Origin: Halomonas citrativorans
GTDB taxonomy: Bacteria; Pseudomonadota; Gammaproteobacteria; Pseudomonadales; Halomonadaceae
NCBI RefSeq assembly: GCF_900163645.1
Contig: NZ_FUKM01000063.1
Location: forward strand, 1-64,000
Direction: 5' to 3'
DNA length: 64,000 bases
The position numbers and the translations under genes were made by a program. The notes under the pieces were generated by a model. It was not told where the DNA came from. It searched no databases and saw only the letters and a list, made by a program, of their open reading frames with translations. Shown piece by piece: positions 1 to 64,000 of this stretch. Numbering within the stretch: position 1 is the stretch's first letter; each line of letters opens with the position of its first letter.

Positions 1-55
1 GAATGCCGGCCTGTCACGCCGGAGGTCGCGAGTTCGAGTCTCGTCCGGTCCGCCA
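1..55 (+). tRNA. tRNA-Asp(GTC), 3' part
   Basis: The window opens inside a tRNA gene. The anticodon stem is visible (CCGGC at 6-10 pairing with GCCGG at 18-22) around the loop CTGTCAC, giving anticodon GTC at 13-15, hence Asp. The T-arm with GTTCGAGTC and an encoded CCA end at 53-55 follow. The D-arm and 5' acceptor strand lie outside the window, so the gene is partial. Confidence 0.93.
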
Positions 56-90
56 TTAAGCACCTTCGGTTTATACCGAACGAATTCTAA

Positions 91-118
91 AACCCCGGAT
101 CATTGATCCGGGGTTTTT
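91..118 (+). terminator. Rho-independent terminator after tRNA-Asp
   Basis: AACCCCGGAT and ATCCGGGGTT form a perfect 10-bp stem around a short loop, followed by a T run. It closes the tRNA transcript. The A-rich left flank means it may also stop leftward transcription coming from glcG. Confidence 0.9.
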
Positions 119-145
119 CGTATGTGCGCTGGTTGGTTACGCTAG

Positions 146-547
146 TCAGGCAACCGCGCTAACACCTGCCTTGGCAATCTGGACATCCTGCTCAGGTTTT
201 ACACCGGAAATGCCTACCGCGCCGATCACTTGCCCATCGACGATCACCGGAACGCCACCTGACAATAAGCCAGGGAAGGGCGCGGAAACAAATGCAGTGC
301 GGCCACCGTTAATCATCTCTTCAAACACCTGCGTTTCCTTGCGGCCAATAGCGGCATTACGCGCTTTATGAGAGGCGATTTCTGCGCTAAAGGGCGCGGC
401 TCCATCCAGGCGGCGTAGCGCCAGTAGGTGGCCGCCATCGTCAGTGACCACAATCGTCACCGGCCAGCGGTTGTTGTCAGCTTCTTGTTGCGCAGCATCA
501 AGTATCTTGTTGATATCGGTAAGCGTCAGTACGGCTTTGGTTTGCAT
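146..547 (-). CDS. glcG: GlcG/HbpS family protein
   Basis: This 133-residue protein belongs to the GlcG/HbpS family (DUF336), small soluble alpha/beta proteins of which some bind heme. The family hallmarks are an early TIVVTDDGGHLLAL-type strand (about 31-44) and the glycine-rich GGVPVIVDGQVIGAVGISG stretch (about 97-115). It is the last gene of the leftward glcD-E-F-G run, the same order as in the E. coli glc locus, 59 nt after glcF. Its biochemical role in glycolate oxidation is not settled. No malate synthase gene (glcB) follows; a tRNA gene lies downstream instead. The ATG at 547 is the natural start. A second family member is encoded at 6392-6859. Confidence 0.9.
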   Translation of the reverse strand: MQTKAVLTLTDINKILDAAQQEADNNRWPVTIVVTDDGGHLLALRRLDGAAPFSAEIASHKARNAAIGRKETQVFEEMINGGRTAFVSAPFPGLLSGGVPVIVDGQVIGAVGISGVKPEQDVQIAKAGVSAVA

Positions 548-606
548 AGCATTTCCTATTGGTTAGTTGATAAACAGTGCTTTAAAGAGTATCTGGTTAA
601 TGAATG

Positions 607-1842
607 TTATTGAGCGAGTGCGGCGTCTACCACTTCGACCCAGTGACGAACCGGCGTGCGGTTCGCGCCTGCCAGGTGCGTTTGGCAGCCAATATTAGCC
701 GTTACAATAAGCTCAGGATTGCCTGCCTCCAGGGCATTGAGCTTATTGTCGCGCAGCTGTGTGGCCAGTTCCGGTTGGGTGACCGAGTAGGTGCCCGCTG
801 AGCCGCAGCAGAGATGAGCATCCTGCACCGGGGTCAGCGTAAACCCTAACGTGGTTAATACGCCTTCAACCGCGCCGTTAAGCTTCTGGGCGTGTTGTAG
901 TGTGCAAGGGCAGTGAAAGGCCAGCCGCTGAGTCTCTTTTACCTGAAGGGCGTCCAGGGGTTCCTCTTGAAGTATCTCAACAATGTCTTTTGCCAGCGCA
1001 CTGACTCTCTGGGCTTTTTCAGCATAGCGCGGGTCATCCTTGAGCATATAGCCATACTCTTTGATAAATGCCCCGCAGCCACTGGCCGTTTGAACAATGG
1101 CTTCCGCTCCTTGCTCAATATGTGGCCACCAGGCATCAATGTTGGCGCGCATGCGTGCTCGGCCGTCGTCCTGGGCATTGAGGTGAAAGTCAATGGCCCC
1201 GCAGCAGCCAGCTTCTGTGACGGGCGTTAAGCTAATATCCAGTCGGTCCAGCAGCCGCGCTGTGGCGGCGTTGGTGTTGGGCGATAATCCAGGTTGTACA
1301 CACCCCTCTAGCATCAGCATTTTCCGAGTATGCTGCGTACTGCCCGGCCGTTTGCCAGCATCAGCGGGCGCGGCTGGTATTTTATTGCGCAGCTTGCCTG
1401 GCACCAGCGGCATGAAGGTTTGGCCCAGTTTAAGCAGCGCCTTGAAGCGCGTTGGCTCCACCATCATTTTACGCAGCGCATAGCGCTGGGCACGCTCGGC
1501 TGGCGGGCGCGGTACTCGACGCTCAATTTCAGCGCGGCCGATATTTAACAGCTTGTGATACTCGACCCCGGAAGGGCAGGTCGTTTCACAGTTCTGGCAG
1601 GTTAGGCAGCGGTCCAGGTGCAGCCGGGTTTCTGCGGTGACCTGGTCATCGTCGTCGCGGCTTTCCAGCAGTTCCTTCATCAGGTAGATGCGCCCGCGGG
1701 GGCCGTCACGCTCATCGCCCAGCAACTGGTAAGTGGGGCAGGTTGCGTTACAGAAACCGCAGTGTACGCAAGTGCGAAAAATGCGCTCCGCCTCCTGAAT
1801 ATGCGGCTTTTGAAGATCCGCATCGGTAAAATGCGTTTGCAT
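607..1842 (-). CDS. glcF: Glycolate oxidase iron-sulfur subunit GlcF
   Basis: GlcF is the electron-transfer subunit of membrane-associated glycolate oxidase, which turns glycolate into glyoxylate and passes electrons towards the quinone pool. The 411-residue protein has two 4Fe-4S ferredoxin motifs, with cysteines at 25, 28, 31, 35 and at 79, 82, 85, 89. Two CCG cysteine-rich domains follow, with CCG motifs near 213-215 and 345-347. Length and domain order match E. coli GlcF. It starts 14 nt downstream of glcE and precedes glcG, so the four genes probably form one transcript. All cluster-binding cysteines are intact, which argues for an active enzyme. Confidence 0.96.
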   Translation of the reverse strand: MQTHFTDADLQKPHIQEAERIFRTCVHCGFCNATCPTYQLLGDERDGPRGRIYLMKELLESRDDDDQVTAETRLHLDRCLTCQNCETTCPSGVEYHKLLNIGRAEIERRVPRPPAERAQRYALRKMMVEPTRFKALLKLGQTFMPLVPGKLRNKIPAAPADAGKRPGSTQHTRKMLMLEGCVQPGLSPNTNAATARLLDRLDISLTPVTEAGCCGAIDFHLNAQDDGRARMRANIDAWWPHIEQGAEAIVQTASGCGAFIKEYGYMLKDDPRYAEKAQRVSALAKDIVEILQEEPLDALQVKETQRLAFHCPCTLQHAQKLNGAVEGVLTTLGFTLTPVQDAHLCCGSAGTYSVTQPELATQLRDNKLNALEAGNPELIVTANIGCQTHLAGANRTPVRHWVEVVDAALAQ

Positions 1843-1856
1843 ATCAGCTCTCCTGA

Positions 1857-2957
1857 TTAAAGCGCCGCATAAAGACGACCGGGATTAAAAATAGCGTGAG
1901 TATCCAGCTCCGCTTTCAGCCTACGGTGATACTTTTCAACCACGCTGTTTAACGGCGTAAAGGGCTCAGCGGCTCCGCCTTGCGCCTGCGGGGTGTAGCA
2001 GGTAGCGTGCCCGCCTGCGGCCTGGCATGCCTTGCGTAACGTTGCTGCATCGAGGGTGGTTTTTACCCAGCGCTGGCTGCCGCCCCAGTCGTAAAAGATA
2101 TCTTGCTGGGGAATATCCAATGCAAGCGGGGCAGTGTTCGGAGGGAGAGAAAGGCGCCACAGCGGTGGGTCATCGCGGCGCTTAAAGAAGTCATGGGTAT
2201 GATCACGAAGCGAGGCCCAAAAGCTGGCCTCCAGTGGTTCGCCATCCAGGCGCTCACGGGTCGCTTTTACCGAGCTTTCGCCCCCCTCCAGGCGAATAAA
2301 CAACTCGCCAGCGTGCCAGGCTGCGGCAGTGATGGGTAGCGGCTCGCGGCCAAGTGCAGCCAGTTTGTGTAAGGCCTCTTCAAGGCTTAGTGACAGGCGC
2401 AGACAGTGGCTTGCGGTGGGAACAGGCAGCACCTTAAAGGAGATATCGGCCAGCACGCCAAGCGTGCCTTGGGCACCGGTCATTAAGCGGGAAAGATCAT
2501 ACCCCGCCACGTTTTTCATCACCTCGCCACCAAAGCGCAGCAGTTTGCCCTCTTGGGTAATAATGCGTGTGCCGAGCACAAAGTCGCGTGCGGCACCCGC
2601 CCAGGGGCGCCGGGGGCCGGAAAGCCCGGTCGCCACGGCGCCCCCAATGGTGCTGCTCTCATCAAAAGAGGGCGGCTCAAAGGGGAGCATTTGATGGTGT
2701 TCGGCAAGCGCTGCCTGAAGCACGCTTAATCGAGTGCCCGCACGCACGGTGACCACCAGCTCTACCGGGTCGTAAGAGACGATACCGCTGTGCTCTGCCA
2801 TGTGCAGCGGCTGGCCTTCCACTGGGCGGCCATAAAACGCGCGGGTGTTCCCCCCTGCAATACGCAGTGGCGTGCGCGTTTCACCCGCGTTACGCACCTG
2901 GTCACACAGATGCTCAGAGATATCGCGGTCTGCGGCGTTAATCGCTAGATCGGTCAT
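1857..2957 (-). CDS. glcE: Glycolate oxidase FAD-binding subunit GlcE
   Basis: This 366-residue FAD-binding subunit of glycolate oxidase has a PCMH-type FAD domain. Visible parts are PLRIAGGNTRAFYG (about 30-43), the STIGGAVATGLSGPRRPW segment (102-119) and AGYDLSRLMTGAQGTLGVL (151-169). It is shorter than GlcD, as is normal, since GlcE lacks a full C-terminal oxidase domain. It lies between glcD (17-nt gap) and glcF (14-nt gap) on the minus strand, in the canonical order. GlcE and GlcD are both needed for activity in E. coli. Nothing looks degraded. Confidence 0.95.
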   Translation of the reverse strand: MTDLAINAADRDISEHLCDQVRNAGETRTPLRIAGGNTRAFYGRPVEGQPLHMAEHSGIVSYDPVELVVTVRAGTRLSVLQAALAEHHQMLPFEPPSFDESSTIGGAVATGLSGPRRPWAGAARDFVLGTRIITQEGKLLRFGGEVMKNVAGYDLSRLMTGAQGTLGVLADISFKVLPVPTASHCLRLSLSLEEALHKLAALGREPLPITAAAWHAGELFIRLEGGESSVKATRERLDGEPLEASFWASLRDHTHDFFKRRDDPPLWRLSLPPNTAPLALDIPQQDIFYDWGGSQRWVKTTLDAATLRKACQAAGGHATCYTPQAQGGAAEPFTPLNSVVEKYHRRLKAELDTHAIFNPGRLYAAL

Positions 2958-2974
2958 GAGTGTTCCTTATGCCA

Positions 2975-4477
2975 TCAAAACCGCGGAAGCTCCGGGTGCG
3001 GCAATTCATTGTTATGCACATGCATGGCGCCAAATTCGGCACAGCGAGCAAGCGTGGGGATGTTTTTGCCGGGGTTGAGCAGGCGCTTTGCATCAAACGC
3101 GGCTTTTAGCGCATGAAAAATGCGAATCTCATCGGCCTGGAACTGACTGCACATCTGATTGATTTTTTCGCGCCCCACGCCGTGCTCGCCGGTAATGGAC
3201 CCGCCTGCTTCCACGCAAAGCTCCAGAATCTTGCCGCCAACGTCCTCGGCAAGCGCAAGCTGCCCCTCTTTGTTGGCATCAAACAGAATCAGCGGGTGCA
3301 TGTTGCCATCGCCTGCGTGAAACACGTTGGCCACGGCCAGGCCACTCTGTTCAGAAAGTGCGGCGATCCCCTTGAGCACACGCGGCAATTCGCGGCGCGG
3401 GATCGTGCCGTCCATGCAGTAGTAGTCCGGCGACATACGACCAACCGCTGGGAAGGCATTTTTACGTCCGGCCCAAAACATGGCTCGCTCAGCCTCATCG
3501 CGGGCCTGCTGAATTTGCGTGGCGCCTGCCTTTTCGAGTACCCGACGTACCGTTTCACAGTCGTCATCTACATCTGCCTCAACGCCATCAAGCTCACAGA
3601 GCAAAATGGCTTCAGCATCCATGGGATAACCCGCTTTAACAAAATCTTCGGCCGCTTTAATGGCTAGCCTGTCCATCATTTCCAGCCCGCCTGGAATGAT
3701 GCCTGCGGCAATAATATCGCCCACCGCTCGGCCCGCTTTTTCAATATCGTTGAAGCTTGCCATCAAGACCTTGGCGGTTTCTGGTTTGGGCAGCAGCTTG
3801 ACGGTAATTTCAGTCACCACGCCGAGCATGCCCTCTGAACCATTCATCAGCGCCAGAAGATCAAACCCCGGCGCATCCAGCGACTCGGCGCCCAGCGTCA
3901 TGTGCTCGCCTTCAATAGTAAGTACGTCAACACGAAGTACGTTATGCACCGTGAGCCCGTACTTTAAACAGTGCACGCCGCCTGCGTTTTCCGCCACGTT
4001 GCCGCCAATTGAGCAGGCGATTTGAGATGACGGGTCAGGGGCGTAGTAAAGCCCGTAAGGCGCGGCCGCTTCAGAAATAGCCAGGTTGCGTACCCCAGGC
4101 TGCACACGCGCCAGACGGGCGTCCGGGTCAACGCTTAAAATACGATTAAAACGCGACATTACCAGCAGCACACCTTGTTCAAGCGGAAGTGCGCCGCCGG
4201 AAAGGCCGGTGCCCGCACCGCGCGTCACTACGGGCACATCAAGTGCGTGGCAGCGCTTTAGCAGGGCTTCAACCTGCTCAAGGTTCTCAGGCAGCGCCAC
4301 CAGCATGGGTAGCACCCGGTACGCCGCCAAGCCATCGCACTCAAAAGGGCGCAGGTCTTCTTCCCGGTGCAGCAGGGTCATGGTGGGTACCGCCTGCTGT
4401 ATATCGCTTAAAACCTCGGCTTTATCGCGGTGGACAAGCTCGCCGTCAAGGCGCTCATCAAAGAGAATATTCATCAC
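2975..4477 (-). CDS. glcD: Glycolate oxidase catalytic subunit GlcD
   Basis: This 500-residue FAD-linked oxidase is the catalytic subunit of glycolate oxidase and acts on glycolate and D-lactate-type 2-hydroxy acids. The FAD_binding_4 domain covers about 55-195, with PVVTRGAGTGLSGGALP at 82-98 and the SIGGNVAENAGGVHCLKYG stretch near 156-174. The FAD-oxidase C-terminal domain follows, with HAGDGNMHPL and a GEHGVGREK motif. It is the first gene of the leftward glc run and diverges from glcC. The start is ambiguous by one codon because two ATGs lie in tandem. A GntR-type operator lies about 100 nt upstream, which suggests GlcC control. Confidence 0.96.
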   Translation of the reverse strand: MMNILFDERLDGELVHRDKAEVLSDIQQAVPTMTLLHREEDLRPFECDGLAAYRVLPMLVALPENLEQVEALLKRCHALDVPVVTRGAGTGLSGGALPLEQGVLLVMSRFNRILSVDPDARLARVQPGVRNLAISEAAAPYGLYYAPDPSSQIACSIGGNVAENAGGVHCLKYGLTVHNVLRVDVLTIEGEHMTLGAESLDAPGFDLLALMNGSEGMLGVVTEITVKLLPKPETAKVLMASFNDIEKAGRAVGDIIAAGIIPGGLEMMDRLAIKAAEDFVKAGYPMDAEAILLCELDGVEADVDDDCETVRRVLEKAGATQIQQARDEAERAMFWAGRKNAFPAVGRMSPDYYCMDGTIPRRELPRVLKGIAALSEQSGLAVANVFHAGDGNMHPLILFDANKEGQLALAEDVGGKILELCVEAGGSITGEHGVGREKINQMCSQFQADEIRIFHALKAAFDAKRLLNPGKNIPTLARCAEFGAMHVHNNELPHPELPRF

Positions 4478-4576
4478 AACTTCTCTGGTTTTTTATCGTT
4501 AAAGGTAACCGCACGGTCAATTAGCTATGGCGTTAATCTGAGCTTTTTTTGTGCGGCTGTCCAGGGTGTGGTGCAA

Positions 4577-4587
4577 TGGTCAGACCA
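4577..4587. promoter_or_regulatory. Putative GlcC operator (TGGTCAGACCA)
   Basis: A perfect TGGT-N3-ACCA palindrome lies in the glcD-glcC intergenic region. This is the core recognition sequence of FadR-subfamily GntR regulators such as PdhR, LldR and GlcC. A further half-site ATTGGTC follows at 4591-4597. The position fits control of both divergent genes. The sequence match is seen directly; the assignment to GlcC is inferred from proximity. Confidence 0.65.
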
Positions 4588-4686
4588 GTAATTGGTCGAT
4601 GTTGAAACGCGATGGCGCCTACTTGCCGATGAGTAAATCTCACCTTGCCATTGGCGACCAACCGACGCTTGGATGAGAGAAAACAG

Positions 4687-5463
4687 ATGCCCTTTTCCAA
4701 TCAAGAACCTGTGCTTGGCCTGCGTACGCCTGACCATGTTGCCGCCCGTTTGGAGCGCTTGATTCTGGATGGCGTCTTTCGGCCAGGCCAACTGCTGCCT
4801 TCTGAACGGCGCCTCTGCGAGCGGCTTAAAGTATCCAGAGCCTCGCTGCGTGAAGGCCTGCGCATTCTACGTAGCAGAGGCGTGATAGAAACTCGCCAAG
4901 GGCATGGCTCAACCGTGGCATCGCTTCTACCCATGCAGGATAAAAGTCCGTTGATGCACCTGTTCCATGATCATCCGCGCACGCTGTTTGATCTGCTCGA
5001 AGTGCGCGCCCTGCTGGAAGGAGAGTCGGCTTTTTTGGCGGCGACGAGAGGTACCTCCATGGACCGCGTGTTGATTACCCGGCGCTACCAGGAGCTGGCA
5101 GATTATGCCGAGCACGCCGAGAGCATTGATGTTGAGCGGCTGGCACGGCTTGACCACGCCTTTCATCTAGCAGTCTCCCAGGCATCGCACAACCCGGTGC
5201 TGGTACATACGCTGCAAAGCCTGACCGACCTGCTGCTAAGTTCGGTATTTGCCTCGGTTAAGCATCTTTACCACCGCGCGGGCCCGCGTGAAATGATCAA
5301 CCGCCAGCATGCCCGGCTGCATGATGCGGTTGTCGCCGGCGACGCCGAACAGGCCAGGCAGGTGGCTCTGGAGCATCTCACCAGCATTACCGAGCTGCTA
5401 CGGGAGCTGGAAGCAGAGAGCGAGCGCCTGGAGCGCTCAGCCATGCGTATGGAGCCGTGGTAG
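4687..5463 (+). CDS. glcC: GntR/FadR-family glycolate regulator GlcC
   Basis: This 258-residue GntR regulator of the FadR (FCD) subfamily has an N-terminal winged helix at about 15-78, with the PGQLLPSERRLCERLKVSRA helix-turn-helix core. An all-alpha FCD ligand domain covers about 97-235. It diverges from glcD, as glcC does in E. coli, where it activates the operon in response to glycolate. I chose the ATG at 4687 because a purine-rich GATGAGAGAAA precedes it and the helix-turn-helix then lies at the usual distance from the N-terminus. An upstream in-frame start at 4645 is possible but lacks a good ribosome site. It ends 5 nt before the convergent GntR gene at 5469. Confidence 0.85.
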   Translation: MPFSNQEPVLGLRTPDHVAARLERLILDGVFRPGQLLPSERRLCERLKVSRASLREGLRILRSRGVIETRQGHGSTVASLLPMQDKSPLMHLFHDHPRTLFDLLEVRALLEGESAFLAATRGTSMDRVLITRRYQELADYAEHAESIDVERLARLDHAFHLAVSQASHNPVLVHTLQSLTDLLLSSVFASVKHLYHRAGPREMINRQHARLHDAVVAGDAEQARQVALEHLTSITELLRELEAESERLERSAMRMEPW

Positions 5464-5468
5464 CACGC

Positions 5469-6161
5469 TTAAGCGTTAACAACACTATGCTCTTCAATGG
5501 GCGCTTCGTCTTCGATCACCCCAGCTAACGTCGCCACTTCAAGTTTATTGCACAGGTGGTCACGCAGAATCTGGCCGAGCAGCTGGCTATCGCGTTTTTC
5601 CAGGGCGTTGATCATGTTTTCATGATCCTTGACAGCCTGATCCCAAAACGCTTGGGTCATCTTTTTCGAGTAGCGCACACGCTTTACGCGTTGGCTAAGA
5701 TTGCTGTACATCTCCTGAAGTACTTCGTTTTGAGACGCAGTCAAAATGCCTTCGTGGATTTGTCGGTTAAGCTCGAAATACGCTTTTAAATCATGTTGAT
5801 GGTAGTGCTCAAGCATGTTGTTGTGCAGTGTGCGAATGGCAGCAATTTCTTTATCGGTGATATGTTGGCAAGCTAGTTCACCGGATAGGCCTTCCAGCGC
5901 CGCCATAAGATCGTAAGTGTCCTTGACCTTCTTGAAGGTTAAGCGAACCACCCGGGCGCCACGGTTGGGCAGCAGTTCAATCAAGCCTTCGGTCGCCAGT
6001 ACCTTGAGTGCTTCTCTTAGGGGAGTACGCGAAACGCCAAATTTTTCACATAGCTGTTTTTCTGAGATCCGCTCGCCAGGCGACAGCTCGCCGTGCTCGA
6101 TAAGATCGCCAATACGGTCGGCGACTTCGCGGTACAAATTGCGCTGCAGTATCTTCGTCAT
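5469..6161 (-). CDS. GntR/FadR-family regulator of the adjacent catabolic cluster
   Basis: This 230-residue GntR regulator has a winged helix at about 10-70, with GERISEKQLCEKFGVSRTPL typical of the family. An FCD domain covers about 85-205 and includes the metal/ligand-site-type HEGILTASQN region. It is transcribed leftward, divergent from the GlcG/HbpS-like gene at 6392 and the TRAP cluster beyond it. That makes it the natural candidate regulator of the cluster. Three copies of a TTGAATTCA palindrome (6286, 7019 and 12105 areas) could be its operators (inference). Its ligand is unknown; a CoA-cluster substrate or a hydroxy acid would fit the family. Confidence 0.85.
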   Translation of the reverse strand: MTKILQRNLYREVADRIGDLIEHGELSPGERISEKQLCEKFGVSRTPLREALKVLATEGLIELLPNRGARVVRLTFKKVKDTYDLMAALEGLSGELACQHITDKEIAAIRTLHNNMLEHYHQHDLKAYFELNRQIHEGILTASQNEVLQEMYSNLSQRVKRVRYSKKMTQAFWDQAVKDHENMINALEKRDSQLLGQILRDHLCNKLEVATLAGVIEDEAPIEEHSVVNA

Positions 6162-6281
6162 TGTTCTCTCCCTTCTCGGTCATCCACCTGGCGATCCTAT
6201 CAAGCTTTGCATAGTGCTAATGTAATTTAGCCGACTTCCCGCTTGGTATAGTGGCGAGTCTGCGTATGATCTGTAAAAGTA

Positions 6282-6298
6282 ATTATGAATTCAATATT
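6282..6298. promoter_or_regulatory. TTGAATTCAT palindrome, copy 1
   Basis: ATTATGAATTCAATATT lies in the 230-bp region between the divergent GntR gene and the GlcG/HbpS-like gene. Read on the minus strand its core is TTGAATTCAT, closely matching the sites near 7021 and 12104. Proposed operator of the GntR protein encoded at 5469-6161 (inference). Confidence 0.45.
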
Positions 6299-6391
6299 AA
6301 CTAAGTTGTAAAGAACCCTCCATTACGGGTACTCGCTTTCTCCTGTTATTAGGAGAACTTAGCAGTTAACAAGGATAACAAGGAGCAATCA

Positions 6392-6859
6392 ATGGCAGGT
6401 AACGTATATCTCGCAAATGTGCAGCTGACCCGAGCCCAGGCTAGAGCAATGGTGGAAGGGGCGATTACCCAAGCCCGGGAAGCTGACCTTACGCCCTTAA
6501 CCATCGTGGTGCTGGATGGTGGCGGCCACGTCGTGGTAGCTGAGCGCGAAGATGGGTGCGCGCCTTTGCGCTACCCCGTGGCGCAAGGTAAAGCCTATGC
6601 CGCGTTAGGTATTGGTGTCGCCAGCGGCGTAACAGGGGAGCGAAATCAAGAGCGGCCGGCCTTTCTTGCTAGCGTCGCTGCTGGCTCTCAAGGCCATTTT
6701 ATTCCCGTGGCCGGTGGCGTACTCATTCTTGATGAACAGGACTGTGTGATTGGCGCAGTGGGCGTTAGCGGGGCATCGTCAAGCGAAGATCAGCAGGCCG
6801 CCATTGCCGGTATTGAGGCCGCAGGGCTCAAGTGGGGGCTTGAGCCTACGCCTGATTAA
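6392..6859 (+). CDS. GlcG/HbpS-family protein, second copy
   Basis: This 155-residue member of the GlcG/HbpS (DUF336) family is longer than the glcG product at 146-547. It shares the TIVVLDGGGHVVVAEREDG strand region (about 37-55) and the GGVLILDEQDCVIGAVGVSG glycine-rich segment (about 110-129). A clear ribosome site (AAGGAG) precedes the ATG. It stands alone between the divergent GntR gene and a strong terminator, so it is probably monocistronic and controlled by that regulator. Family members often accompany hydroxy-acid or aldehyde catabolism genes, and some bind heme. A precise function cannot be assigned. Confidence 0.85.
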   Translation: MAGNVYLANVQLTRAQARAMVEGAITQAREADLTPLTIVVLDGGGHVVVAEREDGCAPLRYPVAQGKAYAALGIGVASGVTGERNQERPAFLASVAAGSQGHFIPVAGGVLILDEQDCVIGAVGVSGASSSEDQQAAIAGIEAAGLKWGLEPTPD

Positions 6860-6884
6860 CGCTGACCCTTGTAGTGTTATTAAC

Positions 6885-6912
6885 AAAAGCGCCTTAACGG
6901 AGGCGCTTTTTT
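6885..6912 (+). terminator. Rho-independent terminator
   Basis: AAAAGCGCCT and AGGCGCTTTT pair perfectly around a 5-nt loop, and the right arm runs into a T tract. It separates the GlcG/HbpS-like gene from the TRAP operon. Confidence 0.9.
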
Positions 6913-7018
6913 ATAGCTAAAGATTTTTACGCTTATCGCCTATAGCTGATTGCTTGTAAATCAAGCAGCTGTGAAACGGATCTTACGATCAATACGAAAG
7001 TTTAATACCTAATTTTGA

Positions 7019-7034
7019 ATTTTGAATTCAAATT
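7019..7034. promoter_or_regulatory. TTTGAATTCAAA palindrome, copy 2
   Basis: A perfect 12-bp palindrome TTTGAATTCAAA at 7021-7032 is preceded by a partial copy (TTTTGAATT). It lies about 130 bp upstream of dctP. It shares the TTGAATTCA core with sites near 6290 and 12108, so the cluster may be one regulon (inference). Confidence 0.45.
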
Positions 7035-7161
7035 GAATGAGTGCACAGCAGCGGTGTACGCGTCGTAAGGAAGCGACAACAGAATGAGCGTGTAAGGCTC
7101 ATCGGGCCTTAAGCCCCGATGGCGACGATCCAACAACAATAAGTTTCTCTTGGAGTGCTCT

Positions 7162-8139
7162 ATGAAATTTTTCAAAACAACGCTTTTGACCGTTGCCGTG
7201 GCGATTGGCTTACAGGCCTCTGCGGCGAGTGCCAATACGGAAGTGCGGCTGGGCCATGTGGGCGGCCCAGGCTCGCTGTTTGAAATTACCGCCAATCGCT
7301 TTGCCGAGCTTGCCAATGAACGCCTGGAAGGTGTAGCTGAAGTGAATGTGTACGGTAATAGCCAGTTGGGAAGCGACGAGTCGATGATGCGTCGCTTGCG
7401 ATTGGGGTCGTTGGATTTATCGATTCCCTCAACGGTAATGAGCTCTGAATCCGATCAGTTCGCTTTATTTGAAATGCCCTACCTGATTAAAGACCGTGAG
7501 CACATGAAGCGGGTTCGCGATGAAGTCGTTCGTGGACCGCTTTATGAAGCAGCCGAGGCGCGCGGTTTTAAAATTATCGGCGTCTGGGAAAACGGTTTCC
7601 GTCAGATCACTAACAACGAAAGACCTATCGTCGTGCCAGAGGATCTTGACGGCATCAAGCTGCGCACGCCCAGCGGCGTATGGCGCATCGAAATGTTTAG
7701 AAGCTACGGTGCAGCCCCTTCTCCAATGTCGCTTTCTGAAGTATTCGTGGCGCTGCAAACCGGTGCAATGGATGGCCAGGAAAACCCCCTCATTCAAACC
7801 TACTCTTCGCGGTTTCAGGAAGTTCAGGACTATCTCTCCTTATCCAATCACGTCTATACGCCCGCTTATCTAACTGCGGGGGCCAGCTGGAATCGTCTGC
7901 CTGAAGACGTGCGCACAGTGCTTGAGGAAGTTGCTCTGGAAATGGAAGATTTCGCCCTCGCAGAGGGACAGCGCTTGGATGAAGAAACCTTGGAGAAAAT
8001 GCGCGAAGAGGGTATGGAGGTCAATGAAGTCGACTTCGATGCCTTTGTGGAAGCTTCTCAGACCATTTACGACAAGTTCGCCAACGATGTCGAGGGTGGA
8101 CAGGAACTTATCGATACGGTAGCTGGACTGCGCGACTAA
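7162..8139 (+). CDS. dctP: TRAP transporter substrate-binding protein (DctP)
   Basis: This 325-residue periplasmic solute-binding protein of the DctP family has a typical Sec signal peptide ending near ASAASAN (about residue 25). The mature protein opens with EVRLGHVGGPGS. The conserved GFKIIGVWENGFRQITN and DLDGIKLRTP segments and the AVYVALQTGAMDGQENP-like stretch (EVFVALQTGAMDGQENP) are family hallmarks. The ATG at 7162 follows a GGAG ribosome site; an upstream TTG would wrongly extend the signal peptide. It heads the operon dctP-dctQ-dctM-crotonase-CoA transferase, so its ligand should be the cluster's substrate. DctP proteins mostly bind carboxylates; the exact ligand cannot be read from the sequence. 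Confidence 0.93.
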   Translation: MKFFKTTLLTVAVAIGLQASAASANTEVRLGHVGGPGSLFEITANRFAELANERLEGVAEVNVYGNSQLGSDESMMRRLRLGSLDLSIPSTVMSSESDQFALFEMPYLIKDREHMKRVRDEVVRGPLYEAAEARGFKIIGVWENGFRQITNNERPIVVPEDLDGIKLRTPSGVWRIEMFRSYGAAPSPMSLSEVFVALQTGAMDGQENPLIQTYSSRFQEVQDYLSLSNHVYTPAYLTAGASWNRLPEDVRTVLEEVALEMEDFALAEGQRLDEETLEKMREEGMEVNEVDFDAFVEASQTIYDKFANDVEGGQELIDTVAGLRD

Positions 8140-8206
8140 ACCAGGTAACCGTCTCTTCGAGGCGCAACACCTGCGTGCAGGGCGCCTCATCGTTCTGGAG
8201 GTTTCA

Positions 8207-8767
8207 ATGGGTGCTTACACCAAGTTCAAGAACGCGTACTTTTCGTTTCTTGAAGCAATCGTGGTCATTCTGGTTATTGCTCTGGCCGGGGTCGTGACCA
8301 TTGGGTTTATCTCGCGGTATCTCGGTTCTCCTCTGAGCTGGTACGACGAGCTGGCCGCTGTGCTGCTGGCGTGGGTGACGTATTACGGGACGGCGCTGGC
8401 GGCCGCTAAAGGGGCGCATATTACGTGCCCCAGCGTATTGAATATGTGCCCGCCCTCGATCCGGGTGCCGGTCGCGTTACTAGCAGAGGCAATCACCATC
8501 GGCTTTTTCGTATTTCTCGGTCTGGCCAGCTACCAGGTAATGCTGATCCTTGAGGGCGTCAATATGGTCAGTCTGCCGTCCATCTCCATGCAGCTTACCC
8601 AGTCGGCTATCCCCGTGGCCTCCGTACTGTTCATTATCGCTGAGCTGCTGCGCCTGCCCGAGGTGCTGAAAAGCGCCCGCGGCAAAGGGTTTATCGATCA
8701 TGAACTGGAAGAAGCCGGTATCGATGCCGAAGAGGTTGAAGCTGTCAGCACTCATCAGCGAGGGTAG
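8207..8767 (+). CDS. dctQ: TRAP transporter small permease subunit (DctQ)
   Basis: This 186-residue small membrane subunit of a TRAP transporter has four predicted hydrophobic segments (about 13-36, 47-63, 85-107 and 129-148). The SPLSWYDELAAVLLAWVTYYG and AAKGAHITCPSV stretches are typical of DctQ. The C-terminal tail is acidic (ELEEAGIDAEEVEAV). A good GGAGG ribosome site precedes the ATG. It is 67 nt downstream of dctP and 9 nt upstream of dctM, so all three subunits of a complete transporter are present and in order. Confidence 0.93.
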   Translation: MGAYTKFKNAYFSFLEAIVVILVIALAGVVTIGFISRYLGSPLSWYDELAAVLLAWVTYYGTALAAAKGAHITCPSVLNMCPPSIRVPVALLAEAITIGFFVFLGLASYQVMLILEGVNMVSLPSISMQLTQSAIPVASVLFIIAELLRLPEVLKSARGKGFIDHELEEAGIDAEEVEAVSTHQRG

Positions 8768-8776
8768 GTAACCAGC

Positions 8777-10060
8777 ATGACCATACTTTATATATTTCTC
8801 GCATTGATCGTGCTGATTCTGATCAATGTGCCGGTGGCGGTTGCCTTGGCGTTAGTCGGCACCATTGCCACCTTTATGACTTACGGCAGCATGGCGATGC
8901 CGACGGTCGGCATGACCATGTTTGAGGGGGCCACGAATTTCCCCCTGATAGCCATTCCACTGTTCATTCTCGCCGGCGCGATCATGAATGCCTCCAGTAT
9001 CTCCCGGCGTTTGATCGATTTGGCCATGGCCATGGTCGGGTTTATCAAGGGCGGGCTTTCCATGGTGACCATCGGGGCCTCGGTGTTTTTCGCTGAAATA
9101 TCCGGCTCATCAGTGGCAGGCGTATCGGCGATCGGCAGTATCCTGATTCCGGCCATGCGTAAAAAAGGCTACTCGAAAGAGTTTGCCGCTTCCATCTCTT
9201 CATCTGCGGCCAGCTTGGCAATCATTTTGCCGCCTTCGATTCCCATGATTCTGTACGCCGTTATGTCCGGCGAGTCCGTGGTACAGATGTTTGTGGCAGG
9301 TATTTTTCCGGGCCTATTGGGCGCCATGGGGTTAGCCGCCATGTGCTACTACCTAGCCCGAAAGTATAACTTTCCGTCTGAGGGGCGTTTTCAGGTCTCC
9401 AATCTGTGGAAAGCCTTCAAGGAAGCGATCTGGGCGCTGCTGATCCCGGTGATTATCCTGGGCGGTATCTTTGGCGGTTTTGTGACGGCAACTGAAGGCG
9501 CGGCTCTTGCCGTCTGCGTGGCAATCTTCATCAGTGCGGTGGTGTATCGCGAGTTTACGATCAAGAATTTTATCGACTCGTGCAAGAGCGCTGGTGTGCA
9601 AACGGCGGTGGTGATGCTGCTGGTCGCGGCTTCTGCGGTGGTGGGCAGCTATCTCACCGAGACCCGCGTGCCCCAGGAAATTGCCATGCAGATCAGTGAC
9701 CTGACGGATAACAAATACGTCATTCTGGCCCTTTTGAATGTCATCTTCTTGATTTTGGGGATCTTCCTGCACTCGGCAGCGGCGATCATTCTGGTCGTGC
9801 CTATCGTGCTGCCGTTGGTTCTGGAAGTGGGCATCGATCCGCTGCACTTTGGTTTGATTGTCACGCTGAACTTGGCGATCGGCCAGCAAACACCACCCGT
9901 GGCAAGTGTACTGATAGCTTCCTGCTCGATTGCCAAATCGGATATCTGGGCGACGTCCAAAACCAACCTGTGGTTTATCGCCGTGCTGTTCACGATTTTG
10001 ATGATCAACACCTACATCCCCGCGTTTGCACTGGCGCTGGTTAACTTTATCTACGGCTAA
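8777..10060 (+). CDS. dctM: TRAP transporter large permease subunit (DctM)
   Basis: This 427-residue large permease carries the Na+-coupled transport channel of the TRAP system. It is strongly hydrophobic throughout, consistent with about 12 membrane segments. Family signatures include FAEISGSSVAGVSAIGSILIP, LAIILPPSIPMILYAVMSGES and the conserved GLIVTLNLAIGQQTPPV loop. It partners DctP and DctQ encoded directly upstream. It is followed after 11 nt by the crotonase-fold gene, so import and breakdown of one substrate are probably coupled in a single transcript. Length is normal for DctM and nothing is disrupted. Confidence 0.95.
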   Translation: MTILYIFLALIVLILINVPVAVALALVGTIATFMTYGSMAMPTVGMTMFEGATNFPLIAIPLFILAGAIMNASSISRRLIDLAMAMVGFIKGGLSMVTIGASVFFAEISGSSVAGVSAIGSILIPAMRKKGYSKEFAASISSSAASLAIILPPSIPMILYAVMSGESVVQMFVAGIFPGLLGAMGLAAMCYYLARKYNFPSEGRFQVSNLWKAFKEAIWALLIPVIILGGIFGGFVTATEGAALAVCVAIFISAVVYREFTIKNFIDSCKSAGVQTAVVMLLVAASAVVGSYLTETRVPQEIAMQISDLTDNKYVILALLNVIFLILGIFLHSAAAIILVVPIVLPLVLEVGIDPLHFGLIVTLNLAIGQQTPPVASVLIASCSIAKSDIWATSKTNLWFIAVLFTILMINTYIPAFALALVNFIYG

Positions 10061-10071
10061 GGGAGTCATTT

Positions 10072-10878
10072 ATGAAAGATTCACATGATTCACCGCTAAC
10101 CGACAGCGTGCAGTTTGAAATTTGTGACGGTGTTGCCTGGGTCGGTTTTAACCGCCCGCAAAGCCGCAATGCGATGACCTGGGAGATGTATAACGCCCTG
10201 GAGCACTACTGCGATGTTCTGGTGGATGATGACGAGGTTCACGCCGTGGTGCTTCACGGGGTAGGCGGCGAGGCATTCGTGGCAGGTACGGATATCACCC
10301 AGTTTGCCAACTTCTCGGAGCCTGACGATGCCATCGGCTATGAACGCCGGATCGATCAGGTGGTGGGAAAACTTGAGCGCTTTCCCAAGCCGACCCTGGC
10401 GCTGATTGAAGGCGCCTGTGTGGGCGGCGGCGCAGCACTCGCTCTGGTATGTGACTTCCGCTACGCCACCTCCACTATGAAATTTGGGGTACCCATCGCC
10501 AAGACGCTGGGCAATACGCTGTCGATCAGTAACGTATCGCGCCTGATCGACATGGTCGGCGTGGCCCGCACCAAGGAAGTGTTAATGATGGCGCGGCTAT
10601 TTAGCGCTGAAGAGGCACAAGCCGCCGGGCTTGTGAACCGCATCTTTGATGCCGACACCATTTACGCCGACGTCGCCAAGCTCGCAGCAGACTTTGCCAA
10701 GCGGGCGCCGCTTACCCTGCAGGCCAGCAAAGCATTGATCAATCGAGCGCTTGAGCAACGCAGACTTGAAGCGGATGCCAGCGATGACTGGGTAACAACC
10801 TGCTATATGAGCCGCGACTTTGCCGCTGCCGTGGATAAGTTCGTCAATAAAACGTCGTTTGAGTGGACGGGCCGCTAA
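10072..10878 (+). CDS. Crotonase-superfamily protein lacking both hydratase glutamates
   Basis: This 268-residue enoyl-CoA hydratase/isomerase-fold protein is intact over its length. The first oxyanion-hole segment (EAFVAGTDITQF, 67-78) and the second (EGACVGGGAALALVCDF, 113-129) are present, so CoA-thioester binding is likely. By my alignment to mitochondrial hydratase, the two catalytic glutamates (rat Glu144 and Glu164) are replaced by Ala122 and Ile142 (FGVPIAKTLGN instead of FGQPEI-type). A classical hydratase is therefore unlikely; a lyase, decarboxylase, isomerase or thioesterase is possible. It lies between dctM and a CoA-transferase gene (19-nt gap), which would supply its acyl-CoA. 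CaiD of carnitine operons is a distant analogue in context only. Confidence 0.85.
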   Translation: MKDSHDSPLTDSVQFEICDGVAWVGFNRPQSRNAMTWEMYNALEHYCDVLVDDDEVHAVVLHGVGGEAFVAGTDITQFANFSEPDDAIGYERRIDQVVGKLERFPKPTLALIEGACVGGGAALALVCDFRYATSTMKFGVPIAKTLGNTLSISNVSRLIDMVGVARTKEVLMMARLFSAEEAQAAGLVNRIFDADTIYADVAKLAADFAKRAPLTLQASKALINRALEQRRLEADASDDWVTTCYMSRDFAAAVDKFVNKTSFEWTGR

Positions 10879-10897
10879 ACACATAGGAGGAGGGCGT

Positions 10898-12085
10898 ATG
10901 CTTCCCTTACAAAATATAAAAGTGCTGGACGTCTCCCAAATCATGGCAGGGCCCTACTGCACCATGGTGCTGGCTGATATGGGCGCTGAAGTCATCAAGG
11001 TTGAAAAGCTTAATGGCGGCGATGATAGCCGCCAGATGGGACCTTATGTGAATGGGGAATCCACCTGCTTTTCGCAGATTAACCGCAATAAGAAGAGCAT
11101 TTCACTCAATCTCAAGGATGAACGGGCAAGGCAGATATTCTATCGCTTGGCGAGTGATGCCGATGTCATCGTCGAGAACTACCGGCCAGGCGTTACTAAA
11201 TCGCTGGCAATCGATTACGACACCATCAAAGCCATCAATCCCGGTATCGTTTACTGCTCAATTTCAGGTTATGGCCAGACCGGTCCCTACAGTCATAAAG
11301 GCGGGTTCGACCTAGTGGCCCAAGGCATGACTGGGTTGATGTCGATGACCGGCGAGCAGGGCAGACGTCCGCTGAAAACCGGCATTGCCGTTTACGATAT
11401 CGGGGCGGGCATCACTGCGGTTTACTCAATACTCGCGGCGCATATTCATAAGATGACCACCGGCGAAGGCCAGCATATTGATATTGCGATTACCGAATGC
11501 GGCCTGCCCTGGTTTACCTGGGAAGCAGCGGCGTACTTTGCCGAAGGCACTGTGCCGGGCCCCACGGGGTGGCGCCATCGGGTATCGGCACCTTATCAGG
11601 CGGTCAAAGCACGCGACGGGTATTTGATGTTGGGCTGCGCCAACCAGCGCACCTGGGAGCGGTTTTGTCGCGACGTATTAAAGCGTGAAGCCTTGATGGA
11701 AGACTCGCGCTTTCTCACTAACCACGACCGTGGCCAGCATGTTGATGAGCTTGAAGCGCTGCTGGAAGAACTAATGGCCGAGGCAGGCGTGGATGAGTGG
11801 TTAACGCTCTGCGATAGCGCGGGCGTGCCTGCCGGGCCTATCAATAATTTCGCTGACGCCATGGCCGATGAGCACTATCTGGCTCGCGGCATGGTGGAAG
11901 AGATGGAGCACCCGGTAATGGGAAAAATGAAAACCATCGGCTTTCCCAGCAAGTTCTCCCTGACGCCTTCGACAATACGTAGCGCGGCGCCGCTGTTTGC
12001 GCAGCATACCGATGAAGTGCTTGAAGGATTGGGTTTTGCTAATGACGAACTAAGCCACTTGCGGGCTGAAGGCTGCATCAAATAG
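10898..12085 (+). CDS. Class III (CaiB/BaiF) CoA-transferase
   Basis: This 395-residue family III CoA-transferase is of the formyl-CoA transferase/CaiB/BaiF type and activates a carboxylic acid by CoA exchange. Visible landmarks are the N-terminal VLDVSQIMAGPYCTMVLADMG (9-29), VENYRPGV (92-99), SISGYGQTGPY (121-131) and the expected catalytic Asp in AVYDIGAG (Asp167). The ATG at 10898 is preceded by AGGAGGAGGG, a very strong ribosome site. In-frame sequence upstream overlaps the crotonase gene and is not family-like. It is the last gene of the TRAP operon before a promoter region. The substrate is probably the imported carboxylate (inference). Confidence 0.92.
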   Translation: MLPLQNIKVLDVSQIMAGPYCTMVLADMGAEVIKVEKLNGGDDSRQMGPYVNGESTCFSQINRNKKSISLNLKDERARQIFYRLASDADVIVENYRPGVTKSLAIDYDTIKAINPGIVYCSISGYGQTGPYSHKGGFDLVAQGMTGLMSMTGEQGRRPLKTGIAVYDIGAGITAVYSILAAHIHKMTTGEGQHIDIAITECGLPWFTWEAAAYFAEGTVPGPTGWRHRVSAPYQAVKARDGYLMLGCANQRTWERFCRDVLKREALMEDSRFLTNHDRGQHVDELEALLEELMAEAGVDEWLTLCDSAGVPAGPINNFADAMADEHYLARGMVEEMEHPVMGKMKTIGFPSKFSLTPSTIRSAAPLFAQHTDEVLEGLGFANDELSHLRAEGCIK

Positions 12086-12100
12086 GTTTTTTTAAAGCCA

Positions 12101-12118
12101 ATAATTGAATTCATTATC
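12101..12118. promoter_or_regulatory. TTGAATTCAT palindrome, copy 3
   Basis: ATAATTGAATTCATTAT sits about 55 bp upstream of the aminotransferase gene, directly after the CoA-transferase stop. It matches the copies near 6290 and 7021. It suggests a second promoter within the cluster under the same control. Confidence 0.45.
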
Positions 12119-12163
12119 CATTTTTCAGGTTTTAACCGGCAACAATAACAAGAGGTAACCACC

Positions 12164-13381
12164 ATGCTAAAACTCGACTTTCACCCATCCGGCCGTCATT
12201 TCCTGCAGATCCCTGGCCCCTCACCGGTGCCAGACCGCATATTGCGTGCGATGAGCCTGCCCACCATTGACCACCGTGGGCCTGAATTTGGCGCCCTGGG
12301 GTTGGAACTACTGGCCAAGGTAAAAAAAGTCTTCAAAACAGAGCACCCGGTGATTATTTATCCGGCCTCGGGTACCGGCGCCTGGGAGGCGGCACTCGCT
12401 AATACGATGTCGCCGGGCGATCAGGTGCTGATGTTTGAGACCGGCCACTTTGCCACGCTTTGGCAGAAAATGGCGCTGCGTCTTGATCTGAAGCCTGAGT
12501 TTATCGGCCTGCCGGGTTATGAGGGCTGGCGCCAGGGCGTTCAGGCCGACATGATCCAAGAACGGCTCAACAACGACCCCGAACACGCCATTAAAGCGGT
12601 GTGTGTGGTGCATAACGAAACCTCAACCGGGGTGACCAGCGATATCGCAGCGGTGCGTAAGGCCATTGATGCCACCGGACACCCGGCGCTGTTAATCGTG
12701 GACACCATTTCCGGCCTTGCCAGCGCCGACTATCGCCACGATGAGTGGGGTGTGGATGTCACCGTGTCCGGTTCACAAAAGGGGTTGATGCTGCCGCCGG
12801 GGATTAGCTTTAACGCACTTTCTCCCAAGGCGATCGAGGTTAGCCGGGAGGCCAAGCTTCCCAGAAGCTTCTGGGCGTGGGATGAGATTCTGGAAGCCAA
12901 CCAGAAGGGGTATTGGCCATATACGCCCAGCACTAATCTGCTGTATGGCCTCAATGAAGCGCTGGATATGCTGCTGGATGAAGGTATCGACCACGTGCTG
13001 GCGCGTCATCAGCGCTGGGCCGCTGGCGTGCGTACGGCGGTCGAGGCCTGGGGGCTGGAAGTGCAGTGTCAGGACCCCGCGATTTACTCCCCTGTGCTCA
13101 CGGGTGTGGTGATGCCTGAGGGGGTGGATGCCGATGAGATTCGCAAGATTATCTACGAGCGCTTTGATCTATCGCTAGGCATGGGGCTCGGCAAGGCCAA
13201 GGGCAAGATGTTCCGCATCGGCCACTTGGGAGATTGTAACGACCTTACCCTGATTGCCACGCTGGGCGGCTGTGAGGCCGGGATGAAGCTTGCAGGCGTC
13301 AACTTGCAGGGCAGTGGCGTCACCGCCGCTCTGGACTACTTTGCCAACAATCCGCTTAGCACAGGCACTTCAGAGCGTTAA
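12164..13381 (+). CDS. Class V PLP aminotransferase (serine/aspartate-glyoxylate type)
   Basis: This 405-residue PLP enzyme belongs to the alanine/serine-glyoxylate aminotransferase family. Landmarks are the N-terminal LQIPGPSPVPDRILRAM (14-30) and DHRGPEF (36-42), the cofactor Asp180 in IVDTISG and the Schiff-base Lys206 in VSGSQKGLMLPPG. Relatives include serine-glyoxylate aminotransferase of methylotrophs, BhcA (aspartate-glyoxylate) and ureidoglycine-glyoxylate aminotransferase; I cannot decide among them from sequence alone. An AGAGGTAACC ribosome site precedes the ATG. It is followed after 16 nt by a FAD/Fe-S dehydrogenase. Glycolate oxidase and ureide genes in this window would both supply glyoxylate. 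Confidence 0.88.
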   Translation: MLKLDFHPSGRHFLQIPGPSPVPDRILRAMSLPTIDHRGPEFGALGLELLAKVKKVFKTEHPVIIYPASGTGAWEAALANTMSPGDQVLMFETGHFATLWQKMALRLDLKPEFIGLPGYEGWRQGVQADMIQERLNNDPEHAIKAVCVVHNETSTGVTSDIAAVRKAIDATGHPALLIVDTISGLASADYRHDEWGVDVTVSGSQKGLMLPPGISFNALSPKAIEVSREAKLPRSFWAWDEILEANQKGYWPYTPSTNLLYGLNEALDMLLDEGIDHVLARHQRWAAGVRTAVEAWGLEVQCQDPAIYSPVLTGVVMPEGVDADEIRKIIYERFDLSLGMGLGKAKGKMFRIGHLGDCNDLTLIATLGGCEAGMKLAGVNLQGSGVTAALDYFANNPLSTGTSER

Positions 13382-13397
13382 TGATGGGGAGAGTCAC

Positions 13398-16300
13398 ATG
13401 ACATCACTGACGAAACAGCCCCAATTTCGCGATGCCAGAATCAAACCCGTGGGGGAGCTGGCGGCGCGCTTAAGCCGGGAAATGGCAGGCGACGTGTTGT
13501 TTGATCAGGAAACGCGGGGGCGCTATGCCACCGATGCCTCGATCTATCAGATCACGCCGGTGGGGGTGGTGATCCCCCGCCACCAGGAGGACCTCAAGAT
13601 CGCGCTGGATATCGCCCGTGATGCCCGTGTGCCGGTGCTGGCGCGCGGTGCGGGCACCAGCCAGTGCGGCCAGACGGTCGGCGAGGCGCTGGTCATCGAC
13701 ACCACGCGCTGGCTCAACCAGGTCATCGAATTCGATGCTGAAGCGCAGACGGTGGTGGTAGAGCCGGGCATGGTGCTTGATCACCTCAATGCCTGGTTAA
13801 AGCCTTACGGGCTCTGGTATCCGGTGGATGTTTCGACCAGCGCCCAATGCACCATTGGCGGCATGGCAGGCAATAATTCCTGCGGGTCGCGCTCGATCTA
13901 CTACGGCAATATGGTGCATAACGTAGTGGGCATCGATGCCATACTCGCCGATGGCTTTGAAGCACGGTTTAGCTTTGTGGATAGCCTTGCCGAAGGCTCG
14001 CGGGAGCAGCAGCTCGCCCGACAGGTCAAGGCGATTGCCGAGCGGGTCAGCCCAGAGATTCGGGAGCATTTTCCTAAAGTGCTGCGCCGTGTCGGGGGCT
14101 ATAACCTGGATCTGTTCGACTGCCAGAACTCCATACCTTATGACCCCGAGGGCCGGGCGAATTTAGCCCACCTGCTGATTGGCTCGGAAGGCACACTTGG
14201 GGTAAGCAAGCGCATCAAGCTGCGGCTTTCTCCGCTACCCAGCCAAAAGGTGCTGGGCGTGGTGAATTTTCCAACGTTCTATCAGGCGATGGATTTAACC
14301 CAGCATATCGTCAAGCTCGGCCCCATGGCGGTCGAGCTGGTCGATAGAACCATGATCGAGCTTGCCCTTGAAAACCCGGCGTTTCGCCCGGTGATTGAAA
14401 AAGCCCTGATCGGCAAGCCTGAAGCCATTTTGCTGGTGGAGTTTGCAGGTCAAGATCACGCCGAGCAGCTGGCGGCGCTGAGTGAGCTTAACGAGCTGAT
14501 GGGCGATTTGGGTCTGCCGGGCAGCGTGGTGAATATGCCTGAAGCAAAAGAGCAGAAAGCGCTTTGGGATGTCCGCAAGGCGGGGCTCAATATCATGATG
14601 AGTATGAAAGGCGACGGCAAGCCTGTCTCTTTTATTGAAGACTGCGCCGTGCCCCTTGAACATCTTGCCGAATACACCACTAAACTCACTGATGTGTTCA
14701 ATCGCTACGGCACGGAAGGTACGTGGTATGCGCATGCTGGCGTGGGTACGCTGCATGTGCGGCCCATTCTGGACATGCGCCGTGATGGCGCTGAAAAGAT
14801 GCGTGAAATTGCCGAACTGGCTTCCTCGCTGGTGCGTGAATATAAAGGCGCTTACTCCGGTGAGCACGGTGACGGCATTTGCCGCGGCGAGTGGGTCGCC
14901 TGGCAGTTTGGCAATACGCTAAACAACGCCTTTCGTGAGATCAAGCAACTGTTTGACCCGGATAATCTGTTTAACCCCGGCAAGATCGTCGACACCCCTA
15001 AAATGGATGACGAACGCTATTTCCGGTTCCCCAAATCGTATCAGACGATTCCACTAACCCCGGTGTTTGACTGGTCTGCCTGGAACGTAAAGCGCGACCC
15101 GTTAACCGGCGAGCAGACGCCGCCCGGCACCGCAGGCGATCCTACCCACGGGCTCGCCATGGCGGTCGAGATGTGCAACAACAACGGCCACTGCCGCAAG
15201 TTCGATGCGGGTACCATGTGCCCAAGCTTTCGAGCGACCAAGGATGAGCAGCATTTAACTCGGGGGCGAGCCAATACGCTGCGTCTGGTACTCTCGGGCC
15301 AGCTTGGCGATGAGGGGCTGGCCAGCGACGCTGTTAAAGAAGCGCTCGACCTGTGCGTTTCCTGCAAAGGCTGTAAACGTGAATGCCCGACCGGCGTGGA
15401 TATGGCCAAGTTCAAGATTGAAGCGCGTGCCGCGCGCACCAAAGCAAAAGGGCTGTCACTGCGTGACCGCATGGTCGGTGAAATGCCACGCTATGCGCCG
15501 TGGGCGAGCCGCTTTTCTGGGGTGATGAACTATGTGGAGCGCACGCCGTTTCTAGCCAATCGAGTCAAAAAGGCGCTCAATCTTGCCCCGGAACGGGCAC
15601 TGCCTGCCTTCAAGGGCAACTTCCTGGCAGGCAACCATAACGCGGGCAGTAGCGAAGTCGCTGAGCGTGAGGTGCTGCTGTTTGTCGATACCTTCAATAA
15701 TTATATGGAAGGAGACAACGCCAAAGCTGCTAAGCGCGTGCTGGAAGCCGCCGAGTATCGGGTGCACCTCAACGTCACCAAAGGCCAGCGGCCGCTGTGC
15801 TGCGGGCGTACTTACCTATCATCCGGCCAGTTCGAGAAAGCCAAGGCAGAAGCCAGGCGAACGCTGGATCACTTGATGCCGTTTGTGGATCGCGGCGTGG
15901 CGGTCGTGGGGCTTGAGCCATCGTGCCTTTTAAGCATGCGCGATGAATTTCTGCAGTATGGTTTTGGTGAACAAGCCCGAGCACTCGCCGAATCGGCGTA
16001 TCTATTCGAAGAGTTTCTGGTGACTGCCCATGAGGCCGGACAGCTGCCGCTGGCACTTAAACATTCAGGCTACAAGCAGGCCCTGCTTCATGGCCACTGT
16101 CATCAAAAAGCTTTTGATGCGCTACGTCCGGTCGAGCAGGTACTACGCTGGGTGCCGGGGCTTGAGGTTAAAACCATCGAATCTTCCTGCTGCGGTATGG
16201 CGGGTAGCTTTGGCTATGAAGCCGAGCATTACGAAGCCTCGCTTAAAATGGCTGAGCTTTCGCTTCTGCCGGCTATCCGCAAGGCTGAAGACGATGCTGT

Positions 16301-16400
16301 CCTGGTTGCCGATGGCACCAGCTGCCGCCACCAGATTAAGGATGGCAGTGGCCGAGATGCGATTCATGTTGCCTGCCTGCTGGAACAGGCGCTAGCCTAG
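13398..16400 (+). CDS. FAD/Fe-S dehydrogenase, GlcD-GlcF-like fusion
   Basis: This 1000-residue 2-hydroxy-acid dehydrogenase joins, in one chain, a GlcD-like flavoprotein half and a GlcF-like iron-sulfur half. The FAD_binding_4 domain (about 45-190) contains PVLARGAGTSQCGQTVG and TIGGMAGNNSCGSRSIYYG. The FAD-oxidase C domain covers about 260-540. Fe-S motifs lie near 590-610 (MCNNNGHCRKFDAGTMCPSF) and at 653-664 (CVSCKGCKRECP). Two CCG domains follow, with CCG near 801 and 931. Such fusions oxidise D-lactate, D-2-hydroxyglutarate or related acids. The ATG at 13398 has a GGGGAGAG ribosome site. The substrate here is unknown; a hydroxy acid linked to the neighbouring aminotransferase is plausible. 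Confidence 0.92.
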   Translation: MTSLTKQPQFRDARIKPVGELAARLSREMAGDVLFDQETRGRYATDASIYQITPVGVVIPRHQEDLKIALDIARDARVPVLARGAGTSQCGQTVGEALVIDTTRWLNQVIEFDAEAQTVVVEPGMVLDHLNAWLKPYGLWYPVDVSTSAQCTIGGMAGNNSCGSRSIYYGNMVHNVVGIDAILADGFEARFSFVDSLAEGSREQQLARQVKAIAERVSPEIREHFPKVLRRVGGYNLDLFDCQNSIPYDPEGRANLAHLLIGSEGTLGVSKRIKLRLSPLPSQKVLGVVNFPTFYQAMDLTQHIVKLGPMAVELVDRTMIELALENPAFRPVIEKALIGKPEAILLVEFAGQDHAEQLAALSELNELMGDLGLPGSVVNMPEAKEQKALWDVRKAGLNIMMSMKGDGKPVSFIEDCAVPLEHLAEYTTKLTDVFNRYGTEGTWYAHAGVGTLHVRPILDMRRDGAEKMREIAELASSLVREYKGAYSGEHGDGICRGEWVAWQFGNTLNNAFREIKQLFDPDNLFNPGKIVDTPKMDDERYFRFPKSYQTIPLTPVFDWSAWNVKRDPLTGEQTPPGTAGDPTHGLAMAVEMCNNNGHCRKFDAGTMCPSFRATKDEQHLTRGRANTLRLVLSGQLGDEGLASDAVKEALDLCVSCKGCKRECPTGVDMAKFKIEARAARTKAKGLSLRDRMVGEMPRYAPWASRFSGVMNYVERTPFLANRVKKALNLAPERALPAFKGNFLAGNHNAGSSEVAEREVLLFVDTFNNYMEGDNAKAAKRVLEAAEYRVHLNVTKGQRPLCCGRTYLSSGQFEKAKAEARRTLDHLMPFVDRGVAVVGLEPSCLLSMRDEFLQYGFGEQARALAESAYLFEEFLVTAHEAGQLPLALKHSGYKQALLHGHCHQKAFDALRPVEQVLRWVPGLEVKTIESSCCGMAGSFGYEAEHYEASLKMAELSLLPAIRKAEDDAVLVADGTSCRHQIKDGSGRDAIHVACLLEQALA

Positions 16401-16428
16401 GCGATGACAATAATCAAAGGAGAGCGGT

Positions 16429-16953
16429 GTGGCTATTTACCAGTTCGGTGAGCATCAGCCTGATATTCATGACGACGTGTACGTTGCTGAAACCGCAGAC
16501 GTGATAGGGCAGGTAACCTTAAAAGCGCGCTCCAGCGTCTGGTATCAAGCGGTGTTGCGCGGAGACAGCGATCTTTTGGAAATAGGCGAAGAGAGCAATA
16601 TTCAGGATAGCGCCGTACTGCATGCCGACCCAGGGTATCCGCTCAAAGTGGGGCGCGGTGTCACGGTTGGCCACCAAGCCATGCTGCATGGTTGTACCGT
16701 AGGCGATGGCTGTTTGATCGGTATTCAAGCCGTGGTGCTTAACGGCGCTGTGATCGGTGAAAATAGCCTGGTAGGTGCGGGGGCATTTATTAAAGAGGGC
16801 GCTGTATTTCCGCCCAACTCGCTGATTGTGGGCTCACCTGCGCGGGTAGTACGCACGCTTTCTCCTGATGCCATAGAAGGGCTTAAGCTAAACGCGCAAA
16901 GCTATGTCATACGCGGCCAGCAGCATGCAACCTCGCTAAAACGCATCGATTAG
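16429..16953 (+). CDS. Gamma-carbonic-anhydrase-like hexapeptide protein
   Basis: This 174-residue left-handed beta-helix protein is of the YrdA/PaaY/CaiE type. Hexapeptide repeats run from about 15 to 140. The metal-binding histidines of gamma carbonic anhydrases are present at His65 (VLHADPG), His82 and His87 (VGHQAMLHG). It starts with GTG behind AAAGGAGAG, 28 nt after the dehydrogenase. The family includes carbonic anhydrases, CaiE, and PaaY, a thioesterase that rescues CoA in phenylacetate catabolism. In a CoA-transferase cluster a CoA-related housekeeping role is attractive but unproven. It ends the rightward cluster. Confidence 0.88.
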   Translation: MAIYQFGEHQPDIHDDVYVAETADVIGQVTLKARSSVWYQAVLRGDSDLLEIGEESNIQDSAVLHADPGYPLKVGRGVTVGHQAMLHGCTVGDGCLIGIQAVVLNGAVIGENSLVGAGAFIKEGAVFPPNSLIVGSPARVVRTLSPDAIEGLKLNAQSYVIRGQQHATSLKRID

Positions 16954-17001
16954 CACATCAACTATTACATTAGCGATCACATCAACTATCACATCAACGA
17001 A
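16954..17001. repeat. 24-bp imperfect tandem duplication after a stop codon
   Basis: Two adjacent 24-bp units (16954-16977 and 16978-17001) both begin CACATCAACTAT. The second unit itself partly repeats CACATCAAC. The repeat starts at the first base after the TAG of the preceding gene. It probably arose by local slippage. Confidence 0.7.
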
Positions 17002-17049
17002 TACGCGGCTTTTTAACGACTTTCCTTTCGCGTACTTTTCTTTAAAGCA

Positions 17050-17078
17050 CGATACCCCAAGGCAGGCTTGGGGTGTCG
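17050..17078 (-). terminator. Strong hairpin between convergent genes
   Basis: CGATACCCCAAG and CTTGGGGTGTCG form a 12-bp stem (one G-T pair) with a 5-nt loop. It sits between the convergent ends of the hexapeptide gene and lctP. Neither flank has a long T run, so terminator function is likely but weakly supported; strand is given for lctP. Confidence 0.5.
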
Positions 17079-17103
17079 TAAATAGTGAAGCTAATCAGAT
17101 GTT

Positions 17104-18795
17104 CTACATAAGTGGGTCCGTAACGCCAAGCACATAGAACGCTACCATCGCAATAATACCCGCGAAGACAAGATAGTAGATGGTGGGAATAATGGTTTTA
17201 CGAATGGTCGTACCTTCACGGCCCAGCAGGCCAACGGTCGCAGAAGCCGCCACAACGTTGTGAATCGCAATCATGTTACCCGCAGCGGCACCGACTGCCT
17301 GCAGGGCCACCATCATGGCGGTTGAAACGCCCAGCGTTTGGGCGACGTTAAATTGAAACTCTGCCAGCATCAGGTTAGAAACCGTATTGGAACCTGCAAT
17401 AAAGGCACCCATGGCGCCCACTGTGGGGGCGAAGAAGGGATAAATGTTGCCCATGCCATGAGCAACTGCCTGCGCCATCATTACCGGCATTGACACCAGA
17501 TCCGCCCCATTAACCCCTGAATTGATCAAAATACGTACCATGGGTACGGTGAAAATCAATACAAAGCCCGCGCCCAATATCGTTTTGGTTGACTCTGATA
17601 CCGCCGCGCTTATTTTGCTCGGGTTCATCCTGTGCAGGAAGTAGGTAACGATCACCACCGCCATAATAATCCCACCCGGTAGATAAAGTGGCTGTACACC
17701 ACCACTAACGCCCGTCTCGCCTAGAATATTGTTCCAGTCCAAGCTGATAGAAGTGAGTGCCACCCGCAGCGGTTCAATGGTTCGTGAAGCTACCAGGAAC
17801 AGCGCCAGCAATACATAGGGAACCCAACCCATAAAAGTAGACATCGGGGCCTTTCCGGCGACATCTTCAAGCTTGATTTGCAGGTTGCCAATCCACTCAT
17901 CCGGCCAAGAGGTTGATTCCGGAAAGTCCCAGGTATCTTTGGGAAGCAAAAAGCCTTTACGCGCTGCCGGTACAACAATTGCCAAGCCGACCATGGCACC
18001 AATCATGGAGGGAAATTCCGGGCCCAGGAAAACGCCCACCAGCATATAAGGAATCACAAACGAAATGCCGGTGAAAAGGGCAAACGGTACAATCGAAAGC
18101 CCCTCTTTCCAGGAGCGGTTGGCGCCGAAGAAACGCACCATCACCAGTACCAAAATCAGCGGCATGCAGATGCCGATGATGCCATGCGTAATAGCCACTT
18201 CGCTGGTGATCAGTTGGAAAAATGTGCCCCAAGTGGAGCCATCCGCTTCCAATTGTGCCGTTATGCCCGCGCGGTCCAGCCCGCTGCCCACGCCCACGAT
18301 AATAGGCGTGCCCACGGCGCCGAACGACACCGGGGTAGATTGGATCATCATGCCCACCACGACAGCGGCAAGTGCCGGGAAGCCCAAGGCAACCATTAGC
18401 GGTGCGGCCACGGCAGCGGGAGTGCCGAAGCCAGAAGCGCCTTCAATAAAGCAACCAAACAGCCAGGCAACGATCAGTGCCTGAACGCGACGGTCCGGAC
18501 TGATGCCTGAAAAACCATTGCGAATAGCGGTAATGCCCCCTGAATGCTTCAAGGTATTGAGCAGCAAAATGGCGCCAAAAATAATCCACAGCAGGCCTGC
18601 TGTTTGTATAAGGCCTTGGATAGTCGAGGCGGCCACGCGGCTAAATGACATATCCCAGGCAGTCAGTCCAATGGTGGCTGCGGTGAGGAATACAATCGGC
18701 ATCGCTATTTTGGCCGGTATTTTAAAACCAACGAGTAAAATACCTGCCAGCAGTAACGGCAAAAAAGCCAGAAGAGCAAGTGTTGTTTCGTTCAT
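17104..18795 (-). CDS. lctP: LctP/GlcA-family lactate or glycolate permease
   Basis: This 563-residue hydrophobic permease of the lactate permease family (LldP/LctP/GlcA) has about 13 to 14 membrane segments. Hallmarks include the [21 protein letters not shown] stretch, [16 protein letters not shown] and the C-terminal [23 protein letters not shown]. Family members import L-lactate, D-lactate and glycolate by proton symport. E. coli GlcA is a paralogue that sits in the glc operon. As glycolate oxidase genes lie 12 kb away and no lactate dehydrogenase lldD is adjacent, a glycolate role is as likely as lactate. It stands alone on the minus strand. Confidence 0.9.
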
Positions 18796-19134
18796 GGGAG
18801 AGACGCCTTGTTATTTATTGATATCCCGCAATCGTTGTCTATCGTTTTAAGTACTAATGAGAAAGATACGGCTCAGCACAGGAAATAACACTATTGAAAC
18901 GTTGATCTTGTCAGAAAACGCGTTGTTTAGGGGCAGCATAATGCTGCGGGGTAATCATCAAGTGATTGTTTCATTGTGGTTATTAAGGAGTTTCAAGCAT
19001 TGTTGGAAGAGAGCGTCATTAGACTAAAAGAGAGTGCAGGGGCTCTCTACTTCTCCAGACAGTGCTTTAAACTCAATGGCGATGAATGCGCCATTTTTGA
19101 ATTTCCTCTTTTCATTAACGGTAAGGGCAAAAAG
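18796..19134. other. Intergenic region lctP / GST-fold gene
   Basis: A 339-bp divergent intergenic region. It holds a GCAGCAT-A-ATGCTGC inverted repeat at 18933-18947 that could be an operator, and the ribosome site AAGGG of the next gene. In-frame sequence upstream of 19135 is open but has no family similarity, so I do not call it coding. Confidence 0.6.
18933..18947. promoter_or_regulatory. GCAGCAT-A-ATGCTGC inverted repeat
   Basis: A perfect 7-bp inverted repeat with a one-base centre lies in the lctP / GST-fold intergenic region. Such compact symmetry fits a dimeric regulator site. No regulator can be named. Confidence 0.35.
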
Positions 19135-19830
19135 ATGACACGTACGCTCTATGACCTGTGTGGCCGTGACGAACGACTGCGTTTTTCTCCCTATTGCTGG
19201 CGCGTGCGCATGGCGCTGGCTCATAAGGGGCTGGCCTATAACACCATCGCTTGGCGATTTGAGGACAAGCAGGCGCTGGCATTCGCTGACTATGATAAAG
19301 TCCCGGTGCTGTGTGATGGGGATCAGGTCATTACCGATAGTTTTAAGATAATGCGCTACCTGGATAAAGCCTATCCCGACGCCCCTGTATTGGGTGAAGG
19401 AACGGCATACCAACGCGCGCTGTTTTTTAAATACTATGTCGAGCGCAGCGTAACGCCCTCCCTGTTTCGTAGCGTTGCACTGGATTTATTGGCCGCCATT
19501 CATCCCGATGACCGTGATTACTTTCGTAAAACCCGCGAAGCGCGCTTTGGGGCACGCCTGGAAGAAGTGCATAACCCCGAACAGGGCAAGCAGCAGCTTT
19601 ACCAAGTGCTGGCGCCGGTACGTGAGCAGTTACATGGCAGCCCTTTTCTGGATGGCGAAACACCCAGCGGTATCGATTACTTACTGTTTGGAAGCATGAT
19701 GTGGACCCACACCGTCTCGCTTGAGCCGTTGACCGAATCCGATGATCCGGTCTCTGAGTGGTTTACGCGTATGCTGGATGCTCATAATGGGATTGCGCGC
19801 CAGGCAATCACGATTCGTGATTTAAATTAA
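19135..19830 (+). CDS. Glutathione S-transferase family protein
   Basis: This 231-residue GST-fold protein has an N-terminal thioredoxin-like domain (about 1-80). LRFSPYCWRVRMALAHKGL carries the position of the usual active-site motif, followed by VPVLCDGDQVITDSFKIMRYL with the glutathione-binding cis-Pro (VPVL) and D-S pair. A helical C-terminal domain follows. The start at 19135 is chosen because AAGGG lies just upstream and the thioredoxin fold begins directly after. Relatives include beta-etherase-like GSTs, but the substrate is not predictable. It is monocistronic between lctP and the phasin gene. Confidence 0.8.
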   Translation: MTRTLYDLCGRDERLRFSPYCWRVRMALAHKGLAYNTIAWRFEDKQALAFADYDKVPVLCDGDQVITDSFKIMRYLDKAYPDAPVLGEGTAYQRALFFKYYVERSVTPSLFRSVALDLLAAIHPDDRDYFRKTREARFGARLEEVHNPEQGKQQLYQVLAPVREQLHGSPFLDGETPSGIDYLLFGSMMWTHTVSLEPLTESDDPVSEWFTRMLDAHNGIARQAITIRDLN

Positions 19831-19879
19831 AAATCGAATAAACTGCTGATTAAAAAGCGCCTTGAGAGCAGTACGTGGC

Positions 19880-19920
19880 GTGCAGCGCACGGGAATATAA
19901 AAAACCATGTTGCGCTGCAC
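19880..19920. promoter_or_regulatory. 10-bp inverted repeat upstream of phasin gene
   Basis: GTGCAGCGCA (19880-19889) and its perfect complement TGCGCTGCAC (19911-19920) are separated by 21 AT-rich bases. They lie about 110 bp upstream of the phasin start. They may be two half-sites for a regulator; PhaR, the usual phasin repressor, recognises TGC-rich sites (inference), or they may form a hairpin. Confidence 0.45.
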
Positions 19921-20028
19921 AAAAAGCACTGCTAGGTTTACGTTCAGCAGCGGCAAATGCCAACGCAATAGCAGCGCCTCCACGACTAATGGGCGGCGGC
20001 CTGCTAGCTAACTCAAGGAGATGTCGTG

Positions 20029-20427
20029 ATGATGAAGACTGCAGAGAATAACACCCAACAGTTCGAGTCTGCCTTTGTATCACCTATGCGTTCTTACACG
20101 CATGCAGCGCTTGATTACTATGAAAAGCTGATGGGTGCTCAACTTGATGCTGCCCGCGCTTACTCAGATATGACCATTTCCCAAGCACGCACTTGGCTGG
20201 ATGTTAAAGATGCTGATGGTTTTAAGAAAGCCATGGAAAGCCAGCAGCGCGTTGCAAGTGACTTCATGGAGCGGGTGAAAGGGGATTCTGAAAAAGTAAC
20301 CTCTATCAGCCAGAGCTTTATGCAGGACAGCGCCAAAATGGCCGAAGAAAATGCCCAGAAGGCGAGCAATGCCACGCAGAAAGCGGCTGATAACGTTCAG
20401 AAGTCAGCAGAGTCGGCAAAAAAGTAA
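20029..20427 (+). CDS. phaP: Phasin family protein
   Basis: This 132-residue helical protein of the phasin family coats polyhydroxyalkanoate granules. The chain is rich in Ala, Lys, Glu and Gln and has long amphipathic helices. The C-terminus is a low-complexity Ala/Lys tail (about 108-132, such as ATQKAADNVQKSAESAKK) that suggests a coiled coil. AAGGAG lies 8 nt upstream of ATG 20029; the next codon is also ATG. A strong terminator follows, so it is a stand-alone gene, normal for an abundant granule protein. PHA synthase is not in this window. Confidence 0.88.
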   Translation: MMKTAENNTQQFESAFVSPMRSYTHAALDYYEKLMGAQLDAARAYSDMTISQARTWLDVKDADGFKKAMESQQRVASDFMERVKGDSEKVTSISQSFMQDSAKMAEENAQKASNATQKAADNVQKSAESAKK

Positions 20428-20456
20428 ATCCCTGTTAAGCCATTCACATGGCGATG

Positions 20457-20492
20457 AAAGCGCTGCGATCCTCTGGACGCAGCGCTTTTTTT
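20457..20492 (+). terminator. Rho-independent terminator after phaP
   Basis: AAAGCGCTGCG pairs with CGCAGCGCTTT around a 10-nt loop, followed by a run of T. Strong and correctly placed 30 nt after the phasin stop. Confidence 0.92.
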
Positions 20493-20596
20493 ATTGCTCA
20501 TCATTAGCCAAACGTCATGTAATATCGCCCACCCAAGCGAGGCCAAGCGCGATATCATGACGCGATGCAAACGTAAGGAGGCGATAGGAGAGCCAC

Positions 20597-21313
20597 ATGA
20601 GTGATGCGCAGGCGACCGCGAAGCGGGTTGCTCCAGAAAAAGAGGGCGATGAACGTCACGATGCTATATATCGTGCGGTAAGCGATGCGATTGTTGAACA
20701 GCGCCTAAAGCCCGGTGCCAGGCTGCGTGAAGATGCGCTTGCCGACGTGTTTAGCATTAGCCGTACCGGCATACGCAAGATTTTACAGCGTCTTGCGCTG
20801 GAGCAATTGGTAACCCTAACGCCCCGCCGCGGTGCCAGTGTTACCCGACCCACCGCCGATGAAGCCAAGGATGTTTTCGATGCCCGGCAGCTTGTCGAGT
20901 GCGGATTAATGCCCGATGTGGCAAAGCGAATCGGTGAAAAAGAAGCTGCTGAACTGCGCGAGATGGCCCGCGAGGAGCGTCACGCACTGCGCAGTGGTCA
21001 ACAGAGCACCGCCATTCGCCTGTCAGCGGATTTTCATGTGCGCCTCGCCCAGCTTTCCGGCAATGCCACGCTTGCCGAATTTGTAGAACGCCTCTGCTCG
21101 CGCTCATCGCTTATTCTTGCGGTATACGGCCACCGTGGTCACCTGGGCTGCGAATCCCACGACCATGATGACCTGATCGGCTATCTGGAATCCGGCAACG
21201 GTGAGCGCGCCAAAGCCTTTATGAGCCGCCACCTAAAAGCGATTGAAGCCTCGCTCTCCATGGTCGAAGAAGAGGAGAGCGCCCCGGATCTACAGCAGAT
21301 ATTTGGGGACTGA
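20597..21313 (+). CDS. GntR/FadR-family transcriptional regulator
   Basis: This 238-residue GntR regulator has a winged helix at about 20-88 (PGARLREDALADVFSISRTG core) and an FCD domain at about 95-220. It is encoded between the phasin gene and the convergent ilvY. No obvious target operon is adjacent. GntR proteins of this kind control purine and ureide catabolism in some Gammaproteobacteria (HpxS in Klebsiella), and a ureide block lies 5 to 10 kb downstream with TTGTATACAA palindromes, so a link is possible but speculative. The ribosome site AGGAG precedes the ATG. Confidence 0.85.
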   Translation: MSDAQATAKRVAPEKEGDERHDAIYRAVSDAIVEQRLKPGARLREDALADVFSISRTGIRKILQRLALEQLVTLTPRRGASVTRPTADEAKDVFDARQLVECGLMPDVAKRIGEKEAAELREMAREERHALRSGQQSTAIRLSADFHVRLAQLSGNATLAEFVERLCSRSSLILAVYGHRGHLGCESHDHDDLIGYLESGNGERAKAFMSRHLKAIEASLSMVEEEESAPDLQQIFGD

Positions 21314-21346
21314 GGCGAGCTTAATCGCTAAAGCCGCGTGTGGAGC

Positions 21347-22234
21347 TTACATCAAGCTCCAGAACGCTTCGACCAGCGGGTTTTTCAGGTTCTTCTTCAG
21401 GGTAAACAAGCCAATATCGTAGGGCGCTAGTTCCGGCGCCACGTCGAGTACTCGAATGCGACCCACCAATGGGCTGTTGTCGAGGACGATTTTAGGCACC
21501 ACGCCAATGCCAAAGCCCAGGCTCACCATGCTGACAATGGCTTCATTACCGGTGACCTGGGCATAAATACGTGGCGAGATGTCCAGCTTGCGAAACCACT
21601 CATCTACACGCGCTCTGGAGACGCCGCTTTCCGATAGAATCATGGGAGTGTTCGCCCATTCTGCCGGTGTGATCGGTGTCCCGGTTGGCGCATTCGGCAC
21701 TTGCTGTTCCAGCGGGGCAATAAACAGCAACGGCGACGTAGCGATGGGCTTAAAGGCCAGACCCCGCGGTAGATGGGCAGGCTTTGCTGCAATGCTAAGG
21801 TCTTCTTTACCATCCAGCACGTGCGCAATGGCGTGTTCCGGGTCGCCTGTGCGCAGCTTGATTTCAATGGCCGGGTAGGCGATACGAAAGCGGCGAAGCA
21901 GCTCGTGCAAAAAGCTGTAGCTTGCCGTCACCGAGCCATACAAACTGATTTCACCGCTTAATTGGTCAAGATTGTCGGTTAACTCATGGCGGATCAAATT
22001 CCATTGGCTGCTGGCATCGCGGGCATACGTGAGGAATTTTTGCCCTTCCTGAGTCAACACCACGGTCCGGTTGTCGCGGTTAAACAGCGACACGCCCAGT
22101 TCGTCTTCCAAGTGGCGGATGTTGCGCGAAAGCGCAGAAATGCTGACGTAGCACTCGTCGCTTGCACGGCCGAAATGCAGCGTTTCGGCCAGCGCGAGAA
22201 ATTGTTTTAAAAGTTTAAAGTTCATAAGCGCCAT
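21347..22234 (-). CDS. ilvY: LysR-type activator IlvY
   Basis: This 295-residue LysR regulator has an N-terminal helix-turn-helix (about 1-60; FLALAETLHFGRASDECYVS and ALSRNIRHLEDELGVSLFNR). A periplasmic-binding-protein-like effector domain covers about 92-290. It is divergent from ilvC, as in E. coli, where IlvY activates ilvC on binding acetolactate or acetohydroxybutyrate. The divergent region contains a candidate T-N11-A operator. The 3' end carries a GGAGCT/AGCTCC hairpin overlapping the stop codon. Length and context make the assignment firm. Confidence 0.93.
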   Translation of the reverse strand: MALMNFKLLKQFLALAETLHFGRASDECYVSISALSRNIRHLEDELGVSLFNRDNRTVVLTQEGQKFLTYARDASSQWNLIRHELTDNLDQLSGEISLYGSVTASYSFLHELLRRFRIAYPAIEIKLRTGDPEHAIAHVLDGKEDLSIAAKPAHLPRGLAFKPIATSPLLFIAPLEQQVPNAPTGTPITPAEWANTPMILSESGVSRARVDEWFRKLDISPRIYAQVTGNEAIVSMVSLGFGIGVVPKIVLDNSPLVGRIRVLDVAPELAPYDIGLFTLKKNLKNPLVEAFWSLM

Positions 22235-22268
22235 GATAATAGCGTTTTGTGAAAATAGGGACGTGTTG

Positions 22269-22283
22269 TTGCAAATATATCAA
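22269..22283. promoter_or_regulatory. Candidate IlvY operator
   Basis: TTG-N9-CAA with an AT-rich centre (TTGCAAATATATCAA) lies between ilvY and ilvC and fits the LysR T-N11-A rule. Only one convincing copy was seen; IlvY normally binds tandem sites. Confidence 0.45.
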
Positions 22284-22420
22284 TTTAAGAAATAGTCGTT
22301 TTTGGTTAGATTGGATTCACTTACATAGCGCTGGATCCCGTATTGAGCGGCTGTGTCACTTTTTTCGTGTCGGTGTGTCGTGCATCGATAGCGTGATGAT
22401 ACTTAATCAGGATGTAAACG

Positions 22421-23893
22421 ATGGCTAACTATTTCAATACCTTGCCGCTACGCGAACAGCTGGCTCAGCTTGCAAAATGTCGTTTCATGTACAGCTCAGA
22501 ATTTGCTGATGGCGTCGACGCGCTGAAAGGCAAAAAAATGGTAGTGATTGGCTGTGGCGCGCAAGGTCTCAACCAGGGCTTGAACCTGCGTGACAGCGGC
22601 TTGGACGTTTCCTACGCACTGCGTCCTGAAGCCATTGCGCAAAAGCGTCAGTCCTGGAAAAACGCCTCTGAAAACGGTTTCGTGGTGGGTACCTATGAAG
22701 AGCTGATTCCCACGGCAGATATCGTTTTGAACCTGACGCCGGATAAGCAGCACACAGCGGTAGTGAACGCTGTTATGCCGCTTATGAAAGAAGGCGCTTG
22801 CCTGTCCTACTCCCACGGTTTCAACATCGTTGAAGAGGGCATGCAGGTTCGTGATGACCTGACCGTCATCATGGTGGCGCCCAAGTGCCCGGGCTCTGAG
22901 GTGCGTGCTGAATACGTTCGTGGTTTCGGCGTTCCTACCTTGATCGCTGTGCACGAAGCCAATGATCCTAAAGGCGAAGGGCTTGCGCTGGCGAAAGCCT
23001 ACGCAGTGGGCACTGGCGGCCATAAAGCGGGCGTGTTGATGTCCTCTTTCATCGCGGAAGTTAAATCCGACCTGATGGGCGAGCAGACGATTCTTTGCGG
23101 TATGCTGCAAACCGGTTCTATCCTCTGCTTTGATAAAATGATCGAAGAAGGTATTGAGCCAGGTTACGCCTCCAAGCTGATTCAGTACGGCTGGGAAAAC
23201 ATCACCGAAGCGCTTAAGTACGGCGGCGTGACCAACATGCTGGACCGTCTTTCCAACCCGGCCAAAATCAAGGCCTTTGATCTGGCGGAAGAGCTGAAAG
23301 ACATCATGCGTCCGCTGTACAACAAGCATCAAGACGACATCATGAGCGGCCACTTCTCCCGCACGATGATGGAAGACTGGGCGAACGATGATGCTAACCT
23401 TCTGAAATGGCGTGCAGACACTGCCGAAACCAACTTCGAGAAAACGCCTGCTAGCGACGTTGAAATTTCCGAGCAGGAATTCTTCGACAACGGCATCTTG
23501 ATGGTCGCCATGGTGAAAGCGGGCGTTGAGCTTGCGTTCGAAACCATGACTGCAGCGGGCATTATCGCCGAGTCTGCCTACTACGAGTCGCTACACGAAA
23601 CGCCGCTCATCGCGAACACCATCGCGCGCAAGAAATTGTACGAAATGAACGCGACGATCTCTGATACCGCGGAGTACGGTTGCTACCTGTACAACCACGC
23701 CTGTGTGCCGCTGTTGGCAGACTTCATGAAGGGCATTAAATCCGATGTCATCGGTAAAGGCCTTGATCTGGACGACAACGGTGTCGATAACGCACGTTTG
23801 ATTGACGTCAACGATGCGCTTCGCGCTCATCCGGTGGAAGCTGTTGGCGCCGTGCTGCGTGGCCACATGGCCGATATGAAGAAGATCGTTTAA
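22421..23893 (+). CDS. ilvC: Ketol-acid reductoisomerase, class II
   Basis: IlvC converts 2-acetolactate or 2-aceto-2-hydroxybutyrate to dihydroxy acids with NADPH in valine, leucine and isoleucine synthesis. At 490 residues this is the long class II form typical of enterobacteria and relatives, with a duplicated C-terminal helical domain. The Rossmann motif [19 protein letters not shown] is at about 42-60, followed by the NADPH-phosphate contact region [30 protein letters not shown] and the Mg-binding acidic residues of the knotted domain are present. It is divergent from ilvY and ends in a strong terminator. Confidence 0.97.
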
Positions 23894-23923
23894 CCCACGG
23901 GTTAACCGTTAGGTAGTCAATTG

Positions 23924-23961
23924 AAAGCCGAGATATCCACCACGATATGCTCGGCTTTTTT
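23924..23961 (+). terminator. Rho-independent terminator after ilvC
   Basis: AAAGCCGAG pairs with CTCGGCTTT, extended by ATAT/ATAT, and a T run follows. The open frame of the next gene extends back into this hairpin, which is one reason to reject that longer start. Confidence 0.92.
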
Positions 23962-24019
23962 ATCTCTAGATAAAGACTTTCCGAACCCTGATTTTTTTAC
24001 CAATGTAAGGAACACGTTC

Positions 24020-25522
24020 ATGGAGCCTTCAACCCGCTTGGCGAGCATTCAGCTAAACAATGCGACGATCAGTTTTGATGATCGCTTCACCCTAAGCGAG
24101 ATTGACTGGACCATCGAACCTCACCAGCATTGGGTCATCACCGGCGCTAACGGTTCCGGTAAGTCGGCCCTGGCGGCGGCACTGGCTGGCGTTGGCAAGA
24201 TTGAAGCGGGCACTGTTCAAGGGCTTCCCGAGCGCGTCGGGCTGGTCTCTTTTGAAGTGCAGGCCGAGCTTATCGCCGAAGAGCTGAAAAAAGACGATGC
24301 CGACATCATGGATGTCGTGTCGCTCGGCACGCCGGTCAGTGAAATGATTTTCGAGCACTGCGAGGATGCCGAACTGGCTTACGAGCTGGTCGAAAAGTTC
24401 GGCCTAACAACACTCCTCGATCGCGCCTTTCGCAAACTCTCCACGGGTGAAACCCGCAAAGTTATGCTGATCCGAGCGCTGGCTAACAAGCCCGATCTGC
24501 TCATTCTAGATGAGCCGTTCGATGGCCTGGACGTCGACACGCTCGCCATGCTGCAAGCCCATCTTGCCTCTATTATCGAAAGCGTCCCCATGGTGATGGT
24601 GCTCAATCGCTTCGACGAAATGCCGGACTTCATCACTCACGTGGCTTACCTGGATAAGGACCGGCCAGACCCGGCGCAAGAGAATAAAAAGCAAGGCAAT
24701 AGAGCGCGTAGGGAAGGTGGGCGACTGGCGTTCACAGTAGACCGCCAGGATGAGGCCGCCTTCAACGAGCTTTACCAACTGCTGCATTTGAAAACGACTG
24801 ACCTAAGCGTGCCCGAGGCCGACCCTGCCCATCAGTTGCCCGCGCTCGACCCCAACCAGCCGTTAGTGAAGCTTAAGCAAGCGACGATTAAATACGGCGA
24901 TACCGTCATTGTGGACTCGCTCGACTGGACGATCGAACGCGGGCAACACTGGCAACTGAGTGGTCCTAACGGCAGCGGTAAAACCTGCGTATTGTCCTTG
25001 ATCACGGGAGACCACCCGCAATGCTATACCAACGATATTTTCGTGTTTGGCTTCCAGCGCGGTAACGGCGAAAGTATCTGGCAGATCAAGCAGTTTATTG
25101 GCTATGTCTCCACGGCCCTGCAATGGGAGTATCGTGTCAGCACTAGCTGCAGGAACGTCATCATCTCGGGCTTTTTTGATAGTATCGGCGTTTACACAAA
25201 ATCTACCGATAATCAGCAAAAGATTGCCGACCAATGGCTTGATTTATTGGGTATGAAAACGCGTGCCGATCAGCCGTTCAATAAGCTTTCCTACGGCGAC
25301 CAGCGGTTGCTACTGATTGCCCGTGCCATGGTGAAGCACCCACCGCTTCTGATACTCGACGAGCCCTGCCTGGGTCTTGACGACATGAACCGCCAGCTCG
25401 TTCTCGCGCTCATCGAGAAAATCTGTGAAGGCAAGGAAACCACGGTGCTGTACGTCAATCACCACACGGAAGACAGGATAAAGGAAATAGACAACCATTT
25501 AACGCTTGATAAAAACCATTAG
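24020..25522 (+). CDS. modF: Duplicated ABC ATPase ModF
   Basis: This 500-residue soluble protein has two ABC ATPase domains. Domain 1 has Walker A GANGSGKS (42-49), signature LSTGETRK (140-147) and Walker B LLILDEPFDGLD (160-171). Domain 2 has a second Walker A GPNGSGKT, a divergent signature LSYGDQR and LLILDEPCLGLD. The pattern VSTSCRNVIISGFFDSIG closely matches E. coli ModF, a 490-residue protein linked to molybdate or photorepair-like functions whose exact role is unclear. The ATG at 24020 follows TAAGGAA. No modABC genes are adjacent, so it is an orphan. It lacks membrane segments. Confidence 0.85.
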   Translation: MEPSTRLASIQLNNATISFDDRFTLSEIDWTIEPHQHWVITGANGSGKSALAAALAGVGKIEAGTVQGLPERVGLVSFEVQAELIAEELKKDDADIMDVVSLGTPVSEMIFEHCEDAELAYELVEKFGLTTLLDRAFRKLSTGETRKVMLIRALANKPDLLILDEPFDGLDVDTLAMLQAHLASIIESVPMVMVLNRFDEMPDFITHVAYLDKDRPDPAQENKKQGNRARREGGRLAFTVDRQDEAAFNELYQLLHLKTTDLSVPEADPAHQLPALDPNQPLVKLKQATIKYGDTVIVDSLDWTIERGQHWQLSGPNGSGKTCVLSLITGDHPQCYTNDIFVFGFQRGNGESIWQIKQFIGYVSTALQWEYRVSTSCRNVIISGFFDSIGVYTKSTDNQQKIADQWLDLLGMKTRADQPFNKLSYGDQRLLLIARAMVKHPPLLILDEPCLGLDDMNRQLVLALIEKICEGKETTVLYVNHHTEDRIKEIDNHLTLDKNH

Positions 25523-25555
25523 GCGCCGACGTTTTCGTAGCCGCTTTCACCCTAA

Positions 25556-25588
25556 AAAGCGCCATCGGCACGAAGCTAATGGCGCTTT
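25556..25588. terminator. Bidirectional terminator between modF and NCS1 permease
   Basis: AAAGCGCCAT and ATGGCGCTTT form a perfect 10-bp stem. On the minus strand the right arm is extended by T residues (five in a row), so it serves the leftward permease gene best; on the plus strand only three T follow. Confidence 0.75.
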
Positions 25589-25604
25589 CAAGTTGCCTAA
25601 ACTG

Positions 25605-25633
25605 TCAGTTTTAAATCATCAGTTTTTAAATCA
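25605..25633. repeat. Short tandem repeat TCAGTTTT(T)AAATCA
   Basis: Two adjacent near-identical units of 14 and 15 bp lie between the terminator and the permease stop codon. A degenerate third copy (CCAGTT) follows. No function visible. Confidence 0.6.
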
Positions 25634-25668
25634 CCAGTTCCTGAAGTATCCGTTAAAACTCACTCATC

Positions 25669-27147
25669 TCAACTTGCCTTCTGCTGGGTAAAGGTGGGTG
25701 CTGCCTTAAACTGTCGCATCAAGCCAAAGTAGAACGCGCCTCCTAATCCTGCACCAATGAGCCAACCGTAGCCGCCCAAGCTTGAAAGGGCGGGGACTAA
25801 CACCGTAGAGAGTGAGAAAAGCGCTGCACCACCGAACGCAATCAGCGCACGCGTATTCCAGCCGTTGGTGTAGTAGTAGGTGCTGCCTGGTTTCGATGAG
25901 AACAGCGCCTGAATATCCAGCTGTTGGCGTTTAATCAGGTAATAGTCCACCACGATAATGCCGTAGAACGGGGCGACGATGGCGCCTAGCGCATTTACGA
26001 AACCGGGAATGCCGATCTGGCTGATAAACGATATCCAGAAGGCGCCGACAAAGAAGGCGATAACGGCGGTAATCAAGCCACCCACCTTAAAGCTGATTTT
26101 GCTGGGAAAGAGGTTGGCCAGGTCATAAGCGGGCGGAATAAAGTTGGCGACCAGGTTAATGCCCACGGTAGCGGCAAAGAAGGTGAGGGCGGCGATGATG
26201 GTCAGCGGTAATGAATCAACGCGCTCAACAATGTCGGCGGGGTTGGTGAGCGCCTCGCCAAACAGTACCAGCGTACCGGCAGTAATAATAAGCGCGATAA
26301 ACGAGAAAAACGCCACGTTAAGCGGTAACCCAAGCAGGTTGCCCAGCTTCATTTGCCGCTCAGTTTTTACAAAGCGGGTAAAGTCGCCAAAGTTGATCAC
26401 CACGGCCGCAAAGTAGGCCACCATGGTGCCTACAATGGCAAGAAACGCGCCTACGGCGCCCATGTTTTGCTCACCGCTTCCGCTAAAGATGGTTCCAATG
26501 GCGGGCAGCAACTCGTCTCCTGCCTGGTACCAGACAATCCCCATCAGCACGACCATAACCACGTACACCAGCGGGCCTGCCAGGTTTAAAAAGTGCTTAA
26601 TCCGTTCGATGCCTTGCCAGAAGATCGCGATTTGAAAAAGCCACACGATGACAAAAGACACCCATGCGACGCCAGAAAGCCCAAGGAAGGTCATGCCACT
26701 GCCCGCACCAATAAAGGCGGTAATCAGCAGGGCGACTGCCGTTGATGCGAAATAGGTCTGCACGCCGTACCAAAAGATACCCACAATCGCGCGTAGCATG
26801 GCAGGCAGGTTGGCACCGCGCACACCCATGCTGGCGCGCACCATCACTGGGAAAGGGATGCCGTATTTAACGCTTGGTTTACCCGTGAGGTTCACCAAGT
26901 ACATCACAATAACACCGGCTAGGATAATCGCTGCCATCACTGCCCAGCCGTTCAAGCCATAGGTGAGGAACAGCGATGCCGCGAGGGTATAACCAAACAG
27001 GCTTTGGATATCGTTGGACCACACGTTAAAGATTTCAAATGCACCCCAGGTACGTGCCTGGGGCTTTAAGGGGGCCAAGTCTTCATTATAAAGCGAGGGA
27101 TCGAACTGCTTGATATCAAGATCGCTGTTAGGCGGTTGCTCATGCAT
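25669..27147 (-). CDS. NCS1 nucleobase/allantoin permease
   Basis: This hydrophobic permease of about 492 residues belongs to the NCS1 family (nucleobase:cation symporter-1) and has about 12 membrane segments. Signatures are the WSNDIQSLFGYTL opening, VKYGIPFPVMVRASMGVRGAN and the VDYYLIKRQQLDI loop near the C-terminus. NCS1 members carry uracil, cytosine, purines, hydantoins or allantoin. The ureide genes just beyond suggest allantoin or a hydantoin. I start at ATG 27147 because GAGAGAG lies 5 nt upstream; a farther ATG at 27165 lacks a ribosome site. It lies 64 nt after a second, distinct NCS1 gene. Confidence 0.88.
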   Translation of the reverse strand: MHEQPPNSDLDIKQFDPSLYNEDLAPLKPQARTWGAFEIFNVWSNDIQSLFGYTLAASLFLTYGLNGWAVMAAIILAGVIVMYLVNLTGKPSVKYGIPFPVMVRASMGVRGANLPAMLRAIVGIFWYGVQTYFASTAVALLITAFIGAGSGMTFLGLSGVAWVSFVIVWLFQIAIFWQGIERIKHFLNLAGPLVYVVMVVLMGIVWYQAGDELLPAIGTIFSGSGEQNMGAVGAFLAIVGTMVAYFAAVVINFGDFTRFVKTERQMKLGNLLGLPLNVAFFSFIALIITAGTLVLFGEALTNPADIVERVDSLPLTIIAALTFFAATVGINLVANFIPPAYDLANLFPSKISFKVGGLITAVIAFFVGAFWISFISQIGIPGFVNALGAIVAPFYGIIVVDYYLIKRQQLDIQALFSSKPGSTYYYTNGWNTRALIAFGGAALFSLSTVLVPALSSLGGYGWLIGAGLGGAFYFGLMRQFKAAPTFTQQKAS

Positions 27148-27211
27148 GGCAGGCTCTCTCTGCATTAATCGTCAGCACGGCTACACGTGTGCAGCCGCCG
27201 GTTGGGAAGGG

Positions 27212-28570
27212 TTAGCGTGTAAAACGCTGGCAGGCGGGCCAGTGTTTCATCAGTAGGTAATAGGTAAGGCCGGCGGGAATTAAGCTGGCGTACCAGGAGA
27301 CCGCAGAGAAAGAGAGAGCTGCCAGGATGCCCACCGCGGTCGCAACGAGAGCCGCTTTATTGACGCCTTGATAAGGGCCGGTGGGATCGTAGAGCTTGCT
27401 GATATCCAGCGTGCGGCGGCGGATGATGTAGTAATCCACCACCAGGATGGCAAAGATAGGGCCAAGAAAGGCCGAGTAGGTTTGGACAAACAGCTGTAAA
27501 CCGGCGGCCGAGCCAGGTTGAACCAGCTTCCAGGGGAAGGTGGCAAACGCTAATAGGCCGACAATGACGGTCGCGACCGGGAACTTGATCTTGAAGATGT
27601 CCATTAGTACATAGGTAGGCGGCACCACGTTGTTCAGTACATTGGTCGTGACCTGGGCAAAGGCGATAAACAGCAGAGTGGTCATTAGTAGCGGCGTGTT
27701 ATCCACTGCATTGGCAAACACCTGAATGGGGTCTGCGGTGCCTGTGGCTTCCGACACCATGTAGCCGATCAGGCCCATAAACAGCGTGCAGGGTAGAATT
27801 GACATGGCGTAAATGGTGGTAAGCAGGCTCTGGGCCGTGCCTTTTTTATGTTCACGTGAGTAGTCGCTGACGTTAAGCATCATGGTGCTGTAGATGCCTA
27901 AAAAGAGCATGGTGGCGCCCCAGAATGGCATACCCCAAGAGCCTTCCATGGTGAACAGGCTGGCGGATAATTCATCGCCATAGCGCTGCACCGTGGCGTA
28001 AAACATGTACATCAGCGATGCCAAAATAAACGCGCTGCCGATATTTTCCAGCCACTTGATGCCTTGAAAGCCCATCACCGAAAGGCCGATTTGCAGGAAT
28101 TGGAAGGTAATAAAGTAAAACACCAGGTTATCAAAGCCGAATAGGGTCGCTGACACCATGTTGAGTGCCCCTGCGCCAATCCAGCTTTGAAAGCCGTACC
28201 ACACCACGGCAGGCAACGCGCGAACCAGACCGGGAATACGCGTACCGGTAAACCCAAATGCACTGCGCGCCTGCACCATAAACGGAATGCCGTATTTGTA
28301 GCCCGCCGCACCGTTAATCGCCAGCGCAATGCCGATGACAAAGCACCCGATGGCGATGGCAAGCGTTGCCTGTAGCAGGTTTAACGTACCTACAACGCTT
28401 GAGCCCATGGCAAAGGTACCGATGGAAACGCAGCCACCAAACCAGGCCAGAAAGTAGGAGCCTCGCCCCATAATTCGGGTACCCTGGGGGGCCAAGCTTT
28501 CCTCCCCGAGGGCTTTGGTGCGCGCTGTAGAAGAGTCTTCTGACGCAAGAGCAGCATTTGAAATGCTCAT
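27212..28570 (-). CDS. NCS1/cytosine-purine permease, second copy
   Basis: This 452-residue permease is of the cytosine/purine (NCS1) type. Visible motifs are GRGSYFLAWFGGCVSIGTFAMGSS, KYGIPFMVQARSAFGFTGTRIP and VDYYIIRRRTLDI, which parallels the neighbour's VDYYLIKRQQLDI. It differs strongly from the permease at 25669-27147 and is not a recent duplicate. It is the first of the two leftward permease genes and follows the racemase-family gene with a 143-nt gap. A role in uptake of a purine, allantoin or hydantoin is inferred from its neighbours; the sequence does not distinguish them. Confidence 0.87.
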   Translation of the reverse strand: MSISNAALASEDSSTARTKALGEESLAPQGTRIMGRGSYFLAWFGGCVSIGTFAMGSSVVGTLNLLQATLAIAIGCFVIGIALAINGAAGYKYGIPFMVQARSAFGFTGTRIPGLVRALPAVVWYGFQSWIGAGALNMVSATLFGFDNLVFYFITFQFLQIGLSVMGFQGIKWLENIGSAFILASLMYMFYATVQRYGDELSASLFTMEGSWGMPFWGATMLFLGIYSTMMLNVSDYSREHKKGTAQSLLTTIYAMSILPCTLFMGLIGYMVSEATGTADPIQVFANAVDNTPLLMTTLLFIAFAQVTTNVLNNVVPPTYVLMDIFKIKFPVATVIVGLLAFATFPWKLVQPGSAAGLQLFVQTYSAFLGPIFAILVVDYYIIRRRTLDISKLYDPTGPYQGVNKAALVATAVGILAALSFSAVSWYASLIPAGLTYYLLMKHWPACQRFTR

Positions 28571-28713
28571 GATGTCGTCCTCGCAAGATTATGAGTATTG
28601 TTGGTTTCTCAGGTTTTAGCCTGAAAGATGCTTGCGGCATGGCGTACTACTGGACGTTCTGGTTCTTTTACGAATGCACTGCTTAACGAATTTCTGACCT
28701 TCTGATGTCCGTG

Positions 28714-29466
28714 CTATTTAAGCGGCAATTGAAGGTTTGATAGGGCTGCAAACTTACCGGTAAAAGGCTTGGGTCGTGGGTAAGCAAGGTCGCCATGTTT
28801 GCTGGTATGCAGTCCCAAGCCGACCAGGGATTCTGCAAGCTTCAAGGCTGCGCTTACACCTTCAACGACGGGTATGCCCACTTCGCGGCTAATCTGTTGG
28901 GTGAGGTTCGCCATGCCGCCACAGCCCAGCACAATGGCGCCGATATCATCTTCATCCCTAGCACGGCAGCACTCCTCGACAATTCGGGTAAACGCCGCAT
29001 CGGGGTGGTGCTCAAGGTCTAGTACCGGAATTTCAGCGGCGCGAATGCGTCGGCAGTGGTGGCGAAAGCCGTACTGCTCAAGCAGGTGCTCGGCAATAAT
29101 GCCGGTACGCCCCAGGGTGGTAACAATGGAGAAGCGCGTGCTGATTAGCGTGGCTAAATGGAAGGCTGCCTCTGCAATGCCAATCACCGGGGCACGGGTT
29201 AACTCACGCGCGGCAAGCAGACCAGGGTCGCCAAAGCAGGCCACAATATAGGCATCAATACCGCCTTGTTGCTCACCTTTAAGCACCTCTTCGGCCACGC
29301 CTACCGCGCTTACAACTTCATCAAAATGGCTTTCAATGGAAACCGGACCTGATTCAGGTTGAGACGCGCTTATGTGGGTCCCCGGAGAGGCGTAAAGCTC
29401 AGCAGCCTGCCCAATGGCTTGGGTCATGGATGCCGTCGTATTGGGGTTAATAATATGTATGTGCAC
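28714..29466 (-). CDS. Asp/Glu/hydantoin racemase family protein (allantoin racemase candidate)
   Basis: This 250-residue member of the Asp/Glu/hydantoin racemase family opens with MHIHIINPNTTASMT as in HyuE and Dcg1. The two catalytic cysteines are present: Cys77 in IVACFGDPG and Cys182 in VLGCGGMANLT. Hydantoin racemases in ureide operons act as allantoin racemases (HpxA in Klebsiella), which convert R- to S-allantoin. Here it diverges from the allantoinase gene puuE and precedes two NCS1 permease genes on the minus strand. Allantoin racemase is therefore the best guess; a general hydantoin racemase is the alternative. A TTTTGTATACAAAA palindrome lies 35 bp upstream. Confidence 0.85.
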   Translation of the reverse strand: MHIHIINPNTTASMTQAIGQAAELYASPGTHISASQPESGPVSIESHFDEVVSAVGVAEEVLKGEQQGGIDAYIVACFGDPGLLAARELTRAPVIGIAEAAFHLATLISTRFSIVTTLGRTGIIAEHLLEQYGFRHHCRRIRAAEIPVLDLEHHPDAAFTRIVEECCRARDEDDIGAIVLGCGGMANLTQQISREVGIPVVEGVSAALKLAESLVGLGLHTSKHGDLAYPRPKPFTGKFAALSNLQLPLK

Positions 29467-29500
29467 AGCACGCGATCCTATAGGTAAACAATTCGAGGTA

Positions 29501-29514
29501 TTTTGTATACAAAA
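29501..29514. promoter_or_regulatory. TTTTGTATACAAAA palindrome (racemase side)
   Basis: A perfect 14-bp palindrome lies 35 bp from the racemase start and 224 bp from puuE. It shares the TTGTATACAA core with 29675-29684. The paired arrangement across a divergent promoter region fits a GntR-type regulator (inference). Confidence 0.55.
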
Positions 29515-29674
29515 ATAGGGGGCTTTATCGCCAAGAGCAAGGTCTTTACTCTCATTAAAAAGGCTAATAGATTCGAATACGCACTCAGGCTTAGAGTTTT
29601 TTAAGTTACAAGAGGTGTGATGTGTTGGTCAGTCATTCCTGGGCATATTGCCGTGGACTATTAATGTGTTTATT

Positions 29675-29684
29675 TTGTATACAA
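29675..29684. promoter_or_regulatory. TTGTATACAA palindrome (puuE side)
   Basis: A perfect 10-bp palindrome 54 bp upstream of puuE, identical in core to the site at 29501-29514 (ATTTTGTATACAA is shared). Proposed operator of the ureide gene set. Confidence 0.55.
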
Positions 29685-29737
29685 GACTGATCAATTAATT
29701 AAATTTATACGCTTGGTGATAACCGAAGGGCCCGCTG

Positions 29738-30676
29738 ATGACGCTAACCACTGACCTCTGCTATCCGCGTGACTTAAAGGGCTATGGGCGCACACCGCCG
29801 CATGCCAACTGGCCAGGCAAGGCCAAAATCGCCGTGCAGTTCGTCCTCAACTATGAAGAGGGTGGGGAGAACTGCGTGCTGCACGGAGATAATGGCTCTG
29901 AGCAGTTTTTATCCGAGATTATCGGCGCGGCCAGTTACGCCGACCGCCACTTGAGCATGGAGTCGATATACGAGTACGGCTCTCGGGCAGGCGTGTGGCG
30001 GATCCTTCGCGAATTTGAGCGGCGGGGGCTGCCTTTAACGGTATTCGGTGTGGCGATGGCGCTAGAGCGAAACCCTGATGTCGCCCAGGCATTCAAAGAG
30101 TTGGGGCATGAGGTCGCGTGCCACGGCTACCGCTGGATTCACTACCAGGAAGTAGCCGAACACATTGAGCGTGAACACCTGCAAAAAGCCGTGGAGATAT
30201 TTCAGCGCTTATACGGAGAGAAGCCAACGGGGTGGTACACCGGGCGCGATAGCCCCAATACCCGTAAGCTGATTCTGGATGAAGGCGGTTTTCTTTACGA
30301 TAGTGACTATTACGGCGACGATCTGCCCTTCTGGACGACCGTTACCGACAGCCAAGGGAGTGATCACTCTCATCTGATTGTGCCCTATACGCTGGACACC
30401 AACGATATGCGCTTTGCTGCGCCGCAGGGCTTCAATACGGCGGATCACTTCTTTACTTACCTACGCGATGCCTTTGATGTGCTGTATGAAGAGGGTGAAG
30501 AAGCGCCCAAGATGCTCTCTATCGGTATGCACTGCCGCTTGTTGGGGCGCCCGGGACGTTTCCGCGCCCTACAGCGCTTTTTGGACTATATAGAGACCCA
30601 TGATCGCGTATGGGTCGCCCGACGCGTCGATATCGCCCGTCACTGGGCGAAACACCATCCGCCCGTTACCTCATAA
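29738..30676 (+). CDS. puuE: Allantoinase PuuE (polysaccharide-deacetylase fold)
   Basis: This 312-residue NodB-fold protein is typical of PuuE, the cofactor-independent allantoinase of Pseudomonas that hydrolyses S-allantoin to allantoate. The start region RDLKGYGRTPPHANWPGKAK and the AVQFVLNYEEGGENCVLHGD segment (about 31-50) are diagnostic, as are GWYTGRDSPNTRKL and YDSDYYGDDLPFW. It is unrelated to the metal-dependent AllB family. It is first of three rightward genes (puuE, allE, allA) that continue the ureide pathway. The gene ends 11 nt before allE. No uricase or transthyretin-like gene lies in this window. Confidence 0.93.
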   Translation: MTLTTDLCYPRDLKGYGRTPPHANWPGKAKIAVQFVLNYEEGGENCVLHGDNGSEQFLSEIIGAASYADRHLSMESIYEYGSRAGVWRILREFERRGLPLTVFGVAMALERNPDVAQAFKELGHEVACHGYRWIHYQEVAEHIEREHLQKAVEIFQRLYGEKPTGWYTGRDSPNTRKLILDEGGFLYDSDYYGDDLPFWTTVTDSQGSDHSHLIVPYTLDTNDMRFAAPQGFNTADHFFTYLRDAFDVLYEEGEEAPKMLSIGMHCRLLGRPGRFRALQRFLDYIETHDRVWVARRVDIARHWAKHHPPVTS

Positions 30677-30687
30677 AAGGTCATTCA

Positions 30688-31518
30688 ATGAGCAACCCAG
30701 TTTATTATGCCCCTCAAGGCGGGCATCCACCGCAAACCCAAATAACGGCGGATCGGGCCGTTTTTACCGAAGCTTACGCGCTAATCCCGAAAGGCGTCAT
30801 GCGCGATATCGTCACCAGCAACCTGCCGTTTTGGCAGGGCACCCGTGCTTGGGTGCTGGCGCGGCCGCTCTCCGGCTTCGCCGAGACCTTCTCTCAGTAC
30901 ATTATGGAAGTGCAGCCCGGCGGCGGAAGCGACAAGCCCGAGCCTGAGGAGGGTGCCGAAGGTGTGCTGTTCGTGGTCGAAGGCGAGCTGTCGCTGAGTC
31001 TGGACGGCGTGCGCCATGCCTTGGCGCCGGGCGGCTATGCGTTTATTCCGCCGGGCGTGGAGTGGCGAGTGCGCAATGAATCCCGCGAGCCCGTTCGCTT
31101 TCACTGGATTCGCAAGGCCTTTGAGTACGTGGATGGCCTTGATGTACCGGAAGCCTTCGTCACCAACGAGCAGGCGATCACGCCCAGTGAGATGCCTGGC
31201 ACGGAAGGGCGCTGGTCGACCACTCATTTCGTCGACCCTAACGATGTGCGCCACGACATGCACGTCACCATCGTCAACTTCCAGCCCGGCGGCGTGATTC
31301 CGTTTGATGAAACCCACGTCATGGAGCATGGCCTTTACGTGCTGGAAGGCAAGGCGGTGTATCACCTGAACCAGCAGTGGGTGGAAGTGGAAGCGGGGGA
31401 TTTCATGTGGTTGCGCGCTTTCTGCCCTCAGGCTTGCTATGCCGGCGGTCCGGGGCCGTTTCGCTACCTGCTTTACAAGGACGTCAATCGCCACGCAAAG
31501 CTCAAGCTCTTTCGCTGA
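30688..31518 (+). CDS. allE: (S)-ureidoglycine aminohydrolase
   Basis: This 276-residue bicupin protein (YlbA/AllE/UGHY) hydrolyses S-ureidoglycine to S-ureidoglycolate and ammonia. The C-terminal cupin carries the expected Mn ligands Glu208, His210, His214 and Gln248 (FDETHVMEHG and CPQACYAG), matching the E-x-H-x3-H plus Gln pattern of the E. coli enzyme. The N-terminal cupin covers about 60-140. I chose ATG 30688, which follows AAAGG and begins with the typical MSNPVYYAPQGG. It lies between puuE and allA. Allantoate amidohydrolase (AllC), which makes its substrate, is not encoded in the window. Confidence 0.93.
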   Translation: MSNPVYYAPQGGHPPQTQITADRAVFTEAYALIPKGVMRDIVTSNLPFWQGTRAWVLARPLSGFAETFSQYIMEVQPGGGSDKPEPEEGAEGVLFVVEGELSLSLDGVRHALAPGGYAFIPPGVEWRVRNESREPVRFHWIRKAFEYVDGLDVPEAFVTNEQAITPSEMPGTEGRWSTTHFVDPNDVRHDMHVTIVNFQPGGVIPFDETHVMEHGLYVLEGKAVYHLNQQWVEVEAGDFMWLRAFCPQACYAGGPGPFRYLLYKDVNRHAKLKLFR

Positions 31519-31548
31519 AGTAAAGGAGAAAGCCATGAGGAGGCCAGC

Positions 31549-32040
31549 ATGCTGACACTCACCGCCGAGCCGTTGACGAGTGAGGCCTTCGCGCCTTTTG
31601 GCGAGGTCATCGACGCGCGCGAGTCACCCTCGTTTGCCATTAACGCCGGGCGTACCCAGCGCCATCACGACCTGGCGAAGGTGCAGACCCTAGGTGAAAA
31701 CGCCCACACGCTGATCAATCTGTTTGTGAGTCAGCCCGTTTCCTTACCGCTTGAATTAACCTTTTTAGAGCGCCACCCTCTGGGCAGCCAGGCATTTATG
31801 CCGCTGCATCAGGAGCGTTTTATTGTGGTGGTCGCACCGCTAGGCGAGACGATTGATCCAAAGGCAGTGCGTGCGTTTGTTACCGACGGCCGCCAGGGAG
31901 TTAACTACCGAGCGGGCACTTGGCATGCAATACAGTCGGTGCTTGAGCGTGAAGGCGAGTTTTTAGTGGTGGATCGCGGTGGCGAAGGTAATAACTGCGA
32001 AGAGTGTTCGCTCGAAATTACGGTCGATTTACGCGAATAA
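31549..32040 (+). CDS. allA: Ureidoglycolate lyase
   Basis: This 163-residue ureidoglycolate lyase (AllA family) splits S-ureidoglycolate into glyoxylate and urea. Visible family features are the N-terminal PLTSEAFAPFGEVIDA (8-23), the LELTFLERHPLGSQAFMPL segment and the TWHAIQSVLE motif near the C-terminus. The final stretch VDRGGEGNNCEECSLEI is conserved. It starts 30 nt after allE and ends the ureide operon. Its glyoxylate could feed the class V aminotransferase or malate synthase elsewhere. Both start and length fit the family. Confidence 0.94.
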   Translation: MLTLTAEPLTSEAFAPFGEVIDARESPSFAINAGRTQRHHDLAKVQTLGENAHTLINLFVSQPVSLPLELTFLERHPLGSQAFMPLHQERFIVVVAPLGETIDPKAVRAFVTDGRQGVNYRAGTWHAIQSVLEREGEFLVVDRGGEGNNCEECSLEITVDLRE

Positions 32041-32124
32041 CTTGTGCACACGCCTTACGGTTGTCATCCTGGTGGTCTTATACTGATACGCTAATGACAA
32101 ACCCCGTGATTGTTTAGGAAAACT

Positions 32125-33594
32125 ATGAACGCACAGACACATATCCCGCTTCGCCGTACCAAAATTGTTGCCACCCTGGGACCCGCCAGTGACCGTGAGG
32201 GTGTTTTGGAGGCAATGCTGAAAGCGGGGGTAGATGTCGTACGTTTGAACTTCTCCCACGGTACGCCCGATGATCATCGTCAGCGTCTTTTACGGGTGCG
32301 CGAAATTGCTGCCAAGCTGGGGCGCAGCGTGGCAGCACTGGGGGATCTCCAGGGCCCCAAAATTCGCATTGCCCGCTTTAAAGAGGGCATGGTCGCCCTG
32401 AAAGAGGGGCAGCCGTTTGTGCTGGATATGGCGATGGACAGTGATGCAGGCGACGTTCATCAAGTGGGCTGCGACTACAAAACCCTTGCTCAGGATGTGG
32501 GCGCTGGCGACCGCCTGCTGCTGGATGATGGCCGTGTGGTGTTGGACGTTACCCGTGTAGAAGGCCAGCAGGTTCATACCCAAGTGGTAGTAGGGGGCAA
32601 ACTCTCCAACCACAAGGGTATTAACAAGCAGGGCGGTGGGCTTTCTGCCCCGGCGCTAACGGATAAAGATAAACAGGATTTAAAAACCGCCGTTGAGATT
32701 GGCGTCGATTACCTGGCGATTTCTTTCCCGCGCCATGCCGAAGATATGCTTGAAGCGCGTCGGCTGTTGGGCGAAGAGGGTAAAGAGATTGGCTTGGTGG
32801 CCAAGGTTGAACGTGCCGAGGCCGTTGCCGATGAGGCAACGCTTGACGGCATTATTGAAGCCTCTGAAGCGGTCATGGTGGCACGCGGTGATCTGGGCGT
32901 AGAGATTGGTGACGCCAAACTGGTGGGCGTGCAAAAGCGCATGATCAAGCGCGCCCGCTCGCTCAACCGTGCGGTGATTACCGCCACCCAAATGATGGAA
33001 AGCATGATCTCGGCGCCGCTGCCTACCCGCGCTGAAGTGTTTGATGTGGCCAATGCCGTGCTGGATAGCAGTGATGCCGTGATGCTTTCAGCGGAAACTG
33101 CCGCAGGCGACTATCCGGTGGAAACCGTGGAAGCCATGGCGCGTGTCTGTTTGGGCGCTGAGCGTGAAAAGGTGGCCCAAGAGTCGGGCCACCGGATTCA
33201 TGAAGGCTTTACTCGCCCCGATGAAACTATCGCCCTTTCAGCGATGTATGCCGCCAACCATATGACCGGTGTGGCTGCGATTGCCTGCATGACCGCCTCC
33301 GGTTATACACCCTTGATTGCCTCGCGTATTCGTTCTGGTTTGCCGATTGTCGGCCTTGCCCATAACCCCATCGCGCAGCGGCGTATGGCGCTTTATCGTG
33401 GCGTCGTGTCGCTCCCGTTTGATACGTCAGAAATGAGCGCGACCGAGCTTAATCGCCGTGCGCTGGAACTGCTGGTACAGCATAAGCTTGCTGAGCCGGG
33501 GGATCATGTCATCCTGACGCGGGGCGATCACATGAATGCCCATGGCGGTACCAATACGATGAAAGTCATGACGATTGATCAGCCTGCTGACTAA
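32125..33594 (+). CDS. pykA: Pyruvate kinase
   Basis: This 489-residue pyruvate kinase turns phosphoenolpyruvate and ADP into pyruvate and ATP. It closely follows the E. coli PykA (type II) pattern: [14 protein letters not shown] near the start, [44 protein letters not shown], the catalytic [13 protein letters not shown] and [14 protein letters not shown]. The A/B barrel and the C-terminal allosteric domain (about 350-489) are complete. The ATG at 32125 is preferred; the upstream TTG at 32110 adds only a short non-conserved lead. The next gene begins 13 nt downstream, so a two-gene transcript is likely. Confidence 0.97.
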
Positions 33595-33607
33595 AGGACC
33601 TGCCTCC

Positions 33608-34144
33608 ATGAACCCGACTCGTCGTCTTATGCTAAAAGCTGCATTAGGTTTGCCTTTAGTCGCGCTGCTTCCCGGTACGGTTTGGGGCGCGCTCGCTTGG
33701 GCTGAGGGTGCTGACCCAGAGAGCGATTTACTGTCCCTGGCTATTCATAGTGACGGAGGCCCGCACCGGCTGGAAGTGGAAGTGGCCAAAAGCGCGGCGC
33801 AGCGTCAGCGAGGGTTGATGGAGCGTGAATCGCTGCCTGAAAACCGCGGCATGCTGTTTCGTTTTGAGAGCGAGCAGCCTGCTGGCAACACTTTTTGGAT
33901 GTACCGCACGCGCATTGTGCTGGATATCGCGTTTATCGATCAGGAGGGGCGTATCGTAGCGATTAACACCATGCCTCCCTGTGAGGCCAGTGTTCCGACC
34001 AATTGTCCCTCCTATCCGGCAGGTGCCGCCTTTTGGGCAGCCCTTGAAGTCAATGGCGGCTACTTCGCCGAACGCGGTATTAAAGTGGGCGACTGTATTT
34101 CGATTCCGGATCAAGCCGGCTTCTGCAAGCCCATCGATCAATAG
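33608..34144 (+). CDS. DUF192 family secreted protein
   Basis: This 178-residue exported protein has a hydrophobic signal sequence (about 8-28, LKAALGLPLVALLPGTVWGALA; no lipobox). The DUF192 domain follows, with RQRGLMERESLPENRGMLF, FWMYRTRIVLDIAFID and the C-terminal VNGGYFAERGIKVGD, which match the conserved core. The function of the family is unknown; it is often periplasmic. Two cysteine-containing elements (PPCEASVPTNCPSYPAG) suggest a disulfide. It lies 13 nt after pykA, probably by chance coupling. A strong terminator on this strand is not present until the 34.5 kb region. Confidence 0.85.
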   Translation: MNPTRRLMLKAALGLPLVALLPGTVWGALAWAEGADPESDLLSLAIHSDGGPHRLEVEVAKSAAQRQRGLMERESLPENRGMLFRFESEQPAGNTFWMYRTRIVLDIAFIDQEGRIVAINTMPPCEASVPTNCPSYPAGAAFWAALEVNGGYFAERGIKVGDCISIPDQAGFCKPIDQ

Positions 34145-34190
34145 GCATCTGCAAAGTGTCGGTCGGTGCTTGCATCGCCATAAGAAACGG

Positions 34191-34229
34191 TAAAAAGGAA
34201 CCACATCACGCTTAAGGCGTGGGTGGTTC
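34191..34229 (-). terminator. Minus-strand terminator without an assigned gene
   Basis: GAACCAC (34198-34204) pairs with GTGGTTC (34223-34229) and CACGC with GCGTG inside, giving 12 paired bases with a small bulge. Read on the minus strand it is followed by CCTTTTTACC, the standard terminator layout. No leftward gene precedes it. Confidence 0.6.
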
Positions 34230-34496
34230 TTGCCGTTGCCGGAGTGCAGGTAGCGAGTACCCAGGGAGCCTTCGTGCGGGCTTTGGCGCCCAGGGTTTTA
34301 GTGGTTGTATTTTGGCTACCCCCGTCTATTGAGCTATACCTTATTAAGCAGCCAGCCTCCAGGCGGCCCAAGCAGGTTTTCGGGAAGTTTGATTGCTTAT
34401 CTCATACCCCCTATGCAAAAGAGGCATAGCAATTAACGGTGACTAAACGTTACGTAGCGTTAGAGTCGTGTTTCAATAGGCGCCGCACGTATACTT

Positions 34497-34533
34497 GAAG
34501 CCACGCATTGGCTTCGCTAATTAGCGTTTTTTT
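34497..34533 (+). terminator. Plus-strand terminator-like hairpin
   Basis: GAAGCC (34497-34502) pairs with GGCTTC (34510-34515), and a short CGCTAATTAGCG palindrome runs directly into seven T (34527-34533). It could end a plus-strand transcript from pykA-DUF192 or a small RNA. Confidence 0.5.
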
Positions 34534-34569
34534 CGCTAAAGTAGTTAAGGTCGGCACTACAGGATGTCG

Positions 34570-34582
34570 AACTGTAACAGTT
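34570..34582. promoter_or_regulatory. AACTGT-A-ACAGTT palindrome upstream of TAXI operon
   Basis: A perfect 6-bp inverted repeat with single-base centre about 100 bp upstream of the TAXI start. It fits a dimeric regulator site; no regulator gene is adjacent. Confidence 0.4.
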
Positions 34583-34593
34583 TGTCTTGAAAA

Positions 34594-34646
34594 CGTTTTG
34601 GAAGAAAAATCACCCGAGGGAACAGATCATCGGTGGTTCCAAAACG
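34594..34646. promoter_or_regulatory. Nested inverted repeat in TAXI leader
   Basis: CGTTTTGGAA (34594-34603) is perfectly complementary to TTCCAAAACG (34637-34646). Inside, GGAAC/GTTCC can pair as well. If transcribed, the leader of the TAXI gene would fold into a long hairpin ending about 35 nt before the start codon. Confidence 0.45.
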
Positions 34647-34681
34647 CATAACGCTCACAACATCAAGATAGAGGTGTATCC

Positions 34682-35662
34682 ATGAATCGCCATGTGTTTT
34701 CTACCGCCACTTTTTCTGGCGCGTTGATCGCAGCAGCTACGTTTGCTGCCCCCGCTGTTGCTCAAGAGCGCTATATTACAATCGGCACAGGCGGCCAGAC
34801 CGGTGTTTACTACGTCGTAGGCCAATCGGTCTGCCGCATGGTTAACCGTGGCAGCGAAGAGCACAGCATTCGCTGTAATGCGCCTTCTACAGGCGGCTCT
34901 GTTGCCAACGTGAATGGCATGAAAAGCGGTGAGTTGGATCTGGGCGTTGTCCAGTCTGACGTTCAATATCGTGCTTACAACGGCGAAGCCAACTTTGAAG
35001 AAGAAGGCCCTTGGGAGGACATGCGTGCGGTATTCACCATGCATGGTGAACCTCTTACTGTTGTCGCGCGTGCGGATGCGGGTATCGACAATATCAGCGA
35101 TTTCCCAGGCAAGCGCGTTAACATTGGTAACCCAGGCTCTGGCCAGCGCAACACCATGGATGTCGTCATGGAAGCGTTTGGTTGGGACGAAGATACGTTC
35201 GCGCTGGCATCTCAGTTGGATGCGGCGGAACAGGCTTCAGCTCTGTCTGATAACAACATCGATGCGATGGTCTATGTTGTAGGCCACCCGAATGGCTCTA
35301 TCCAGGAAGCCACCACCACGATTGATGCGAACCTGGTATCGGTCACTGGTGATGAAATCGATGCGCTGATCGAAGAGTATCCTTACTACACGCGTTCTGT
35401 GATCCCTGGTGGACTGTACCGTGGTAACGACGAAGACGTTGAAACCTTCGGTGTAGCAGCCACTTTCGTTTCATCTGCTGACGTGGATGAAGAGGTGATT
35501 TACGAAACAGTTAAAGCGGTATTTGATAACTTTGATCGTTTCAAGCGCCTGCACCCGGCGTTTGAAAATCTTAACGAAGAAGACATGATTTCTGACGGTC
35601 TAACAGCACCGCTGCACGATGGCGCTGCACGTTACTACCGCGAGCGTGGCTGGATCGAATAA
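34682..35662 (+). CDS. TAXI-family TRAP solute-binding protein
   Basis: This 326-residue periplasmic binding protein is of the TAXI type. A Sec signal peptide ends near AAPAVAQ (about residue 28) and the mature protein begins ERYITIGTGGQTGVYY, the TAXI hallmark. Two cysteines (VGQSVCRMVNRGSEEHSIRC) flank a loop typical of the family. VNIGNPGSGQRNTMDVVM and VVGHPNGSIQEATTT follow. TAXI proteins work with fused DctQM permeases, which is exactly the next gene. The few characterised systems carry glutamate, alpha-ketoglutarate or similar acids; the ligand is unknown here. AGAGGTG precedes the ATG. Confidence 0.93.
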   Translation: MNRHVFSTATFSGALIAAATFAAPAVAQERYITIGTGGQTGVYYVVGQSVCRMVNRGSEEHSIRCNAPSTGGSVANVNGMKSGELDLGVVQSDVQYRAYNGEANFEEEGPWEDMRAVFTMHGEPLTVVARADAGIDNISDFPGKRVNIGNPGSGQRNTMDVVMEAFGWDEDTFALASQLDAAEQASALSDNNIDAMVYVVGHPNGSIQEATTTIDANLVSVTGDEIDALIEEYPYYTRSVIPGGLYRGNDEDVETFGVAATFVSSADVDEEVIYETVKAVFDNFDRFKRLHPAFENLNEEDMISDGLTAPLHDGAARYYRERGWIE

Positions 35663-35794
35663 GACCCAAGTGTGACGCTATTAGCCAGGATCAATAGCGA
35701 TTGCTTTTGAAGTTCAAGCGCGGGCACCTCGGGTGTCCGCGCTTCTTGTTGAAAGCGCTGATTGTCAGCGCTGACCATTAGGCAGGGCAAGCGT

Positions 35795-38398
35795 ATGCGT
35801 GATGACAAACAACCCTCTAACGCCACTGAGAGCGACCTGGAGGATATGGTCGCCGCCAGTGACACAGGGGCAAGGAAGCCTCACGGCGTACCCGGTAAGT
35901 TGCTGGTAAGCATGGCAGCAGCGTGGTCGCTGTTCCAGCTATGGATTGCATCTCCACTCCCTTATATGGTCGGCTTCGGTGTTTTTAGTGCTACCGAAGC
36001 ACGCTCTATTCACTTGGCATTTGCGCTGTTTTTGGCCTATATGGCCTATCCCGCGTTAAAGCGCTCACCGCGCGACCGTATTCCGCTACAGGACTGGATG
36101 TTTGCAGCGGTGGCGGCCTTTTGCGGTGGGTATCTGTTTCTTTTCTATTCAGAGTTGGCGCAGCGTCCCGGGCGCCCTATCACGCAGGACATCGTGGTGG
36201 GTATCGTCGGCATTATCATGCTGCTGGAAGCTACTCGGCGTGCGCTTGGCCCACCCCTGATGGTGGTTGCCGCGATATTTATTGGGTACTCCCTGTTTGG
36301 CCCGTACATGCCGGGCATTCTTGCCCACCGGGGCGTAAGCCTGGGAGGGTTGATCAACCACCAGTGGTTAGGTACCCAGGGTGTCTTTGGTATCGCGCTA
36401 GGCGTATCTACCAGCTTTGTCTTTCTGTTTGTGTTGTTTGGTGCGTTGCTCGATAAAGCTGGTGCCGGTAACTATTTTATAAAAGTCGCGTTCTCGATGT
36501 TAGGCCATCTTAAAGGCGGCCCTGCAAAAGCGGCCGTTGTGGCATCTGGCATGACCGGGCTAATCTCCGGCTCGTCCATTGCCAATACGGTAACAACGGG
36601 TACCTTCACTATTCCCATGATGAAACGGGTGGGATTTAGCGCTGAGAAAGCCGGTGCAATTGAAGTCTCCTCATCGGTGAATGGGCAAATCATGCCGCCG
36701 GTAATGGGCGCGGCTGCGTTTTTGATGGTTGAGTATGTAGGCATCTCGTACGTGGACGTTATTAAACATGCCTTCCTGCCTGCGATTATTTCCTATATTG
36801 CGTTGATTTATATCGTTCACCTGGAAGCCCTTAAAGCCAATATGCAAGGGCTGCCTTCCAACAACCCTGCCCGTCCCTTGCTCAACAAAATCATTGGTTT
36901 TTTAACCGGCCTGCTGCTGTTAATGGGGCTGTCGGTGGTGGTCTATTACGGCCTTGGATGGCTCAAACCCTTGCTGGGTGAGGCGACGCCGTGGGTCATT
37001 GCAATCGGCCTGGCCGTTATTTATGTAGGACTTTTGAAAATCGGGTCTCGCTATCCTGAGCTGGAAATGGACGACCCTAACGCCAAGGTTATTAAACTGC
37101 CGCAAACACGGCCCACCGTTATGGTCGGTTTGCATTATATTTTGCCGGTTGTTGTGCTGGTTTGGTGCTTGATGGTCGAGCGGCTCTCGCCTGGGCTTTC
37201 CGCCTTTTGGGCCACGGTGTTCATGATCTTTATTATGGTGACGCAGCGTCCGATTATTGCCACCTTTCGTGGGCGCAGCAAAATGGCAGCCGATATCAAA
37301 GAGGGCTTTTTGGACCTGTGGGACGGCCTGGTGACCGGCGCGCGTAACATGATCGGTATCGGTATCGCGACGGCCACCGCGGGTATCGTGGTGGGCGCGG
37401 TGTCGCAAACCGGTGTGGGCCTGGTGCTTGCAGATGTGGTTGAAATCCTGTCAGGCGGTAACCTGATGATGATTTTGTTTTTAACCGCCTTGTTGAGCTT
37501 GATTTTAGGCATGGGCTTGCCCACGACCGCTAACTATATTGTGGTTTCGGCCTTAATGGCGCCGGTGATTGTGATGCTGGGCCAGCAAAATGGCCTGATT
37601 GTGCCGCTGATCGCTGTACACCTGTTCGTGTTCTATTTCGGCATTATGGCGGACGTGACGCCGCCCGTGGGGCTGGCCTCTTTTGCGGCAGCCGCCGTGT
37701 CGGGAGGGGACCCGATTCGTACAGGCTTCCAGGCGTTCTACTACAGTCTGCGTACGGCAGCGCTTCCGTTTCTGTTTATCTTTAATACGGACCTGCTGCT
37801 CATTGATGTTACTCCGATGCAGGGCGTGGTGGTGTTTGTTGTGGCCACCGTTGCGATGCTGATTTTCGCAGCGGGCACGCAAGGTTACATGCTAACGCGC
37901 AATCGTTGGTATGAGTCGCTGCTGCTGCTGTTGGTCGCTTTCACGCTCTTCCGCCCAGGCTTCTGGATGGACAAGATACATGACCCGTATGAGTCGGTGC
38001 CGCCTGCCCAGTTTGCTGATGCCCTTGAGCGTGTCGAGGATGGCAGTAATCTGCGAGTGCAAATCGCCGGCGAAGATGACTTTGGTTCACCAATGACGAC
38101 CTACGTACTGGTCCCGGTACCTCGTGGTGATACGGGCCAGGAACGCCTGGAAAACCTCGGTATGGAGCTGTATGTAGACGGTGATCAAACGCTTGTCGAC
38201 TTCGTCGCCTTCGGTAGTCAGGCCGCAGACCTGGGCTTTGACTTCGACCAGGAGATTATCGAAGTACTGGCCCCTGTAAACCGCTGGACGAAAGAGTGGA
38301 TGTGGCTACCGGCGTTGGCAATATTTGGTTTTGTTGTGCTCATGCAGCGTCGTCGGCGTAGTAAAAAGTCTGATCATGATGGCGCGGCAGTGGCCTAG
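35795..38398 (+). CDS. TRAP transporter fused 4TM/12TM permease
   Basis: This 867-residue membrane protein combines the small and large TRAP permease parts, as is usual with TAXI binding proteins. An N-terminal four-helix DctQ-like part covers about 35-190. The DctM-like 12-helix part follows, with GMTGLISGSSIANTVTTGTF, VSSSVNGQIMPPVMGAAAF and GMGLPTTANYIVVSALMAPV. The end includes a hydrophilic loop of about 110 residues before a last helix and a basic tail (QRRRRSKKSD), an extension that many TAXI permeases share. ATG 35795 follows GGCAGGG. It is followed by a UspA gene after 10 nt. Confidence 0.93.
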   Translation: MRDDKQPSNATESDLEDMVAASDTGARKPHGVPGKLLVSMAAAWSLFQLWIASPLPYMVGFGVFSATEARSIHLAFALFLAYMAYPALKRSPRDRIPLQDWMFAAVAAFCGGYLFLFYSELAQRPGRPITQDIVVGIVGIIMLLEATRRALGPPLMVVAAIFIGYSLFGPYMPGILAHRGVSLGGLINHQWLGTQGVFGIALGVSTSFVFLFVLFGALLDKAGAGNYFIKVAFSMLGHLKGGPAKAAVVASGMTGLISGSSIANTVTTGTFTIPMMKRVGFSAEKAGAIEVSSSVNGQIMPPVMGAAAFLMVEYVGISYVDVIKHAFLPAIISYIALIYIVHLEALKANMQGLPSNNPARPLLNKIIGFLTGLLLLMGLSVVVYYGLGWLKPLLGEATPWVIAIGLAVIYVGLLKIGSRYPELEMDDPNAKVIKLPQTRPTVMVGLHYILPVVVLVWCLMVERLSPGLSAFWATVFMIFIMVTQRPIIATFRGRSKMAADIKEGFLDLWDGLVTGARNMIGIGIATATAGIVVGAVSQTGVGLVLADVVEILSGGNLMMILFLTALLSLILGMGLPTTANYIVVSALMAPVIVMLGQQNGLIVPLIAVHLFVFYFGIMADVTPPVGLASFAAAAVSGGDPIRTGFQAFYYSLRTAALPFLFIFNTDLLLIDVTPMQGVVVFVVATVAMLIFAAGTQGYMLTRNRWYESLLLLLVAFTLFRPGFWMDKIHDPYESVPPAQFADALERVEDGSNLRVQIAGEDDFGSPMTTYVLVPVPRGDTGQERLENLGMELYVDGDQTLVDFVAFGSQAADLGFDFDQEIIEVLAPVNRWTKEWMWLPALAIFGFVVLMQRRRRSKKSDHDGAAVA

Positions 38399-38408
38399 GG
38401 AGGTTGTC

Positions 38409-38837
38409 ATGTACCAAAAAATATTACTGCCCGTGGACTTGAATGAAGAGGGTTCCTGGAAGAAAGCGTTGCCCACGGCGGTAACGCTTTGCCAGACCTT
38501 CGGTGCGTCGTTGCACATTGTCACTGTGCTGCCAGAACTCAAAATGCCGATGGTAGGGGCTTACTTCCCCAAGAATTTTTCTGCAAAAGCGCATGAGGCC
38601 ATGAAAGAGGCGCAGCATACGTTTATTCAGGACAATATTCCGCAGGATGTTAAAACCCAAAGCATTATTGTTGATGGCTCCCCTTGGGAGGCCATTATTA
38701 AGGTGGGTAAAAAGCTGGACGTTGACCTGATCGTGATGGCTTCTCATACTCGGCATAAGTTTGTCGACTATGTACTGGGCCCGAATGCTGAGCATGTTGT
38801 TCATCATTCAAAGGTGTCCGTCATGATCGTTCGCTAG
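38409..38837 (+). CDS. UspA-family universal stress protein
   Basis: This 142-residue UspA-fold protein opens with YQKILLPVDLNEEGSWKKAL and ends VHHSKVSVMIVR. The loop ASHTRHKFVDYVLGPNAEHVV occupies the nucleotide-binding position but lacks the full G-x2-G-x9-G(S/T) ATP motif, so it may be a non-ATP type. It lies 10 nt after the TAXI permease and before a strong terminator, so it is the last gene of the transporter operon. In Halomonas elongata the UspA protein TeaD is the last gene of the ectoine TRAP operon and lowers transport, so a similar regulatory role is plausible here. Confidence 0.88.
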   Translation: MYQKILLPVDLNEEGSWKKALPTAVTLCQTFGASLHIVTVLPELKMPMVGAYFPKNFSAKAHEAMKEAQHTFIQDNIPQDVKTQSIIVDGSPWEAIIKVGKKLDVDLIVMASHTRHKFVDYVLGPNAEHVVHHSKVSVMIVR

Positions 38838-38866
38838 CCGCTTTTTAAAAGGTGTCAGGCACTATG

Positions 38867-38900
38867 AAAACTCCAGCTCATATGAGCTGGAGTTTTTTTT
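38867..38900 (+). terminator. Rho-independent terminator of TAXI-UspA operon
   Basis: AAAACTCCAGCTCATATGAGCTGGAGTTTT is a perfect palindrome (13-bp stem) followed by T8 in all. One of the strongest terminators in the window; symmetric enough to act in both directions. Confidence 0.95.
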
Positions 38901-39084
38901 AACCCCACGATAACAACTAGTAAAATAATAGTCTTTAAGTGGTTATTTAGGTGTATCTAACTGTAATTAATATATAAAATCGCTTTTTTTCCTGACCTGG
39001 GCAAGCAGATCGCGATACTCTACTGGTGTCTGTATCGAAAGTTGAATAGAAAACTATAGAGCAAAGTTATATGAGGATGTCATC

Positions 39085-39597
39085 GTGAGAACATTATTAC
39101 TGGGGTGGGTTCTGCTGGCGCTAGGGTCTCCCTTGGCTGGATTTGCCGATGTGTCCACCCCCTTGGAAGCACCAGACGGTGCCGTTTTGCTGGAAGTAAG
39201 GGGCAATATTGCAAATGTGAATACCGAGGTGGGTGCCGACTTTGATATTGACATGTTAGAGGGTCTGCCACAGCACGCGTTTGAAACGAGCACGCCTTGG
39301 ACAAGTGGCGTCAGCCAATATTCAGGCCCGTTGTTACGTGATGTGCTTGAGCTCGTAGGTGCCAAGAGTGATGCGATAGAGGTAGCGGCCCTTAACGGCT
39401 ATGTGGCTGAAATACCGATCAAGGATTTTTATGATTACGACGTCATTCTGGCGCTTAAACGAAATAACCAGCTCATCCCTATTCGTGAGTTCGGGCCTCT
39501 TTGGGTGCTTTATCCGTTTGATCAGGACGAGACGCTGTTAAGTGAAAGAGTGCGCTTTAGAGCTGTTTGGCAGGTTAGGCGTATAGATGTTCTTTAA
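39085..39597 (+). CDS. Cysteine-free sulfite-oxidase-fold periplasmic protein
   Basis: This 170-residue exported protein has a signal peptide (1-21, cleavage after GFA). The rest resembles the oxidoreductase molybdopterin-binding (SUOX) fold, seen in [37 protein letters not shown] and [14 protein letters not shown]. The whole chain contains no cysteine, so the molybdenum-ligating Cys of real enzymes is missing and catalysis is unlikely. It starts with GTG after GAGGA and overlaps the following histidine kinase gene by 11 nt. Such coupling suggests a periplasmic sensor partner for that kinase (inference). Confidence 0.8.
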
Positions 39598-41869
39598 CCG
39601 AGCCAAGGTGAGCTCGCCCCGCCTGCTGCGTTACCCTCGTCGCCTTAAACTGGTGGCCATTATTACCGTGTTGCTGTTTGCATCAGCATTAGTAGTCGCT
39701 GCTCTGGCCTCTTGGCGGCAGGACAATCTCACACAGAGTTTGCGCGAAGATACCTCCTGGGTAGCCTATAAACTCGATCGTGACGCAGTACAGCTGCTTA
39801 ATCACTTGCTTTCAGAATCCCGTGCAGAGATGACCCTGGCGGCTCAAAACGAGCTGAATATGCGCTTTGAGCTTTTGTATAGCCGCCTTATGTTGCTTCA
39901 AGAAGGGGAAGTTAACTCGCTGATTACTGACATTGAAGGGGCGGGGCAGTTGCTAACGCAAATAGGCCAGCAGATGGAACCGCTGGACCTCTTGTTTGCA
40001 CCTCATGAAGTGCTGGATCAACTGCCCGTTGTTTTAATTGAAGCAGAGCTTGAAGCACTCACCCAGCTAACCGAGCGGTTTGTCATCACCATCAACGGTT
40101 ACTTGGCGGAGTCTGCCACTGAAGAACGTCGTGTATTAAGCACGCTTTATAAATTATTAATGACGCTGCTGGTCGGTATGAGCTTGGCCGTGCTGTTGGT
40201 CATTGCGTTCCTGATTCGAGAAATGCGTGAAAGTGCGACAGCCCGGCGCCGACAGGAGCAACTAAGCCAGCAATTGGAAGTGACCGCTGAGCAGGCGCAG
40301 GCTGCTAATCATGCCAAGTCCGACTTCCTGGCCATGGTGAGCCATGAGATCCGTACTCCGCTTAATGGCGTGATCGGCATGAGCGAGCTGCTAAGTGAGC
40401 CAGCAAGCTCGGCCCAGGTAGAAGATTACGCACGCACGATTCATGAGAGCGCCAACCAGCTGTTAGCCATGATCAATGAGATTCTCGATTTCTCCAAAAT
40501 CGAAGCAGGCCATTTAACACTTGAAGCGTCACCTACTGAATTAAGGCCCTTGGTTGATAGCGTGGTAGCGCTATTTGAACCGCGTTCGAGCGCCAAAGGG
40601 GTTGCATTAAGCATGCATATCGACCCGCTGGTACCGCGTTGGGTGATGGCTGATGCAGGTCGTCTGCGGCAGATTTTACTTAATCTTGTGGCGAACGCGA
40701 CCAAGTTCACCGATCACGGAGCAATCACTGTTCGGGTCTCTTCAACGGTGGAGCACCTGCTACTGGAAGTTAGCGACACTGGGTGTGGGCTTAGTGAAGA
40801 GCAACAAACGACGTTATTCGAACCTTTTCAGCAAGCGGGTGCATCGGTCGCTCGCCGCTACGGGGGAACTGGCCTTGGGCTTGCTATCTGTAAGCGCTTA
40901 AGTGAAGCCATGAACGGGCAGTTGGGTGTGCAGAGTAGGCTGGGGCAGGGAAGTACATTTTGGTGCAAACTGCCGCTGGTTAAAGCGATGCCCGTCGAGG
41001 CAGCGCTTCCTAATGAGCAGACGAGAAACTTTGCGGGTACAGCACTGCTGTTAGTGGAGGATAACGCCATTAATCGCAAAGTCGCGATCGGGCTTTTGTC
41101 ACGCTTGGGGTGCGAGGTCGTGTGTGCCGAGAATGGGCAGGATGCGCTAGACATGGCGACGTCCTTGCCGGTGCACTTAATCTTTATGGATATACAGCTG
41201 CCCGATATGGATGGCCTGATGGTGACGCAGCGCCTGCGCGAGCAAGGAGGCTGGTTGGCGAACGTGCCCATTGTTGCCATGACGGCGGGAGGCAATGACC
41301 GTCAGCGCTGCCTGGCCGCCGGAATGAACGACTACATTACCAAGCCGCTTTCGCTTCGGGCACTGGGTGACGTGCTTGCTCTGCATTTATCGCCGACAGC
41401 GCCAGCCCGTAAAACAACGCTACCTGCGCAGCTGCAGGGCGATACGTTTGAGCACAATGTTTTTGAATACAATGTTTTTGAGCACAATGTACTGAATGCT
41501 GACACGCTCAGCATGCTTCAGGAGAGTCTGGGCGATGAGCACTTAATAAACCTGGTTGCTTTGTATCATCAGCAGATCAGCGACTACGTGTCCCAACTGA
41601 GCGCGTGCCTTGCCACGCCGGAAGCGCCTTTTAGCGAACAGGCTCGGCAGCAGGTAGCCAGGTTGGCACATCAGCTTCGTGGGGAGTCGCTGAGTATGGG
41701 CGCAGAGGCGTTGGCGGCGAAGGCCAAAAGCCTTGAAGTGTTAGCTCGTGAGGAGGGAAATACAAAAAGCCAGTTTGATGAATCACTTGGCGTCGTGCGC
41801 CACACCGCTGCACGAACCCACAGCGCACTCAAACGTTGGCGGCAGAGACAATCTTCTACCAAGGGATAA
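39587..41869 (+). CDS. Hybrid sensor histidine kinase with REC and Hpt domains
   Basis: This 760-residue membrane sensor kinase has TM1 at about 21-43, a helical periplasmic domain (about 44-188) and TM2 at about 189-210. A short coil leads to HisKA with the phospho-acceptor His253 ([12 protein letters not shown]). HATPase_c has [15 protein letters not shown] and GTGLGLAI boxes. A REC domain has Asp535 (FMDIQLPD), and a C-terminal Hpt domain has His695 (LAHQLRGES). The chain can therefore run a full His-Asp-His relay, but no separate response regulator is adjacent. A 3x5-residue repeat links REC and Hpt. It overlaps the SUOX-fold gene by 11 nt, hence their products probably act together. Confidence 0.93.
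41447..41491 (+). repeat. 15-bp in-frame triple repeat in kinase linker
   Basis: Three tandem 15-bp units (41447-41461, 41462-41476 and 41477-41491) encode [10 protein letters not shown] and FEHNV between the REC and Hpt domains. In-frame units can vary in number without breaking the gene. Confidence 0.85.
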
Positions 41870-41963
41870 GGGCTAACCCCGGCATCAAGCTATATCGTCA
41901 TTGGCAATAATAAACAATACTGTTAGGGCACGTTTAATAATCATAATCCTCAGGAGCCTTCTC

Positions 41964-43484
41964 ATGATTTATGCCAATCCGGGTGATAATGGGTCCGTCG
42001 TCTCGTTTGAAAAACGCTATGGTAATTACATCGGTGGTGAGTTTGTTCCGCCCGTTAATGGGCAGTATTTCGATAATATTAGCCCTGTGAATGGTCAGGT
42101 CTTCTGCGAAATTCCGCGCTCTACTGCTGACGATATCGATAAAGCCCTCGATGCAGCCCATAAGGCTGCACCTGCTTGGGGGAAAACCTCTGCCGCTGAG
42201 CGCAGCAATACCCTGCTAAAAATTGCTGATCGCATTGAACAGAACATTGAAAAGCTGGCCGTGGCAGAAACCTGGGATAACGGCAAGGCCGTGCGTGAAA
42301 CCCTGAATGCTGATATTCCTTTGGCGGTTGATCACTTCCGCTACTTTGCGGGCTGCATTCGGGCGCAGGAAGGCTCCGCTGCTGATATTGACGCCAACAC
42401 AGTGTCTTATCATTTTCATGAGCCGCTGGGCGTGGTGGGTCAGATCATCCCCTGGAACTTCCCGATTTTAATGGCTGTTTGGAAGCTGGCCCCTGCGCTT
42501 GCCGCCGGTAACTGCGTAGTACTTAAACCTGCCGAACAAACGCCAGCATCTGTGCTGGTGCTGATGGGATTGATTGGAGATTTGCTGCCGCCGGGTGTGG
42601 TCAACATCGTCAATGGCTTCGGTGCAGAAGCCGGCCAGGCACTGGCCAGTAGCAAACGTATCGCCAAAATCGCCTTCACCGGTTCCACGCCGGTGGGGTC
42701 ACATATTCTTAAGTGCGCCGCTGAAAACATTATTCCTTCCACCGTGGAGCTGGGCGGTAAATCACCCAATATCTACTTTGCCGATATCATGAACGCCGAG
42801 CCGACGTTTATCGATAAAGCGGTAGAGGGTCTAGTGCTGGCCTTCTTTAACCAGGGCGAAGTGTGTACCTGCCCCTCACGTGCGCTGATTCAAGAGAGCA
42901 TGTACGAAGAATTCATGGTCAAGGTGCTTGAGCGCACCAAGACTATAAAGCGTGGCAACCCCTTGGATACCGACGTGCAAGTAGGCGCTCAAGCCTCTCA
43001 AGAGCAGTACGACAAGATCATGTCGTACATGGATATCGCCCGTGAGGAAGGCGCTGAATTTCTGACCGGTGGAGGTAAAGAAAGCTTCGACCCAAGCTAC
43101 GACAAGGGTTACTACATCCAACCGACGCTGCTGAAAGGTGACAACAAGATGCGCGTCTTCCAGGAGGAGATCTTTGGCCCGGTGGTGGCGGTCACCACCT
43201 TTAAGGATGAAGAAGAAGCGCTGGCGATTGCCAACGACACCGAGTTTGGCTTGGGTGCAGGTGTATGGAGCCGGGATATTAACGTTGCGTTTCGCATGGG
43301 GCGGGGCATTCAGGCTGGTCGCGTATGGACCAACTGCTACCACCAATATCCTGCCCATGCGGCATTTGGTGGCTACAAGAAGTCCGGCGTTGGCCGTGAA
43401 ACCCACAAGGTAGCGCTTGAGCACTATCAGCAAACCAAGAACCTACTGGTCAGCTACGACATCAATCCGCTCGGTTTTTTCTAA
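41964..43484 (+). CDS. exaC: NAD-dependent aldehyde dehydrogenase (ExaC/AldB type)
   Basis: This 506-residue aldehyde dehydrogenase has the catalytic Glu262 (VELGGKSPN) and nucleophile Cys301 in [11 protein letters not shown]; a second cysteine lies at 303. The NAD-binding [11 protein letters not shown] stretch and the [19 protein letters not shown] motif are intact. The whole sequence resembles the acetaldehyde dehydrogenases ExaC/AldB/AcoD of about 506 residues. ATG 41964 follows AGGAG; the sequence upstream is non-conserved. It is monocistronic, with a GC-rich hairpin downstream. It would oxidise acetaldehyde or related aldehydes to acids; betaine aldehyde is less likely because BetB sequences differ. 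Confidence 0.88.
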
Positions 43485-43499
43485 TCCGCGCCCGCTCTC

Positions 43500-43522
43500 C
43501 CGCTCGGCATGGTGCCGAGCGG
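43500..43522 (+). terminator. GC-rich hairpin after aldehyde dehydrogenase
   Basis: CCGCTCGGCA pairs with TGCCGAGCGG around a 3-nt loop, 16 nt after the stop. The following TATTATCT is only weakly T-rich, so the terminator call is moderate. Confidence 0.65.
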
Positions 43523-43636
43523 TATTATCTGTCCCTCTGACGCTCTAATTTACAACCCGCTTGCGACGACTAATTGATTACACCCTCTCCGCCGTTGATT
43601 CTCAGCCTCGGGGGCGCGAGATCCGAACGTTTAGGC

Positions 43637-43666
43637 ACAAAAAATCCCGGCACATAGGCCGGGATT
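43637..43666 (-). terminator. Rho-independent terminator of betT
   Basis: AATCCCGGC and GCCGGGATT form a 9-bp stem. On the minus strand the hairpin is followed by T6, just downstream of the betT stop. Confidence 0.9.
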
Positions 43667-43692
43667 CATCTTTTGGGTAAATGCGATCACGG

Positions 43693-45741
43693 TTACAGCT
43701 GGGCATTCTCCGGCGGTTCGCCGATGCTGCCAGGCATGGGCTGTACGGTGCCGCGCTCCTGGCCTGCCAGGGTCAAAAAGTGCAGGTGGCGCTCGTACTC
43801 GCCTACCAGGTCGCCAATCGCCTGGCCACGGGTATAACCGTTCAGGTCTTTATCCAGCCCGCCTTCAGCCAGATAGACATCCAGACGCACATAGAAGTCA
43901 TCGTCGGCTTCAATAAAGCTCGGTGTGCGCATCCGGTGAGGATACACCTGATAGACAAAGCTGGTGGCATCGCCAAAATCCACCTGCAGCGTTAGCCTGG
44001 GGAGCGACTCGCCTTCCAACTGCTCTTCACTCACATTGGCGGGCTGGCCACGGCTTTCAAGCTCTTGGGCAAACTGGGTCATGGCCGGGCGAATCGAGTG
44101 CTTGATGGTTGCAGCAGCGCCAGCTCGGTTGGACGTGTCCAAGGCGCGATCCAGGCGCTCCTTCCAATCGCCGCCTGGGGCGCTGCCGGTAATGGCGCGG
44201 CGTGCGTCGGCCTTGTTGCCTTCAAGTTTTAGCGCCTTGTACATCCCCACCATGACCGCGAAAATTACCACCGAGAAGGGTAACGCGGTAATCACTACTG
44301 CGCTTTGCAGAGCGTTAAGCCCGCCGGCCATCAGTAGAGCAATGGTGATCAAACCAATCACGGCCGACCAGAAAATGCGCAGCTTGATGGGCGCATCGTG
44401 GTTAACGTCACTTAAGATAGACGTAAAGTTAGCCAGCACCAGCGCGCCGGAGTCAGCGGAGGTAATAAAGAACACAACGCCCAGGATCGTGACAACTACT
44501 GCCGTGATGGCTGCGTAAGGATAGTACTCAAGTAGAGTGTAAATCGTGGTTTGCGGTGTATTAAGCGCCTGCTCGCCGAGTACTGCCACGCCCTGGTTGG
44601 CGACCAGCTCAATACCGCTATTACCCAATACCGACATCCATACCATAATGAAGGCAAGCGGTATAAACAGCGCACCGGCGACAAACTGGCGAATGGTGCG
44701 ACCACGAGAAATACGCGCCAGGAAAAGACCCACAAACGGCGTCCAGGCGATCCACCAACCCCAGAAGAAAATCGTCCAGCCCATCTTCCATTCCTGGGCA
44801 CCATCATCGGTAAAGGCGTGCGTGTCAAAGCTTGCCGCCACAAAGCCGGAAAGATAGTCACCGGCGTTGTTAACTACCTTATCGAGCAGTGTCAGCGTGT
44901 CGCCTGAAAAAAGTATGAACAGCATCAGGCCGAGTGCCAGCAGCATATTGAACTCGGATAAGCGGCGGATACCCTTTTCGACCCCGGTAACCACGGAAAT
45001 GGTTGCCAGTATGACCACCAGTACAATCAAAAGAATTTGTACCGTAATCGTTTCCGGTACATCGAACATGTAGGCCAGGCCGTAGTTAAGCTGAATGACC
45101 CCAATGCCGAGGCTGGTGGCAATACCAAATACGGTAGAAACCACCGCCGTGATATCCACCGCGTTACCGATAGGCCCATAAATACGCTTGCCCAGAAGCG
45201 GGTAGAGCGCGCTGCGAATGGCTAGCGGCAACCGGTGGCGATAGCTGAAGTAGGCCAGCGCCATACCCATCAACACGTACAGCCCCCAGCCGGAGAGCCC
45301 CCAGTGCAGATAGGTTTGAACGACGGCGTTACGCATCGCAGCCTGGCTTTCGGGTGTCAGGTCGGGCGGTGCCAGATAGTGGGCAATCGGTTCAGCCACG
45401 CTGAAAAACAGCAAATCAATGCCGATACCTGCAGCGAACAACATCGCAGACCAGGAAAGCAATGAAAATTCAGGCCGCGAATGATCGGGACCCAAGCGAA
45501 TGCTGCCAAACCGCGACATGCCAATCACCACGACAAAGACCAGATAGGCCACAATCGCCAGCATGTAGTACCAGCCAAAGGTGGTACTGACCCAGGCAAG
45601 CGCTGCATTAAAAAATGCACCGGCTTGTTGGGTAAACAGCAGGGTGAGCACCAGAAATATCAATATACCGGCCATACTGCCATGGAAAACCACGGGGTTG
45701 AGGCGGTCACGAGAGGGCAGGGAAGGGTTGTCTTTCGCCAT
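43693..45741 (-). CDS. betT: BCCT-family choline/betaine transporter
   Basis: This 682-residue transporter of the betaine/choline/carnitine family has 12 membrane segments and a long cytoplasmic C-terminal domain of about 170 residues, as in E. coli BetT. Signatures are RLGPDHSRPEFSLLSW near the first helices and the BCCT motif FFWGWWIAWTPFVGLFLARIS. The length points to the BetT group with choline as substrate and osmotic control through the C-terminal domain, rather than short OpuD/BetP types. No betAB genes are adjacent. It is monocistronic with its own terminator and supports a halotolerant host. Confidence 0.92.
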   Translation of the reverse strand: MAKDNPSLPSRDRLNPVVFHGSMAGILIFLVLTLLFTQQAGAFFNAALAWVSTTFGWYYMLAIVAYLVFVVVIGMSRFGSIRLGPDHSRPEFSLLSWSAMLFAAGIGIDLLFFSVAEPIAHYLAPPDLTPESQAAMRNAVVQTYLHWGLSGWGLYVLMGMALAYFSYRHRLPLAIRSALYPLLGKRIYGPIGNAVDITAVVSTVFGIATSLGIGVIQLNYGLAYMFDVPETITVQILLIVLVVILATISVVTGVEKGIRRLSEFNMLLALGLMLFILFSGDTLTLLDKVVNNAGDYLSGFVAASFDTHAFTDDGAQEWKMGWTIFFWGWWIAWTPFVGLFLARISRGRTIRQFVAGALFIPLAFIMVWMSVLGNSGIELVANQGVAVLGEQALNTPQTTIYTLLEYYPYAAITAVVVTILGVVFFITSADSGALVLANFTSILSDVNHDAPIKLRIFWSAVIGLITIALLMAGGLNALQSAVVITALPFSVVIFAVMVGMYKALKLEGNKADARRAITGSAPGGDWKERLDRALDTSNRAGAAATIKHSIRPAMTQFAQELESRGQPANVSEEQLEGESLPRLTLQVDFGDATSFVYQVYPHRMRTPSFIEADDDFYVRLDVYLAEGGLDKDLNGYTRGQAIGDLVGEYERHLHFLTLAGQERGTVQPMPGSIGEPPENAQL

Positions 45742-45891
45742 GCAGGCGGACTCCTGTGGTCGAGGCTAAAGGTGGCGAAAATTTATTTTTGAATGACTGT
45801 TCAATTAAAATACTTTGTTAAGAAGTTTACTTCAAGCCAGTATCGTTAGGATGTGCTGCCCATGAGTTCTCTTTTGGCAAACTGCAAAAAC

Positions 45892-45920
45892 AAAAACGCC
45901 CGGCAAAAGCCGGGCGTTTT
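45892..45920 (-). terminator. Terminator of the Spy-like gene (bidirectional)
   Basis: AAAACGCCCGGC and GCCGGGCGTTTT form a perfect 12-bp stem with an AAAA loop. A T tract follows on the minus strand (T5) and a short one on the plus strand. Confidence 0.9.
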
Positions 45921-45943
45921 GACAACACGTAGTTATCAAGTTT

Positions 45944-46357
45944 TTACTCGCTAGCGGTTTTCGCAGCGTCTTCATGCTGATCACGCGGGCCGTGTCTACC
46001 GTGGCCTCTACCATCCCCGTGGTGCTCGTCACGCATTTCTTTCATGGCGTTCTTTAAAGACTCGCGCTCCTCTTCGGAAAGAATATCCGCAACTTTATCC
46101 TGATGCTCTTTACGCAACGCCTGCATGGCCTGGAAGTGCTCTGCGTTTAGCTCATTGAGGGCCGTTTGCTGCTCCTCGTTCAAACCGGCGCGGTCGTACA
46201 CTTCATGGCGGCGCTCTTCCATGCGCTGCGAGAAGGCTTCGCGGTCAGCGCCTGAATGACGACCTTCATGCTGGTCTGCCTGTGCAACCACAGCAAGTGG
46301 GGTTAGCGCGATAGCCAGCAGAGCCGGGGCAAACATTTGGCGTAATGACATTTTCAT
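45944..46357 (-). CDS. Spy/CpxP-like periplasmic protein
   Basis: This 137-residue protein has a signal peptide (about 1-27, ending AVVAQA). LTxxQ-type helices of the Spy/CpxP family follow: AGLNEEQQTALNELNAEHFQ and KVADILSEEERESLKNAM. Spy is a periplasmic chaperone and CpxP represses the Cpx stress pathway. The C-terminus is unusual, with a His/Gly/Arg-rich run (about 111-127, RDEHHGDGRGHGRHGPRD) that could bind metal. AGGAGG precedes the ATG. The gene is monocistronic. In E. coli spy is controlled by Cpx and Bae; a BaeSR pair is encoded at 56-58 kb. Confidence 0.83.
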   Translation of the reverse strand: MKMSLRQMFAPALLAIALTPLAVVAQADQHEGRHSGADREAFSQRMEERRHEVYDRAGLNEEQQTALNELNAEHFQAMQALRKEHQDKVADILSEEERESLKNAMKEMRDEHHGDGRGHGRHGPRDQHEDAAKTASE

Positions 46358-46669
46358 AACGTACCTCCTGGTAAGTTGACAATGTCAGTATCGAACGGGG
46401 GAGTGCAAACCGTATGCACGGAGTGTGCAATAACGGTGATGATCCCTTCAATCGTGTAGCACCGATTATAGAGCTCAATGTTGGTAGGGGATTGGTGCCG
46501 TGCAAGGTTGGCAGTGGGCGGGTGGGATGGCGCCGCTTACTTCAGAAATTTGTATAAGTTTTTGTACGTCATTTTGGCCAACAATCCGACTTAAACAAGG
46601 ATTGACAGATCAAGTGGCTATTGCTAGTTTTTAAGTAACTAAACGGTTATAAAAATAAAAAGGTAGCCA
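46358..46669. other. Intergenic region before the sugar-acid-type operon
   Basis: A 312-bp divergent region between the Spy-like gene and the TIM-barrel isomerase gene. No small gene was seen. It is AT-rich at 46540-46669 and contains an imperfect TAAC-N6-GTTA palindrome (46636-46649) just before the ribosome site of the operon. Confidence 0.7.
46636..46649. promoter_or_regulatory. TAACTAAACGGTTA imperfect palindrome
   Basis: TAAC and GTTA arms flank an imperfectly symmetric 6-bp centre, 20 bp upstream of the first gene of the operon. A TetR-type repressor site is possible; the TetR gene at 55501-56133 is the natural candidate. Based on a single imperfect match only. Confidence 0.3.
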
Positions 46670-47482
46670 ATGCGAATCTCACTGTGCAATGAAGTTTTGG
46701 CACATCTTGATTTTGAACATCAGTGCCAGTACGCCTATGGTCTGGGGTATGACGGTCTTGAAGTCGCGCCTTATACCTTGTCAGATAATCCTGAACATTT
46801 GTCCGAAAAAGAACTTCTTGGTTACAAAGCTATGGCCGAGGATGCCGGAATCGCTATTACCAGTCTGCATTGGCTACTGGTGGCGCCGAAGGGCTTATCC
46901 ATTGTCGATCCTGACAAAACCTTGCGTGAGCAGACGTTCGAGTTGATGTATCGACTGGTTGATCAGTGTGCAGTTCTCGGTGGTTCTGTGCTGGTGCATG
47001 GATCACCTAGCCAACGCCTCTTGAGCCGTGATGGGGACCGGGAGCGCGCGGAAGCGTTCTTTGATGCAGCGGGAGAGCGGGCAGCGCAGGCAGGTGTTAC
47101 CTACTGCATTGAACCGCTTGCGCGCAGGGAGACCAACTTCATTAACACCCTGTCGGAAGCTGTAGAACTGGTTAAGCGACTGGGCCGGCCTCATCTGAAA
47201 ACCATGCTGGATACATCCGCCGCGGCTAATACCGAAACCGAAACACCTGCCCAGCTGTTGGAAACCTGGCTGCCATCCGGGCTGATCGCTCATATTCAAG
47301 TTAATGATCGCAACCGGCGTGGCCCCGGCCAGGGTGATGATCGTTTTCGAGGAGTGATTGAAGTGCTTGGGCGGCATGGTTGGACGGGAACATTGGCGGT
47401 AGAACCCTTTGTCTATGAACCTGACGGCCCAGCCACGGCGGCGCGCGCTATCGGTTACCTGCGCGGGCTCATGGAGGTATGA
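46670..47482 (+). CDS. TIM-barrel sugar isomerase/epimerase
   Basis: This 270-residue xylose-isomerase-like TIM barrel is of the D-tagatose/psicose 3-epimerase and hydroxypyruvate isomerase type. The metal ligands expected at strand ends are present: Glu148 (YCIEPLA), Asp181 (MLDTSAA), His208 (HIQVND) and Glu245 (AVEPF). The substrate is unknown. It heads a compact operon: the next gene starts 1 nt after its stop, followed by a dehydrogenase, an aldolase-like gene and a second isomerase of the same family. It probably acts on a keto or hydroxy sugar derivative. A 3-keto-sugar or inosose-type reaction is one alternative. Confidence 0.85.
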   Translation: MRISLCNEVLAHLDFEHQCQYAYGLGYDGLEVAPYTLSDNPEHLSEKELLGYKAMAEDAGIAITSLHWLLVAPKGLSIVDPDKTLREQTFELMYRLVDQCAVLGGSVLVHGSPSQRLLSRDGDRERAEAFFDAAGERAAQAGVTYCIEPLARRETNFINTLSEAVELVKRLGRPHLKTMLDTSAAANTETETPAQLLETWLPSGLIAHIQVNDRNRRGPGQGDDRFRGVIEVLGRHGWTGTLAVEPFVYEPDGPATAARAIGYLRGLMEV

Positions 47483-47483
47483 A

Positions 47484-48881
47484 ATGAATGCTCCCAAACT
47501 GATTGTATTGTCAGCCGAGGCCTTTGAAAGAGACCTGCGCATGCGCCTCCCGTTTCGCTTTGGCGTGGTGACGCTGCGCGAAGCGACGCAAGTCTACTTG
47601 CGGATTAAGGTTCGGGATGCAGATACCGGACTTGAAGCTGACGGACACGCCGCTGAACTGATGGTGCCTAAATGGTTTGATAAATCACCTGCGCTGAGCG
47701 AAGCGGACAATGTTGATCAACTGCGCCGTTCAGTTAAGTGCGCCATTGATCTCACGCTGAATGCCGAAGACCCTTTGACCGCCGCCGACCATGCCTGGCG
47801 CCTGGATGCCAAACAGCGCAAAACGCTTTCTGATGAAAACGGGCTAGTGGCCGGTTTCGGCCCAGCGCTAATGGCCAGAGCCGTGCTTGATGCGCTGGCC
47901 CGGCTAAAAAAGCTCCCCTTTTACCAGGTTATTCAGCGCAACGTGGCGGGGCTTACATCCGAGCACTTGCCGGATGACCTTGAAGGTTTTGCGTTGGATG
48001 AGTTTCTGGCCAGCTTGCAACCCCGATCAAGCATCGCCTTGCGTCATACCGTTGGTCTTGCCGATGCCTTGACGCCCAACGACATCACTGAGCGCCTCGA
48101 TGACGGTCTTCCCGAAAGTCTCAGTGAAGTGATCTATGTTTACCAGCCGAATTACTTCAAGTTAAAGGTCAGTGGCGATCTGCATACGGATCTACAGCGG
48201 TTGACCGATATAGCGGCGTTGCTGGAACGGCTGCCTGACTATCTAGTCACGCTGGATGGTAATGAGCAGTTCGCATCCGTGCAGCATTTCGTCGACCTGC
48301 TTGATGCCATCGAAGGAGCGCCTGCACTGCGCCGTCTGCGTCAAGCATTGCTCTTTGTAGAGCAGCCACTACCCAGAGCGTTGGCGCTGGACTGCCCGGT
48401 GCATGCGTTGTCACGGCGCGTCCCCCTGCTGATCGACGAAAGTGACAGTGAACTGAACAGTTATCACCGGGCTCGTGAACTTGGTTATCAGGGCGTTTCG
48501 TCGAAGAACTGCAAGGGCCTGTATCGCTCCCTGCTCAATCTTGCTCGAACACAGCACTGGCCAGGGGAGGGCTGGTTTTTGTCGGGAGAGGACCTGACCA
48601 CTCAGGCAGGGCTTTGTGTGCAACAGGATCTAGCCCTGGTAGCGCTGCTGGGCTTGGAGCACGTTGAGCGCAATGGTCATCACTATGTGGACGGTATGAG
48701 TGGAGCGGCGGAGTCTGAAATGGACGCCTTCGCTCGAGCCCATCCTTCGTTATATCGACGTGACGAAAGTGGGCTGCATCTGCGAATTAATGAAGGGCGT
48801 ATTGCCCTAGATTCGCTCGGCAGTATCGGTTTTACCAGCGAAGCAGTACCTGCGTATGACGTTATGCGCGTCATAACCTAA
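47484..48881 (+). CDS. Enolase-superfamily dehydratase-like protein
   Basis: This 465-residue protein has the enolase-superfamily C-terminal barrel. Candidate catalytic residues are the KxK pair Lys226/Lys228 (YFKLKVSG) at strand 2, metal ligands Asp258 (LDGNEQF), Glu293 (FVEQP) and Asp318 (LIDESDSE), and Lys341 (SSKNCKG) at strand 6. Two flanking lysines resemble the muconate cycloisomerase/dipeptide epimerase arrangement more than mandelate racemase, but the operon context suggests a sugar-acid dehydratase or an epimerase. The N-terminal capping domain (about 1-150) is longer and less typical. It starts 1 nt after the upstream stop, so it is translationally coupled. Confidence 0.82.
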   Translation: MNAPKLIVLSAEAFERDLRMRLPFRFGVVTLREATQVYLRIKVRDADTGLEADGHAAELMVPKWFDKSPALSEADNVDQLRRSVKCAIDLTLNAEDPLTAADHAWRLDAKQRKTLSDENGLVAGFGPALMARAVLDALARLKKLPFYQVIQRNVAGLTSEHLPDDLEGFALDEFLASLQPRSSIALRHTVGLADALTPNDITERLDDGLPESLSEVIYVYQPNYFKLKVSGDLHTDLQRLTDIAALLERLPDYLVTLDGNEQFASVQHFVDLLDAIEGAPALRRLRQALLFVEQPLPRALALDCPVHALSRRVPLLIDESDSELNSYHRARELGYQGVSSKNCKGLYRSLLNLARTQHWPGEGWFLSGEDLTTQAGLCVQQDLALVALLGLEHVERNGHHYVDGMSGAAESEMDAFARAHPSLYRRDESGLHLRINEGRIALDSLGSIGFTSEAVPAYDVMRVIT

Positions 48882-48909
48882 CGACATAAAAGCAACAAGA
48901 GGATAGTCA

Positions 48910-50061
48910 ATGGCTACACAATCTTTAGGCATCATCATGAATGGCATTACGGGCCGTATGGGCATGAATCAGCACCTGATTCGGTCGATTCTGGCTATTC
49001 GCGATCAAGGCGGTGTCACCCTGAGTAATGGCGATCGAGTCATCCCCGACCCGATCCTGGTAGGCCGTAATGCAGACAAGCTCAAACGCCTTGCTGAAAC
49101 CTACAAGGTGGAGCGCTGGACCACCGACCTGGATGCGGCGCTGGCCAATAAGGATGACCGCATTTTTTTCGACGCGGCCTCAACACAGTTGCGCTGTGAA
49201 TTACTGCGCAAGGCGATCAGTGCGGGCAAGCACGTTTATTGCGAGAAACCGATTGCTGAAAACCTGGCCGATGCCCTCGATATCGCCCGTACCGCCGAAC
49301 AAGCGGGTGTCAAGAACGGTGCTGTCCAAGACAAGCTCTGGCTTCCCGGTTTGCTGAAGCTAAAACAGCTTAACGATACCGGCTTCTTCGGGCGCATTTT
49401 GAGTGTCGATCTGGATTTCGGCTACTGGGTGTTTGAGGGTGACACCGTGCCTGCACAGCGTCCTTCCTGGAACTACCGCAAGGAAGATGGCGGCGGCATG
49501 ATCCTGGACATGATGTGTCACTGGCGCTATGTCATCGATAACCTTTTTGGTGAGCCGACATCTCTGGTGTGCTTGGGTAAAACGCACATTCCCGAACGCT
49601 GGGATGAAAACGGTAATGTCTACAAGGCAACGGCTGATGACGCTTGCTATGCGACGGTGGAGCTCGATAACGACGCTATCGTGCATATCAAGTCGAGCTG
49701 GAACACCCGGGTGCGCCGCGATGACCTGGTGACCTTTCATGTTGATGGCACCCATGGTTCAGCCGTCGCAGGCCTAACCGATTGCTACATTCAGCCACGT
49801 GAGGCAACTCCCAAGCCCACCTGGAACCCGGACCAGAAGCAGACAATGGACTTCTTCGGCGACTGGCAGAAAGTCCCCGAGCGTGAGTCGACCGATAACG
49901 CTTTCAAGCATCAATGGGAAATGTTCATCCGCCACGTGGTGGAAGACGCGCCTTACCGCTGGACGCTGCGCGAAGCGGCCAAGGGCGTTCAATTTGCCGA
50001 GCTGGCGCTGCAAAGTTCTGCCGAGCGCCGTTGGCTTGACGTACCTGCGCTGGAGAAGTGA
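48910..50061 (+). CDS. Gfo/Idh/MocA-family oxidoreductase
   Basis: This 383-residue NAD(P)-dependent dehydrogenase belongs to the Gfo/Idh/MocA family. The N-terminal Rossmann fold begins LGIIMNGITGRMGMNQ (with a GxTGRMG variant), and the family EKP motif is present (YCEKPIAENL, Lys113). The C-terminal substrate domain has GGGMILDMMCHWRYV, where the catalytic Asp/His pair of the family (D-x3-H) is found. These enzymes oxidise or reduce sugars, inositols and sugar acids. It is preceded by AAGAGGA and is followed 1 nt after its stop by the DUF993 gene. Confidence 0.9.
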   Translation: MATQSLGIIMNGITGRMGMNQHLIRSILAIRDQGGVTLSNGDRVIPDPILVGRNADKLKRLAETYKVERWTTDLDAALANKDDRIFFDAASTQLRCELLRKAISAGKHVYCEKPIAENLADALDIARTAEQAGVKNGAVQDKLWLPGLLKLKQLNDTGFFGRILSVDLDFGYWVFEGDTVPAQRPSWNYRKEDGGGMILDMMCHWRYVIDNLFGEPTSLVCLGKTHIPERWDENGNVYKATADDACYATVELDNDAIVHIKSSWNTRVRRDDLVTFHVDGTHGSAVAGLTDCYIQPREATPKPTWNPDQKQTMDFFGDWQKVPERESTDNAFKHQWEMFIRHVVEDAPYRWTLREAAKGVQFAELALQSSAERRWLDVPALEK

Positions 50062-50062
50062 A

Positions 50063-51232
50063 ATGAGCCCCCGACTGATATTGCCTGACAATGTTGGCAA
50101 ACCGGTTGCGTATCAACTGGGCGAACCACTGTCGTTCACGGAAAACCTTGGTGCTCCCAAATCGAGGGTTGCCTATGCAGCAGCTCATGTAGTGTCTGAC
50201 CCGCTGGCGCTGGTTGATCCCTGGCTGGGTACTGCCATTGACTGGGAGCGTACCATCGACTATCGGCGGCACCTGTGGCATTTGGGTTTTGGTGTTGCCG
50301 AATCGATGGACACGGCTCAGCGAGGCATGGGACTGGACTGGCCGACTAGCCTGGAACTGATTCGTCGTTCAATCGACGCCGCGCGCGATATGCCAGGCGC
50401 CACCCTGGCATGCGGTTGCGGTACTGACCACTTGGGGCCGGAGAACTACAAGGATATAGACGGAGTCATCCGCGCCTACGAAGAACAGATGAGCGCGATT
50501 GAAGCCTTGGGTGGACGACTGATCATAATGGCCAGCCGCGCATTGGCGGCCTTGGCTACCTCGCCAGAGGATTACGGCCGCGTCTATGACCGGCTGCTAT
50601 CTCAGGCGCAGGAGCCGGTCATTCTGCACTGGCTTGGCGATATGTTTGATCCGGCTTTAACCGGTTACTGGGGGCATGCTGATACAGAACAGGCCATGGA
50701 GGTTTGTATCGACATTATTGCTCGCCACGCCGCCAAGGTAGACGGTATCAAGATCTCGCTGCTGGATGCGGACAAGGAGATCTCCATGCGTCGGCGTTTG
50801 CCCGCTGGCGTAAAAATGTACACGGGAGACGATTTCAACTATCCCGACCTGATCGCCGGTGACGAACAGGGCTATAGCCATGCGTTGCTGGGTATCTTCG
50901 ATCCTATCGCCCCGGCAGCCGCCGCCGCCATGGCTGCATTGGACGCGGGGGATCTAGACACCTATCACCGAATATTTGCGCCAACAGTGCCACTGGCTCG
51001 CCATGTTTTTGCCGCACCCACGCGTTTTTACAAAACGGGTGTAGTGTTTCTGGCTTACCTGAACGGTCATCAGAATCACTTCACCATGGTTGGCGGGCAG
51101 GAAAGCACCCGCTCTACCTTGCACTTGGCCGAGCTGTTCCGGCTCGCTGACCAGGCCGGGCTGCTGCGTGATCCGGAATTGGCCACGCAACGCATGACGC
51201 ACGTAATGGCAACGCGGGGGGTGGCGCAATGA
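50063..51232 (+). CDS. DUF993 family, dihydrodipicolinate-synthase-like aldolase
   Basis: This 389-residue protein of the DUF993 family is distantly related to dihydrodipicolinate synthase and N-acetylneuraminate lyase. The Schiff-base lysine is probably Lys230 in KVDGIKISLLD, followed by VKMYTGDDFNYPDL, which parallels the DHDPS GIKE and YSGDD segments. Class I aldolases of this fold cleave or form bonds next to pyruvate-like keto acids. The family's substrate is not known to me. It starts 1 nt after the dehydrogenase stop and overlaps the following isomerase gene by 4 nt (ATGA), so it must be co-translated with its neighbours. Confidence 0.85.
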   Translation: MSPRLILPDNVGKPVAYQLGEPLSFTENLGAPKSRVAYAAAHVVSDPLALVDPWLGTAIDWERTIDYRRHLWHLGFGVAESMDTAQRGMGLDWPTSLELIRRSIDAARDMPGATLACGCGTDHLGPENYKDIDGVIRAYEEQMSAIEALGGRLIIMASRALAALATSPEDYGRVYDRLLSQAQEPVILHWLGDMFDPALTGYWGHADTEQAMEVCIDIIARHAAKVDGIKISLLDADKEISMRRRLPAGVKMYTGDDFNYPDLIAGDEQGYSHALLGIFDPIAPAAAAAMAALDAGDLDTYHRIFAPTVPLARHVFAAPTRFYKTGVVFLAYLNGHQNHFTMVGGQESTRSTLHLAELFRLADQAGLLRDPELATQRMTHVMATRGVAQ

Positions 51233-52068
51233 TCGCACAACCACTGACGGACTTTAGCCGACTGTCGATTAATGATGCCACGACCAAGGTTCAATGGACC
51301 CTGGAAGAGGAAATTCGTGGCTATGCTGACATGGGCATCCATGGAATTTCCATCTGGCGCGACAAGCTGGAAGAGTGCGGGGTAAGCAAAGCGGCCCAGC
51401 TGCTACGCGATAACAACATGACCGTTACCGGCGTTTGTCGCGGCGGTATGTTCCCGGCGACCACGCGAGAGGCCCGCAAGGCCGCGGTTGAAGACAACTG
51501 GCGCGCCATAGATGATGCCGCGCAACTGAATGCACAGTGCTTAGTGCTGGTGGTGGGTGGCCTGCCGGAACACTCCAAGGATATCGCCGGTGCCCGCCAG
51601 ATGGTCCTCGATGGAATGCATGGCATTGTTGAACATGCCCGCCAGGCAGGTATGCCGTTGGCCATAGAACCACTGCATCCGATGTACGCGGCAGACCGCG
51701 CCTGCGTCAACACCATGGGCCAGGCTAATGATCTATGCGATGTGCTTGGCGAAGGCGTCGGCATAGCGCTCGATGTCTTCCATGTGTGGTGGGACCCAGA
51801 GTTGAAGAAACAGATACAGCGGGCTGGCAAGGAACGGCTATTGGCTTTCCATATCTGCGACTGGCGCATGCCGATGTCTGACATGCTGCTGGATCGCGCC
51901 ATGATGGGCGATGGCGTCATTGATATACCGCTGATTCGCAGCTGGGTCGAAGCCGAAGGCTACCAGGGCTTCCATGAGGTGGAGATATTTTCTGCGGATC
52001 ATTGGTGGAAGAAGCCCGCCGAGGAAGTGCTTCAGGTGTGTAAGGAGCGTTATCTGACGGTGGTGTAA
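51229..52068 (+). CDS. Second TIM-barrel sugar isomerase/epimerase
   Basis: This 279-residue xylose-isomerase-like TIM barrel has candidate metal ligands Glu147 (AIEPLHP), Asp182 and His185 (LDVFHVWWD), His208 (FHICDW) and Glu252 (HEVEIFS). The pattern, including VEIFSADHWWKKP, resembles IolE/IolI-like and hydroxypyruvate isomerase-like proteins. It is clearly different from the first isomerase at 46670-47482, so two separate isomerisation or dehydration steps are likely. It overlaps DUF993 by 4 nt. A 174-bp gap follows before the transporter genes. Confidence 0.85.
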   Translation: MIAQPLTDFSRLSINDATTKVQWTLEEEIRGYADMGIHGISIWRDKLEECGVSKAAQLLRDNNMTVTGVCRGGMFPATTREARKAAVEDNWRAIDDAAQLNAQCLVLVVGGLPEHSKDIAGARQMVLDGMHGIVEHARQAGMPLAIEPLHPMYAADRACVNTMGQANDLCDVLGEGVGIALDVFHVWWDPELKKQIQRAGKERLLAFHICDWRMPMSDMLLDRAMMGDGVIDIPLIRSWVEAEGYQGFHEVEIFSADHWWKKPAEEVLQVCKERYLTVV

Positions 52069-52075
52069 ATCAATG

Positions 52076-52126
52076 ACACTGTGATCAAAACGAAACTGTG
52101 ATTAAAGCTAAGCCGTAATTAAAACC
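52076..52126. repeat. Three imperfect 17-bp tandem repeats
   Basis: Units at 52076-52092, 52093-52109 and 52110-52126 share the pattern CTGTGATTAAAAC with a few changes. The array begins 8 nt after the stop codon of the second isomerase. No regulatory role can be read from it. Confidence 0.6.
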
Positions 52127-52242
52127 AAAGCGCGACGATTACTATAAAAATAAACGTATCAAACGTGTTCGGAGTCCATGAATCCCTTTGAGCAAACGAG
52201 AGCGGCTTTAAAGTCGCTTAAATAACAACAACGGAGAGAGCT

Positions 52243-53277
52243 ATGAATGTCATTAAGACCACACTGAGCAGCGGTTTAATAGCGGCTGTCACCTTAACGG
52301 GGTCCGCGCTGGCGGAAGATTGGCAGCCCACGAAACCCATTAACATCATCGTGCCTTGGGGCGCGGGCGGCTCTACTGACCAGGTGACCCGAGTAACCGC
52401 CGCTCTCCTGGAAGAGCACTTGGGTCAGAGCGTGGTGGTGGTAAACCAAAGCGGTGCCTCCGGTGCTATTGGTACACGGGAAGTGTTGGAATCCGCACGA
52501 GATGGCTACACTTGGACCGCCAATGCCATCGCCAATAATGCTAACTACTCAATTACCGGTCTGATTGAAGACACGGATATTGATGATTGGCATATTTACC
52601 TGTCGGTCGCTAACGTGCCGGTGGTCAGCGTCCCCTCCAACAGCGAGTTCGATAGTTTCGGCGAGCTACTTGAGGCATTGAACGAACGTGGCAATCAAAT
52701 CACCGTGGCAACCGCTGGAGTGACATCCTCCGGCGGGACCGCTATTGCCACGCTCAGCGATGAGGGCGGCCTTGACTACAACATGATCACCTACGACGGT
52801 GGCAATCCCGCCGTGGTGGCGGCAGCACGCGGCGAAGCCATGCTGACCACTCAGCTGGCCGTGGAACAGGCCGAGATGCTCCGTGGCGGGCGGCTTAAGC
52901 CTTTGGCCGTGTTAAGTGATCGTTCCTTAACGATTGATGGCATGGACGAGCCCATTCCGCCCATCACTGAATGGCTGCCCGACATACACGTCGCACCTGA
53001 CTACTTCGGGATTTTCATCCCGCGTGGCGCGCCGGATGAAGTCGTCGCCACCATGGACCGCATCTGGGAGGAGCATATTATGACGTCCCAGGAACTGCAG
53101 GATTATGCGGACAGGCAAGGCGCCATCTTTGACCCATCCTATGGCGATGAAGCGCGTGAGCGGGCCATGCCGATCGCTATTCAAGAAGCCTGTGCCTACG
53201 TTGACCGCGGCGAGGCTGAGATTGATCCCATCGAAATCGGTATTGATTGTGAAACGCGCAGCGAAGTGTCCCAGTGA
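52243..53277 (+). CDS. tctC: Tripartite tricarboxylate transporter binding protein (TctC family)
   Basis: This 344-residue periplasmic binding protein of the TctC/BugD type has a signal peptide ending near GSALAE (about 25). The mature start WQPTKPINIIVPWGAGGSTDQVTR is the family hallmark. SGASGAIGTREVLESARDGYT follows. Bug/TctC proteins bind carboxylates such as citrate, dicarboxylates, aromatic acids or sugar acids through their carboxyl groups. It is followed by tctB and tctA, so the import system is complete. Its location behind the isomerase-dehydratase-dehydrogenase-aldolase genes suggests that the substrate is an acidic sugar derivative (inference). CGGAGAGAG precedes the ATG. Confidence 0.93.
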   Translation: MNVIKTTLSSGLIAAVTLTGSALAEDWQPTKPINIIVPWGAGGSTDQVTRVTAALLEEHLGQSVVVVNQSGASGAIGTREVLESARDGYTWTANAIANNANYSITGLIEDTDIDDWHIYLSVANVPVVSVPSNSEFDSFGELLEALNERGNQITVATAGVTSSGGTAIATLSDEGGLDYNMITYDGGNPAVVAAARGEAMLTTQLAVEQAEMLRGGRLKPLAVLSDRSLTIDGMDEPIPPITEWLPDIHVAPDYFGIFIPRGAPDEVVATMDRIWEEHIMTSQELQDYADRQGAIFDPSYGDEARERAMPIAIQEACAYVDRGEAEIDPIEIGIDCETRSEVSQ

Positions 53278-53376
53278 CAGTGAGGGCGGCCGGGAAGGCT
53301 GCCCCTGCTTTTTACCCAAGCCTGTGGTTCCGTTCATCTATCAATGTTATTTGCCTACCCATAGGAGAAATGACCG

Positions 53377-53898
53377 ATGACGAATAACTCCAACCGTTTG
53401 AGCCAAGCCGACCTGGTCACCGGCATTGTATTTGTGGTGTTGGGTCTAACGGTCTTCTATTTGTCCTGGACCATGCCACGCCTTGAGTCGAGAGGTATAC
53501 ATCCTTCAACCATTCCCGGGTTGGTACCCATGATTCTGGGTGGTTTGCTGGCGCTCAGCGGTCTGCTCTTGGCTTTGCGCTCTTGGCGTCAGGGGGCGAG
53601 TAGGCACTTCAGCCCCCTAAATAGCCTGCGCGCTATGCTGGCTAACGAAGAATCCCGACGTCTGTTGGCCATGTTAATTCTAACGTTGAGCTATGCACTG
53701 ATATTGGTCGGCTGGTTACCGTTTTGGCTGGCTACCGGTGTGTATATTTTTGTCTCAATCGTATTGTTTGAGCGCTATTTGACCGCTAAACCCGTGCCAT
53801 TGGCGCGTTGCTTGATCCTGGCAGGCATCCAATCGGTAGTGGTGGCGTTGGTAGTCACGCTGGTATTCCAGGAAATTTTCCTGGTGCGTCTGCCATGA
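53377..53898 (+). CDS. tctB: TctB small permease subunit
   Basis: This 173-residue membrane protein of the TctB family has about four hydrophobic segments: 15-30, 52-70, 95-120 and 138-165. The motif GIHPSTIPGLVPMILGGLLALSG after the first helix is typical. It is the poorly conserved small subunit of the tripartite tricarboxylate transporter. A TAGGAGAA ribosome site precedes the ATG. It lies 99 nt after tctC and 22 nt before tctA, in the standard order. Confidence 0.9.
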   Translation: MTNNSNRLSQADLVTGIVFVVLGLTVFYLSWTMPRLESRGIHPSTIPGLVPMILGGLLALSGLLLALRSWRQGASRHFSPLNSLRAMLANEESRRLLAMLILTLSYALILVGWLPFWLATGVYIFVSIVLFERYLTAKPVPLARCLILAGIQSVVVALVVTLVFQEIFLVRLP

Positions 53899-53920
53899 AG
53901 GGCTCTATGAGGAAGTCACT

Positions 53921-55465
53921 ATGTTTATGATGGAAGAACTCGGCATGCTGGCCCAAGGCGTGGGGCATTTTATGACCCCAATGAGCCTTTTTAATATTGC
54001 CTGGGCGAGCCTGCTGGGAATTGTTATCGGCATGTTGCCGGGCCTGACAGCCACCATGGGGGTGGCGTTGCTGGTAACACTCACCTACGGCATGCCGGGT
54101 GACCAAGCCATTCTGACGCTGATCTGTATGTACGTTGGGGCCATTTACGGTGGTGGACGCAGTGCCATTTTGCTGAATATCCCCGGCACTCCAGCCAGCG
54201 CAGCAACCAGTCTGGATGGCTACCCACTGGCCCAGCAGGGGAAGGCCGGTTATGCAATGGGGCTGGCCACTACAAGCTCGGCGATTGGCACCTTCGTTGG
54301 TATTTTCTTCCTGGCCATACTGGCATCCACACTGGCCGAGTTTGCTTTCAATTTTGGTTCCTATGAGTTCTTCTGGCTGGCGGTCTTTGGGGTTGTCATC
54401 TCTGGGCGATTGACCGGTGCCGACGATCCCTTGAAAGGTTATATCGCCGGGTTGCTTGGCTTGCTGGTGGCCATGATCGGGATGGAAAGCCTGCATGCTT
54501 TCCGGCGCTTCGATTTTGGCATTTCCAATCTTTCAGGCGGCATCGACATTATCCCCGCCATGGTGGGGGCCTTCGGGTTTGCTGAAATTTTGACCGTTAT
54601 GCGGCGTAAGCTGGACGCCCAAGTAATTGTTTCTCAAGGGCGCACTATTCCTCACTTTAGGGATGTCTGGAATTACCGCCGAACGGCGATTCGATCCGGA
54701 ATCATTGGAACGATAGTGGGCATTATCCCCGGTGTGGGCGAAGATATCGGCAGCTGGTCTTCCTATGCCGCCGCACGTCGCGCCAGTAAGGAAAAGGAAA
54801 AATTTGGCAAGGGTTCGTATGAAGGGCTGACCGCAGCAGAAACCGGTAATAGTGCTGTCATTCCTGGCGCGCTGATCCCGGTGTTAACGCTGGCAATCCC
54901 CGGCTCTACCGCCTCCGCCGTCCTCATCGCCGCCATGTATATTCATGATATTCGGCCAGGCCCAATGCTGATGATTGAGAACCCGGATTTTCTCTATCAG
55001 GTTATTGCGATGCTGCTGTTCACCACGGTGGCCATTACTATCTATGGTCTATCGATGACCAAATTGCTGGTCAAAGTATTGAGCGTACCTCGGCAAAAAT
55101 TGATGCCGGTGATCTATGTGCTCTGCGTGGTGGGTTCGTTTGCCATTTCCCAGCAAATGTTTGACGTCTACGTGATGGTATTCTTCGGGTTAGCCGGCTA
55201 CCTGCTGCGAGAAATGAAGTATCCCATGGCACCTATTGTGCTGGGCATCATTCTGGGTAGCTTGCTCGACACCAACCTCCGCCGAGGGCTTGCGCTGACC
55301 GGAGGTGACATGACCCCTTTCTTTACCCGCCCGGTGAGTTTGGTACTATGTCTAATTAGCGTTATTGCAATCCTGCTGAGTATCCCGGCTGTTAACCGCC
55401 TGCTCTTGCGAGGTCTGAAAAAGGTGAGGCTAGTAATAAAATGGCCTGTCAAAAACGGAGCGTAA
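53921..55465 (+). CDS. tctA: TctA large permease subunit
   Basis: This 514-residue large membrane subunit of the tripartite tricarboxylate transporter has about 12 segments. Conserved blocks are IGMLPGLTATMGVALLVTLTYG, YVGAIYGGGRSAILLNIPGTPAS and the cytoplasmic GVGEDIGSWSSYAAARRASK. GTAPGIGE-type symmetry is visible in the two halves (MLPGLTATMG and IPGVGEDIGS). It carries the sodium or proton gradient-driven transport of the substrate bound by TctC. It is the last structural gene of the rightward operon. The TetR regulator gene follows after 35 nt. Confidence 0.94.
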   Translation: MFMMEELGMLAQGVGHFMTPMSLFNIAWASLLGIVIGMLPGLTATMGVALLVTLTYGMPGDQAILTLICMYVGAIYGGGRSAILLNIPGTPASAATSLDGYPLAQQGKAGYAMGLATTSSAIGTFVGIFFLAILASTLAEFAFNFGSYEFFWLAVFGVVISGRLTGADDPLKGYIAGLLGLLVAMIGMESLHAFRRFDFGISNLSGGIDIIPAMVGAFGFAEILTVMRRKLDAQVIVSQGRTIPHFRDVWNYRRTAIRSGIIGTIVGIIPGVGEDIGSWSSYAAARRASKEKEKFGKGSYEGLTAAETGNSAVIPGALIPVLTLAIPGSTASAVLIAAMYIHDIRPGPMLMIENPDFLYQVIAMLLFTTVAITIYGLSMTKLLVKVLSVPRQKLMPVIYVLCVVGSFAISQQMFDVYVMVFFGLAGYLLREMKYPMAPIVLGIILGSLLDTNLRRGLALTGGDMTPFFTRPVSLVLCLISVIAILLSIPAVNRLLLRGLKKVRLVIKWPVKNGA

Positions 55466-55500
55466 TGCGGTCATTCGAATAACTTACAAGGTGCTTATCA

Positions 55501-56133
55501 GTGGGTCGTAAACGCAATCCGGACTTAACTCGACAAGACATTCTTAAAGCTGCGCACGATGAATTTTGCGAGCGGGGCTTTGAGGGTGCTCGCGTCGACA
55601 GCATTGCAGAAAAAGCCGGTGCTAATAAACGCCTGCTTTACCATTACTTTGGCAATAAGGAAGAGCTCTACAAAATCGTATTGCTGGGCGCTTATCAGAC
55701 GATTCGTGCTGGCGAGCGAGAGTTAAGCCTGGATCAGTACTCGCCGGAAGAAGCCATGGATCGGCTAGTGCGTTTTACCTTCCGGCATTTTCATCAGAAC
55801 CCCTGGTTCTTGCGCCTGTTGACGACGGAAAATCTCAACTATGCACGCTTTTTGAAAACGCTGCCGGAAGTGAAGCAACTGCATTCACCGCTGGTTGCTC
55901 AAATCCGAACTCTGATCCAGCGGGGTGCAGAAAAAGGCGTGTTCCGGCAGGATGTGGACCCGATTCAGCTGTACATTTCTATCGCCGCATTAGGGTATTT
56001 CTACATCTCTAATGTCCATACGCTGTCGATCATTTTCGATAAAGATCTTTCGCACATTGCCATGATTCAGGAACGTGAAGCACACGCTGTCTCCATGGTG
56101 CTGGATTATCTGCGCTATCGAAAAAGCGACTGA
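55501..56133 (+). CDS. TetR-family regulator of the sugar-acid-type operon
   Basis: This 210-residue TetR regulator has an N-terminal helix-turn-helix (about 8-55, FEGARVDSIAEKAGANKRLLYHYF). A helical ligand domain of the TetR_C type follows, with LTTENLNYARFLKTLP typical of the RutR/NemR-like group. It starts with GTG (MGRKRNPDL). It lies 35 nt behind tctA and is probably co-transcribed, so it is the natural regulator of the operon. Its ligand should be a pathway intermediate (inference). A hairpin follows between it and the convergent baeR gene. Confidence 0.87.
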   Translation: MGRKRNPDLTRQDILKAAHDEFCERGFEGARVDSIAEKAGANKRLLYHYFGNKEELYKIVLLGAYQTIRAGERELSLDQYSPEEAMDRLVRFTFRHFHQNPWFLRLLTTENLNYARFLKTLPEVKQLHSPLVAQIRTLIQRGAEKGVFRQDVDPIQLYISIAALGYFYISNVHTLSIIFDKDLSHIAMIQEREAHAVSMVLDYLRYRKSD

Positions 56134-56150
56134 CAGCCAAGGCTCATCTG

Positions 56151-56175
56151 CCAAGCCGCGTTCAAGGCGGCTTGG
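56151..56175. terminator. Hairpin between convergent tetR-like and baeR genes
   Basis: CCAAGCCGC and GCGGCTTGG form a 9-bp stem with a 7-nt loop. No T run on either strand, so termination is only presumed from the convergent position. Confidence 0.45.
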
Positions 56176-56236
56176 TCAAATGCTGAGCTCTGATAGCCGG
56201 TTGTGGGGGCGCTTGTAGGCCTTTGAATCCTGCGGG

Positions 56237-56959
56237 TTAGCCCTCGGGCTGATATTTGTACCCTACCCCATACACCGAACGAATGATCTCCTGCTCGGGG
56301 AGGGCTTCGGTGATTTTTTTGCGCAGCTTTTTAATATGGCTGTCGACGGTGCGTTCAGAAACAATCCGGTTGTCGCGGTACATATGATCCATTAGCTGCT
56401 CACGGCTAAAGATTCGTCCAGGTGACTGCATCATTACCCGCAGCAGCTGAAATTCAACCGCGGTGAGGCCCAGGTCATGGCCGTTGGCTAGCGCCTGCCA
56501 GCCATCGTCATTTAGGGTCACGGGGGTTGAAACCGCTACCTCAGGGGTGTGGGCCTGTTCGGCAAGTGCTTGGCTGCGGCGTAGTACCGCTTTCACGCGG
56601 GCGACTACTTCGCGGGGGCTGAAAGGTTTGCAGATATAGTCATCGGCGCCCAGCTCCAGCCCTAGCAGTCGGTCTACTTCCTCTACCTTGGCGGTCACCA
56701 TAATAATCGCGATAGCAGGCCACGCCTGACGTATTTCCCGGCAGAGCGTCAAACCATCCTTGCCGGGCAGCATGACATCCAAAAGCACCAACGTGGTGGG
56801 GTGCTGCTGCAACCAGGGTATCACATTGTCGCCATGACCTAGCGTTGCAACATTAAAACCGTGGGAGCTTAAATAATCATCCATGAGGCGGGCAATTTTG
56901 GGCTCGTCCTCAACAATCAATAGCGGGGCGTCTTGGGACATGGCGGGCTCGCTTGTCAT
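56237..56959 (-). CDS. baeR: OmpR-type response regulator BaeR
   Basis: This 240-residue response regulator has a REC domain with the phospho-acceptor Asp in LVLLDVMLPGKDGLTLCREIRQ and the BaeR-like VTAKVEEVDRLLGLELGADDYICKPFSPREVVARVK. A winged-helix Trans_reg_C domain follows at about 145-238. The similarity to E. coli BaeR is strong over the REC domain. The ATG at 56959 overlaps the stop of the kinase gene in TAATG, so the pair is translationally coupled; a shorter start at 56941 would also give a full REC domain. It is the last gene of a leftward operon with the RND efflux genes. Confidence 0.9.
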   Translation of the reverse strand: MTSEPAMSQDAPLLIVEDEPKIARLMDDYLSSHGFNVATLGHGDNVIPWLQQHPTTLVLLDVMLPGKDGLTLCREIRQAWPAIAIIMVTAKVEEVDRLLGLELGADDYICKPFSPREVVARVKAVLRRSQALAEQAHTPEVAVSTPVTLNDDGWQALANGHDLGLTAVEFQLLRVMMQSPGRIFSREQLMDHMYRDNRIVSERTVDSHIKKLRKKITEALPEQEIIRSVYGVGYKYQPEG

Positions 56960-58359
56960 TAATGGGAAGTCAGTAACGGAAAACGTAAGGTCCAGCAAAG
57001 CCCGCCTAGCGGAGCATTGGATGCCTCAAGCGTTGCACCGTGCGCAATCACCAGGGCGCTTGCAATGGATAGCCCCAGGCCGCTACCGCCGCTTGCCCGG
57101 TTGCGTGACCCTTCAACACGGTAAAGGCGCTCGGTAAGTCGGGAAAGCTCACTTTCTGGAACGCTCGGTGCGCTATCCTGCCAAACAATCACTGCGTGGG
57201 CACGCTCAATGTTGAGCGTTACTTGAAGTTTTCCCGGTGCATCGGTGTAGGCACAGCTGTTATCCAACAGATTATTCCATAGCTGATGCAGTCGCTGGGC
57301 ATCACCTCGAATTATCACGTCGGGGGCAATGTGCGTCGTGAGCGTAAGGCCGCTGCCATTGAGCCAACGGTCTGCATCTTCAAGGCGGCTGGCCAGGCTT
57401 TCGCTAAGATTCATGGGGGCCAGATGAATATCAAGCGCGCCAGCATCGCTTTGCGAAAGCAGGCGTAAATCGGCGACCAGGTGCTCAAGTTGGGCAACTT
57501 CCTGTGCCAGCGAGCTGAGGTTTTCCTGATTTAGTGGGCGAATGCCGTCCTGCATGGCCTCAATCTCTCCACGTAGCACGGCCAAGGGCGTGCGCAGTTC
57601 GTGGGCGGTGTCGGAGACCCAGCGTGCACGGGCGTCACGGTTGGCTTCTAGCGTCGCCGCCAGCACGTTGAAATCCCGCGCCAAACGGGCAAGCTCATCC
57701 CGACCACGCTCAGGTAGGCGAGTATGGTAGTTGCCTTCGGTAAGCCGCCGCGTGGCGATAGCCAGTGCCCGCGTACGTCGACTTAACCACCACGAGAGCC
57801 CAGCGGCCAGCAGCAGCGATGCTAGTCCAATCGAGATAACAATAATTACCAGGTTGCGCTGTTGAAGTTCTAGAAAGCGATTTTCCATGCGCTCCATCAT
57901 CTGCTGAGGAGGGCGAAACCCTAACGAGCCAATGGCCTCGTTGTCGCTGTGGAGCGTGAGCCAGCGCCAATCGCCGGGGCCCATGCGGCCATTCATGGGC
58001 GGAATGACAAAGGCGCCGTTTGGCGCACGCAGCGCAAAATCCTGCGCTTCGCCCAGGGGGGAGGGGCGTTCACGATGCTCCTGACCCAGTTCAAAGCGTA
58101 CGATATGCGGCCAGCGTTCCGGGTTGTGTTCAAGCCAGCGCCAGTCCTGCTGGGTTTCCCAGCGGGTAATCAAACCATCGGCCAGCAGCATGGCACGGCG
58201 TTCCTGGGCCTGGTTTAAATAGTCGATAAAACCACGGTCGATACTGTAGGAAACGGCTAGAAACATGGTGGCGGAAATGGCCACGTTAACGCTGAGTATG
58301 GCCGAGAACAGCTTTAGTCCTAGCCGGGATGGACGCCAAGTGGGCAAGGTAACGGCCAT
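56959..58359 (-). CDS. baeS: Envelope-stress sensor kinase BaeS
   Basis: This 466-residue sensor histidine kinase has TM1 at about 14-38, a periplasmic domain to about 168, TM2 at about 170-190 and a HAMP domain to about 245. HisKA has His253 (DTAHELRTPLA), and HATPase_c has NNLLDNSCAYTD and GSGLGLSIA. The segment YRVEGSRNRASGGSGLGLS closely matches BaeS. The G1 box reads DSAPSV instead of DSAPGV of E. coli, a small change. Its stop and start overlap the neighbours (TGATG with the RND gene, TAATG with baeR). As in E. coli mdtABCD-baeSR, kinase and regulator are coupled with an RND pump and probably control it. Confidence 0.9.
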   Translation of the reverse strand: MAVTLPTWRPSRLGLKLFSAILSVNVAISATMFLAVSYSIDRGFIDYLNQAQERRAMLLADGLITRWETQQDWRWLEHNPERWPHIVRFELGQEHRERPSPLGEAQDFALRAPNGAFVIPPMNGRMGPGDWRWLTLHSDNEAIGSLGFRPPQQMMERMENRFLELQQRNLVIIVISIGLASLLLAAGLSWWLSRRTRALAIATRRLTEGNYHTRLPERGRDELARLARDFNVLAATLEANRDARARWVSDTAHELRTPLAVLRGEIEAMQDGIRPLNQENLSSLAQEVAQLEHLVADLRLLSQSDAGALDIHLAPMNLSESLASRLEDADRWLNGSGLTLTTHIAPDVIIRGDAQRLHQLWNNLLDNSCAYTDAPGKLQVTLNIERAHAVIVWQDSAPSVPESELSRLTERLYRVEGSRNRASGGSGLGLSIASALVIAHGATLEASNAPLGGLCWTLRFPLLTSH

Positions 58360-61300
58360 CAGGAAGTGCCCTCCTGAAGGGGTTGGCGAGGCATGCTAAG
58401 ACGCTCACGCCAGTTCTCCAGGCCCAGGTAAAGGCAGGGCACCAGTATCAGCAAAATGGCCGTCGCGAAGATCATGCCAAAGCCCAGCGAGATCGCCATG
58501 GGGATCATAAAACGCGCCTGTCGCGAGGTTTCCAGAATCATAGGCGCCAGGCCCAGAAAGGTGGTAAGCGTGGTCATCATGATAGGCCGCAGGCGCCGGG
58601 TAGCCGCCGCCACAATGGCTGCGCGAGGCGCCATCCCTTCGCGCCGCTTGCGGTTGGCGTAATCAATCAGTACCAGCGCATCGTTAATCACCACACCGGA
58701 AAGCGCCAGCATGCCCAGTAGACTGATAATCGAAAGCCCAAACCCCATAATCATGTGGCCCACCACAGCACCAACAACGCCAAACGGAATGGCCGCAAGC
58801 ACCAGCAAGGGCTGCAAATAGCTTCTGAAGGGAATCGCCAGCAGTGCGTAAAGTGCGGCCAGCATCAGCCACATGGCGGTGCGAAGGGCTGCCAGGTTGT
58901 CGGCGGTATCCTGCTGGCGGCCGCCCAGGCTGACCTCAAGCCCCGGCCAAGAGTTTGTAAGCGTTGGGAACACGTCTTCTTGAAGGGTGGCCAGTACCTG
59001 GTTAATGGTTTGATCGCCCTCTGAGTCCGCCGTCACGGTGATAATGCGCCTGCCATCAATGCGTTGCAGGCTGCTTGAGGCTTGACTTAAGGTAATGTCT
59101 GCCACACGAGCAAGCGGCACGCTAAGCCCGTCGGGTGTGCGTACTGGCATGCGGTAAAGTTCGTTTAAGCTCGCGCGGTCGGCTTCGGGCAGGCGTACCT
59201 CTACGCTAATTTCGCTGCGGCCCACAAACTGCTCAACCGCCGTGGCACCTTGTAAAGGTCCGCGCAGTGCCTGGGCCAGGTCGCTGCCGGTCAGGCCTAG
59301 CGCCCGGCCTTCTGCGGAAAGGCGCATTTCAAGCTGGGGTTTGCCATCGCCAATCCCGCTGTCAATATCGGTCAGCCCATACTCACCAAGCACTTCGGCC
59401 AACCGGGTGGCGGCGGCTTCCAGCACTTGGGTATCGGGGTGAGATAAGCGCAGGCTAAGCGCAGCGCCGCTGCCGGGGCCGCCAAAATCTGACTCAAAAC
59501 GTACCGACTGGGCGCCCACTAAATCCCCCGCCAGCTCGCGCCATTCACCTGCAATACGTGAAGGTGGCCAGGCTTCCAGGCTGTCATTGGCGATATCGAG
59601 CCGTACCTGCAACTCTTCTCCGTCCAGGCGGCTGCGCGTGCTGCTAAAGGCCAGTGTCTCTTCGCGCTCGCTCAACTGCTGGGCGGCGTCCAGTAGCTGT
59701 TGGCTAAGTTCTCGGCTAACGCTGATATTGGTGCCAATTGGCAGCGTTACCGTTGCCTGAACTTGATCTGACTCTGCACGGGGCATGAGTGAAAAGCCCA
59801 GCCGTCCACTCATTGACCACGCTAGCACTACCACCAGCACCGCAACGCCGATGGAAACACTCAGTAAGCGTTGATTAAGTGCGCGTTGAAGAAACGGTTC
59901 AAACTGATGGTATGTAAAGTGATGCAGCCCGCCCTGCAGGCGCTGGCGCAACGCTTCCAGCGGCCGCTGCCAGGCCGGTGTTTCACGCGGTTTACGGCTA
60001 TGCGCCAAGTGGGAGGGGAGGATAAACAGCGCTTCGGCCCAGGAGATTAAAAACACCGTGACGACCACAACGGGCAGGGTGGCAAACAGCATGCCCAAAA
60101 AGCCGGGTAAAAACAGCAAGGGCAGAAACGCCACGATATTCGACAAAATGGCAAAGGTGAGCGGAACGGCAATTTCACCGGCCCCTTTTACCGCCGCATC
60201 GCGCAGAGAGTAGCCTTCCTCGCGATAGCTATAGATGTTTTCGCCCACCATGATTGCATCATCCACCACGATCCCCAGCGCGATAATGAAGGCGAACATC
60301 GACATCATGTTCAGCGAGACGCCGATCCAGGGCAGGAACAGCATGGCGCCCAAAAAGGCAGTGGGAATACCCAGCGTGACCCAAAACGCCAGCCGCGCTT
60401 CAAGAAACAGTGCCATGAGCACCATCACCAGCGCCAGGCCCATCCAGGCATTCTTCAACAGCAGGCTTAAGCGGTCCTCGTATATTTCTGAGCTGTCGCG
60501 TGCAACGTCCAGGCTAACGCCCGGTGGTAGCCCCGCTCGCAAGCGCTCCAGCTCGCCGTATACCGCCTCGGAAATGCTGGTCGGTGTCTGGTGGCCCACC
60601 TGATAGATATTGACCGATAGGCCCGGCTCGCCATTGTAAAACTCTTCACGATCCGTTTCGGCAAAGCCGTTGCTCACGCGGGCGATATCATCCAGAAAAA
60701 TGGGCGTGCCCTGGGCAGTGGTAAGGATTGGCAGGTCGGCAAACTCGGCGGCGCTGTTGCGTCGGCCTTGGTAGCGCACCAGCCACTCGCCTTCAGCCGT
60801 GGTGAGTTGGCCGCTTGCCAGGTCCAGCGCTTCAGCCCCAATGCGACTGGCAAGCTGCTGATGATCAAGCCCGTAGCGCTCAATAGCTTCTTCATCCAGA
60901 TGAATCTGGATCTCGCGCTCGCGATTGCCCGAAAGCTCGGCGCGCGAAATACCCTCAGCGGCCTGCAGTTCAGCGCGCACATCCTCGGCGGCGTCGTGAA
61001 GGGCGGCAAGCCCAACCGAGCCGTAAACTTGAAGGCTGACCACACTGCGCGATCTGCCCGCTAGCGTGAAGCGGGGCGGGTCGGCGGCACTGGGTAGGGT
61101 AGTGATGGCGTTGACCGCCTGCTGAATATCCTGATAAACGCGCATCACATCGACGCCGTCAATCAGCGTCGCGCTGACCATACCGCTGCCTTCACCAGCG
61201 CTGGAGGTCAGCTCATCAATACCTTCTACATTCGATACCGCCGCTTCAACGGGGAGCAGTAGGCTCTGCTCGACATCTTCTGGCGTGGCGCCGGGGTAGC

Positions 61301-61454
61301 TGATGCTGACCTGAACAATTTCAATTTCAAACTCAGGAAAGACCTCTTTTTTTATCGCGAGCGATGCCATAAGCCCCCCCACGATAAACAGCAGCATCAG
61401 CAGATTAGGGGCAACGCCATGGTCAATCATCCAGGCAAGCGGACCGCGACGCAT
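58359..61454 (-). CDS. RND-family efflux permease
   Basis: This 1031-residue inner-membrane RND transporter has 12 membrane helices and two large periplasmic loops. The first helix begins MRRGPLAWMIDHGVAPNLLMLL. The conserved acidic pair of TM4 is present in FIIALGIVVDDAIMVGENIY. The second half contains the typical GMLALSGVVINDALVLIDYAN repeat block. The sequence resembles the HAE1/MexD-like group rather than MdtBC or metal pumps of the CusA type. It is coupled to the adaptor gene (TAATG) and baeS (TGATG). No outer-membrane channel gene is present, so a TolC-like protein must be encoded elsewhere. Confidence 0.94.
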   Translation of the reverse strand: MRRGPLAWMIDHGVAPNLLMLLFIVGGLMASLAIKKEVFPEFEIEIVQVSISYPGATPEDVEQSLLLPVEAAVSNVEGIDELTSSAGEGSGMVSATLIDGVDVMRVYQDIQQAVNAITTLPSAADPPRFTLAGRSRSVVSLQVYGSVGLAALHDAAEDVRAELQAAEGISRAELSGNREREIQIHLDEEAIERYGLDHQQLASRIGAEALDLASGQLTTAEGEWLVRYQGRRNSAAEFADLPILTTAQGTPIFLDDIARVSNGFAETDREEFYNGEPGLSVNIYQVGHQTPTSISEAVYGELERLRAGLPPGVSLDVARDSSEIYEDRLSLLLKNAWMGLALVMVLMALFLEARLAFWVTLGIPTAFLGAMLFLPWIGVSLNMMSMFAFIIALGIVVDDAIMVGENIYSYREEGYSLRDAAVKGAGEIAVPLTFAILSNIVAFLPLLFLPGFLGMLFATLPVVVVTVFLISWAEALFILPSHLAHSRKPRETPAWQRPLEALRQRLQGGLHHFTYHQFEPFLQRALNQRLLSVSIGVAVLVVVLAWSMSGRLGFSLMPRAESDQVQATVTLPIGTNISVSRELSQQLLDAAQQLSEREETLAFSSTRSRLDGEELQVRLDIANDSLEAWPPSRIAGEWRELAGDLVGAQSVRFESDFGGPGSGAALSLRLSHPDTQVLEAAATRLAEVLGEYGLTDIDSGIGDGKPQLEMRLSAEGRALGLTGSDLAQALRGPLQGATAVEQFVGRSEISVEVRLPEADRASLNELYRMPVRTPDGLSVPLARVADITLSQASSSLQRIDGRRIITVTADSEGDQTINQVLATLQEDVFPTLTNSWPGLEVSLGGRQQDTADNLAALRTAMWLMLAALYALLAIPFRSYLQPLLVLAAIPFGVVGAVVGHMIMGFGLSIISLLGMLALSGVVINDALVLIDYANRKRREGMAPRAAIVAAATRRLRPIMMTTLTTFLGLAPMILETSRQARFMIPMAISLGFGMIFATAILLILVPCLYLGLENWRERLSMPRQPLQEGTS

Positions 61455-62629
61455 TAGCTGCTCTCCTCATCACGGGTGGGCGCATCGTTACGCGAGCGAA
61501 CGCGAACCTGTTGTCCTTCCTGGGGCTGTGCAAGTCCTGAAATGACAACGCGCTGGCCAGGCTCCAAGCCACTGCGCACCAGCGCTTCATTTTCACCCCG
61601 ATAGGCAAGCGACACCGTTGTGCTGTGTAGGCGGTCTTCATCATCCACCCACCAAACGCGCTCACCTGGGCGTAGCGCCGCTGAGGGCAGGGCAATCAGG
61701 TCTTCCTGCGCCTGAGTTTGAAAGGCTATTCGCATCACATCGCCCAAGCGCAGCGCGGGGCCATCGGTATCCAGCGCCAATGGGTCATTCACCGCAATCA
61801 ACAGTTGTGCCTGAAGTCCGCTTTCTTCCAGATTAGGTAAAATCGATATCAGTGCGCCTTCCCGCGAAGCGCCTTCTGGCCAGCCCCGGCTGGTAATCGT
61901 GACCTGACTACCCGGCGCCAGCCATTCAAGTGCATCGCCGGGCAACGAGGCGCGCACCCAGAATTGCTCAACACCGACCAGGTTAATCACCTCGGTTCCT
62001 TGACTTAGCAGGCTGCCAGCGCCCACCAAGCGCTCTTGCACCATCGCCTTCCACGGGGCGGTCAGTGTTGCGCGCTCAAGGTTGAGCGCTGCCTGGTCGC
62101 GTATCACACGTGCCTGAGTAAGTTGAGCCTGGGCCTGGCGAAGTTGAGGCTCGCGCAGGACCAGCGAGCGTCGCTCGGCGGAAAGCTGGCGCCCAAACGA
62201 CTCGTACTCACTACGGGCGCGCTGCTGTTCGGCATTTTCAAGCGCCACCTGCGCTTGGGCATTGCTTAGCTGGGCCTCGGCGTCTTCCAGGGCAAGGCGC
62301 AAATCGGCCTGGTCGATGTACGCTACTGGCGCGCCTTGCTCGACCACCCGGCCAGGCAGAACACCGTCCCCAAAGCGTTCCAACTGACCTGCCACGCGGC
62401 TGGCCAACAGGGCTGTCTGCTCGGCTTCTACTCGCCCAAAGCCGCTCAGTAGAGGTGAATGGGCGCTCTGTTCGACCGTCATGACATTGACGACAGGCGG
62501 CGTGGGTGGTGGAGGAGCACGCCGCTCAATACGCGGCGGCTGGTTGATAATCCACCAGGCGCAGGCTAAGCCGATGGCAAACACCAACAGGGCCAGTACG
62601 GCGCCTAAACGGACACGGCCTTGTTGCAT
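61454..62629 (-). CDS. RND periplasmic adaptor (membrane fusion protein)
   Basis: This adaptor of about 391 residues has an N-terminal signal anchor (LGAVLALLVFAIGLACAWWI). Barrel-sandwich and alpha-hairpin domains follow; the coiled hairpin covers about 105-200, rich in Ala, Gln, Leu and Glu. A beta-barrel and a membrane-proximal domain close the chain. It links the RND permease to an outer-membrane channel. I start at ATG 62629, which puts the anchor close to the N-terminus; a GTG at 62662 would add 11 residues and neither start has a good ribosome site. Its stop overlaps the RND start. Confidence 0.88.
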   Translation of the reverse strand: MQQGRVRLGAVLALLVFAIGLACAWWIINQPPRIERRAPPPPTPPVVNVMTVEQSAHSPLLSGFGRVEAEQTALLASRVAGQLERFGDGVLPGRVVEQGAPVAYIDQADLRLALEDAEAQLSNAQAQVALENAEQQRARSEYESFGRQLSAERRSLVLREPQLRQAQAQLTQARVIRDQAALNLERATLTAPWKAMVQERLVGAGSLLSQGTEVINLVGVEQFWVRASLPGDALEWLAPGSQVTITSRGWPEGASREGALISILPNLEESGLQAQLLIAVNDPLALDTDGPALRLGDVMRIAFQTQAQEDLIALPSAALRPGERVWWVDDEDRLHSTTVSLAYRGENEALVRSGLEPGQRVVISGLAQPQEGQQVRVRSRNDAPTRDEESS

Positions 62630-62725
62630 CGAGGAGAAAGAGTCATGAGGTTTTATTAACACGGAGTACCCGTTGCAAGAGCGAAAACGTAGTAAAAGCG
62701 AAAATTCCGGTATAAGAAGCGTATC

Positions 62726-62735
62726 ATGCTAGCAT
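62726..62735. promoter_or_regulatory. ATGCTAGCAT palindrome in the efflux/tetR divergent region
   Basis: A perfect 10-bp palindrome between the divergent efflux operon and TetR gene, about 95 bp from the adaptor start. GCGT and ACGC lie outside it in an uneven spacing. Candidate operator for the TetR protein or BaeR; unproven. Confidence 0.4.
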
Positions 62736-62870
62736 CACGCACTGGCTCGCAGAGATTAGGTAAGCATTATGAAAATAGCGTGCAACTCTTCGCTAACCTA
62801 AATGCCTGCGACTTATCACGACACCTATTTCTCATAAATACCGTCCGGCCGATGAGTCTTGTGCAAGCGT

Positions 62871-63464
62871 ATGAAAAACACCGCCACCCGCGATAAGTTA
62901 ATTGATACTGGTGCTGAGCTGATTACCCAACAAGGGTATAACGCAACGGGCATCAATGCCGTACTTAACGCCTGCGGCGTGCCCAAGGGGTCGTTTTACC
63001 ATTACTTTTCCAGTAAGGAAGATTTTGGCCTGGCGGTGATTGAGCGGTTTGCCAACGACTATGATGCTAGTCTGGTAGCTCTGCTTGAAGATCCGATGAC
63101 ACCCCCTCTTGACCGCCTGAAGCGCTACTTTGCCACTAGCCGCGCTTATATGAGCGAGCGCGACCATGCGGCCGGCTGCTTGATCGGCAATTTAGGACAG
63201 GAGATGGCGGGGCAGAGTGTTCGCTTTCGCGAGGCGCTGAATCACGCGTTCCTGCGTTGGGAAGCACGTTTTGCTCACTGCCTGCAGGCAGCCCAGGCCC
63301 AGGGAGCTCTCACTCAAGCCCAGGACCCCCATCAGTTGGCAAGCTTTATTCTTTCCGGCTGGGAAGGGGCAATTTTGCGTACCAAGACGCTGAAGTCAGA
63401 CGCGCCCATGGAAGTGTTTGAAAAGCTGCTGTTCGAGCAGGTGCTGACGTCGCCAGTTGAATGA
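62871..63464 (+). CDS. TetR/AcrR-family regulator
   Basis: This 197-residue TetR regulator has a helix-turn-helix at about 5-52 (YNATGINAVLNACGVPKGSFYHYFSSKEDF). The helical ligand domain includes LIGNLGQEMAGQS and ends near residue 195. It is divergent from the RND efflux operon, the usual place for a local repressor of a pump. The start at ATG 62871 is preferred; an upstream TTG at 62859 adds four residues only. A haloacetate-dehalogenase-like gene follows 55 nt downstream and could be its other target. Confidence 0.87.
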   Translation: MKNTATRDKLIDTGAELITQQGYNATGINAVLNACGVPKGSFYHYFSSKEDFGLAVIERFANDYDASLVALLEDPMTPPLDRLKRYFATSRAYMSERDHAAGCLIGNLGQEMAGQSVRFREALNHAFLRWEARFAHCLQAAQAQGALTQAQDPHQLASFILSGWEGAILRTKTLKSDAPMEVFEKLLFEQVLTSPVE

Positions 63465-63519
63465 GCAACCCTTTAAGCCACCGGTTTATTCATATCGATT
63501 ACTGAGCCAGGAGCCTGCC

Positions 63520-64000
63520 ATGTTCCAAGGGTTTGAAAAGCATTTGCGTTACATAAAGGGTGTTGGTATTGCTTTTCGTATAGGAGGCCACGGCCCCGCG
63601 TTACTGCTGCTCCATGGCCACCCGCAAACCCATGTGATCTGGCATAAGGTGGCTGAAACGCTTGCCCAGCACTTCACCGTAATAGCCGCCGACCTGCGCG
63701 GCTACGGCGATAGCGGCAAACCCGACGATGACGCCGAGCATCTCAATTATTCAAAGCGCACCATGGCAGCTGATATGGCCGAGCTGATGAGTGATCTGGG
63801 GTTCGAGCGCTTCAAAGTGCTGGCGCATGATCGCGGTGCGCGGGTCGCCCACCGCTTGGGTGTTGACTACGCCTCACGCGTTGAGCGTATGGTGCTTCTC
63901 GATATTGCGCCGACCCTTGCCATGTACCGCGGCACCAACGAGGCCTTTGCGCGCAGCTATTGGCACTGGTTCTTCCTGATTCGCCCCCAGCCGCTGCCTG
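63520..64000 (+). CDS. Alpha/beta hydrolase, haloacetate-dehalogenase-like (truncated by window end)
   Basis: The first 160 residues of an alpha/beta hydrolase are visible; the gene runs off the right edge. The nucleophile position carries Asp104 in LAHDRGARVAHRLG, the HDRGxR pattern of fluoroacetate/haloacetate dehalogenases and epoxide hydrolases. The first oxyanion segment LLLHGHPQTHVIWHKVA (30-46) and the YWHWFFL motif (147-153) match the fluoroacetate dehalogenase group; His149 and Trp150 are at the halide-binding positions. The ATG at 63520 follows CCAGGAGCC. The catalytic His and the cap Tyr lie outside the window, so dehalogenase activity cannot be confirmed. Confidence 0.85.
   Translation, partial: MFQGFEKHLRYIKGVGIAFRIGGHGPALLLLHGHPQTHVIWHKVAETLAQHFTVIAADLRGYGDSGKPDDDAEHLNYSKRTMAADMAELMSDLGFERFKVLAHDRGARVAHRLGVDYASRVERMVLLDIAPTLAMYRGTNEAFARSYWHWFFLIRPQPLP

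Follow-up and report, generated by a model that had tools for sequence, protein, structure and literature searches.

Two adjacent genes of the salt-loving bacterium Halomonas citrativorans very probably form a PruR-DTB system, in which a pterin-bound exported protein docks on a hybrid histidine kinase and a phosphorelay leads to a regulator encoded elsewhere. The genes lie on the forward strand of contig NZ_FUKM01000063.1, in a 64,000-nt stretch hereafter called the window. The PruR-DTB arrangement has already been published, and the accessible text of the review by Rucker, Augusta, Fuqua and Allen describes PruR proteins as lacking the molybdenum-ligand cysteine, carrying secretion signals and binding small pterins (PMC13259868). 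The same text describes, by gene linkage, PruR adjoining TorS/BaeS-like kinases, and DTB proteins that vary in their domains (PMC13259868). The window pair belongs to this known system and is ordinary for its family.

The pruR-type gene (39085..39597, plus strand) starts with GTG and encodes a SUOX-fold, putatively exported pterin-binding protein of 170 aa. A probable signal peptide (residues 1–21; 39085..39147, plus strand) was read by eye from the hydrophobic N-terminus. In the AlphaFold2 model the mean pLDDT was about 60 over residues 1–20 and 85–98 beyond, with 92.7 for the whole model. Pfam placed the protein in Oxidored_molyb (PF00174; 30.5 bits against a cut-off of 24, E = 3.2e-7) and it contains no cysteine, which agrees with the first-pass annotation of a SUOX-fold protein free of that residue. 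A phmmer search of the PDB gave 7kos/7kou as the top match (E = 1.4e-34), followed by 7rkb, 7kp2 and 7kom. These are four related sequences titled pterin-binding protein or Oxidored_molyb domain protein, and the remaining four matches (E of 1 or worse) were unrelated. Foldseek titles of the matches named PruR of Agrobacterium fabrum, Klebsiella pneumoniae (with neopterin), Vibrio cholerae and V. vulnificus. Against 7rkb and 7kos, Foldseek aligned the model at an rmsd of 0.8 Å, with a target-normalised TM of 0.95–0.97 and 41–42% identity. A family profile of 46 rows matched 7kos at E = 4.6e-58 and true sulfite oxidases at 1.9e-5 or weaker. By homology, the assignment of the 170-aa protein as a PruR-type periplasmic pterin-binding protein is well supported.

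The second gene (39587..41869, plus strand) encodes a DTB-type hybrid histidine kinase of 760 aa. Bases 39587–39597 (plus strand) are common to both open reading frames, and the 11-nt overlap first reported for the two genes therefore stands. HisKA, HATPase_c, Response_reg and Hpt all scored over their Pfam cut-offs, which bears out the earlier call of a hybrid phosphorelay kinase. On the plus strand, HisKA (40313..40510) carries the phospho-acceptor H253 in SHEIRTP, HATPase_c follows at 40652..40978, the receiver domain (41048..41368) carries the phospho-acceptor D535 in DIQLPD, and Hpt (41567..41761) carries H695 in AHQLRG. The top NCBIfam model for the kinase was TorS, at 432.9 bits and under its equivalog cut-off of 676.5.

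The first 240 kinase residues were modelled as all-helical (pLDDT 91.8) and may be interpreted as a helical bundle flanked by two membrane-spanning helices. The DcpA-type helical periplasmic domain would lie between the two membrane-spanning segments, at about residues 43–187 (39713..40147, plus strand; approximate limits, set by eye). Foldseek with these 240 residues returned no match at E = 0.001 or better, and when solved structures were searched with a profile of the N-terminal region, only weak matches appeared (E = 0.005 or worse). VIA-align returned mixed helical bundles (best Z 14.0), including the sensor modules of NarQ and QseE, a likeness that may reflect merely a common helical-bundle arrangement. 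The comparison of PruR partners was more informative. In hhalign, the periplasmic domains of kinase-type partners (10 Halomonadaceae rows) and of GGDEF-type partners (7 rows, other than A. tumefaciens DcpA itself) aligned with a probability of 97.4% and E = 1.1e-11. This is an independent test of domain homology, which the iterated domain profile is not, and it indicates that the two groups of domains are homologous.

The published motif WX7E appears in the window kinase as W58-x7-D66, with Asp at position +8, a conservative change. The Trp was present in 144 of 146 PruR partner proteins. In the phylum set, the full WX7E was found in 16 of 18 GGDEF partners and 21 of 31 kinase partners, and was missing from the other 10 kinase partners; the further Halomonadaceae set had it in 10 of 18. 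Among the named Halomonadaceae kinase partners, 17 of 78 had WX7E and 61 had WX7D as in the window. The TorS-like body, the homologous periplasmic domain and the kept Trp place the pair in the PruR-DTB class as published, here with Asp in the place of Glu and an Hpt at the C-terminus.

In the window, the pruR-type gene is directly upstream of a kinase with the DcpA-type periplasmic domain, and this pairing is widespread. The PruR query matched 119 of the 151 genomes of the family and 80 of the 82 of the genus, and the PruR profile matched 67 of 398 phylum genomes, 7 of them from the window's own family. The best 80 named Halomonadaceae loci contained 82 PruR ORFs, of which 78 directly precede a kinase with the periplasmic domain; receiver and Hpt were both detected in 76 of these 78 kinases. 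For the other four, the neighbour was called as a domain protein without a kinase call (one), a second PruR (two) or remained unlabelled (one, L065, where the partner is fragmented). The 60 PruR ORFs of the phylum set (60 loci) were followed by a kinase with the domain in 31 cases and by a GGDEF or GGDEF-EAL protein with the domain in 18; three kinases and one receiver protein lacked a domain call, and seven neighbours were unlabelled, some of them through misses of the neighbour rule. Twenty further Halomonadaceae regions held 23 PruR ORFs (18 domain kinases, two second PruR, three unlabelled). These sets overlap, as the kinases of L267, L270 and L273 are identical to those of the named loci L105, L100 and L106.

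The periplasmic-domain profile detected 184 ORFs, all at loci with PruR, and 146 of them were called directly downstream. The other 38 comprise 28 in shorter loci outside the count and 10 missed by the neighbour rule (in L065, L212, L213, L248, L253, L255, L269 and L272). The E-values of this profile are flattering because it was iterated on the same ORF set. Since the loci were also picked for holding PruR, the counts demonstrate linkage and not absence elsewhere; the sole loci scanned that had not been selected by PruR were 60 from the window's genome (L113–L172). The match of protein and kinase to the PruR-DTB class is not chance, because the phmmer match to PruR (1.4e-34) is accompanied by a pairing that recurs in relatives.

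Upstream of the pair, the window encodes a TRAP-type transporter (NMT1-like receptor and DctM permease with DUF3394) and a Usp protein. Downstream are exaC, for an acetaldehyde dehydrogenase (41964..43484, plus strand; NF050026, 967.7 bits against a cut-off of 900; likely start ATG at 41964, by eye), and then a BCCT transporter. In many sister species, the nitric-oxide/haem sensor NosP, a NahK-type kinase and a NarL/LuxR-type regulator sit between the DTB kinase and exaC. At the H. ventosae locus (L039), NosP scored 567.6 bits against 450 (NF041558) and the NahK/ErcS-type hybrid kinase of about 475 aa scored 493.8 against 400 (NF041832). The latter kinase ends in a receiver, and Pfam shows no Hpt in it. 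The NarL/LuxR-type regulator of this locus is on the opposite strand, and its closest NCBIfam model was ErdR (164 bits against 390). Over the genus, NosP exceeded the cut-off in 57 of 82 genomes, or 58 with one split match, and 60 genomes matched at E = 0.001. It lies directly behind the kinase gene in 56 of the 58, with its start 2.25–2.41 kb beyond where the PruR match ends, and elsewhere in the genome in the other two.

NosP, the NahK-type kinase and the regulator were found all together or not at all in the 80 named loci. A strong exaC relative was within the stretch examined at 52 loci, 43 of which have the three genes and nine exaC only. Neither the module genes nor exaC were in the stretch at the remaining 28; a few of these stretches end early, and where contig ends shorten a locus (for example L098 and L101) the absence of downstream genes is uninformative. 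With L279, from outside the named set, there were 44 loci with NosP. All were laid out except L065, which was left out of the count as its DTB kinase is in pieces. In 42 of these 43, the DTB kinase, NosP, the NahK-type kinase and exaC share a strand, opposite to that of the regulator; the L279 layout agrees with the other NosP loci, but the stretch ends within exaC.

A search for NosP found no match in the window genome. In a quick tree of 97 kinases, made without bootstrap, the window kinase falls in a clade of eight rows (SH-aLRT 99) that have exaC and no NosP. This clade is nested in one of 22 rows (97), and the other 14 rows all have NosP. The tree needs at least nine changes of state of the module, which was thus gained or lost several times. 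The simplest reading seems to be that NosP, NahK and the regulator were deleted in the window's clade and exaC was kept.

The module itself is already known, since the Pseudomonas exa/ped alcohol-oxidation cluster holds nosP-nahK, a LuxR-type regulator and exaC, as given in the accessible text of PMC12997753. Many sister species carry these same genes behind the pair, unlike the window genome, which is without NosP and keeps only exaC. The attachment of the NosP module behind PruR-DTB seems to be unreported in the literature searched, whose coverage did not extend to the 2024 PNAS paper on PruR. No paper linking PruR to NosP was found in that literature except the review, whose accessible text mentions NosP as an analogy only (PMC13259868). 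The accessible text of PMC12997753 does not name a PruR-type gene, and 'molybdo' occurs zero times in its main text. According to the same source, the usual phosphate acceptor of such hybrid kinases is a separate Hpt protein (PMC12997753). A bolder and rather unlikely reading is that PruR-DTB and NosP-NahK form one composite sensory unit in the Halomonadaceae. The Hpt of the DTB kinase would serve the Hpt-less NahK-type kinase, so that pterin in the periplasm and NO or haem in the cytoplasm jointly set a NarL-type regulator of acetaldehyde oxidation through exaC, and the window clade would have deleted the NO arm and the regulator, leaving a pterin-only input beside exaC.

The first-pass annotation stated that no dedicated response regulator is adjacent. 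This holds in the window, where no response-regulator gene adjoins the pair and the nearest other receiver-domain gene is at about 56.2–57.0 kb on the minus strand, beside a kinase of its own; but many sister species have a regulator a few genes downstream. A receiver-only gene was within the stretch at 84 of 130 PruR-kinase pairs and was not found at 46. No such gene is immediately adjacent at any of the 78 named family pairs. Adjacent genes at the 34 phylum pairs (one pair can count twice in these counts) were NarL-type regulators, eight divergent and two downstream, two receiver-HD-GYP proteins and 10 of other or unscanned kinds, with none at 15. The 18 further Halomonadaceae pairs had four divergent OmpR-type regulators, five receiver proteins of the L263 type and three NarL-type regulators, with none at 10. 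L263, the sole one of its type scanned, is receiver-EAL by Pfam, and the five Halomonadaceae neighbours and L243/L244 were labelled by the L263 seed. On one A. tumefaciens plasmid, a named example, a divergent LuxR-type regulator is followed by PruR, the kinase and an HD phosphohydrolase. By analogy with the loci of relatives, the output of the window kinase would most likely be a NarL-type regulator or a cyclic di-GMP enzyme, with the neighbouring exaC as a possible target.

The first-pass annotation had suggested a phosphorelay target search, and this did not deliver: no output regulator in the window genome is proposed with confidence. Nothing in the genome closely matches the regulator that accompanies the pair in sister species. 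The best match to it, C24:102644 (39% identical), scores best as ErdR-like (269 bits against 390) and lies opposite a hybrid kinase of its own. C34:19547, of the NarL family, has no kinase in the 3.5 kb examined and is the best own-genome match (38%) of the divergent regulator L224, which stands beside a PruR-DTB pair outside the family. The other two regulators compared, L218 and L236, match C24:102644 best. More receiver genes without a kinase in the stretch are those of L149 (scores GacA/UvrY), L153 (scores NarL), L158 and L159.

The missing regulator would be expected if the pair were a decayed remnant, its regulator lost with NosP-NahK and its kinase signaling to nothing, and the lack of the whole module in the window clade points the same way. 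We regard this as improbable, since both ORFs are intact, the phosphorelay residues are in place, and the seven other rows of the module-less clade keep the pair and the kinase frame. In addition, the genome has only three Hpt matches, one of them in this kinase; the other two are in a 701-aa frame and a 938-aa hybrid-kinase frame, which we would guess to be CheA-like and BarA-like, respectively.

The accessible text of PMC13259868 names Asn102, Tyr104 and Trp160 as pterin-site residues of A. tumefaciens PruR. In our alignment, the window protein keeps all three, as N104 and Y106 of the ALNGY motif (N104-G105-Y106; 39394..39402, plus strand) and W162 (39568..39570, plus strand). Over 46 aligned homologues, the first column has 42 N and 4 D, the second 38 Y and 8 F, and the Trp is invariant. 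Together with the homology to PruR and the 0.8-Å superposition of the mature domain on neopterin-bound PruR (7rkb), these residues support the earlier proposal that the SUOX fold serves the kinase as a sensing partner in the periplasm, with a pterin as a possible ligand. The sensing partner might instead take another ligand in this lineage, such as an oxyanion or a small aromatic compound, or regulate without a ligand. Residue 105 beside the site is G here and D in 30 of the 46 rows, and the source of reduced pterin in the genome is a candidate: one of the 30 SDR proteins inspected among 32 SDR matches (G000:C32:239005-239661) has the pteridine-reductase motif TGX3RXG, under the NCBIfam cut-offs. 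Such a change of ligand is nevertheless quite improbable, given the three kept residues and the fit to a neopterin-bound structure.

The Mo-ligand cysteine of the SUOX/MsrP molybdoenzymes is absent from the cysteine-free window protein. Cysteine occurs somewhere in 16 of 46 PruR rows, confined to the first 18 residues in 13 of them, and in none of the 46 within columns 68–72. MAFFT of MsrP with PruR puts the MsrP cysteine column at P62 of the window protein; the alignment is weak there, and only the absence of cysteine was used from it. PruR is said to carry a tryptophan where the ligand cysteine stood (PMC13259868, accessible text). The other PF00174 protein of the genome (G000:C28, MsrP-like by reading) has RCVEAW, with the cysteine. 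Although Pfam names the family Oxidored_molyb and plasmid records title many relatives 'molybdopterin-dependent oxidoreductase', the reading of a small redox enzyme that lost or replaced its cysteine ligand, still binds the molybdenum cofactor and lies beside the kinase by operon chance was rejected as highly implausible, because the closest structures and the profile point to pterin-binding PruR and not to enzymes, a chance operon neighbour would not be expected to pair with a single type of periplasmic domain across the phylum, and the truncated PruR pocket likely cannot hold the cofactor, as the accessible text of PMC13259868 has it.

In TorT–TorS, a periplasmic binding protein works with a hybrid kinase, and TorT differs from PruR in fold and ligand. 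The window pair resembles this system in that a periplasmic protein would report to a hybrid HisKA-REC-Hpt kinase whose best NCBIfam model is TorS, and differs from it as the kinase falls under the TorS cut-off. Like the published PruR-DTB pairs, it is a two-gene unit with a putatively exported PruR lacking the Mo-ligand cysteine, a DcpA-type domain with the Trp and a TorS-like body; unlike them, it has WX7D for WX7E, a C-terminal Hpt and exaC as a neighbour. The DTB of R. pomeroyi in the accessible text of PMC13259868 is PAS-HisKA-HATPase-Rec, whereas the window kinase is HisKA-HATPase-REC-Hpt. A. tumefaciens PruR prefers tetrahydromonapterin and controls DcpA through its periplasmic domain (PMC13259868, accessible text). 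The window pair has the same periplasmic protein family and a homologous receptor domain, but the output of DcpA is a GGDEF-EAL enzyme for cyclic di-GMP and that of the window partner is a phosphorelay kinase.

For the PruR-DTB system in the window, we propose that the small protein is exported to the periplasm, where the pocket of its reduced SUOX domain would take a small pterin and not the molybdenum cofactor, as shown in homologues. The pterin-bound protein would then dock on the helical periplasmic domain of the kinase, as shown for PruR-DcpA, and docking would alter kinase activity. Judging from the intact domains, phosphate may pass from H253 to D535 and H695 and on to a response regulator encoded elsewhere.

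With this pair, a published class of pterin-sensing kinases that has received little study gains a member from a halophile. The conserved neighbourhood in many sister species offers this class a testable output, alcohol and aldehyde oxidation, with NO or haem sensing as a possible added input. The probable deletion in the window's clade would separate the pterin and NO/haem inputs in nature. The linkage to NosP in relatives is the part worth following.

The interval between the PruR-DTB pair and the acetaldehyde dehydrogenase gene exaC differs among Halomonadaceae. In 43 of the 80 named loci with PruR, it contains genes for the nitric-oxide/haem sensor NosP, a NahK-type kinase and a NarL-type regulator, as in H. 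ventosae (L039 8463-15606), and across the 80 loci the three were detected either as a set or not at all. None of them is found between the end of the kinase gene and exaC in the window (41870-41963), and the window's clade lacks this module, unlike many sister species.

Modicisalibacter luteus and M. xianhensis (L100 and L106; the same kinases as in the further regions L270 and L273) have two tandem pruR genes upstream of a single kinase gene. The kinase that partners PruR in Halomonas sulfidaeris ATCC BAA-803 is split over several frames (L065 8412-9739), reflecting either true decay or sequencing error. In a plasmid collection, 642 records encode a PruR relative (E 1e-5), 145 of them with query coverage of at least 80%; 265 of the 642 are from Klebsiella and 398 are conjugative by typing, and at least one record is of chromosome size (H12).

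In the window's own genome, the pteridine-reductase motif TGX3RXG (reading TGGATRLG) occurred in a single SDR among the 30 of 32 SDR matches inspected (G000:C32:239005-239661, locus L139). This protein, which scores under NCBIfam cut-offs, is a candidate supplier of reduced pterin.

A second PruR-DTB type was found within Halomonadaceae (L263, L264, L265 and L274). Upstream of it lies an OmpR-type regulator in divergent orientation, and the opposite strand downstream encodes a receiver protein, which in L263 is a receiver-EAL. These flanking genes suggest a c-di-GMP output for the second type.
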